From Salminus brasiliensis (lineage: Eukaryota; Chordata; Actinopteri; Characiformes; Bryconidae), in assembly GCF_030463535.1 (NCBI RefSeq), contig NC_132891.1:9730949-9794948 (forward strand): a stretch of DNA of 64,000 nucleotides. The letters are read 5' to 3'. A program made the position numbers and the translations under genes. Shown piece by piece: positions 1-64,000 of this stretch (the first letter of the stretch is position 1; each line of letters starts with the position of its first letter). The notes beneath the pieces were generated by a model. That model saw only the letters and a list, made by a program, of their open reading frames with translations, was not told the origin of the DNA and did no database searches.

Positions 1-205
1 ATGATTAAAATGAGGCCATAGGTGGGGTAAATTGTAATCGATGGAGAGATAAGTATCATCCATCCATCCATCTTCTCACACGCTTCTTCCTGGCCGAGGT
101 AGTGGTGGGTCAGGAGTCTACTCAGGAATCACAAGGGTGCCAGCAACACAATTGATTCAATCTAATTCCAATTCAAAGCTCATTTGAAAGAGACACGCTA
201 TGTTG

Positions 206-690
206 AAAAAAGTTTTGGGACACCTACTGATTTAATGTTTCTTCCAAAATCAAGGGTATAAAAAAGAGTTTCCTGCTTTAGTTAAAGTAGCTGTCTCTAC
301 TGTCCAGGGAAAGCTTTCTACTAGATATTGGAGCACTGCTGTGAGGATTTGATTGCTTTCAGCAAGAAGAGTGTTAGTGAAGTCAGGATGTTGGATGATC
401 ACGACCCCACCTCATCCTCAGCTCCCCAAATCATTCCAAGAGTATTGGATGGAGCACAATCCATCATTCCAGAGAACACAGTTCCACTGCTCTACCGCTG
501 AATCCTGGGGGTCTTCATACCTCTTCGGATCACATCTGCCATTAGGCATGATTCTGAAAGGTTCATGTTTATCTGCTCTAGAGATTCCTGTTCTATTGGC
601 AAAACCTTTCTACAGGGACTAGACAAGCTGTGTGTGTGCATTTGCACATCTGTGTTAGCAATGGGTCTAGCCTAAAATGCTGAATACAGA
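206..690 (+). mobile_element. Family A small inverted-repeat element, copy 1
   Basis: Starts with a degraded form of the family end (AGTTTTGGGACACC) and runs through the conserved body: the block around CTGTCTCTACTGTCCAGG, the block around GCTGTGAGGATTTGATTG, the GGATGTTGGATGATCA block, and the internal GCACATCTGTGT near the distal end. It matches about eleven other copies in this window. No transposase is encoded, so it looks like a non-autonomous DNA transposon. Confidence 0.75.
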
Positions 691-1528
691 AGGTATATAT
701 TATATACAATAATATAGGAGTGAATTATGTGACTTATACTTAACTCAGTAATCAAAAATGATCATGAGAAACAGTTACTTTAATGGTTTATGGCACCTTT
801 CAGGGTAGCAATATCTGTCCAAATTTCTGTTCAGATGAAAAATTAAAAAAACACATAAAATACCCCTTTTAAACCCATATTAGGATGTGTCCCACTTTCC
901 CAAATTATTTTTTTAAATAAAAAAAGCTTGTTCCATTTGGTCAGGTCAGTAGATACATACTGTATGGTGTGAGGCCGTATGTTCTCCTTGACTTGTCTGA
1001 AAAACCTTGCTCAAGCTTAAGCTATGAATATGTACATGGCATAATACACTGGAAGATTAATGAACATTCTTTAATTGCACCAAGCTCATAGATAATGGAT
1101 TAAATGTTTCTTTGCCTGCAGCAAAAACAGACCGTGAAATGCCATCATTAAAATATGATCCTTATTGCTCGGGGTCGATTGATAGTATGTGAGCACTCTC
1201 CAAGCCCTGACCTTTCCACTACCAAGAGAAAAGCCCCGAAATGTTAAACGAAGTGGCCTAACTCAAAAACACAAAGATGTGTACTTCATCTGTGCCTGGA
1301 AAAAATGCCTCCCAGTGTAACAAAAAAGTTTTAAAATAGTTTATTCCTGACATAAGACAGTACACTTATTAAAAACGTTCTTTAGCACAGGCAGTGGTTC
1401 TGTATAGAACCATGACAACTCATCAAATCATTTGGGTGCTAGTTCTTTGCCTGGTTCCTCACCTGTAATCTGATGTAACTTGGTGGCCCATTCTTTGTAC
1501 TGTACTCTCAGTAGAAGAGACAGTAGTG

Positions 1529-1625
1529 TCAACTGAGGGAGTTACCAGAGACTGATATAGAGATACCCCAGGTGGGATTCGAACCTTTGAGCAGTAATGT
1601 CCTACCAGCATACCACATGTTGGGG
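1529..1625 (-). mobile_element. Possible tRNA-derived SINE fragment
   Basis: Read on the minus strand this contains a tRNA B-box-like GGTTCGAATCCC about 30 nt after an A-box-like TATGCTGGTAGGAC. The acceptor stem does not close and the spacing is off for a functional tRNA, so I read it as a fragment of a tRNA-derived SINE and not as a tRNA gene. Confidence 0.35.
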
Positions 1626-3756
1626 CAGAAGATGTGAGAACTAATGGACAAAAGTGGCAGCCAGGGAAAAATTAACATGCTTCGAACTGATGAGTGCAGA
1701 AGATAAACAGAACAACCAGATCTTTCCAAATTAAATGAGAAGATGGTGGGAAACAATGAACGAAGAATTTCATAAACACCCGAGAAAGGAAAAACCTTGA
1801 CGTGGTTTGGTCTTTAGTTCCCATTCTGTGTACTTTCCTTTTCTCCTGTCTTATATATTACTTTTGGATGTGCCAGAGGGCAGAGGGGGAAGCCTGAGAG
1901 GGCAGAGTTTTGAAACTTGTGAAAGAAGTTTTGGGAAAGATTTACAGGCTGAGTCAGTGCTGAATGTAACAGACTGAGCACAGAACAAGGACGTCATGCA
2001 CTTATAGTAAGTAGGGGGAGAGACAGTTAGCCGCAATTGCCCGTAATTATCTAGGGGCAATTCTGAGTCTCCCCCTGGTGGCCAGTGGCAGTCTAGCGGA
2101 CGGACTAACCATGGGCTGTGTAGATGTTTCAAGACAGGATTCCACTATTATATAAGTCAACCCTTACAACCCTTTTTAGTGAATTGGTGCCATAGAAGAA
2201 CCATTTTTGGCTCACTTACAATGTTTTAATGGATGCTTCATTACAGAACAAATTCTGTATGTAAGTTATGAACATGGGAGAAGAAGAAGCTTTTTAAAGT
2301 TTTAAAGAACCCCAGTATCATTTTAAGGTTCTACACAAATGAATGGGATTTCTGTGGAACTATAAAGACCATGAACCCATTGGAAACCAACCCTCTGCAG
2401 GAACTGCACCTCTCCTCTGCCATGAATATATTTAAAAATATAAATTTAGGTCAAAATCGAATCTAATTTGAACAGACAGCTGTGCTTTGCAGATAATACC
2501 ATCTAGTGCGGTATAGTGCCCCCCTGAGGTAGTTAATACACACTGTAGTCTGTTAATTCACTGCTAAAATTTAAAGTGTAAATGCATGTTTCATGTTTTT
2601 CCAAACACACACACCGTCGACACGACATCATCGTCCAATCGAATGAAAATAATTGAAATAAGATAAAGTAAAAATTCAGATTTTCTGTGAAACTGTGATA
2701 AAAACCAGCGTATGGGTCAGTCTTTCTACAGACAGCAGCAAGAAGGGGGGGGGGGGGGGGGGGGGCAAACAAGACTACAGTTACCAAAGCAATACTCCTA
2801 AACCACTACAGTTCCTACAATGGCTTGCAAATCTAACTTACAGTTTCCTGGTGGCACATGCACTTGTGAAATGACTGTATTTACCCTAACAGGTACCGTG
2901 TGTTCTCTGCATATTCACCAAAACGTGACCTCAGCATGAATGCACATACAGATACACCAGTAATTCACCACCACTGTTCACTCTGACTCTGTAGGTTTCT
3001 CTAGAACAGACCGTTTCACACCAAGCCACAATGAATGGCTTTGTTTACATCTTTATGCAGAAATTTTAAAAAGTGGTGACATTCCCCTTTGTAAGGTCTT
3101 AAAGTTGAAAACTGAATCTACTTAGAGTTGATTCGATGTACTTTCTGTGAGATATAATTCAGCCCTGGGGAATAACTAGCCAACATTTATGTGTTCATTT
3201 ATTTGTTCATTGTTTATTAGTGGAAAAAAGGCCTGCTAATATAGGCCTAATAAATCTTGTCCATATGCATGTTATATTTAGCAAAAGTATAATTTCAGAT
3301 CGGGGAGTGCCTGGGCACACCAGCATTAGGCCTAATGCATATCTTAACATGCATATGTGTGGGCGTTCATAAGCTCTGAGCCACTGAAGCTCTCCAAGGA
3401 GTTAAGAACTGCTGCATGGGAAAATACTGAGCTGAGCATCCAACTACTGAGCCTATTCTGTTTAGCAATTAAGGCATGCATATGCAAGGCACACACAGAG
3501 GAACATTAAAAGCTTTGTCTCATTTCAGTCCAGATTAGTTACACTTTTTCACTACTGGTATTCATGCCCCAACAGAGGTTTGTCCTTGTTTGACCTAGTT
3601 ACAGCAAACTGCACTGATGTTTGGAATATCATATGACTACGTTTCACAGCTGATTTCAGACCAAGATTTGTGTTGTGACATAATATTCTTTAGACAGTAG
3701 ACAAACAATAGTTGGTAATAATATAAGGACCAGTAGAAGGGGTTTCTCACCACAGA

Positions 3757-4409
3757 ACAATGGGCCTTATTCACCAACCATTCTTAAGAAGAAATTTCGC
3801 TTGTGCATTTTTTTTTACAAAGACTCTGACATCCATCAGTGTTTTCTTATTTATGATTTGTTCCAAGTGGGATCCATTATCATACGTTTTATAATAACGC
3901 TGGGGTTTAAAAACACATCATGAATCCCATGTAGATGTTTTGTCAGGACTTTTCCCAAGAACAAATGTAAGAAAATTCTTAAGCAGAACATCCACCCTCA
4001 ATATCAGTGAGTCTCTGCCTTCTCAGCACATTTGAAAAATGCATGTTGGGAATGTGCAGAGGTGGGGTTTAGTGAGGAGCAGGTAGAGTAGAAAACATCC
4101 AATATGAAGTTGTTCTGCTTGAGACGTTTTCGCAGATGGTTTCCGTCCCACACTATCTCCAAGTAAAGCGTGTTACAGACACAGCAAAACTCAACTTTCG
4201 TTTTCGAACACTTGGGAAACTCAAGTCAGGTTTTGAACAGTAAAAATGTACTTTATCAGCATAAAATGAATATTGTTGGACAAATCGTTTGTTTCGTTTT
4301 GACCAAATACTACTAGGAGTATGAGTGTAAAAATATTTGTAGAAATATTAAAATATATATTTAGAGTTACCTGCACTTTAAGAAGATATTGGTGAATAAG
4401 GCCCAATGT
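3757..4409. mobile_element. Non-autonomous element with about 30-bp terminal inverted repeats
   Basis: The left end (3761 onward, TGGGCCTTATTCACCAA) recurs in inverted orientation at 4388-4405. The repeat extends for roughly 30 bases with a few mismatches on each side, giving an element of about 650 bp. It has no coding capacity. A shorter, diverged relative with the same GGGCCTT start and AAGAAAATTCTTA inner block is at 29493-29735, which supports it being a family and not a chance hairpin. Confidence 0.7.
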
Positions 4410-4459
4410 TCCTTATGATTCTACTGAAACTGTCCTAATAGAGGTCAGTCAGAGCTTTA

Positions 4460-4830
4460 CTAACATTGAAACCACCTGTCTAATATTTAGTAGGTCCCCT
4501 TCGTTCGGGTCGTCAAAACAGCTCTGACTTGTTGAGGCATGGACTCGACAATTGTGAAGGGATCCTGGGGTATTAGGATCCTTTAGCACGTCTAGCACAT
4601 CCCACAGTTGCTCAACCGGATTGAGACCTGAAGAATTTTGAGGGCCAAGTCAACGCCAGGATCTCGTCGTCATGTTTCTTAAACCACCGCTGATCAATTA
4701 CTGCAGTGTTGTAGTGTGGCACATTATCCTGCTGAAAGGGGCCACTTTTATTAGGGAATACTGTTATTTCCCAGAGCATCACACTGCCTCCACCAGCTTG
4801 GTGTCAGTTACAAATCAACAATGCAAGCGA
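4460..4830 (-). mobile_element. Tc1-like transposase remnant, C-terminal part
   Basis: Read on the minus strand the interval resembles the C-terminal catalytic half of a Tc1-type transposase: GGSVMLW-like residues near 4800, a QQDN motif and following PH at about 4715-4735, then LTWPS near 4640, then a decayed tail. It carries stop codons and frameshifts and has lost the N-terminal half. It is a dead copy of the same transposon group whose internally deleted forms occur at 10703-11175 and 45190-45625. Confidence 0.6.
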
Positions 4831-6204
4831 CAGAATAAACACAGAGGTATAAATACACTAAGACGAAACAAGCACCACATGAGGCTAATGATGGAGGGGT
4901 GGAGTCACAAAGGAAAGTGAGGTGGGAACAGTAAAGAGTAGGCGGGACTATGGCGGATGCAAGAACGAAAACAAACAATGAAGCTCATGGACATGGAGCA
5001 CAGGGGATACGTAAACATGAAACACAGATGAAAAGGGACTAGACAAGACAGGATTAGGTGTTACACTTTTAAGAACAAGAGTGCGGACAGAGTCAATATA
5101 CATATTATGTCATTAAATATCATATATTATACAGTATATCATATGTACATATTATTGCCTTTATACATAATATGTCATTATCAGCTGAGCTGTAGCTGTG
5201 TGTAAACCTTTTGGGCTCTGAATGTGATCCCACACATCATTTCTTCACTCTTATAACTGCATTGTATAGGTCCTAAAATTGAACCCTGTGGGACTTCACA
5301 AAATATACACCAATTTTTTTCGCAGTAGGATTAAAGACTTGTGAAGTGAAGTTAATGGACGTGGCGGAGTGGGTTTAGTCGAATAACCTTTAATAAATGA
5401 AATAAATAATAGGTACAAAGCTGTTTGAGGTGCCTAGAAAACACATAATACGTACTTAGAACTGCTCAAATGTGAAAAAAATGAACTTTGCCTTTAACCA
5501 TGCATGTCCTTGACAACACGCTCAGGGTGGACTGCATGACACAATGAACATCCTGCCATGCTGTGTGATATGTATAAAAAGGCTGAAAAGAACCAGCTCA
5601 GATACTAGATCAAGGTGGGAAGAGGAAAAGATCTAAGTGGCTTTGAAAGTAGATTCATTATTTGGGAAGGATGGCAGGAGCTTCAGTCACAGAGGCTATT
5701 TAGCTGACCGTTTTTTCAATAAGAACAGTGTGTAGGGGACATCTGCATTTAGAATCGTGAGAAAACGTCAGTAAGTAAGGTTTGGAAACCGTGGTTAAAA
5801 ATGCACATTGAATTGCTGTAATGCCGGTGCATTCGCAGGGCTGGGCTGTGAACACGTACTCAGAATACAGAAGTGAAGTATCTGTATTCAGTTCACATTC
5901 GATTTTGAAACGGCCGTTTTCTGAAGACACTTACTTTTTACATTTTAAGGAGAATACTTTTAGGGTGCATACCCACTGAAAACATAGCATTCTCAAAAGA
6001 TACATGTAAAAGATACATGCTTGATAATGGACGATTATTAAAAGCTTAATCAGTGGAGAGAGGACAGAGTGAAAGGTAATATGGGTAGAATAAAGGGAGG
6101 AGACTGAGTGAGGGAGGAGGCCTCAGCAGTGTTCCTTGGAGAGCAGAGAAGTCTTTTATTCAAAGCTGCTTAGTTCTTTTACAAATTCAAAAAACAAAAA
6201 AATG

Positions 6205-6430
6205 CTTACACTCTTAAAAATGAAGGTGCTTTAGATGGTTCTATGAGCGATTCCCAATTGTGGTTCCATAAACTATGTTTGTAATAGAGCTGTGTGAGTG
6301 TGAGGAACCTTTTGAAGGTCTAAAGAACCATCACTTAATGTATCTTAATGTATGCATCACTTAATCACGTAAGGTTTTTTAAACCCCTTGTAAAGGTTCT
6401 TCATACTCACACAGTTTAATTATAAAGAAT
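6205..6430. mobile_element. Angel-like small hairpin element
   Basis: Starts CACTCTTAAAAATGAAGG and contains the GGTTCTATGAGCGAT, AACTATGTTTGTAATAGAG and TGTGAGTGTGAGGAACC blocks. The same blocks recur at about 26690-27180, 30000-30345, 49332-49565 and 59045-59280. I recall such AGAACC-rich hairpins in fish genomes under the name Angel, but the family name is from memory. Confidence 0.55.
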
Positions 6431-6636
6431 CTTTGGTCCTGGAGGCACCCTGGCCATTTTACTGTTTTTCTTGTTCTGAACACATCTGATTCAACTAATC
6501 GGCTCATTAACAAGCCGTTTCAGAGTTGCAGAGGGGTGTTAAGCAGGGGATCCACTTCAGTGTGGGCCAGGGTAGACCTTTAGAAGGTTCTTCACACCCA
6601 TACAGCTCCGTTACAAATAGGGTTCTTTATGGAACA

Positions 6637-6778
6637 GGGTACCATGCTCTTAAAAAAAAGGTTCTTCAAATGGTTATTTGAGTGATGCCATAAACACTTT
6701 TGTTGGTTCTTTATAGCATCACTCAAATAACCATTTGAAGAACCTTTGTTTTTAGAACTATGGTACCCTGCAATAGAA
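6637..6778. repeat. 142-bp near-perfect inverted repeat (hairpin)
   Basis: The left arm begins GGGTACCATG at 6637 and contains CTTCAAATGGTTATTTGAGT. The right arm carries the reverse complement ACTCAAATAACCATTTGAAG and ends CATGGTACCC-like sequence at 6778. The arms are about 55-60 bp with only a few mismatches and a loop of about 25 bp. It belongs to the AGAACC hairpin family noted nearby. Confidence 0.85.
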
Positions 6779-6924
6779 TGGTGCCCTGTCTAGACCAGAC
6801 TCGTAGCTGAGGCGAGGTAAAGGACAATACTTAGCATGTCCTCTGACTATGAACTTCTATAGTCTGTACCTGAGTTTTAGGTAATGCAGTTGTAACACAA
6901 TGTTTTTTGGTTGGGGAGGGTTAG

Positions 6925-7095
6925 AGACCACTCTAAGCCAGTGGTCTTCATCCCTCCTTCAGGAAAGCTAACTTCCTGCAGGTTTCCAACACACCCCATT
7001 CAACCAATCAAGGACTTCTGAAGGCAGTTTCAGTTGGATCAGGTGGGGTGGAGTAGGGTTGGATCCAAAGTTGGGAGATTCAATGCTCTCCAAGA
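6925..7095. repeat. Dispersed repeat fragment
   Basis: This block, with CCAACACACCCCATTCAACC followed by AATCA and a GGATCAGGTGGGG-type core, is repeated in diverged form at about 6437-6575, 24705-24850 and (reverse orientation) 29755-29890. It looks like a common interspersed fish repeat. No ends are definable. Confidence 0.5.
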
Positions 7096-7925
7096 GTAGG
7101 GTTGAAGACTATTGCTCTCAGCAAACCATATAGTATCTTTATATCCAGAGGGCATTCCTGCCTTGAGCCCAATGATTCCTGACCAGGAAAAAGTGAATAA
7201 GAAGATGGAGGAATAAATGAATGAACAGAAGAACAGCATGGTGAAAATCGCCAACCAGTAATGTCAACAAACACTGTGTAAAATAAGCCATGTGTTCCCA
7301 TGTCCCATAAAAGGACACCTGCTAAAAGTACTCCTATGTATTGTGACTAAATGTGTTACTGAAAAAAACATTAAGGACGATGCATTTAGTATTCAGGCCG
7401 TCGCCGCTCCATCAATTGTCAGTGCAGGACATGATTAGACTGTCAGCAAGAACAGTCCGTCCACAACCATGAGATATAATATCACAGAGATGGATATTAT
7501 AGGGCTGCAGATACTGCTTATTTGAGTCCACTTGTCCCATCTGAAGGATCACTATAAATCCATTTAAAGTTATTCTGACTGATCACTTTTACACTGAACA
7601 CACTCCACCAGAAATAAGTCAGGAAATTCAAATAGTCATGTCGTGACACGGCAGTTTGAAAAATCGAACAGTAAATTAGAGTGAATAAATGTTCTAGCTA
7701 TCCAACATTAAACGTTCAGGAACCCTGAGATGTCTGTTGAAGGTCAAAGAAGGAAACAGGACTAGTGCAGCTGTCGAGAACTGGTGTCCAGGGTTTTCCT
7801 ATTCTAACACACTAAAAGAAACCTTTGTGATTGGCTGAAGAGCTGGACCTGGAGGGCTGGAGTTGGAAAATCGCCAAACTAAGCTGGAATCCAGCAGAGA
7901 AGCAAGGCATTGTGTTGCAGATATG

Positions 7926-8352
7926 CTATACGGACAAAAGTATTGAGACACCTGCTTATTTATTGTTTCTTCAGAAATCAAGTGCATTAAAAAAGAATGT
8001 ACCCAGGTATATGTTGGAATAGCTGTCTCTACTTTGGGGAAGGCTCTCTACTAGATTTTCCAGCACTGCTGTGAGGATTTGATTGCAGTCAGTGACAAGA
8101 GCATTAGTGAATTTAGGATGTTGGATGATCACTGCCCTACCTCATCTCTTACTCCCCAACTCATCCTCATACCAACAGTATTGGATGGACCACCCATCAA
8201 TTCAGAGAACCCAGCTCCATTGCTCCACAGCTCAATGCTGGGGGCTTTATACCCATCTAGCTCACACCTGGCATTAGGCATGATGCCAATAGGTTCATGT
8301 TTATCTGCTCCAGAGAGTCTTATTCTATTGGCAGTACTTCTCTACAGGGTCC
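7926..8352 (+). mobile_element. Family A small inverted-repeat element, copy 2
   Basis: Begins CTATACGGACAAAAGTATTG, close to the family end CACTATATGGACAAAAGTAT, and follows the family body in order through the GGTTCATGTTTATCTGCTCC and CTACAGGG blocks. It breaks off there into unrelated sequence, so the distal terminal repeat is missing. Confidence 0.8.
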
Positions 8353-9002
8353 CCTTAACCCCTTAACACGCCGAGCTGTATTCCTCAGTAAATACTGGGA
8401 CTTTTGTATAAACTGGTGGGGCTATTCTTGTGAAACAGAAGTTTGTAATAACACGTTTGGCCCACCGGCAGGACATAGGCTTTATAAAGGAGATGAATAT
8501 GGTTCACCAAATGTCACCAAAATCTAAATATATTGCTACAAATCATAGATTCCCTTTTCCAGCATCATCTAGAACATTTTCGGCTGTTGTAGAGAAGCTT
8601 ACAGCTTCTGATTTCTTTACAACACTGAAACCAAGGGGTCATGATGCCTGTAACACAAGTACACAGCCCACCAAATGTAAATACTACACCCCACCCCACT
8701 CCAGTCTACAGCCATATAGCTTCTCATATTTAAACATATGTTATAAGGGATGCATCTGCCTCGATTGCTTTTTGACTGAGGCACAATTCAGTCATTTGCA
8801 TTTATCACTGTCTTAAAATGACAGCAATAAAAAGTGCCTGTTTAATTCTAACGGGTAAACACAGGTTAGAAAATCGTTATGTAATAATTCAAGTTTCTGG
8901 TCATGAAATAAAATGGACATTAAGCACACAAAAATACAGAGAAGTGTAGGATTTGATCCCTAATTTAGTTATGAAAAAAAGCTAAGCACTGAATTCAGGT
9001 TC

Positions 9003-9070
9003 ACTGATCAGCCATAACATTAAAACCACAGACTGCTGCTGACGCCTTGGTGCCAGAGGTCTTGTAGAGC
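9003..9070. mobile_element. End fragment of a Tc1-like transposon
   Basis: Contains CACTGATCAGCCATAACATT followed by AAAACCAC. This end sequence recurs in the opposite orientation next to the Tc1-derived element at about 45595-45625 (GTGTTAATGTTTTGGCTGAT), so it marks a terminus of that group. The SINE at 9102 is inserted just downstream of it. Confidence 0.5.
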
Positions 9071-9101
9071 TCATGTATGGGCGGGTCAGAGCTGATATTG
9101 G

Positions 9102-9341
9102 TGGTTGGTGTGGCGCAACAGCTAACACCTACCACTACCTACCAGTGAACTACCCCATCACGTGGAATACTGGGGTTCGATTCCCAGTCTGGGTGACTAT
9201 GCTGCGCTACACCAATAAGAGCCCTTGGGCAAGACTCCTAACACTACACTGGCCCACCTCTGTAATACGAGTCACCTTGTAAGTCGCTCTGAATAAGAGT
9301 GTCAGCTAAATGCCATAAATAATAAAATCAATGAAATGAAA
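9102..9341 (+). mobile_element. tRNA-derived SINE with target-site duplication
   Basis: The 5' part carries a tRNA-like A box (GGCGCAACAGCTAAC) and a B box (GGTTCGATTCCC at about 9175). The body has TTGGGCAAGACTCCTAAC and ends with AAGTCGCTCTGAATAAGAG and GTCAGCTAAATGCC, a tail typical of fish SINEs, followed by an A-rich end. It is flanked by the 9-bp direct repeat TGATATTGG (9093-9101 and 9342-9350), the expected footprint of target-primed insertion. A related copy is at 46479-46695. Confidence 0.85.
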
Positions 9342-9509
9342 TGATATTGGGGCACGATCAAGGTAAACTACACAGTTTCCACCCTTCTGTCCTGTGTCCT
9401 GTCAGTCTGACCGTCACTGATCCTCCGAGCCTGATGGGGGCGCTAATCCGCCGCTCTTGGCTAAAGTCGTGCGGCGGCTCGGCGCGGAGAGAGGCGGCGC
9501 TGGGCGGGG

Positions 9510-9551
9510 ATGAAAGGTTGTAAACATGGCGGCGGCCTTGGAAGAGGATGA
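9510..9551 (+). promoter_or_regulatory. Short upstream ORF overlapping the dnajc11 start
   Basis: An ATG 16 nt upstream of the dnajc11 initiation codon opens a 13-codon frame out of phase with it and ends at TGA 9549-9551, after the real start. If it lies in the mRNA it would compete with the main ATG. The surrounding 9420-9600 is GC-rich, consistent with a promoter and 5' UTR. Whether transcription starts upstream of 9510 is not visible. Confidence 0.4.
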
Positions 9552-12500
9552 AATCGACAATGATGATTACTACTCTCTTTTAAACGTGCGGAGAGAGGTA
9601 TGGGCTTTGCGTTTGGTCTGTACGGATCTGCAAGGCGTGAGTCGGGGTTGTTTTGTGAGGAGAGGCGCTCCATGATGGTCACTGTGAAGCAGAAGGCTGG
9701 GTCATGTCGAGCGGCTCAGGCTGAAGGGAGCTAGCTAACGCGTTAGCCCGGCAGTGTGACCCTTCCTTATCATTGGCCACTGCAGTGTCCATCTGTCCTA
9801 CACTGTATTCATAATAAATACACATTTAAACGCGTCTTTTGAATGTTACACCTCTGATGAGATGTTTGATGGCCTAAAATCTAACGTCGTGGTCGCTGAG
9901 TAGCTAAATGTGGGTAGCTATCTAGTTAGCTAGCTAGCTAAACTTTCCACGACTGTGGAGCTAAACGTGAGAGCGCCCTGATGCAGTACTTTCAGTTATG
10001 GCTAGCTATAGGTCACTGGGTTAGCGATGGTCTCGGCTGGGTTACACGTCGTTGTCAAACTCTGAAAGTTAGCTTAGCTGGCTAATGTTATTGCCATCAT
10101 AGCTGATTTGACTTATAGTCCATAAAAACCAGAAGCCCACCCGCACAGCTCCACTGTCCTCTCTAAAGTTAGTGCTAGTAGTGCTAGCTACCTTCAGCCC
10201 TGCTTGGTTTATGTCTTTAGTGGTTTTAGAGGTAATGTATGACTATTTACTGGCCTCAAAATAATGGCTGATGCCTGTTATAAAACACAATCGTAGTCTT
10301 TAGCCTTTTTATTTAGTGACAAAAGCAGTTGGCAAGCTCACAAAGTGTTGTGTAGTGAAGCCCCATGTCTCTTAAGGCATTTTCAGGGGTCAGTATTACA
10401 GAAAACCAAAACGTCTCACACTCGTATATGTACAGTCCTTACATGACTGGACCTTAATGACTGGAAGTATGGTGTTAGGTGGGTGCTCTCGTGGAGAGGT
10501 GAATACTTAGCTCCATTAAGAGACACGCAGGGAACACGTCGTGCAGGGATTTCAGAGTCAGTTTTAATGAGCAATGAGAGCACTTCCCAGACAACACCTG
10601 CAGGAGAACCCAGGCTACAACCCAGCACAGTTCACCATACTCACACACACTCCTGCGTTTTCCTCCAAAACTCTCCATGCACATGTGCACTGTACCCCAC
10701 CTTAAAGTGAGCGTTACAATACACCGATTACCCATAACATCTGATCTGACCATTCGAGGCCACACGAGACCTCTGAAGGCGACCTGCGGTATCTGGCACC
10801 AGGTCCTTTTAGTCCTGGAAGTTGTGAGGTGGGGCCTCGGCTGTCCATTGCCCTGTCGCCGTTTAATAGGTTGACCTGTCTTGGAAAGATTAGATGGCTT
10901 TTGGTAGATACTGACCACTGCATACCAGAAAAAGAGGGGAGGGGGGGGGGGGCGCCAGACCTGTCTGATGTTTTGGAGAGGTTCTGACCCAGTCGTCTAG
11001 CCATCACAACTTAGCCCTGTCAAAGTGGCTCAGCTCCGTATGCCTGCCCAGGTGTCCTGCTTTTAACACACATCGCCTTCAAGGACTGACTGTTCAGGTG
11101 CTTTCTAACGTGTCCCAGACCTTGACAGATGCCACTGTAGAGGAACATAATCAATGCTTTTTGCTTCCCCTGTCATGTTATGGCTTATGGGTGTATGTAA
11201 ACTACAGATTCAATATATATATATTTTTTTTACGTTTATGTCTCTGTCCTCTACTGCATGCAATTTATAGCCTGAATTTGGATTTGTCAAGGTAGTCAAA
11301 TGTGTCTTCTACCTTCAGGCCACACAAGAGGAACTCAAGGCATCGTATCGCCGCCTGTGCATGCTCTACCACCCTGATAAACACAGAGATCCTGAGCTGA
11401 AGAGGCAGGCAGAGCAGCTTTTTAACTTGGTACACCAGGCATATGAAGGTGAGAGGCTTCATTATCCTTCATTAGAGTTGTTTCCCAATGGATTGTATTT
11501 CTGTTTATTAATTTTTGTTTTATAAAAAACAAATGCCAACATGGTCCTAACTTCTCTTTTGTGCCTCTCCAGTTCTTAGTGATCCGCAGTCTAGAGCTAT
11601 CTATGACATATATGGGAAGAGAGGGCTGGAGGTAGAAGGATGGGAGGTAAGCCACGGTTCAGAAGTCCTCTAAATAGACCCTCAATGCTTTGATTACACT
11701 GAGTAATTCTTGTTTATTGATAAATGGTGTGTAAGGTATATTGTGGTCACCTGTGGTGTTCTTAAACTGAAACACAGGTAGTGGAGAGGAAGAGAACGCC
11801 GGGAGAGATCCGGGAAGAGTTTGAGCGCCTTCAGAGAGAGAGGGAGGAGAGGAGACTGCAGCAGAGGACCAACCCTAAGGTTTTATTTGTACTGGATGAT
11901 CTTTTGTGCTTTTGCTTAAGGTTGCTGTCAGATTGGCTGTGAACTTTGTGTCTGTGTCTTTTTGGACAGGGGACAATCAGTGTGGGTGTGGATGCCACAG
12001 ACCTTTTTGATCGCTATGAAGAAGATTATGAGGAGATCTCGGGTAGTGGCTTACCCCACATCGAGATTAACAAGATGCACATTTCTCAGTCCATAGAGGT
12101 ATGTGAATTTTCGGCAGATGCTTTTTGGGGTTATTCATTATGTAGACTTTTGCCTTGCAGCTTAAATAAAAAGGAGACATTCAGGCCATCATGAGTAGGT
12201 TCTTTTTAACCACTGTGCAACAGACAAGTATGCAAGTGTTTATTTTGGGAGGTATTGTTTTCAGGCACCTCTGACAACATCAGACACGGCCATTCTCTCA
12301 GGCTCGCTCTCCACACACAATGGCAACGGTGGTGGAAACATTAACCTGGCTCTACGACGAGTGACCTCCGCAAAAGGCTGGGGAGAGGTACGGATTTTGT
12401 TTGCTGCTTTGGACACATTCACCCTAAATGACAATAGAGCCTAAACCAGCCACTTTGCTTGTCTGTAGATTGAGGTAGGAGCAGGAGACACGCATGGCCC

Positions 12501-15500
12501 TCTCTTTGGCTTGAAGATATTTCGCAACCTGACAGCCCGCTGGTGAGTAATGCAGATTTCATAGATAAACTGCAGATAAGTGCAAGCAGAAGTGAACTAG
12601 CCTGGCCCAAGCAAGGATTGTTTTTGTTTCTCCCATCATACAGCTCATACAGCACTCCAGAAATCTGCCCCTGCCATATACTTTGTTAAGTACTGATTTT
12701 ATAATGCTTTCTAGCCACAGTTTAGGGCTCTAAGCTTCTGGAGCTGTCCAGCATGTACATAAACAAACATAATAGCACTATTAAATGTATTTTTAACATC
12801 TCCTTATGAAATCTCACCCCAATGCAAAGTGTTTCTCACCTAATTACTTGCGTTAGTTATGCTTTTGCTGTATTTATTGTTGAATCTTGGTCATACTTCC
12901 ACACACACAAATATAGTGATAAGGAACATGCAGTTGTTTTTTATTTGCTTATGTCCTTAGTATGTGTGTAGACGATTATTTCTGATTGGTTGATTCGTGT
13001 ACTTGTGTCCTGAGAAGTTCCCATCTTTTCCCATCTGTAATATCACTGAAACAATTGTCGTGTAATGAGCTTTATGGAGAACAGTAAAAGAAAACAAAGC
13101 TTAAAAATTGAAAGATTAATACTTTGTTTTTCCACAAATTCTCTATCACAGTGTCCTCATTTGTTTATCATCAGTATGTATTTACTTGTTTAGGCTTTTT
13201 ATCAGAAAAAGGGAGTATATCGCTGCTGTGTGTGTCTTGCAGCTTCATGACAGCTCAGTGCGGGTTGCAGTTTTCATCACGTGGTATGCGGCCAGGTTTC
13301 TCCACCATGCTTGCCCGCCACCTAGATAAGAACACGATGGGATACCTGCAGTGGCGTTGGGGCACTCAGTCCTCTATGAACACCAGCATCGTCAGGGACA
13401 CAAAGAGTAGCCACTTCACTTTTGCTGTTCAGGTCAGTAACACAAACGTCGGTCCACCTTTTCACACGTCTCTCAACCACACGTCTCTCAGGTGATGCAC
13501 AATTTATCGTGCTACATAATATGCTTTTCTAAGCATATTGAGGATATCGTTAGTGCTTAATAAACACTGATCAGCTGCAGGTTTCATTACAAGCTCTGTA
13601 ATTAGACTGGTTTAATTAGCAACAGCAGATGTTGAATTGAATTCACTGTACTCAGTATCTGAACAGTAGTTTCTATGCTACTATGCTAAGAATCTATGCT
13701 ACTGATGTATTTAGTCTGTAATCACATGTATTGTGATAAATGTCTTTACATATTGTGATATAGTATTTGTACCACATCGCCCAGCCCTAACATCAGTTTT
13801 TTTCATGTCCGTTTGATTTTTCACCAGACTATTCCTTAACTGCTATTAGGTCAAGCCAATCACTGTAGACAACATGGACAGCGCAACATCTCTCAAATGT
13901 GAAGCAATTGCTTTTTGAGCGCCTCTGCTCTGCCCATCCTCATATGTTTCAGTGACAAAACAGCCCATTTCCATCTCATGTTTCTCCTTTAAACTGTCTT
14001 TCATTCTCTAGTGTCTAAATTTTAGCGGTTAGTTTTCCCTGTCCAAATACTTTTTTTTTCTTTTTCCAACAAATTATAAAACTCACGTTATTCTGCTTTT
14101 ATTGTAAGAACACTTAGGAATTAGGAATTAGGGTTACACTTAGGAATAAAGTGATTGACAACCTTGGCTGAAAGAGAACGCCTGCAGGACTTGCAGTGCG
14201 CCCTTTCTGTTCATTACATAGAGTAGCTGAGTTGTAGTGGAACCTGTTTACTATTGAAACATTTCACTTCCTGGACAAACTTGGGATCCAGGGGTCAAAT
14301 CTGCTTTGCTTTGGCGCTGTAAACTCAATGACGGCGCTCTGACACACACTTGGTCTGGGAGAATGGGGCAGGTGTACCAGAGTATCCTGGCTCTGCCGCT
14401 GGAGGAAAGTTTTGGCTTCATTTCTATAGAATGGAATGGAACCACAGTGGCTATGCTTTCTACAGTCAACCAAATGTCTGCTTTGCTGTAATCTGATGTT
14501 CACAGGTCTTATATATATTTTTTATATTTTAATATTACCGCAAACAGGGTCGTCCAGTAATGCAAAAAACTCCAGATCTTCCAGTAATACATTTAATGTG
14601 GTTAACCAAGCTAAACTGCAGCCGTGCTGTTAATCTAATGAAGTCTTTTCTTGCCACAGCTGGGGATCCCACACACATTCATTATGATGAGCTACCAGTA
14701 CAAATTCCAAGATGATGATCAGACCAAGATCAAGGGTTCTGTGAAGTAAGCGTCTTTGTATTGTTTGTTATTGATATTCATGATACTGATAATGTATGTA
14801 ACTGTATTGTTAACATGAACTCGTTGAAATTGCCTTTTTTAAGACTGTTATAAGAATCTGTCAATCATGTTTAATTCTATTTTTACAATTATGAGCCCCT
14901 TTTCCACATAGGTGACCTCTGTGTGTCTTTTCTCTACAGATCAGGGTTTTTTGGAACAGTGGTGGAGTATGGTGCCGAGACTAAGATCAGTCGACACAGC
15001 GTTCTAGGTGCTACCGTCAGTGTTGGAGTACCCCAAGGGGTTTCCCTCAAAATCAAGTATGAAGTGTGATCTGATTACAAAACAAGTATCTTTAACTTGT
15101 TGGTGTTTTGTTTTTTATATATATATATATATATATATAAAGATGTTTGTTTCAATCCTGTTTCAATGCTTTAGGTTGAACAGGGCCAGCCAGACGTACT
15201 TCTTTCCAATACACTTGACAGACCAGCTTCTCCCCAGCGCAGTGTTCTATGCCACTGTTGGACCTCTTGTATTTTACTTGGCCATCCAGAGGCTTGTTAT
15301 CAAGCCTTATGTGCGTTCCCAGAAGGAACAGTAAGTCCTTCAGTGTCCTCACACCCTTGGAATTGAGAATTCGAAAACAATAAAAGACCTTGGAAGTATT
15401 TAGAAATTGTTAAGGGTTGTTTCCAAAGTACAAGGAATGAGTCTGTACGTGAGGGCATAGTTAATTATCACAGAGTGTGTGTGTGTGAGAGAGAGAGTAA

Positions 15501-18500
15501 GAAAAGCTAGTCTTCTAAAATTTTACACATAATAAACTGTGTTCTTTAATCACATTCAAGGCTGTCTGTAACTTCACAAATTTCAGCATTGACCTTGTCA
15601 TTTGGCTTTAAATTGTTAGATGTATTTGTGTTGATGATGATGCTTAAGTGTAGAACATTGCTGACAATCACAGGTGGTGCTGAGGCAGAATGAAGCCTAT
15701 TATAAATAACACTTTATTGTGATTTACATTTTGTGTTTAATTGCTCCCTCTGTTTAGGGACCTGGAAAAACAGCGGGAGAGCACTGCGTCTGACGTTGCC
15801 AAAAAGAAGCAAGAGGCAGAATCTGCTGTGAGTCCACAGATCTCCAACGTAGTGCTGATCACTTTTAATGTGGACTATGTCAATATGCATGCAGAACGAG
15901 TGTGGAGTCTTGTCCTGTGTTCATTTGTGATTTTGTCAGAGAGATGAACATGTGCCTTAATAGCAAGTCTTGTTTTTTTTTGTAGGTTTTGCTGATGCAA
16001 GAGTCTGTGCGAAGAATCATTGAAGCTGAGGAATCTCGAATGGGTAAGAGAGCCATTTTCATATCCACCTCTTTTTCCATAAAAATATCTTTTGCTTTGT
16101 GTAAGAACTTAATTAACTGAATTAATTTGTTGATTAATTACAACCACAGCGATGATAAACATACAGTGAGTAGTATGATGTTCTCAGTTAGAGGATGTTG
16201 CAATGATTGGAAGATGAAAATAATTTCGCTCGAAAAGATTGAATGTTGTGGAGCACCATATAACTTTTATATCCACCACCTGCCAAAGAAGAGGACTTGC
16301 GTCTGTGGTTGAAGCTGAAGCTGCTAAATTAAAAACCACCATTCAGTCTGCCCTTGAAGGGGAAACCAACACCAGAACATCCTAGGTTATGAAGCTCTGA
16401 TGAAGCAGATGCATTGGGTGCTTGTGAGGGTCTTGGCTGACTAGGTTAGCTCTTAGGTTAACGTCCTACCTGATGGCCTCACGAACACCTGATGCATCCT
16501 CATTCCCTGGAGCTTCATAACCGACTTTCCCCTCCACAAAATGGTCCAGAGCAAACGTGTGGACGTTCAGGTGGATGTTTGAAATTTAGCACCTTCAACC
16601 ATTGACGCAGTTCCTCTTCTTGTTTGGAGTTGGTGTCTCACAGCACTCCGATCTTTTCATGTTGTGTTGAGAAGCTAGTTAACTCTGCTCTTAATAGCTC
16701 AGAAAAACTGAAATAGCCTGTTGGAATGTTGGGTTAGCCTAGCTAAACACTTTCAGAGCAGTAGCCTACTTCAGACTGCATTCACTTTGAATACGAGCCA
16801 AATAAGGTGGATAGCCTCTGATTGACAGTATGCAAGGTAATCAGATGTTCCTCATTTTACAAATGACTTGCATTGTGTCTTCTCTCATTAGGCCTCATCA
16901 TACTCAATGCCTGGTACGGGAAGTTTGTGACAGACAACAGTAGGAAGCATGAAAGAGCGAGAGTCATTGATGTGACTGTACCTCTTCAGTGCCTGGTGAA
17001 GGACTCCAAGCTCATTCTCACAGAGGCCTCGAAGGTAAACTAATTCTCATAATGGTCCCCCAAAAGTGACTCTTTGATTGCATAGGGGTGTAACGGGACA
17101 TGTGTTCATACCAACCAGTCACAGTATGTCGTAGACGTCACGATTAAGTACACACAGTCGTACAGAGAATATACAGTACATGTAGCCTATAGTTATGTTA
17201 AAATTACAGAGTTCACAGTTTAGACACAGTTTTTTTAACCACTTCCAAAGCACTTGTGTTATCAGTGGGTTAGCAGAGTCATCCTTGAAGCATGTGTCTG
17301 TGTAAAAAGCCATGTTTGCTGGATGCAGCGAGCTTTCTGCCTCAAGAATCATGTCTGAGGTAATGCCCTTTGTGACTGGTTATTTCCCAGTAGTACACCA
17401 GTTAAACAAATGCGGATAGGAAGGCTGATTGGATACAGAGCAGCTGATTGACCTAGGCTCAGTTGCTCCTGGAGAGATTGTTTGATGTGAAGCTCGCTTT
17501 ACCATTTCACAGCCATGTTTAATTTATGCTGAGAGAAAAACTAGCCCTATAGCTGACAACACCAGAACAAGCTTAAGCACAACATGAGAAAAATTACCAA
17601 TAAAATAGGACTCCCTGGAGCTAATAAACCTGTTGGCACCATGCCTATATAAAGCCCTGAAGCATTGATTTGTAGAGCAGTGGAACTGTGTTCTCTGAAA
17701 TGATGGATGTTGCTCTATTCAATACATTTGGGATGATTTGGGGAGTCTGGGATGAGGGGAAGTGGTGCTCATCAAACATCCAGACTTTACTAATATTCTT
17801 GGTTCTGAATGCAATCCAGTCCTCACAGCAATGCTTCACAGTCTAGTAGACAGCTTTCCCTGGACAGTAGAGACAGTACCTCCAGCAGAAGCAGGATTAA
17901 CTCTTTTTAATGCCCAAAGAAACAATGAATGAGCAGGTGTCCCAATACTTTCGTGTTTTTATGGCATAGGTCCTAGCAGAAAGTTTGCAACATGCTAAGA
18001 TTTTCCATGATGCAGATTTTGTTGTGGTTTTTGTTCTGGTTGTACCGAACCATGAGGTCCAAGCTGTGGTATAACCACAATCGTGTTCTAAACAGATCAG
18101 GCTACTGTGTGCCGTTACACCCCTAGTACCAAATTCACAGCTTGTATCAGTGAAACATTTAAAACTGATTTTTGCAGTTATAATCCAAACCCAAGCAGAA
18201 CATTTCAGGACAACCTATTAATATGCTGTTTCTATTCACCATCTCCTCAGGCTGGCTTACCAGGCTTCTACGACCCCTGCGTGGGTGAGGAAAAGAGCCT
18301 AAAGGTGCTGTATCAGTTCAGAGGCGTCATGCACCAGGTTCTATCTGGTGACACAGAAGCACTCAGGATACCAAAACAGTGTATGTCTACTACAGGTCTT
18401 TTTTTCTGTTTATTATTGCTATATTTTGAGCCTGGGGTCTTGTTTTAATCATAATGCTAATCTAAAGCCTCAATAAAATGTATTGAAATTTCTATTAATT

Positions 18501-18549
18501 TTTCTTTTCTTCTTGCATTGCAGCTCACAGGATTGATAACGACACTTAG
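9526..18549 (+). CDS. dnajc11: DnaJ homolog subfamily C member 11, complete (16 coding exons)
   Basis: DNAJC11 is a J-domain protein on mitochondrial membranes that associates with the MICOS/MIB complex and supports cristae organisation (established for the family). Coding exons: 9526-9597, 11319-11448, 11573-11646, 11778-11879, 11970-12098, 12265-12387, 12469-12542, 13243-13432, 14660-14745, 14940-15056, 15175-15330, 15758-15827, 15986-16043, 16892-17034, 18251-18380, 18524-18549. All junctions are GT-AG and in phase, giving 1,680 nt or 559 aa, the length of the human protein. The J domain spans about residues 14-80 with the HPD motif at 42-44 that stimulates Hsp70. The beta-rich middle and the C-terminal DUF3395 region are intact, ending SHRIDNDT. 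The start is chosen because [20 protein letters not shown] aligns with the human N terminus. The exon 4 donor (GTTTTA) is weak but needed for the frame. Teleosts can have a and b copies, which I cannot distinguish. Confidence 0.97.
10703..11175 (-). mobile_element. Internally deleted Tc1-derived element in dnajc11 intron 1
   Basis: On the minus strand, 11007 downward encodes [14 protein letters not shown], the helix-turn-helix part of a Tc1-type transposase. After a G-rich disruption and a frame change this is followed by SIYQKPS and RRQGNGQPR, and then, without the catalytic domain, by [14 protein letters not shown] from the extreme C terminus. So the N-terminal DNA-binding part is joined to the last residues of the transposase. 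The same arrangement is present at 45190-45625. It is non-functional and sits in an intron. Confidence 0.75.
15115..15139. repeat. (TA)n microsatellite in dnajc11 intron
   Basis: About twelve TA units lie close upstream of the acceptor of the exon starting at 15175. Similar TA runs occur at 18662-18686, 42690-42723, 49258-49290 and 51783-51832. Confidence 0.9.
16228..16666. repeat. Long imperfect inverted repeat in dnajc11 intron 13
   Basis: The inner arms are clear: GGTTATGAAGCTC near 16386 and GATGCATTGGGTGCTTGTGA near 16408 are mirrored by CTCACGAACACC and GATGCATC near 16480-16500 and GAGCTTCATAACC near 16511. Weaker outer pairing joins GAAAAGATTG near 16236 with CGATCTTTTC near 16650. 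The whole can fold on itself, suggesting a non-autonomous transposon or folded relic. Confidence 0.6.
17598..17968 (-). mobile_element. Family A element, copy 3, in dnajc11 intron 14
   Basis: Reverse orientation. It runs from the CTCCCTGGAGCTAATAAACC block through GTAGAGCAGTGGAACTGTG to GAATGAGCAGGTGTCCCAAT. The left terminal repeat is absent and the outer right end has decayed. Confidence 0.75.
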
Positions 18550-19790
18550 GAACAGTTTTCTTCAGGGATGAAAGGGACAGCTTGGACTGGTGTAGAAGAC
18601 AAACGGATGTTGTGTTCTAGTGACTTGGATCTTATTCCTTGTGGCCTAAAAATCATTCATATGCATATATATATATATATATATACTTTTTGTGCAGTTA
18701 ATAATTTAGTTATGCAAAAGGGCATGTTTAAAAACCAAGTCCACTGGAGGAGCGCATGAATTTGCTTCAAGCCTACTTGAAACACCATGACTCGTGTTAG
18801 AAACCTGAAAGAATTTGCTATGGATTGGGTACCTTCCATGTCATTCTGGCCATTTTTTAAGTATTTAAATTCTCTCCTCCCCCTGAAGAAAATGGTCACT
18901 ACTTGCATATGAATGAACTGTACTGGAGTGTTTCCAGGACACAACAGTGCCTGTTTTCAGCCCTCATGTGAGAGCGCTATTTCACTATACAGATGTCAGA
19001 GGGTGAGCATGCTGCTGCTGAACCAATCCACGCGATCACACTAAGTATCGACCCTTTGTTAATCATGCATTTCATTTTTCGGATGTAAACACCAGCATGC
19101 AATACAAGAGAGCTCATTAGTGTGGGTGGATGCTGAAGTACCTTATATTGAGGTAAAGACCTTCAACCTACGATACCCAATACCATCTCTTAATGATTTG
19201 TTTGCTTGACTCTAATAAACAGTCACCATTCCAATTTCTTTGACCCTATTCTCCATCAAGCTGTTGAAAGCACATGATTTTACATGATTTCTAACACTGC
19301 CTTAGGAAACTGTTACACGATTCATTTCCGAATGGTCAGTTTAAGTAGTAATCCATCATTTTTAAATGTTGACATTTCTGGCATTCTTCTTGTTGTGTTC
19401 AGAAAGAGTTGAAAGGCTGGCACTAATAAACGTTAACAGCTTTCATTTTAAGCTCTCAGCCTGCCTTGTATCTCAGTTTTGAGGCTCCAGATCTCCTTCA
19501 ACTCCATAAATGTCCCGTCAAATATATTTTTAGTGCCATAAGACAAGTTATTTTAACCAGGTCCGTGTCACTGTTGCCATCCTAGAACATGGTAATGCCT
19601 TTTGTAATTTTAGGGAATTCAGAAGTAGTGGTGGGTGAAGGATGAGCTGTTTAATCAAAATCAGCCTTCTCTCCGTTTCAAGAAAGGGTCCCCTTTCAGA
19701 GTGACTATTATTTGTAAAGTACATTTCCTCTGTATATTTGCCAGGTGGAAGGTGGAGAAAAAAATAAATCCTCAAAGTAAACTTGTAAAT
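18550..19790 (+). other. dnajc11 3' UTR region with three candidate poly(A) signals
   Basis: The stop codon is followed by AT-rich sequence without coding signal. AATAAA occurs at 19214-19219, 19425-19430 and 19763-19768 on the gene strand. Any of these could end the transcript, and which is used cannot be told from sequence. A short (TA)n run lies at 18662-18686. Confidence 0.55.
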
Positions 19791-21264
19791 GCTTTTGAGT
19801 TGTGTGCTTCTGTTTATGAAAGCAGGCTGACCTGATTAGTTTTTCCACTCAATTATATATGATCTGTTCTAGCTATTATGATTTCTTCAACTATATTTTG
19901 ATTTATTTAACTGTGGAATGGTACAAGTCTCATAGTTGGGCACACCAAGCATGATCTGTCAGGAAAATGCTTCTTGTCATTCCTCATGTGATGTTCTAAG
20001 AAAATGATTTCGAAAAGGCTAACAGTTCAGTCCTCTGGGCTATATTTTAAATTGCATTGCTTACCAAGGACATCAGTTTGTAAAATGCACGTCTGTTTAT
20101 GACCTAGATTTCTTGCCCTTGCTGTATGTCTTGTCATTTTGTCTTCAATATATTTCATTCTTTTCATTATAAAGACATTAAACTGGTGAACATTTTTGAG
20201 GATGCATCCAAGACACACCTGAAGGCCAAAATCCTGGGAAATTAGGGAGAGAATTGAGACTGGCTGTGTGGTGCAAGCTTTACATATTAAATATTTAAGC
20301 GTACAACAAATCTTTGGCATTTTGGAGTGAGTGGTGAACCTATAATACATCTAGATGGACTCTTTTGGACAGTATTTTAATGAATGAGTGAGCTGGATGA
20401 ATTACTGTGTGCTTTCTTAGTTTAAAGTTGCCTCAATATCCAGCCATTTAATCTATAGGGTTATTAAAATGCAGCAAGATTAATTTGACTTCTACTTGCG
20501 TTATTTTATTAAAATTAAACACTTTTAGTATGGCTTAATCATCCACATCGACTTATAATTAGTGTAAAACATCAAGCATGACAAGTATCACAGTAAGTTA
20601 CACCAGTAATAAGGACGACATTACCCCCCTTCATGATTTAGCCTCATATATAAGTGTAATATACGAGAGTAAACTAAAAAAAGCGGGCATCAACGAAAGG
20701 TGTGCTGGAAATAAGAAACCTCTCAAACACGCTTTTCATTTTTGTGTGTGTGTTTTTTTTATTATTATTTTCTTTTCTTTCATTCATTTCTTTTAAAAAT
20801 GTCTCAACAAACGTGCTCGCTGTTGTTGTGATTCCCCTTGAGGTGAAGCTGGCGTCACTCGTTCATTTGCGACAAGCGTGAGTGCATTTCAAAATAAAAG
20901 CCCAGCGCAAACAACACCCCCCCCCAAAATAAATCCCGTATTAACATGCATCTTCACTGCAGCAATCAACTGATGTCCAAAACTGCTTATGTGTCTTTCT
21001 TTGCTTACACGCCTGTCTAAACGCAAATCTAAAGCGATTTTGGAATCGATTAACTTCTGACATAGTCAAGCCCGGCTTTTAATTTGGAGAAATGTGAAGT
21101 TTTGCGCTGCACTCTGCTTGTGGCATCAAATTGATCGTTTTGATGGCTTATTTAATAAGCGCAAGACGTCTCAAAACAAACAGAGCCGTTTATCTGTGCC
21201 TAATGTGTGAGCTGTGTTGTAATATCTGTCATTCGTACGTGTGGCTGCTGCTGAACTGGTATGC

Positions 21265-21883
21265 ATAATAATGGGCGGGGTCCCATTGGCGTGTGAGACG
21301 TCAGCTAGGCTGCTGTGTAGCACTGGCTGAAGAGCGAGCGCGAGCGCGAGAGCGAGCGAGTAAAGAGGGGGATGGGGAGCGAGTTGTTTTGTGTTGCATT
21401 CCTGCAGTGTGGGCTTGACCTTTGACCTCGTTGTTGTGTCCTCTTCTCTTTGCATTCCTGCTCGAGGGTGGATTTATTTTTATTTTTATTTTTTTTCCTC
21501 CAGGAATGCCCAGCGCGTCGGTCAGTGCTGGGGCTCTCTCGCTGCGCGCCCTGCGTGTGTTTACTGGTTAGCTGCGGGGGAAACGGTACAAAAGGCTGGC
21601 GCTGTTGAACGCGGCAGCAGAGCGTTTGGGGGCTTTTCTTTTTTGCACGAATCGTCTTCCTACCGTTTAAGGGAGCCGATCAGGCGGGGATACGCTTTCC
21701 ATCTTGAGCGAAAGGTGCTCGGCAGTCCAGTCAGGAGGCTTGCGGTGTTGCAGAAAGGAAAGGCTCGGTCAGGGTCACTTAGCCTGCGCGCTAGCCTGCC
21801 TCTGCTAGCTCACACGTTTCACATCCGCCGAATCGGGCAAGGCTGCAGCGAGTGAGACGCATCGGCACGACCAGACCGAGGAA
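21265..21883 (+). promoter_or_regulatory. asxl1 promoter and 5' UTR, GC-rich
   Basis: After AT-rich intergenic DNA the composition switches to GC- and CpG-rich at about 21270 and stays so past the first coding exon. Recognisable elements are a GC box (GGGCGGGG, 21273-21280), a reverse CCAAT box (ATTGG, 21285-21289) and a CRE-like GACGTCAG (21297-21304), followed by a purine repeat of GAGCGC units at 21331-21360. The cluster fits a TATA-less housekeeping promoter. The exact start site is not determinable. Confidence 0.6.
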
Positions 21884-24800
21884 ATGAAGGACAAACAGAA
21901 GAGAAAGAAGGAGCGTACGTGGGCAGAGGCCGCTCGTATGGTAAGCTACACACGCGTTTATCGCCACGGTGTGGTGTTTGGTGCGAGATTGGTGCGATTT
22001 CTCGGCACCGAGGACCGGACAAAGCTGCTGCGGACGCTCGGGCTGTTCCCGCAGAGGGAGCGCTCTCACGCCGCATCGTGTTGCAACCCCCAGCCCCTGG
22101 CTTACGAAATGATGGTTGTGGGAAATCAAAAAAAACGCTGCCAGAGTCATCGAGACGAACAGCAGCTTTGCTTAAGGCTCACAAATGAATGGAGGGGCAC
22201 AACTTGTAGCTTAGCCGTGTTAGCACCGCTACGCGTTTGACCCTTTGTTTGCAAGACTTGTAACTAAATAGCTAGCTAGCGTTAGCCTGGTGGATATGCT
22301 AGCCCCTAACCCTAGCTAGCAGGCTGGCAAGCGAGAATATCCACCCGTAGGAGCCTTTCGTTACACAGCAGCCTGTTTTTCAGTAGAGAACAGTGTGCGA
22401 TTGCAGGCGGTAAACGTAGCGTTTGCTGAAAACGACAGGCCGTTTGTTTCCACATGCTGCTGCTGCTGCTGCTGCTGCTACTACGCAGTATGTGTTTCCT
22501 AGCCGTAGCCTAACCCAGTGTGCAGGCAGGGGAGCGAGCATAAGCAGCACATTGCACAATCCCTGCATGTGTGAAATGCGTGTTGTCACTTACAAGCCTG
22601 TAGACTCGTGGCTCTTTCATATCAAGGAAATGTAATTCAGTAGAGCCTAGATGACAATGCTTTCTTCAGTGTTGGTCACATATACCCTCTCCATCCATCC
22701 AGCCACCTCTGCTCTTTATTACATGGACGTGGACAGCATTGGCTAGTTTTCCACTGCTGCAGTACACACCAACTCAGTGTCCTATAAACGAAGGTTGGGT
22801 TTGCTATGACTGTTCCTGGGTAATGGATGCAAGGGACATCCCGTTAGGCCCCATCAATCTGCCATCAATCTGCTCATCGGCTGCAAAAGCTAGAGATGGC
22901 CTAGAAACATGCAGGTACTGTAAGCTGCATTGCTGTTACCGGTTAAAAGACAGTCTACCCTCTTCATTCATCCCTTCAGGTACAGTGTGGTAGTGTACTG
23001 TACTTTGCAGAGGGTTCAAGACACCTTGCCATACTATTTAAGGACATTACTCTCTGCAATGAGTGTTTGTTTTGCTTGTAGGAACTCCAGATCACATTGC
23101 AAGAAGATATAACAAATACAGTAATACATAACTATGACAAATACAATCATGATATTTAAAGACATTTTGCATGTAATCACAGACCAAACACATCAGTAGC
23201 AACAGACTCCTAAAACTACTATACAGATACTCTACTGTACTTCTGCTACGGGACAACATCTGCTCCTCTTCTTCTAATTAAACCAGTCTAGTTATGTTGT
23301 TTGTAACGAAACATGCAGTTGATCAATGTTTAATAGGCATGGGCAATATCCTTGATATCCTATTATGCATCACAATGATCAATTTTATTCCCATACCATA
23401 AAATATCGTCATATTGCCCAGCTCTAGATCTAGTTTAGAGAACAAAGCTTGGTTCCAGATTTCTCCAGCATGTGAATTTTTTCAATTTCATCAGCAGCTC
23501 ACCTAATCTAACATCAGTAAGCACTGATTTACCAAACCAGGTCTCAAACGGTGACTATAAATAATACTAGACTTCCAGGAGGAGAGGGCTAATGAACTGT
23601 GAACAATGTAAAATCACTATGTTTAGTTAATGTTTTGTATTTATTGTAATATTAGTGTTTTACTGAGCAAATAAACACTATAAACTGTCCTGATGAGGAG
23701 CTTTCTAAATTCTAACTTTCTCAGGTGCCTGAAACTTTTGTGCAATACTGTATGTGTGTGTGCATATACACAAGAATTTCTTTTAGGCCTGTTATTCTGA
23801 TCATCTGTCAAGAAAACTAGAGATGTTCTAAAATCTTAAGTTTGGCTTGAAATAATTTGATGTTCAGAGCCACAAGGGTTAGGGTTGGGGAGTGCAGCCG
23901 ACACCCCCATTGCAGGGAGTTACATATACATAGGCTATGTATACAGTAGCATTGCTATTACAGGTTAAGAGGTCTCATGACATCAGAATCCGGGGGAGAA
24001 GGAGCTTCCGGTTTCAGATGCTCTGTAAGCGTTGAGTGGCAGCCAAGAGCAGAGTTTTAGATTGGTCACAAGGTTAAAAAAATAAAAAAACGGACGCTTG
24101 ACACGTCTTTTGCTTCTCAGGACTGGACCCTCCCAAAACCATAGTAGTAGTTTTAGATATTTCAGTCAGGTGAGATCTGAACACTCAGATGCCTTTGGGA
24201 AACAGGGCCCTGGTTTATTAAAAAGGGGTCTTTTCACATTTGTATGTCTAGCCTCAGTCTCTTCCACAACATTGGCTCACTGCAAAGGATATACTCCCCC
24301 CAGCACGACAGCAGTAACGTATGAACTGCACTTCAGTTTCTGGCATGAGCTAACTGAAGGCCGAAATCTAAATCCACGCCGTGTCGGCACAGCCGCCGTT
24401 ATCTTGTGGCATTTGCTGCTGCGACTCTAAGGTTACCGTTTAGGGTGGGGTGCAGACAGCCGCCCCACATTTTGTCGTTTCAATTCCCTTGTGAGAATCT
24501 TGCATTTCATTAGTTGAAGAGACCAAAATAGAAGGCGTAAGAGGCGACAATATCAGAGGTACAGTCTTTAAAAAATAACACAGCCAAAAACTGAAAAAAA
24601 CGCTGAAGACCCACCTTTGGTTCTTAAAGGGAGTCTATATGTACATAAGACGAGCATGTCTGAAATACCTCTTGACATTTTGTAGAACCTCGTCGAATTT
24701 ACAGGAGGGGTGTCCAGTCCTCCTTTTGGGGATCCGCCTATCTGCAAGGTTCACCACCATCTCAGATTGGATGGAACACCCCTCATTCAGCTAATCAAGA

Positions 24801-27800
24801 ATGTCTGAAGGTGGGGTTGGAGGAAGGTTTGCAGGAAGCTAGACCCCCTCAGTAGCAGGATTGCGAATTGCTTAATCCAAGCCTCATTTCTAGGGGAACA
24901 TATTTGATCAGAAGGGATGCTGTCAGGGCAGGTTCGCTCTAAAGGGAAATAATGCTGCCCGCTATATTACTTAACATCTGTTATGTTATGTAGTGGTTCA
25001 GGGAGCAGGTGTCCGCTGTCCTTTGAGCCAGCCAGACACCAGAAGTTCTCACACGCACCAGAAAATCCAGGACTTTACAGCGGATGCAGGTTAAGTACAC
25101 TGTCTCTTCCCTTCACTAGTAGGAAATGAGAAGCCTGAAGCCTGGAAAAGACCTTGGTTCAGTTTTAGTTCAGGCAGTACACACCCCAGCTCAGCGTGCA
25201 AAGCTGAGTAGTTCCAAAGAAGCGTTCATAGAGGTCATAGAGAGTGGGTTATAACGTTATAGCTTTTAATGTACTGTTTATATTCAGTCAACAGCGTAAA
25301 AACCATTCAGAGGAATGACAGTTCGGGGGAACCAGCTCAAGCCTGCTGAAACTATACACATGTTTCCAATCACATGCTGTTGGCAGTGTGGTATTGCATT
25401 GTCTACCCATTTTGTCATTTATGTAACGTGAAGTTGAACGTCTGTTATACAAGTTATTTAATAGTGGTGTACTTCAAGCTCCCCCGCAAAAAAGAGTGGT
25501 ATTAATAGTGCCTGGTCTTTGTCATTTAGGAAACCTGCAGCGGTTTCCTTTTTATTGCTTTATCAAAGAACATTTTGTCCTCATTAGCGCAGAAGCGGGG
25601 TGTGTGTTTGTCGTCGCATGGCAGGATCTGGGTGGGGCTCCCCCCTTGTTTTAACCGCTGCTAAAATGCATCCCATGGAAAGGGACTGCATGTCTGATGA
25701 CAAACGGAACTTCAGAGGCATTACAACCTTTTTTTTTTTTTTTTTTTTTTTTGCAAAGCGGAGACATGCTGTTCAGAGTCCTCCAGAAGGTTTAGGCTTT
25801 TGTTCTCTGCCTGAAAATTGGGTGGATATGCTGTGATTGTGCAAATTATTTTATTATTATTATATTTTTTTTTGGATGGCTCGTAACTGAGCATTGTTCA
25901 GTATTGCAAACAACCCCAAATATTTTGTTTGTGTGACCTAGATATTTCTTATTCCTAAGTGGGTTGCAAGTTTGACACAGCCTTTGCCTTTTACAGCCAC
26001 CACCTATGTGCCACAGGATTGCAGAAATGCTTCAGAGGGAGCTTTAAACAAAAACAGGAGAAAATGAGGAGATTTGTGGCTGAGCGGGAGCCTGTTTTTA
26101 AAAACCAAATAACAGACCAGAAATTGTTCAGAGTGTTTTTAATGTCCTCGTTCTTCATTTATCGCTGTCTGCATTGCTTCTTCCAATGGTTATGAGCGAT
26201 CCAGCAGAAGAATGACATAAATTAAATACATTTTTGGGAAGCATTTTTTTAGCAGATGTTGCAAAGCAGCTTTACAAGAAATCTGGTGATAAGACAAAAG
26301 ATCAGCAACACATAAAACCTGTAACCCCACATCAGCAAGCCAAAGGTGTCTGTGGCAAGGAAAGGTTCCCTCGAAGCTGGAGGAAAAAACCTTGGGAGGG
26401 ACCAAGACCAAAACTACTTACATTGTTCCTATAAACTTGCGCTACATTGTTGCAACAACAACAAAAAAAAGTCACAGTACCACCATATTAAGATTGCTTG
26501 GGTGTACTGATGATGATGATGATGATGATAACCACAATGAAAGTAATAATAATAATAATGGCAGCAGCAAGAAGATTAATGGTTTTGGTCCATGTAAACT
26601 TAAGTGTAAGTGTAGGTTTAGTGGATGGTGGGCAACTAGTCCGAGGCAGGTAGCAGTAGCTGGAGGATGAGCGACTGGAGCCACTTTCCGTTCCTTAAAG
26701 AACCGTGTTTGAAATTAGATGTGTTGAGGGTAAAGAATCTTTTAAAGGTTAAAAGTAGGGCTGCATTATCTATCGTTTAAGCATTGCTATCGCAGTGTGC
26801 GCATGCGCAGTAGTTACATCACTGGGCGTGTAGTGTCGGGTGCAATGTAAAAACACATCATGCTACAACTATTTACAACTATTTATTTTTATTATTATTC
26901 TTCTTGATCCAAAAACAAACCTCCCACTGTTGTAATGTTCAATGACCAGTCTGCCAGGTTTTATCTGCTCAATATTGTGTATTTTCCTCCAGTATAGGAT
27001 TCACTGAGTGCATTATTATTAATTATAATAATTAATCATCATTTTGGATTGTTGACTTCCTGGTTTTTCCCAATGGCAGCGTATATTGCAGGAACAATAA
27101 TTAGCGTTTTTCAATATTGTGCAGCCCTAGTTTAAAGAACCTTTACGCTTAGGGAGTCTGTTATTTTTAAGAGTGTAAGCCTAATAGTGGCAGCTTATAC
27201 AGCTGAGTTTCAGCATACCAAGTTGATGTGATGTAATGGATGTGTTGGTAGACATTTCTGGGTGAATGACCTGTGAATTTGTGTGTTGTTTGGAGGAGGA
27301 ATCTAAGAACATTGCAACATTTCCTTCTTCTTTTTGTGTGCTCAACTCTGTCTGTTTTTTGTTTTTTTGCTTGTGTACCTTGTGTGTGTGTGTGTGCAGG
27401 CGGGGGCAACATTGCTTTACTTTCCATTCCATGTCTGGTTAGTGTTTCAAATGTAGTGTAGCATGAGAAGAAGTAGTGTTGAAGGATTTTCTGTGGTAAC
27501 TTTCCTAGCAGATTTGTACAAAAGCTGACCATAGGAACATGCACCCCTGACAATGACTGACTGATTTTAAGGTAAATGCTGTTGGCCTTGTGAGGGACAA
27601 AGACTTAAAAATTGGCCATGATTGTGTAGACCCCACAAAATGCGTCACTTCTCATTGTTGGTGTGCTGAATTTACCTACTTTGTGATTTTAGCACATAGT
27701 GGCACGCTATGCTGTGGTTGTTGGTCTTTGCCTTACACGAACAACGCTGAATAGAATGAATTTGAACACATTAAACATGTACTCACACACTCTCATGATG

Positions 27801-30800
27801 CACAAAGTTCTGAAAGAAATGCTAAATGCAGGACTGCTGTTGGAGGAGTAACTGCCAGTAGCTGCTGCCAACAAGAACCAGCTCTAGATTTAGAGCTGAC
27901 GTATGTGGTTGGAGTAAATGTGTATTCAGCAGTGTGAGCCTATGTATGTTCCACTTGTGAAATGTGCTTCTCCATTTCCTGTCCCCTCCCCCACCCCCCC
28001 ATAAAGGTTCTTGAGGACTTCTCTGATGCCCCCATGACGCCTAAACAGATCCTTCAAGTCATCCAGACAAAGGGACTCAAAGAAATGAGGTTTGTTCTGA
28101 ATGCACAATTTAGTGAAGGCTAATGTTCACAGATGTTTATAGAGGTTTATGGACACTCCTTCTAATAAAGACATTCAGCTAATTTGAGCTGCACTCGTTG
28201 CTTATGTGCAAATGAATGAACGTACGCAGCCACAGACACGACTTGTCTAGTCCCTGTAGAAAAGCATAGCCAATAGAATAGGCCTCTCTGCAGTAGATAA
28301 ACCATGAACTTATTAGTACCATGCCTATTGTCAAGTGTGGGCTAGAGGGGTACAAATCCTCCCCGCAATCCGCAATAAGCTATGTAGCAGTGGAACTCTG
28401 GAATGATGGATGATGCTCCATCCCATATTTTTGGGATACGCTGGGGAGTTGGGGGTGAGGTTGGGGTGGTGATCATCCAACATCCTAACTTTACTGACGC
28501 GTTTGTCGCTGAATGCAAACAAATCCTCACAGCAATGCTTCAGAATCTAACAGAAGTCCTTCCCTGCACAGTAGAGACAGTTACTCCAACAAAAAAGCAT
28601 GATTAACTCTTTCTTAATATCCTTGATTTCTGAAGGAACAATGAATGAGCAGGTGTCCCAATACTTTTGTCTGTATAGTGTATGTTACCTATGTTTTCTG
28701 CTTGCATAGTAAATACAGTACTTTTTTTTTGTCTCCCTTTTTATGTGATCTGCCTCGTCTGCTCTCATCTGTGTAAATAGAAGGTAAGGTTTTCGGACTT
28801 GTAGGATGTATTTTTTTTTTTTAAAGGTATCCTCCAGTGTTTCTCAGCCAGCTTTATCTGTACTATGGGCTGGTGCTGAAGCAGCTGCCCATTGGCTTCT
28901 ATAATAAGTACGCCTTTATTTGGGTCAGTGAGTTTTTCATACAGGGAAATGCCTTTAAATTGTAATGGTCTGCCTTCTGCGGCTGCAAGAGTTTGGTATT
29001 GGGTTGAGAAATGCTGGGATACTCCTTTACCATACTAATCTGAATTCTATAACATCCATCCCATTCTTCTGGCTAAATGTGCTGTACTCCTCTAAAAATG
29101 ACTTCTCACACAGTGGCACAGCCCCGCTGGCCTGCCTGGTCACCATGCTCCACTCCCAGGTGAGGGGGGACAGAGTGAAGAACAGCATCTTCTTTAAGCT
29201 GCCTGGAAGGATGAGCCTCTTCACCCTAAAGGTAGAAATGATGCACTTGTTCTCCTTGCTGCACACCTTCGCTTAATCGGTTCTCTGTAGAGCTGTACAA
29301 TACGTGGCTGTTGCTTGTATTGTGGACATGTTGCTGGAAATTGCAGTTGCAGTGCATCTTTACTACTGTATGTTAAGAATGCACTGGTCAGTAATTTAGC
29401 ATGATTGACTATTGGCCTGCATACCTTCATCAAAACGTGCATCTGGACCTATGATTGACCTGTCAAGATGGTCATCACGCTCAGTAAAAACAACGGGCCT
29501 TGTTTACCAGCTGTTCTTAGGAAGATTTCTTTTCCACGAAGCTTCAGACCTTCTAAAGTGTTGTCTCATTTGGGATTTGCATAGTTTATGAGGACCTTGG
29601 GATCCAGCATTATAAGAGCTTAGCTGCCAACAATTCAGTGGTTTAAAACCTCATGTATCTGACTTCCTGGCACTCTTTTTAGTTGATGCTTTTCTCAAGA
29701 ACAAACTTAAGAAAATTCTTAGAAGTGAGGCCCTCTTGTGAGTGATTGATTGATTGAAAAAAGGGGAGTCCAGCACGGTTTGCTGATTTCCCTGCCCTAA
29801 CAGACCTGCTAAACCTGAATTGAGCAGGAAAAGCACAAACCTGTGCAGAAATCCGTCCCTCCAGGACCAGATATGCCCACCCCTGGGTTATGGTCGTTAT
29901 TTGTGTATAACAGCATTCAGTCATATCAGTAATACAAAAACCAGTGTGGGAGTAATGCTTAACAAAGCTGTCCAGCCATGCTCTCAAGATGGGGGGGGGG
30001 TTCAAATAGTAATTGGAGTGATGCCATTGAAGAACCACTTTTTTTCAAACTTTTTAGAGTCCGAATGCTGATCTGGGATCAGTTATGGTTTACTGAAGTC
30101 AGTTAGGCAGCTCTTGAGGGGTGATCTCAGATTGCTTATTGTTTTACTTGAAGATGCTTGATAAATGAGGCCCTGTGTTTGTAATGGAGATGTGTGAATG
30201 TGAAGAACCTTCACTTGATGTAAAGGGGATATATATATATTTAATTATAATTAAGTAATTTAAAGCAATGTGAGCTTTACTCGCATGCCCATCCGTTACA
30301 AACATGGTTCCTTATAGAACCAAGATTGGTTCTTCTATGGCATCGCTTTGGCGTAGGAGATTAATATGAATGATGAACTTGTTATACTGTTTTAGTTTGG
30401 TGCACCCCAGCTGTTGATGCTCTGGTTATGTTTCTCCTACTCCCCCCCCCTTCAGAAAAATGCCCCGCAATGGTCGAAGAACCCAGCAGCATCCGAGGCC
30501 GCTGACCCAAGCTGCACATCGGCAGCTTCAACCACAGTCGGAGCAGCGGAGGGGGCGGAGCAGGAGAGCTGTGACTCCACAGAGACTGCTGCTGCTAGTG
30601 GTGAGAATGATGGTGTGTAAAATTCTGCTGATTGGTTCATTGGTAAACCCCCCCCCCCCCCCCCCCCCCATTGGGTCATTTAGCCACTCAAGCAGTATCT
30701 AAATGGCTAATGGATGCTTATGAAACCCAAATGAGAAACATGCCTCCTTTCATCCAAAAAAAGAAGCCTGAAATACATTGCATTAGAGCAGTCAGAGGGG

Positions 30801-33800
30801 TGATTAACATCAGGTGCTTTAAGAACACAGGATGCTGGGAAAACATTGATTTCTTTTTATTTATTTATTTTATATCTGAGGATGTGTGTGTTGCCATGGA
30901 TACTGCAGCAGCACATGACACCCACTGACCTAGATGAGAGCAGTTTAGAACATGTGTATTTGGTTGTGAGGGAGGAAGAGGGGGAGAGAGGGACTGCTCT
31001 CTGAAAGGGACAATGGGAGCTAAATTACAGATCTGATTTGCATATAGTTTCAGAAGACTGATGCTCTGAGGCCTTCTGGAAATATGGCATTTCCAGATGT
31101 GAGCATACTCTTAAGAGTACATAGCATTAACCATTGTTAGCAGTATATTTGCAGCTGTATTGTATGTTTGCATTGATCTTAGTTCATGAGGGATTTATTT
31201 GTTTTTGTTATATTGGCTAATTTTATTGTGAAGTATTAGTGTATTGTGTTATTTCAGGGGATGTTGTGAAGTACTAGTGTACCTACTGTAGTAGGGCTGC
31301 ACATAAGGTTGGGCGGTATAATGATAATACCATAATGTTGATGGCCACAGGGTAGGGACGCTGTGGGTGCTAACTGATGACTGATGTCACGATCAGGTAA
31401 AAACAGGGTCGGGGAAAAACTGGCCCACCATAGTCAAGTTAATGATGCGCTCAAATTAGTTTGAAAGGGAGAATCAAGCAAACCTAGTTATCAAATGTGG
31501 CTGAAAACACTCTAAAGACCATTCTCTTGACTCTGTGCTCTCCAGTATGCTGCTTTATGCTTTAAACTAGTGTGATTTGAACCTCGTTTAGCTGGAACAC
31601 TGGACTGTGCTGTGGTGTTTAGCGTGCTGACTGTCGTATCTAAATATAGCTAGATAGTGTTAGCTGCCTACCCAACCACGGCAGAACTGGTCTCAATTTG
31701 CATTTCTGCTACCCCTAAAACCCTTCGCTCGACTTTGCTCTCAGACACGTTTTTATCCTCAACGCTTGGGTCGGAAACTCAGCCGTCTGATGCTCGATGG
31801 ACCTGTAGCCGATCTAGCTCAGCAAAGGACTACAGATCTAAAACCATGGAGGAAAAACTTGGATTTCAGCTTTCGGTTCTTTTAGCAGTCGCTCGATCTG
31901 AGTCTTTGACGTCTAAACTTTTGAGTGGGCTTTCTGTCAGCCAGACTTGAATTAGTTCTGTAGTGAGCAGACTGTTATCCTGCTAACAAAGCTAATGCTA
32001 AGCAGCTTCTCTCTCCTGATTCAGAGCAGTTTAACATTTGCAGTTGTTGTCAGACTGATGGTTTAACACTTACTGAATGATGAATGTAAAATTGCGCTGG
32101 TCCACTTAGTGTTTCATCCTGTGAGCAAACGTTGTATCTGGTCATAACACAGGTTATTTAAAATAACACAGGCAGAGGAAGTACAGACACCACTTGCATG
32201 TAGAGCCATGTGCTGTACTTGCAGCCCCCGTTCCCGGTAATACTGGATACAATGGTACTAATTATGCATAATATTGTCAAAGAAAAATCACCAAGTCTGT
32301 GATCAAGCATAGTAAGCATAGTAACCTTAATAATGCACTCAGTTTGCCCAAGATTAGAGTTAAATAAATGACATTGCACAGATAAAACCTGCCCATGGGA
32401 TATTTGGACACTCCATGTCCAAATGTTTGTGGACACCCCTTCTAATGAATGTCTTAATCTAATTTAAGTTGCTACCATAACTGACACACAAATGTACAAA
32501 TGCATGCACACAGCTTGTCTACTGCCAGTACAGTAGGCCTTTCTGGAGCAGATAGACATAAACCATGAGTACTGGCTCAATGCCTCTTCCCAGGCATGGC
32601 CTAGATGGATATAGTAGAAAGCCTTCCCAGCAGGATTTAATTCAACTCTCAATACCATTGATTTCAGAAGAAACAAAAAATGAACAATTGTCCCAGTACA
32701 CTGTATGGACAGGAGTATGTCATGGAAAATGAGAACTGTGTACATTTTTGTATTGAATCAAGCAGCAAAAGAAAACTGTAAAATTGAGTTTAGTTTGTCT
32801 TACGTGAGATTACATGTCTTGCGATGTGACCTGCACATGCCCACATTGTGGTGACAATGCTGAAATGTGTTGTGCTGCCCTATACTGTAGGCAAATAATT
32901 TAAAGCAGCATTATGTAGAATTGGTATTTTTTTCCTCCTGGGTTCCCCCTATAGGTGAGGATGTGTAGTACGCCACTGCACTATATACAAATGGCAACTC
33001 ACGTTCCACCTCATGGACAGCTATAAACACGTTTATTGTCAAGCTGAGAGATTCAGAACTCTCACTGAAAGTGAGGGAACATGTGGACTAATGCAGTAGA
33101 GTGAAATTACAGGGCTCAAATGGCAGATCTTGCGAGAGGTCTTCTCTGGCATTGCCATTGCACACTTTAGTGGAGCTGCACAAGTTATTCTCCCATTTAA
33201 CAGTTAGTGGAGCATTAAAATGAAGCTTTAAGCTTTAAATGAATTTTTAAGGTAAAATTGCTACATAATGTTGCTTTATTTTTGTGATTTGTTTGATTGT
33301 TTCAGAATATCTAAAACAAAAAGCTCTTTTTGCTCGTTTTGCTCCCTGTTTTAGCCTCAGTGGACGAGACTTCCTCCAGTGCCTCCTGCTCCACAGAGCC
33401 GCAGACCCGGCTGAGTCGATCCTCACAGGTACTCCCAGTGCCTTATCTCATGTAATGCTTTTGTTACCAGGTATGCCTGATGCTCGGGGACATGTACATT
33501 CTATCCACCCCTTTCATCATTCCCGCCAAAGAATATACCATTTTTTTCAATCACAGTTCTCAAACCCAATTCCAGCAGAGTCCAAACACCCAAACAAATC
33601 CAAAATCCTTCCAAAGTAGATTTTTTTCCCCCTGCATATACAGAGGTCGGTGTGGAATAATTAATAAATGCTCTGTATTTGGGCTTGTTCTGATGCTTTA
33701 GCAAGTAGACCAAAATGAGAATAAAATCATTGTGTGGCCTTTTTTATTAAATAGATTTTTTTAATCAATTAATAAATTTAATAAACTGTGTGGTTGTAAA

Positions 33801-36800
33801 ATCTGTGGACCCTCTTTCTCTCAAGCATCAATACTAAAAGAACAGTGATGTGTAAATAAACATTGATCTGTGCAGGAAGTGAGTTATGCTTGTTAAAACA
33901 CCATGTATCATTCAAATAAATGTGGATTCTGTTTACACTCGTCATTAAAATGTGTCCCCAGTGTGACCCAATGAGGTCCGATTGTGCTTTTCCAGCGTAA
34001 AAAGCACACCGATGTGCATGCTGTGTTCACAGTTTCTCATCAAAACCACCCTGCTCCAACTGTAAAGAGTTTAGAGGAATGGTGGGAGCTACATTAGATG
34101 GTCCTCACATTCCCTTATCGGCTCGGTCAACACGATTTGAAATGTACATTTTTCCGCCTGCTTGATGGAATCTGATCACAGAAGATGCAGTCCGTCTACG
34201 GTTGTATTGAATTTGGACGAGATCCGATCATCACAACGTGTCTTGGAAATCCGAACATGATCCGATAAAGAAAAACACATGTTGATGCTAGGTGTAAACA
34301 GACCCTTACGTGATTCAACAAGCAACTTAATGAATTGGTCAAATCCATAAAAAAACACACCTTGTTGAACTTAATGTGGCATTAAATTTGACAAACTGAG
34401 AGAGGAGGGAGGGGGGCTTTTTACTATTTTTACTAAGTAGTAAGTAGTACTAAGTAAAACTATATATTCCAGCTCATTGTGGACCATTTCTGTTGGTCAA
34501 TTCATCATGAAACTGCAAAAAACTGCAAGAATTAAATTGTCAGAATGAAAGTAGATTTCCTGCATTTTTAAATAGAATTCTCAGGTGCCTAAAATGTTTG
34601 CAGTGCTGCACATGGCTGTAAAAATCATCAAAAAGACATTTAAGTACTTTTTTTAATATTCTGTAAATGCATAGGTGATTTTGTCTCTTGCAAACTTATT
34701 TGTTGTTTCTTCTCCCTTTTTACAGTCAGGGAGACAGAGGAAGAAAGCTGTAATGATGCCTCGTGTGGTTCTCACTCCACTCAAGGTCAACGGTGAACAC
34801 GTCCCATCAGGTTACTGTTCTTTCTTTCCCTTCCCCTCCATTCCTTTCTTCCTCCTTTCTTTCTCCTTTCTTTCCCATCTTTTTTCTCTCTGCAGTGGTT
34901 TGTTTACCCACTCTCCCTGACTGTGGATGCTCTATATCTGAGTGGTTTGACAATGTTTGTAATTTTACGCACCGACACTCTTTAATCATTTATACTGCAG
35001 TCTTCTCAAGGGCAGTTTTCCCACAGTTTCGTCCTGTCGGCAGCCTCTTCTGTGTCTGTCGGTTAACACTAAAAACAGCATCATCTTCTCAGAAGGCACT
35101 GACCTATTTTATTTTTTTTATAGCTTGCTCCCTGCGTGAAACCAGCGTTTCTGGTTGTCAGTCCTGCTCTATGCCCTGTGGATATCTGAACCCCTCTGCT
35201 TTGCGTTTGCACCCTCACTCCAGATATCCACTCACCCTTCGTGCTCTGTATCTCCATGCCTGGGACATCTGTCCTCGTGGCTTTATATGTGTGTGTATGT
35301 GTGCGCGCACTAGCCAGCACTTTTTTGCCTGCTGCTCCAGCCTTTCTGGTCACTGGCCTCTCTGCCTGTGCTGCCCCTCCCACACTCACTCAGTCTCACC
35401 AGCCTCCCTCCTCCCCCACCTGTCCCCTCAGGAGCTGCGGGGAGGCGCAGGGAAGGGTCTAGGGGGGGTCCAGGCCCGACACTTCGAGCCCGCTCCGAGC
35501 TGGGCTGGAAACGCCCCCAGCACTTCAAGAGCATGCGTGGCCTTCGTTCAGGTACAGAGGATGAGCCCCAGGGATCCATTTATTGCTTTTTCCCTTATCC
35601 AAAAGTCCACTTAATCTACCACTTAATTTGTCCCATATGTACACAGCCCAGCTTGCTCCAGTTTCTCAATGGGGTGGTTGATTAAAAATGAAGCCAAATG
35701 CCATGATGCTAGAGTTTGCCTCGGTCAACATGAACATGCTTTTATTTGTCTTCCCCTATAACAGTTAGACAGGTGCAGTTACACTTACGAATTCAAGCAA
35801 GGTTTTTTTTTTTGGGGGGGGGGTGTTCTTTGCTGTTTGAGCTGCTGCACATGCAGAGACTATAGGCCTGTTTTTAGATGTTTGTGCTTGTCTGCTTTGT
35901 GTGATGCTAATTGAACCCCCTTATTTTGGCTTCATATTGAATGCAGGGCATGTACTGGCTGCTGTATCATTTATCATGCAACATTGGGTCTTCTGGCTGC
36001 AATATGTTACATTGATTACATGTTTAAAATCTTGTTTTTGGAGCACAGTGCAGCTCTAGTTGTTACCTCAGTACAACACCTGCTTATCATTTGTCATTTG
36101 GCTGGGGGGGTGGTTACAGCCGTTGAACTCAACATAATGAAACATTTCAGATCGTGTGTGTGTGCGTGTGTATGTATGTAATAAATAAGAGAAAATGAGC
36201 ACTGTGTGGTGCATGTATATTGATCCTCGGTTTGAATTTGCAGGGCCAATGAAGAGGAGTCGTGGTGGTGTAGAGGTGGACTTTGAAACTCCAGGTTCAA
36301 TCTTGGTAAACACCAACATCCGTGCACTGATTAACACACGCACGTTTGCAGCATTTCCTCCCCACTCTCAGCAACAGCTCCTCCAGCTTCTTCCAGAGGT
36401 GGACAGACAGGTGCGTTGTTAAAATGTTCAGTTTCTCTCACTTTGACAACAATGAAATGTGGTTAGGCCCCAATGGTGAAACGTGTGTCTTGGTGACCAT
36501 TCGTCTTCTTTTTGTTGTTTAGATTGGACCTGATGGTATGGCTCGGCTCAGTAGTTCAGCACTGAATAATGAGTTTTTCACTCATGCCTCTCAGAGCTGG
36601 AAAGAGAGACTTGCTGAAGGTGAGGGTCACCTTGAAACAGGAACATAGTCCCTTTTTTTAGATACACTACTACAGACATGCATGTACTGTTCCAGACAGC
36701 CAAGCTCCACAGAGGTATGGGAGATAACGATGTAAAGTACCGCATGGTATTTCTAAGCTTGGATGAAATAAATAAATAATAATTGTTCTAATGTTTTTAG

Positions 36801-39800
36801 GTGAGTTCACACACGAGATGCAAGTTCGCTTTAGACAAGAGATGGAGAAGGAAAAGAAAGTGGAGGCGTGGAAGGAAAAGTTCTTTGAGGAGTATCATGG
36901 CCAAAAGTAAGATTTCATGATCTTGCAATCAGATCCCATTGTAAAAATATTCTTGTGCTGGAATTTCTCTTAAACGCTCCACTAATCTGTTCCAACAGGT
37001 CTGGCTTGACCCGTGAGGAGGCACTGAAGCTCACAATGAGTGATGCAGGAGATGTTGCTGAAGCTGTGTTGGGGGCTGACACTGCTGCTGTGGCAACACC
37101 CAAGAGGAGAGGTGTTGGAAGGCGGCGGAGAGAGGGTCGTATTAGGAGGCGATCACGCGCTGACCTCAGGCGCAGGGCCCGTCGGCCACTCAGCAAGGCT
37201 GCTCCCACAGCTGTGGCTCAAGCAGAAGCAGAAGAAGAAGAAGAAGAAGAAGATGACCAAGCTGCATCAGACATTGCCACCACTGCTGCATCACCTGTGC
37301 CAGAGACTGCTGCGGTCCAAGGAGAAATCGTCCTTCCAGCAGATCCAGAACTGGAAGCACCTGCAGAAACCCTCTGTCCAGAAGCAGTCCGGTCCCCCTC
37401 CCCTGCTCCTGCATCCACTCCTGTTCCCACTTCTACAAGCTCAGTCTGCGATGAACCAGAAGCTTCCACCCGCCTGCTGCCTGAAGTCGTTGAGCCAGCT
37501 GTTGCCTCCACCTCCTCTCCTTCTTCCTCCTCTTCCTCAACATCGTCATCGTCCTCTCCTTCCTCATCACCTTCCTCTACCTCCGACCGGCCAGGCGCCT
37601 TCGCTGCCAGCTCCGACTCCTCGTCATCTTCGTCTTCTTCCTCGTCCTCCACTGCTGCTGTGGCCACCGACCCGCTTGACGATGGAGCCTCGGTCATCAC
37701 CACTGGTACAGCAGGCACTGGTGCCAGCAGCAGGGAGAGCAGCCCAGCTGCAAGTCCCGCTACAGCCAGCCCCGCTATTCAGCTCAAGGATCAGAAGAGG
37801 AGACCCGAAGAGTCCCAGGCCTACACCAGCTTCCCCGAGAAAAGGGCGCGGCTGGATGAGCGTCAGTCCTTTCGTAACACAGTTGACTGTGTGCACTCAG
37901 AAAAGCCACAGCCGACAACCGAGGAGCCCAAGGTCCCGCCAATCCGGGTATGAGGAATTTGTATTTTAATTCCTGTAATGTTTGCCGGTTTTGACAGAGA
38001 TCCTTAATTCCGGAGGAAAAAGTTGGTTGTTCTAATTGACAAGTATGCCTTTATGATTTTAGTCATGCATATTAATTATTCTTTTCATGAAGGTCTGAAC
38101 TTTAATTGCTTTTCTAAAGTGACATTCCTTTTTTTCTTTTCTTTTTCCCCCTATCTTCTTTCCCCTTCTTTCCCCTTCCTCTTTCCCTTTTTTCCTAGAT
38201 TCAGCTCTCCCGGATCAAACCGCCCTGGGTCAAAGGGCCGCCAACGTACCAAATCTGTCCCCGCATCGTGCCCCCCAACGAGGGGTCGCGGCGCAGTGGG
38301 ACGGGGGCGCGCACCCTGGCGGACATCAAGGCCCGTGCCCAGCAAGCCCGTGCACAGCGGGAAGCCGCTGCTGTTGCTGCAGCCACTGGGGACGGGGCAG
38401 GGCCTGGGGGGGGCGGCCCGGGGGGTGGTACTGGGATACCGGATCGCTCCAGCGGGAGACGTTCGAGAGAGCACCCGGGTCCCATTGAACCAGGAGGAGG
38501 AGGAGGAGGAGGAGGAGGAGGAGGAGGAGGAGGAAGACGAGGAGGAGGAGGAGGAAGAGTTGATGTGGAGGAACAGGAATCGCCTGCGAGCTCTCATTCG
38601 TCTGGAGCACAATTACAGCTATCCAATGTAGAAACTTCAGAGAAGCCTCAGGCCTCTACCCCACAGACTGTACCGTCGCCGTCCTCTGTATCCTCTAATC
38701 CTTCTGTGCTGCTATCAGAGTCTCCTAAAACCACCACACCCTCACCACCTGAGGCAGACAGTCCAGCCTCCCAGGACCAGGTGGAAGAAATTTGTGGTGT
38801 AGAGGAGGTGGCCACTTGCTCTAGTGACAAAGCCTCAGAACAGACCTTAGACACTCCAGTGCCTACTCCAAGTGAGACAGAGTCTGTAAGCAGTCACCAA
38901 GAGGCCAGGGGCGATGAAGCAGATTCTAGTGACAGCAGAACAGTGACTCCTAGTTGTACACCGGTGCCCAATGAAGCAGTTAATCTGGTTCCCACATCCA
39001 TACCTGATTCACTGCCTAGGTTTGGTGCTCAGGGTGTTGATGTGATCAGAACCCTTGCAGCATCCTCTCAGTCTTGGGAAGGTGAACAGAATCAGAATGA
39101 GCATCGTTGTAGTACTACTGGGGTCATCCAGCATGGCTCAGATGTCAAAGGCCCCAAAGAGACTCTTGTTACAACCCGAAACGGTTTTGTAGAGGGTTCA
39201 GAGGAGCGTGGAGTTAGGCAGAGAACACTGCAGGAACATAAGACTGGAGAGACTGATGCTGATTGTAAATATGGAAGCTATGAAACTCCTCTCCCTTGTC
39301 CTCCAGATACCACCAGAGAGGAAGATACTGGGATGCACAGCGACTCCACGGAGACAGCATCAGATTTTGAGAACGAAACTCAAGAGGATGACACCGTGGA
39401 CTGGCATAGAACGATGGACCATAATGGAGTGCAGGCTCAGAATACGAAATCCCAGAATCAGCCTGTCATCCAGACACCAAGCCGAATTACCTCGTGCACT
39501 TTGAGCCCTCCACAGCACCAGCAGCCAGTCATTCAGGCCCATGTCTCTAACCCTGCCCATAGTCAAACTGTCATTCAGGCTCGTTTTCCCAATGGCATGC
39601 CAAACCAGCCAGTAATTCAGCCTCAAAAGCAACACACAATCCGCCATTCCCAAGAGCAAAACTCCAATGCCTTGACCCAGGCCCATGTGCAATCATACCA
39701 TACACAGGGAGAGAAGGACCAAAGCAGAGCTCAAAGTCTGAACGAGAACAGCAATGGTGGCAAGCTGTTTGTCCCAGAGGATGATACTAAAGCGTTCAAC

Positions 39801-41279
39801 AGGGGGCCTGTGGATGATGCTGGATTGAAGAACTCTGCCATTGCTGCTGTGAAGAGAATTCAAAGTTCTGCTCGGCCTGTGTCCTCTGTGGAGGCGAACA
39901 ACCCTCTGGTGACCCAGCTTCTTCAAGGCAGTCTGCCTTTAGAGAAAGTATTACCCCAGCCACACTCTGTAAGTAAGTTGGAGATAAATCGACTCCCTGG
40001 GACGCCACCAGGCCTGCCATCCAACCGCCAGCCTGGAGGACCTCCCAGGACTCTGGCTCCCCGCTTTAGAGGCTCTGCTGAGACAGGATCTGCAGAATCT
40101 GTTGGTTCAGAATTTCAACAAAAAGCACCCCCTGCTCGGGTGTCCCCAGGTCCTGGACGGAATTATGGTCCCTCCCCACCTGGCACTGCACAGTCTCGAA
40201 TGACGTGCTTGTTTGAGGAGGCCGGCGGCTCTCGTAGCACAGTTGTCCAGCAGTTTGTTTCTCAGCAGCCAGGAAGCACTGCGCCTCCTGGTGCTGTACC
40301 AGTCATTACCCCTCTACCCTCCACATCCTCCACCTCTAGGCCAGCGGATGTCAATTCTCAGAGTGCTCCTGGAACATTGGAATCAGCGGTCATCAAAGAG
40401 CACCCCACACCTCAGCCTTCACGGGGTGAAACTCCAGAGAGGGCAACAGCTGGTTTTCAGCAGCGCTCCAATAGCCTCCCCAAGCCTGTGTGCAGAACCT
40501 CGCCTGATGCTCCTTCTCCTCCACATGGTGACCTCTGTCCGACTGAAGTTGTACCTACTGTTAAGATCAGCTGGCGTCCGTCTAAACCCCACCCACCCCA
40601 ACCTCAGTCCTATCAGCAGCAGCTCTCTATTGCAGCTACTGTGAAGAATGAGGCCTCTTCACGCCCCTCATGCCAGCAAGCTCTTACCAAAAATTCACAG
40701 TCTCCAATCAGTGGCAATGGGTCTGTTGTAGTAGTAACCAAAAAAGAGCCTCTGAGCTCTATGGACAGTTATGTGAGTGGAGGAGCAATGGAAGGACTGC
40801 TTAACATGGAAATGTCTCTTGCAAGAATGGCGAAAAAAGAGCAAGGCAAAAATCCTTATGTTCGACAAACAGACTCCTCAGCCTCCCCGGTCTCCTCCTC
40901 TCCTTCCTCTACCTCTGCCTCATCGCTCCCCTACCATCTGTATGGAAAGCTGCCTAAACTGCAGCAGAGTGGAGGTGGAGGCACTGGATCTGGCTTCAGC
41001 TACACAGCTAATGTGTCTGTAGTGGACAGTAGTGGCTTCTCCCGCAGCATAGGGGATAGCGTGCTGCAGCTGCGGCCACGTGTTGGCGTCGGGAACGCTG
41101 GAGGCCAAAGCGCTACTCTTAGCATCCAGGCATTTGCTGACAGCGCTGCAGAAGAAGTGGCCCTTAAGTGTTCCTGCCGTCTCAAGGCCATGATCATGTG
41201 TCAAGGGTGCGGTGCCTTCTGCCATGATGACTGCATCGGCCCCTCAAAACTCTGTGTTTCTTGTCTGGTGGTCAGATAG
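21884..41279 (+). CDS. asxl1: Additional sex combs-like 1, Polycomb/BAP1 cofactor, complete
   Basis: ASXL1 activates the BAP1 histone H2A deubiquitinase and acts with Polycomb complexes in the nucleus (family knowledge). Coding exons: 21884-21940, 28007-28089, 29114-29231, 30456-30612, 33355-33428, 34726-34810, 35432-35551, 36244-36410, 36523-36619, 36801-36906, 36999-37947, 38199-41279, plus an optional 3-nt exon at 28781-28783. The frame closes to 5,094 nt, 1,697 aa (human 1,541). An HARE-HTH domain occupies residues 12-86; a DEUBAD about 245-350 with [12 protein letters not shown]; a basic stretch ([14 protein letters not shown]) follows in exon 11; the conserved block [20 protein letters not shown] lies near residue 1236; and a C-terminal PHD finger about 1658-1697 ends CLVVR. 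Assignment to ASXL1 over ASXL2/3 rests on the MKDKQK start, the exon 11-12 junction ([14 protein letters not shown]) and the Gly-rich tract. Extra length is mostly Ser-, Glu- and Gln-rich linkers. Confidence 0.96.
21941..28006 (+). other. asxl1 intron 1
   Basis: A 6-kb intron, the usual place for enhancers in such genes, but I see no identifiable conserved element. Contents: a (CTG)8 run at 22455-22480, a dispersed repeat at 24705-24850, a T run at 25731-25752, a (GAT)n run at 26508-26529, and a nested transposon insertion at 26690-27180. The donor is GTAAGC at 21941 and the acceptor is AAAG before 28007. The remainder holds nothing I can name. Confidence 0.7.
26690..27180. mobile_element. 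Angel-like element interrupted by a hAT-like element
   Basis: The outer element begins with AAAGAACCGTGTTTG near 26697 and resumes at 27131 with TTTAAAGAACCTTTACGC, ending TTTTTAAGAGTGTAAG at about 27178. The inner element at 26756-27129 starts TAGGGCTGCAT and ends GTGCAGCCCTA, and is flanked by 8-bp repeats GTTAAAAG (26748-26755) and GTTTAAAG (27130-27137), one mismatch. The 8-bp duplication and the TAGGGCTGC end point to the hAT group. Neither part encodes a protein. Confidence 0.7.
28140..28682 (-). mobile_element. Family A element, copy 4, nearly full length
   Basis: Reverse orientation in asxl1 intron 2. The left end TTTATGGACACTCC with TTCTAATAAAGACATTCAGC and the right end TTTTGTCTGTATAGTG match both family termini, so this copy spans essentially the whole element (about 540 bp). 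Confidence 0.8.
28781..28783 (+). CDS. asxl1: Candidate asxl1 3-nt microexon (AAG)
   Basis: Between asxl1 coding exons 2 and 3 a pyrimidine-rich tract (28750-28772) leads to TAAATAG, then AAG, then the strong donor GTAAGG at 28784. Exon 2 ends ATG-AG and exon 3 begins T-GGC, so insertion of AAG keeps the frame and changes Met-Ser-Gly to Met-Arg-Ser-Gly. From memory, human ASXL1 also has a 3-bp exon at this junction (after coding nucleotide 140); here the first two exons also total exactly 140 nt. A chance AG-NNN-GTAAG arrangement is possible, so use in mRNA is unproven. Confidence 0.65.
29493..29735. mobile_element. Relative of the 3757-4409 element
   Basis: Starts GGGCCTTGTTTACC with TTCTTAGGAAGATTTCTTTT and ends near AAGAAAATTCTTAGAAGTGA followed by GGCCC, mirroring the 3757 element in shortened form. 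It lies in asxl1 intron 3. Confidence 0.5.
30000..30345. mobile_element. Angel-like element in asxl1 intron 3
   Basis: Contains AGTGATGCCATTGAAGAACC near 30018 and, near the other end, CCTTATAGAACCAAGATTGG with TTCTTCTATGGCATCGC. These are the family's inverted blocks. A run of G precedes it at 29992-30000. Confidence 0.5.
32413..32718 (-). mobile_element. Family A element, copy 5, internally shortened
   Basis: Both ends are recognisable (CCATGTCCAAATGTTTGTGG at 32413 and GTCCCAGTACACTGTATGGA near 32690-32708), but the central block is missing, leaving about 305 bp against roughly 520 bp in full copies. It lies in asxl1 intron 4. Confidence 0.7.
36999..37947 (+). CDS. asxl1: asxl1 exon 11, Ser/Glu/Pro-rich linker
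   Basis: The largest internal exon (949 nt, about residues 355-671). It opens with [17 protein letters not shown], then the basic [17 protein letters not shown] stretch that probably includes a nuclear localisation signal, a Glu run from GAA/GAG codons near 37229-37253, and serine runs near 37515-37660. It closes with the conserved [18 protein letters not shown] and EEPKVPPIR segments. The low-complexity middle leaves other frames open by chance, including a 309-codon frame. Confidence 0.93.
38199..41279 (+). CDS. asxl1: asxl1 terminal coding exon with Gly tract and PHD finger
   Basis: A single 3,081-nt exon encoding about 1,026 residues, equivalent to the long last exon of human ASXL1 where truncating myeloid mutations occur (established knowledge). 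It starts [20 protein letters not shown], followed by [20 protein letters not shown], then a Gly-rich region (38390-38565) that contains an 8-G run at 38406-38413 and a (GAG/GGA)n tract at 38492-38560. A repeated motif of the type QxPVIQ(A/P)xx appears five times around 39460-39640. The final 40 residues form the atypical PHD finger with the pattern CxC, CxxC, H, CxxC. Stop is TAG at 41277-41279. Confidence 0.95.
38492..38560 (+). repeat. (GGA)n coding trinucleotide tract in asxl1
   Basis: About 20 near-perfect GGA/AGG units interrupted by GACG encode a glycine run in the asxl1 frame. The other two frames would read poly-Glu or poly-Arg, which creates open shadow frames here. Such a tract is likely length-variable between individuals. 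Confidence 0.85.
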
Positions 41280-41561
41280 TGTGTTACAGCCCCTCTAAAC
41301 TGAGCCTAAAGGTCAAAGCGAATGCGCTGGCCTCAGCAGACTTTGGGTCCCTTCGCCTGTGATCTGAAATCAGAGGAACTTTTGGACTCAAGCGAGCGAA
41401 GAACATGAGGTAGGACTTGTATTGATGCAGGCCAGATTTTTGGCGATGGTCAAGGTGAAACAATGGGGCTGGAAGATGCCCTGCAAGATAAAATTCAGTC
41501 TGTATTTTTGCTTCATATTTTTTCTATTGCTGTTATGATGGTGTTACGATGTGTATTATTG

Positions 41562-41603
<42 letters not shown>

Positions 41604-41995
41604 GTTATTGGTATTAAGTGAATTTACATGGCACGGTTGATTGTAGATTGTGCCTTTTCTTTATACTTTTCTTCTCCCCTCCCCAACAAAACATTTACCT
41701 CATCTACTTGACACCAGTCATCAGTTCAGTGTAAAAATGGTGGTGTTCATGTTTGCGTTTTTCTCACTTGACTCTCTGGAAAAAAGAGTGGAGAGTTATG
41801 TGCGTCTTGTCTTGCAAAGAAATATTTTTTTAAATCATTAAACGAGCAAATTACTTTTTGTTATTTTGTAAGTGCTTCCTTTCCTTTTTTTTTTTTTTTT
41901 TCTCCCTTTTTTTTATTTTCTTATCCAAAGTGAAGTCCAGTCTGTACTTGGCAGTTAAGCACAGTATTCTAATCTAATAAAGCTGACAATGAGCA
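41280..41995 (+). other. asxl1 3' UTR
   Basis: AT-rich sequence after the stop codon with a (TTA)n run at 41561-41603 and poly-T stretches near 41887-41914. A canonical AATAAA at 41976-41981 in the context CTAATAAAGC is the best candidate end of the transcript, giving a 3' UTR of about 715 nt. Confidence 0.6.
41976..41981 (+). terminator. Candidate asxl1 poly(A) signal
   Basis: AATAAA on the gene strand, about 700 nt after the stop codon, followed within 20-30 nt by T-rich sequence that fits a downstream element. Confidence 0.55.
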
Positions 41996-42378
41996 GATTC
42001 TTTTCTTACATTTACTTTTTTCCTTTATTCTTTACTTCTAGATTAAAGTTAGTGTTGATTTTGTGTGGGGAAATCTTGATGAAAGGTGCATCTCGACAAG
42101 GACGATTCAAAATTGTCCTAGAAAATATTTAATATTTGTGAACTGTTAATTGATGTGTTCTCTAAGTGCAAAAGGCAGAACTTCGGAAATGCAGCAACCA
42201 GACACACTGGAGGCGTTTTGCAAAGCCTAGGCTGAAGCCGAGGTAGGGCGTACCTGGTAGGACTGTCTTATGAAGCTTAGTGACATTATTGGTCAAAAAA
42301 TGCCACTATGGTCTAACAAGGCAGCATGGTGAGGGGACAGGAAAGGCAGTTGTGCCTCTTGGTTTTATTCATTGCTGA

Positions 42379-42684
42379 AACAGAGGTGTGAATGCACACA
42401 CAGCTTGTCTGGTCTCTGTAAGTTGGAAGTTTTGCCAATAGAACAAGAGCATCTGGAGCAAATAAACATGAACCTGTTGGCACCATGTCTAATGCCAGGT
42501 GTGGTCTAGAGGGGTATGAAGCCCCCAGCACTGAGCTGTGAAGCAATGGGACAGCGCTCTCTCTGGAATGATGGTACTCATGGTATGGATTATTATTCCA
42601 GCCCCCCCCCTTTAATTTTTTAATGTAGAAATGCCCTTCATTTCAGAAGAAACAATGAATGAGCAGATGTCCCAATACTTTTGT

Positions 42685-42695
<11 letters not shown>
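42379..42695 (-). mobile_element. Family A element, copy 6
   Basis: Reverse orientation, from TGTGAATGCACACACAGC through TAATGCCAGGTGTGG to GAGCAGATGTCCCAATACTT, ending in TTGTCCTTATA that merges into a (TA)n microsatellite. The middle is shortened and the left terminus is absent. Confidence 0.75.
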
Positions 42696-42728
<33 letters not shown>

Positions 42729-44097
42729 CATGCTGAAAATAACAATGCCTACGTATTTAATGTGACCATTTCAAACTTTATTGGACTTTATATAAACAGT
42801 AGTTGTCAATGTGTATATTTCTCAACACACAGATGTGCAAAGGCAGATTTTACATTCTCAAGTTGGGCAATTTTTTTTATAAACTGCAAATTGTTAAATC
42901 AAGCTTAGTTTGGCCCTCTAGGATTTGCTACATTTGACACCCAGTCTTCTGCATCCTTTCCATGTCTTGTTCCATAGTTCCTTGGGGAATGTTTGATGGT
43001 GAAGCACATCATTTGGACATTATTTCACAAGGGAGCAATGGAACAGAAACAGGCTTGTTATTTTTGTATGTAATTAAGGAACTGTACAGAACATAGTTTC
43101 TATCCCTGCAAGCATCTAGATAGAAGCAACGTCCTAACTTTTCACACTGAAACTGACGATCTGATGATGCAAATCATCCAGAGAAAGCTTCTTGATCTTT
43201 TCTGAGCCCATGGTGACTCTCCTATTATATCTGTGTTAATAATTTGTTGTGTAGCGCTTAATGTAGCACACTGAGACGAACGTTTAGTACAAACCAGACT
43301 GATATAAACAAAGTGCATTGAAAAATAAGCTTGAAAACAGCAGATCTCAAAAAATAGATCAAAAGTTGAAAGATTATTTTTGAACTAGCCCAAGAGGAAA
43401 CATGTACTCACACCTTTCTCTGAAGAATCTACTACACCCCCCACCCCCCAAACCACAACAGAACTTCTTTGTTCATAACACAATATCACTGAAGTAATTG
43501 TACCTTTCACACACTCCATTAATAATGTACACCGTTCATTTTCATAAAATCAGTCTCTAAAAGTTGAGAAGGATGAAATGCACAACTGCAACACACCGAG
43601 GCAAACAGTTCCACGTAACACAACGTTTGTGATTCAGCAGGCTGTCAGCAGCCGTTGTTTTTAGAGTAATACCGCTATCGAAAATTGAAAGTAAAGACAA
43701 AAGCAATACTGTGAAGTCTCTCTCTCAGTAGGGGACTAAAAACCAAAAGAAAAAAAGGTGTACTCCTACCTGTATAATAACCTCGGAGACCACATTTAAC
43801 ATCAGCAGGCAGTAAGAGACATAACCATAATGTACTGACTTTTTTTTTTATATACTGTATATGTAAAAAGAGGTTGCTGACAAGCAGGGATGAGATTTCT
43901 TCCATTATCATATATGTTTTTGAATGAAGGAAATATGAGGCTTAATTCCCCTGCCAGGTTTTAACAGCTCTGTGGGGAATCCTGGTCAAGAAGGGTTTGT
44001 CTTTTGAGAAACTGAATAGAGAACACAGACATACTGTTCTTTCTTTTCTTTTTTGTTTTGTAACTAACTCTAAAGTCGGCATTCTCCGTGCTGAACT

Positions 44098-44185
44098 TTC
44101 CATTCCACCTTAAAGAATGTAGGAGTTACAATCTGCTGGTAAAATGTACACAATGTAACTGCGGCACTATTTAAGGTGGAATGAA
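44098..44185. repeat. Short hairpin in the pcmtd2 3' flank
   Basis: CATTCCACCTTAAA at 44100-44113 is mirrored by TTTAAGGTGGAATG at 44170-44183. Longer outer pairing (CTAACTC before, GAGTTAG after) extends the stem. It probably is a remnant of a small transposon, located just beyond the candidate pcmtd2 poly(A) site. Confidence 0.6.
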
Positions 44186-44213
44186 GAGTTAGAATAAGAA
44201 GCCAACTTTAGCT

Positions 44214-44219
44214 TTTATT
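44214..44219 (-). terminator. Candidate pcmtd2 poly(A) signal
   Basis: AATAAA on the minus strand, about 470 nt past the pcmtd2 stop codon. It is the first canonical signal I noticed downstream of the stop, but alternatives further left cannot be excluded. Confidence 0.4.
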
Positions 44220-44686
44220 TTGGCTGCTGAGTTTTTAAGATCATCTGCAGCAGCTGAGGATCGTGCCATCTAGGGCATGCCAGATGGACGGAAGCAGATC
44301 GGAACCTTAAAAGCCGATATCCAAACCATTAAAAATGCCTGGATCTGATCGGGACATCCCTAGTAACTACATTTTAACTATAAATGTTCTGTTGGTCCAG
44401 TCGTCACCCAAGTGGTCACAGAATGTAAATTACAAGGTTGTGGAATAACAGCGACAATATCTCAGAATGGGTAGAATGGGTAGAATGGGTCTACACGTCA
44501 TGATCAAAGAAGCTGTGCTTGTCGGAAACCACGAAACTGATTATTTCTTTATACTAACTGCTGATTATTTGACTATTAAAAATTGCACTTGACATCTCTG
44601 CTGACAAGGCAGGAGTTGGACTGATGGGGCTGTGGGTACCTGTAAGAGGTCCGTGACTAGGCTGGGCATGACCAGACACTGATGGC

Positions 44687-49094
<4,408 letters not shown>

Positions 49095-49252
49095 TCATGC
49101 TGTTAGTGAGATTCCACAGAGAAGGTGATGAGGCAATCCGTACCAACTTTGATTGAGTCTGTGTTGCTGTGCTGCAACTGCATATTTTCCCCAGACAGTT
49201 TTCCATTATGAAAGATGGCTTACAGACCTCGATCCTGAAGCATAAAAAATTC

Positions 49253-49292
<40 letters not shown>

Positions 49293-49331
49293 GTAAATAC
49301 ATATAATACACATTCAGTGTATTGTGCTACA

Positions 49332-49565
49332 CACTCTTAAACATAAAGGTTCTTCAAATGGTTCTTCAGTCAATGAGGAACCATGTTTGTAGTAGAGAGA
49401 GTGTGAGGGTGAAGAATATAGAAAATGGTACAAAAAGGTTTTTCAAACATGGTGCTTAAAGGAACCAATGTGGTTCTTCAATGGCATTGCTCAAAGAAAC
49501 ATTTGAAGAACATCCAGTTCTTCAGAATACTCCAGTACCATCAGAGAACCCTCTGGAAAAAAGAT
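49332..49565. mobile_element. Angel-like hairpin element
   Basis: Runs from CACTCTTAAACATAAAGGTT to the mirrored ATTTGAAGAACATCC and AATACTCCAGTACC. It is positioned next to a (TA)n microsatellite (49258-49290), upstream of the first coding pcmtd2 exon. Confidence 0.6.
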
Positions 49566-50287
49566 GATGATGCCAGGTTTAATCATCCCGGCATATTAAT
49601 AAAATTGAAGCTGCATCACAAGCTCTGTCCTTGCTATATGTGTGCACTCATAAACCATAACACAGCTTCAGCAGCTAAACGTGAACACGAGCCCTGTCAA
49701 AGCTGCCATTCACCAAAATACATATTAATTAAGGTTCTTGATATAACATGTGAACTAATAACAAAGCTTGACTGCAATAGTGAAATTCACAATAGTTTAT
49801 TTTTCATTTTGCCTATTGCTTCTATATGAATTATTTTGGTTACAAAATAAAAATAATAAAAAGAAATAAAACATTTTTCAAATGGTCAAACTGATTTGGA
49901 TTCACACTTGATAAATATATTCCACTCATTAAAATGAATTTACATCAATTTTTAATGCCACATAATTCATTCATAGTGTTTAAGATGGGTGATCAGGTGT
50001 GAAATGCTCCATTCTAGAGAGTCAGAAGTGTTCACAGTGGTGGTGATGGGAAGCAGACGTCCAAAGACATGAAAACAAGAAGATATCGATTAAATGATTA
50101 AGAAAACACAGCCTGATACCTGATATGTTGTTTTACAATAGTTTGTGACATAGTTGTGAATAGTTTTTTAAAGCTACATGCAAGGTATGCTTAGGCTGAA
50201 TCGTCCAAAAAGAATACCTATTTTTGTCCTTATCAGCATTACATATATAAATGTTAAGTAAAGGAAATTGCTTTATTTGTGTGAGCC

Positions 50288-50664
50288 CTCCCAGCTAACA
50301 TGTCCATGTAGGGCCTGTGTGGGCAGCCCAACGTGGAACAAGAAAGTTTTGTCCTCTGGTTCCATGTTGGCCCCACGCATGGATGCTCACCTGGGTCAGA
50401 AATGGGACCAGAAGGGAGCTTTTCCTTGCCACTAGCTTTTTTTTTTTTTCAACATTTGCTGTAAAAAGCACTATATAAATAAAACTGAATGAAATTTGAA
50501 GAAGGACTTAAACATGAGCACCATCTGGGTTATACACTGCATAGGGGGTCTAGATGGGACCCATGATGGGGCCTATTTGGAAAGCCCAACTGGGTCCCAT
50601 TAGGAACACTCAGAGCCACACTCCACCCATGTGGGCCTCACATGAGCATGTTGGCTGGGTTGGT
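50288..50664. mobile_element. Element bounded by CCCAGCTAACATG inverted ends
   Basis: CCCAGCTAACATGT at 50289-50302 is mirrored by GCATGTTGGCTGGG at about 50646-50659. Inside are repeated GGGCCC/CCCATG-type motifs and a segment ending AAAAGCACTATATAAATAAA at about 50465-50485, which may be a separate nested repeat. It lies in the 5' intron of pcmtd2. Confidence 0.5.
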
Positions 50665-51321
50665 TTCACTCACCTTTGCACACACCACATTTACTGTTTA
50701 GCAATGTGCCAAATGAAGCTCCTAAACATTCTCACTGCTGAAGTGTGTCTCTGCGCAGGACTGTGAACTTATTTACTTACTTACAAAATCAACGACACAT
50801 TATTACCCTGACCAGGGGTGGCCAAACCTTTGCCTACAACTGGAATCCACACCAACAGAGGATGAACAAACTATGGAAAAATTCAGTCTAATCAGCACTT
50901 CACCGCTGAACACGCTTTCAGTGCGCTTCCAGTGAGGTGCCGGCAGGTGGCGCTGTGGGACAGGAAAGTCTAAACTTCCCCGGAGACTCACATGCTCAGA
51001 AACTGCGCGACTGAGCAACATGCCCACCAATCCTCACACTGCGCTCCCACTGCAGCTGCGCCACTCGGGGAAACAAACGCGCACAAACGCGTCTTTGATC
51101 CACCAAGTCCCCCAAAAGCGCCTCCCCTTACACTGCATCCAAAACGAGCCCTCTGAACGCGCGTGGTATTCGGGAGGTCTTTTTTTTTTTACATATGTTG
51201 GGTTAAAACGAGTACTTGTGTCGTTGACGTTTTAACCCAGATCACAACACGACGCTGCAGCTGGCTGACAGCATCTGATGGCGGTGTGCAGTGCGTTTTA
51301 TAAGCGCTGTTTTCGGCTCAC

Positions 51322-51604
51322 CTCGGATGCACCCTGTCGGTCTGGCTGTAAATAAAGGCAGCAGATGGAGCTCTGAGCTAAATCTGATCTCCACCGCAAA
51401 CAAAGAAAACTGCACTTCGGTGACTCAGCGTTGTCTGACCACGACGCGCGCTAACGGTGTACCGAGCAGCTTCAGCGCTCGCCCCGTGCTGCGTTTACTC
51501 CCTCCATCGTCTCTTTCCCCGTCTGGTCTGCGCCTCTGTCCACATCCAGCGCGAGCGGCCACAGTGCGGGATGTAAACACTGATCAGCTGATCGTCTGAC
51601 GTCA
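51322..51604 (-). promoter_or_regulatory. pcmtd2 CpG-rich promoter and probable non-coding exon 1
   Basis: 51000-51610 is strongly enriched in CpG against AT-rich surroundings. A good minus-strand donor (CCGAG followed by GTGAGC) has its exon side ending at 51322. This fits a non-coding first exon that splices to the acceptor before 49055. At 51597-51604 lies the perfect CRE palindrome TGACGTCA, next to GATCAGCTGATC (51581-51592), so the transcription start probably lies between about 51400 and 51590. Confidence 0.55.
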
Positions 51605-51779
51605 CACCCGCACAAACTGTGGGTTCCCTGAGTGAGCTGCACGAACACACCTCATTAAGTATGCATTAGCAGGGGTATCGATTGATTGGCTTATTTATTC
51701 ACTGATCCTGCATATGAAATATTGATGACCAGAGTTTTCTGCTCGAGCTAAAGTTGAGTAAAAGTACAAAAGTAGCCTG

Positions 51780-51782
<3 letters not shown>

Positions 51783-51832
<50 letters not shown>
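51783..51832. repeat. (TA)n microsatellite, about 25 units
   Basis: The longest TA run in the window. It stands directly upstream of the pcmtd2 promoter and next to a family A element. Confidence 0.9.
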
Positions 51833-51833
<1 letters not shown>

Positions 51834-51886
51834 CAACTACAGTGCTGGGTAGTTTAGTCCAGTTTAACACGAGCTTTTGCTGGTAG

Positions 51887-52254
51887 ACTATATGTCCAAA
51901 TGTTTGTGGACACTAATGAATGCATTCAGCAGATGCACACACACACACGGCATTGTCTAGTCTCTGTAGAGGAGTGCTGTCAATAGAATAGGACTCTCTG
52001 GAGCAGCATCTCCTACATGCTGCCTAATGCCAGGTGTGGCTAGAGGGATGTAAATACCCCAGCATCCAGCTGTGGAGCAGGGGAACTGTCCTCTCTGGAA
52101 TGATGGCTGGTGCTCCATCCAATCCTTTTGGGCTGATTTGAGGATGAGATGGGGTGCTGATCGTCCAGCATCCTGACCTCACTAATGCTCTTATTGCTGA
52201 ATGAATGCCCTTGATTTTTTGAGTAGGTGTCCCAATATTTTTGTCAGATATTGT
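51887..52254 (-). mobile_element. Family A element, copy 8
   Basis: Starts ACTATATGTCCAAATGTTTG at 51887 and ends AGGTGTCCCAATATTTTTGT near 52245. Both termini are recognisable; the part normally preceding the distal end is shortened. Confidence 0.8.
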
Positions 52255-52399
52255 AGCTGAAAAGAGGGTCATCTGGGAGGAAACATCTGCACTGCATGGA
52301 TGAGTTAGGGGCCAAATTCCATCTGTGTCCAACACAATTCACAAACGGTGAATAGGGCAGTCATGTCTTGTCATGTACCAGCTAATCCATCAGCATGAC

Positions 52400-52605
52400 C
52401 TACATAACCAATCTGGTCGTCAGTCTGGGCATATTGGTTTACTGGTTTGGTCAATTTGGTCATACTGGTAAATCAGTGTGGTTAAGCTGGTCAACCAGCA
52501 TGGTTATGTAGGTCGTAATGGTTGACTAGTTCGGTAAGGCTGATCATAATGGTCATGCTGGTCAACAAGCTTGGTCATACTGGTTGTTGCTGGCAGACCA
52601 GCTGG
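52400..52605. repeat. Degenerate minisatellite of GGTCATACTGGT units
   Basis: About 15 imperfect copies of a 10-13 bp unit (TTGGTCATACTGG, AAGCTGGTCAACCAGC and variants), alternating in a way that gives local palindromes such as TGGTCAACCA. It is unrelated to the flanking elements. Confidence 0.75.
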
Positions 52606-52768
52606 CAGCCCATCTATCAAACAGCACACACTCACACTGTCTGATGGGAGGTTCTTAGCTGTAAATGTCTGTAGTCTGAGCTTGATGACCTACTTTTCTG
52701 ATAGTTAAATAGTTAAGCATATGTTTGCCCAGTAATGTCTTTGAGTATATATGAAAGTAGTAAACTTA

Positions 52769-52920
52769 CACTGTGTCCAAATGTTTGTGGACGCATTTTT
52801 GAATGAATGCATTTAGCAAATGCACACACACAGCCTTGTCTTGTCTCAGCAGAGAAGTAATGTCCATAGAATAGGACCCTCTGGAGCAGAGGAACATGAA
52901 TCTTTAAAGAAAAAACAATG
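52769..52920 (-). mobile_element. Family A element, copy 9, truncated
   Basis: Has one terminus (CACTGTGTCCAAATGTTTGT) and the adjoining GCACACACACAGCC and TCTGGAGCAGAGGAACATGA blocks, then stops after AAAAAACAATGAG. Confidence 0.7.
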
Positions 52921-53254
52921 AGACAGAAAATTTCTGGTGTTTGTTGGATATGTTGGCTTCATATCCCCAGAAGCAATTTACAGCCAAATCTTTCTAATGA
53001 GAAATGTGTGTACATTAAGTTGTCATTTAAAGGGCACAAATCTCTAGTTATGTCCAGTGTTGTTGAGAACATAAATGAAAAAATTGACAGGCCAGATTTT
53101 TTAGAACCTTTTTAGAACCGGTTCTATCCTGCAGCCTTAATGAGGTTCACTTATAACATTTGTGTGGTTTTATTTGCCAAAAACACAATTTATATTTGCT
53201 ACATCTCTTTATTCTTTAGAATACAAATGGCTGTTTTACTTGCCTTTAAGACAT

Positions 53255-53608
53255 ACAGTATATGGACAAAAGTATTGGGACACCTGCTCATTCATAGTTT
53301 TTTTCTGAAATCAAGGGTATTAAAAATAGTTGATCCTGCTTTTGTTGGAGTAACTGTCTCTACTGTCCAGAGAACAATTTCTACTAGATTCTGAAGCATT
53401 GCTGTGAGTATGTCATTGCGTTGGGCGAAAAGAACATCAGTGTGGTCAGGATTTTGGATGATCAGCAACCCACCTCATCTCCAACTCTCTAACTCATCCC
53501 AGAAGGAGCACCAGAGAACACAGTTCCACTGCTCCACAGCTCAATGCTGGGGGGCTTTATACCCCTCTAGTCCACATCTGGCATTAGGCATGGTGCAAAT
53601 AGGTTCAT
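53255..53608 (+). mobile_element. Family A element, copy 10
   Basis: Forward orientation from ACAGTATATGGACAAAAGTA to the GGCATTAGGCATGGTGC and TAGGTTCATGAC blocks, where it breaks off. The internal CTCATCCCAGAAGGAGCACC shows a small deletion relative to other copies. Confidence 0.8.
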
Positions 53609-53619
53609 GACAAGGTGGT

Positions 53620-54395
53620 ATTTTTCCATGTATTGTATGGATTTTTCATAGGCCTTTGATGAACAGATAGCAGCGGCTGTTCCCCGGATCAACCAGCAGG
53701 TGTCACCCAAGTACTATCAAAGCGCAGCATAATTACCATAAATTAATATTAAATACTAAATATGGCTGCATACCCAATATTGAAGAACAAATGAATAAGA
53801 AATGCTTCATTAATGCATGCAGTAACACGATTTAGGTGATAGAGTTCCCTTTTATTTCATCACCGACAGATGGGCAAAGTCTATCCATATGCAGCAGTCA
53901 CTAACACAGATACATTTACAAAATAAATATTGCAACAAGATCTCCATTCAATTTGTACTTAAATATTAAATAAATAATAACAATAATAAATACATCATAC
54001 TGTATCTGTTTAACCCACTTCACTGTGGAGGGTGTCAAAATACTTTTATGGAAAACAAAAATTCATTAAATAAAAGAGAATATTAGAAAATAATATAAAA
54101 AATTGATAGAAAATATTTGCACTTAAAAAAGAGATTAAAAATCCCTGTCTTTAAAATAAATAGGAAGGTTTATAAAACGCTTGCTGTGGATAATTATTTT
54201 TTAAAATATTGCCTCCTTCTTCAACACAGAGGGCAAATATTCTGATTATATTGACTGTTAAAAAGCTGCTTATAGAATTTTGTTGTGTAAAATAAATAAG
54301 CTCATAAATAGACACTGATGAATAAATAACCAAAATAATCAACACCTGGACATGAATAAATAAATAAAACTTACATAATCAAGGATCAAATTTAA

Positions 54396-54437
<42 letters not shown>

Positions 54438-55089
54438 TGACCATGGGACTACAACCTATTTATGGAAGTGCAATATCTATGTTCTCAAATACTATGGCCA
54501 TTTCTAAATGGGACTGGAACAAGGTCTTCACCAAATATGAGACAACATCATCATACAGGGTACAAACAATAGCAGTGCTGCTTCCTAATCATGATTCATA
54601 AAGGGGACGCCAGGAATTCTGAAAGTACCTTCAGACATTACATGTCAAACATACGCACATGTACATACAAACACACACACGCACACACACCAATCTCACA
54701 GCTTTTTTTCATGACAACCTCCGTTTCGCTGAGAAGAGTAAGAAAGGCAGATCGGGATGGGTGTGAGCTGTTTGCTAATAAGAGGCAACGTCCAAAAATA
54801 ACCCCGAAGAAGAAGAAGTACCTTTTTTAAGGGTCGTTTTTTTTTTTTCTTCGTCATTTAAACGTTAAAGCAGCAAGACTGGATTTCTGAATTTGGTCCT
54901 TTTCCTCTGAACTCCGCAGCGCTCCTCATCCTCGTCTTCAGGGCTGTCACATACAAAACCTGGATGTCCTTTAACAGTACATGAAGTATTGGTGGTCTGT
55001 TTTACAACCCACAGTGTCTCACGGTTGTCACACTCTTTCCAGCTGTCTGTTTGCTATCGGATCTCCACTTCCGCAGCCTGCTGTCGTGT
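53620..55089 (-). other. myt1 3' UTR and downstream AT-rich sequence
   Basis: Downstream of the myt1 stop the sequence is AT-rich with many TTTATT motifs (AATAAA on the gene strand) between about 53850 and 54400, and an (AAT)n run at 54397-54437. This resembles the long 3' UTR of neuronal transcription factor genes. The true transcript end cannot be placed. Confidence 0.5.
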
Positions 55090-63619
<8,530 letters not shown>

Positions 63620-63828
63620 CTGTGATGAAAAGATAGATGGTAAGATGAAGACAAAACATGAGTTTCATCATAGGATTTGCCGTTTTACCAATTTTTGAAT
63701 CCAATATCCAATAACTGACACTGTAGTTTTTCCTCTGATCAATACATACTAACAAAATGCTTGAATCAAAGTTTTAAAATAAAATAAAGCCAAATTTGCA
63801 GCTGATAGATTAAAATGACTTTTTATAA

Positions 63829-64000
63829 ATAATCAAAAGTATTGGGACAACTCCTCAGTCATTCTTTTTTCCAAAATCAAAGATATTAAACAAAGAGTTT
63901 ATCCTTCTTTCATTGGAGTAACTGTCTCTACTCTCCAATGAAGGCTTTCCACTATAATCTGGAGCATTGCTGTGAGGATTTGATTGCAACTCCCCATCCC
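63829..64000 (+). mobile_element. Family A element, copy 12, cut by the window edge
   Basis: AATCAAAAGTATTGGGACAA at about 63832 followed by the CTGTCTCTACT and GCTGTGAGGATTTGATTGCA blocks. It lies upstream of the first myt1 exon in the window, hence in an intron, and continues past the end. Confidence 0.75.

Follow-up and report, generated by a model that had tools for sequence, protein, structure and literature searches.

On the forward strand of the 64-kb stretch of Salminus brasiliensis DNA that we analyzed here (the window) lies a gene of the ASXL family, whose Pfam matches run from HARE-HTH (PF05066) to PF13919 and then PF13922 (ASXH, Asx-type PHD), with the order of the family kept. 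We placed 12 exons of this gene, asxl1, including the candidate 3-nt exon that is the subject of this paper, vs. 13 in human, and the placement was made partly by comparison with an approximate human sequence. The coding part of exon 1 (21884-21940, 57 nt, donor GTAAGC) gives 19 residues that match the ASXL1 N terminus of PDB chains 8h1t_N and 8svf_L; exon 2 (28007-28089, 83 nt) ends ATG-AG before a weak donor, GTTTGT; and exon 4 (29114-29231) follows the acceptor CACAG/TGGC, begins T-GGC, and ends ...SLFTLK. Together, exons 1-4 make the HARE-HTH domain, and the preliminary description counted correctly when it put 140 nt of coding sequence (57 nt from exon 1 and 83 nt from exon 2) upstream of the tiny exon. 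Exon 4 has peculiarities of its own: a weak acceptor (-5.2, by approximate splice matrices) and, in the alignment, three residues more than the PDB ASXL1 chains have.

Farther along the gene, TCC_TTT_CGT, the ribosomal frameshift site of ASXL1 that is described in passages of PMC5644247, is present at 37867-37875. After a +1 slip at that site, 168 codons are open across the last splice junction (38199 onward), and they end in ...LEHNYSYPM with the EH[N/S]Y motif reported in the same passages. The last asxl1 exon also contains a low-complexity repeat (38493-38567) that reads as poly-Gly in frame 0 and as poly-Glu in the +1 frameshift frame. Downstream of asxl1, on the opposite strand, are a PCMT-domain exon at 48714-49094, presumably of pcmtd2, and C2HC zinc fingers at 58376-58747, presumably of myt1.

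Between exons 2 and 4, at 28781-28783, stand the three letters AAG, with TAAATAG as the putative acceptor on one side and GTAAGG as the donor on the other (in genomic context, CTGTGTAAATAG/AAG/GTAAGGTT); 691 nt of intron come before them, and 330 nt come after. On re-inspection, the letters, their coordinates, and their phase between the ATG-AG and T-GGC exons all proved correct. With AAG included, the message reads ATG AGA AGT GGC, which is M-R-S-G within KEM-R-SGT: the AG of exon 2 and the first A of the microexon form the added arginine codon, AGA, and the last AG of the microexon and the T of exon 4 form AGT, serine. With AAG skipped, it reads ATG AGT GGC, or M-S-G. The frame is kept both ways, and the codon reading bears out the earlier claim that inclusion adds one arginine without a change of frame. 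The corresponding junction strings are ATGAGAAGTGGC for inclusion and ATGAGTGGC for skipping. Upstream of the acceptor is a 60-nt stretch with no AG (28719-28778), in which we find a pyrimidine tract as well as the motifs TGC (-30 and -21) and CTCTC (-19), all numbered relative to the acceptor.

How good are these splice sites? By these approximate matrices, which give scores in bits, the microexon donor reaches 7.26, the highest of the four donors of exons 1-4 (exon 1 has 5.09, exon 2 has 0.58, and exon 4 has 0.48), and the word “strong” in the preliminary description suits it. The acceptor, TAAATAG, is present, but it was overrated there: its score is only -0.23, which is modest, and six of the nine bases immediately before AAG (TGTAAATAG) are purines, the pyrimidine tract being farther upstream. 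When donor and acceptor are combined, AAG is the best of the five AG-NNN-GT sites in the asxl1 intron (minus the outermost bases of the intron) at 7.03 bits, a lead of ~10 bits over the next one, at -2.9. In the whole window, it is the sole site to reach its own score among 486 AG-NNN-GT sites (245 on the forward strand and 241 on the reverse), and none of the 117 such sites on both strands of five other fetched loci (L007 and L009-L012, of which L009 is part of the window) attains it.

Chance must be given its due, all the same. Dinucleotide shuffles of the intron produced a site with at least the real score in 44 of 5000 trials, and in 11 of the 5000, the triplet also coded for R-S in frame. 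Shuffles of the whole window (n = 60) gave a mean of 0.47 sites this strong on the forward strand, so that site strength alone proves nothing: in 64 kb of DNA, a single site this good is nothing unusual. The case for an exon rests on other things, namely its place, its phase, the residue that it adds, and a paralogue.

With regard to the residue, PDB chains 8h1t_N and 8svf_L (both Polycomb group protein ASXL1) align through KEMRSGT without a gap, and this is the inclusion-only form. PDB sequences give residues and not exon borders, and R stands at the same place in both chains; 8svf_L is 1541 residues long, which is also the number of codons given for human ASXL1 in PMC5644247. That 2017 frameshifting paper lists, in its Fig. 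1 legend, 13 exons for human ASXL transcripts, among them “exon 3 (3 nt),” with junctions said to be experimentally confirmed. The human 3-bp exon that the preliminary description mentioned is, in other words, already in print; what is new here is AAG in the asxl1 gene of this genome and in its asxl2-like paralogue. The arginine falls inside the HARE-HTH domain (the Pfam match covers 11-85 of the joined protein). The match scores 73.0 bits with the arginine and 73.9 bits without it, and because the score is slightly higher without the residue, the domain does not need it. That the arginine alters DNA binding by HARE-HTH is a guess.

The paralogue came from a genome search (1.07 Gb, 103 contigs), which found another ASXL gene, on contig C10 (the window's gene is on C14); by comparison with an approximate human sequence, we take it to be asxl2-like. 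Exon 2 has 83 nt in this gene as well, its flanking exons are of matching phase, and the same intron as in asxl1 holds the same three letters at C10:19289801-19289803 (TCTTCCAG/AAG/GTAAGATTA, that is, CAG/AAG/GTAAGA), with the short and long intron halves in the opposite order (274 nt before and 2004 nt after). Inclusion gives KEI-R-SGT, skipping gives KEI-SGT, and the frame is kept either way. The splice signals around this AAG are much stronger than those in asxl1: the combined score is 14.29, first of nine sites in the 3001-base locus (L008), where the next site has -0.85. Not one of 3000 shuffles of this intron reached 14.29; 41 of the 3000 reached the asxl1 value, and the triplet was AAG in 5 of those 41. 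The five splice sites scored in the asxl2-like gene are all strong (6.85 to 9.95), and no TGC is found within 60 nt of its microexon acceptor. We considered whether a long AG-free zone might be a mark of a microexon and rejected the idea, because other acceptors of asxl1 have similar lengths. The zone is 60 nt long before the asxl1 microexon and 69 nt long before the asxl2-like one; four further acceptors of asxl1 have 43-103 nt, a range in which 60 is ordinary, and two acceptors of the asxl2-like gene have 23-36 nt. Across the window, 86 of 4378 distances from one AG to the next are at least 60.

The genome was searched for asxl3 with three queries (an approximate human ASXL3 N terminus, the window's C-terminal PHD, and the asxl2-like N terminus), and they did not find it. 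The gene may be absent from this genome, or it may have been missed by these queries, each of which returned one or two weak rows (L007, L011, L012, and L017) besides the only two clear ASXL loci, those on C14 and C10; L011 and L012 contain no fitting PHD motifs. No ASXL relatives turned up among 57 pattern-matching stretches of prokaryote contigs or among 11 matching stretches of viral contigs.

Identical letters at identical phase in asxl1 and the asxl2-like gene suggest descent from a single exon. That is, one old exon, predating the asxl1/asxl2 split, best explains the AAG found in both, and independent gain would be the weaker reading. The preliminary description put the age of the exon at about 430 million years, and the paralogue would suggest an origin older still. 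AAG is also what the donor consensus has on its exonic side, so that some of its conservation may be owed to splicing rather than to the arginine.

AAG at 28781-28783 is, with high probability, a real exon and, as an internal exon of at most 30 nt, a microexon: exon 3 of asxl1, the counterpart of the human ASXL 3-nt exon 3. Its use in Salminus brasiliensis mRNA is very likely, and it would normally be included in asxl1 transcripts. Could it be a chance resemblance to splice sites, with exon 2 joined straight to exon 4? The 0.47 sites expected per strand in 64 kb and the slightly better HARE-HTH score of the skipped form lean that way, but such a coincidence would have to stretch over the just 44 of 5000 intron shuffles that do as well, the same AAG in the paralogue, a human exon of 3 nt (as printed in the legend in PMC5644247), and the arginine in the PDB ASXL1 chains, and we find it scarcely credible. 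Only a shade better, and still very improbable, is the proposal that the site is a recursive one of zero length, at which the AG of AAG would act as the acceptor and no residue would be left in the mRNA. This AG does directly adjoin GTAAGG, as it would at a ratchet point; as an acceptor, however, it scores -3.38 vs. -0.23 at TAG, which is itself the first AG to follow the 60-nt AG-free run, and there are also the small size of the entire intron (only ~1 kb) and, once more, the arginine of the ASXL1 chains to be reckoned with.

Regulation is a more serious matter. Neural microexons are regulated by SRRM4, through UGC motifs, and by PTBP1 repression, and the exon in asxl1 could be a real but regulated one, a variant that is compatible with our main reading: its inclusion would be tissue biased (neuronal, for example, via SRRM4-type UGC motifs and relief from PTBP1), and there would be two forms of HARE-HTH. 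The TGC and CTCTC motifs upstream of the asxl1 acceptor, the weak donor of exon 2, the modest microexon acceptor, the weak acceptor of exon 4, and a frame that survives skipping would all suit such control, and a passage of PMC8355340 reports a mouse Asxl3 microexon (its size is not given in that passage) as preferentially included in circular RNA. The asxl2-like gene, however, lacks TGC within 60 nt of its own acceptor and has uniformly strong scored sites, and the form of ASXL1 selected for deposition in the PDB has the arginine. We consider regulated inclusion possible but doubtful.

If AAG is a normally included exon, how might a splicing apparatus see it? With only three nucleotides, there is no space for an exonic enhancer, nor could two splicing complexes be accommodated simultaneously, and AAG would be too short to hold the factors of both of its splice sites at once, which points to stepwise splicing. 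AAG, as the exonic part of a donor site, would then be retained between two introns that are removed one after the other. In one order, exon 2 and AAG would be joined first, and a strong donor, GAGAAG/GTAAGG, would be rebuilt in place of the weak GTTTGT (7.26 bits vs. 0.58 bits for exon 2's own). In the other, the GTAAGG donor would be joined first to exon 4 to make an ordinary exon of 121 nt, to which exon 2 would be joined later. The AG-free 60 and 69 nt upstream of the two microexon acceptors would permit a distant branch point, as would the similar stretches at other asxl1 acceptors. Inclusion of the 4-nt exon of MPC1 is attributed to exon definition in a passage of PMC9929638, and this counts against the stepwise model, for which we judge the chances to be about even. 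A larger synthesis can be imagined, in which a 3-nt exon older than the duplication and constitutive in both genes is in effect a recursive site that has kept the three letters on the exonic side of its own donor and has been preserved for an arginine that tunes DNA binding by HARE-HTH. We offer it tentatively, as a conjecture that is rather unlikely to hold in full.

Exons of 3 nt probe the lower limit of exon recognition, and here a single genome supplies a pair of them, one with weak flanks (asxl1) and one with strong flanks (asxl2-like), as a ready system for studying how microexons are recognized. The same pair is suited to asking what effect one residue has on the DNA-binding domain of ASXL proteins. 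A more mundane consequence is suggested as well: ASXL gene models in such species are worth checking for a missing codon.

The literature that we searched yielded no paper pairing ASXL1 with the term microexon or micro-exon, and the main text of PMC7821500 has no ASXL. What PMC4148152 describes is an exonic insertion and not an exon. Precedents for tiny exons exist, and they compel a qualifier to the earlier statement that AAG ranks with the smallest possible exons: for Arabidopsis APC11, an exon of 1 nt is reported in a 2015 paper, which states that, before its own case, the smallest known constitutive exon was 6 nt and the smallest alternative one was 3 nt (both in passages of PMC4674806). 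Even smaller exons than ours, then, get spliced, although that one differs from AAG of asxl1 in belonging to a plant, in having a single nucleotide, and in being constitutive and essential for the frame. The 4-nt exon of MPC1 (as described in passages of PMC9929638) is constitutive and closer in kind: it too is ultrashort, and the information for it is supplied by a consensus donor and by the 3' splice region, 67 nt of which, together with a 6-nt donor, are enough for inclusion. Distant branch points have been mapped for it at -68 and -63, and unlike AAG, it is not a multiple of three, so that skipping it breaks the frame. Micro-exon 8 of Drosophila homothorax (in passages of PMC7392893) resembles AAG in being 3 bp, in lying in a developmental regulator, and in having persisted over long evolutionary times, but the gene is unrelated, and its three nucleotides start an alternative exon of 48 nt. 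The nearest relative remains exon 3 of human ASXL1, ASXL2, and ASXL3 (in the legend in PMC5644247), which is of the same family and the same 3 nt and which has KEM-R-SGT as its counterpart in the ASXL1 chains; it is the exon of another species, and the likeness is one of exon size, position, and residue.
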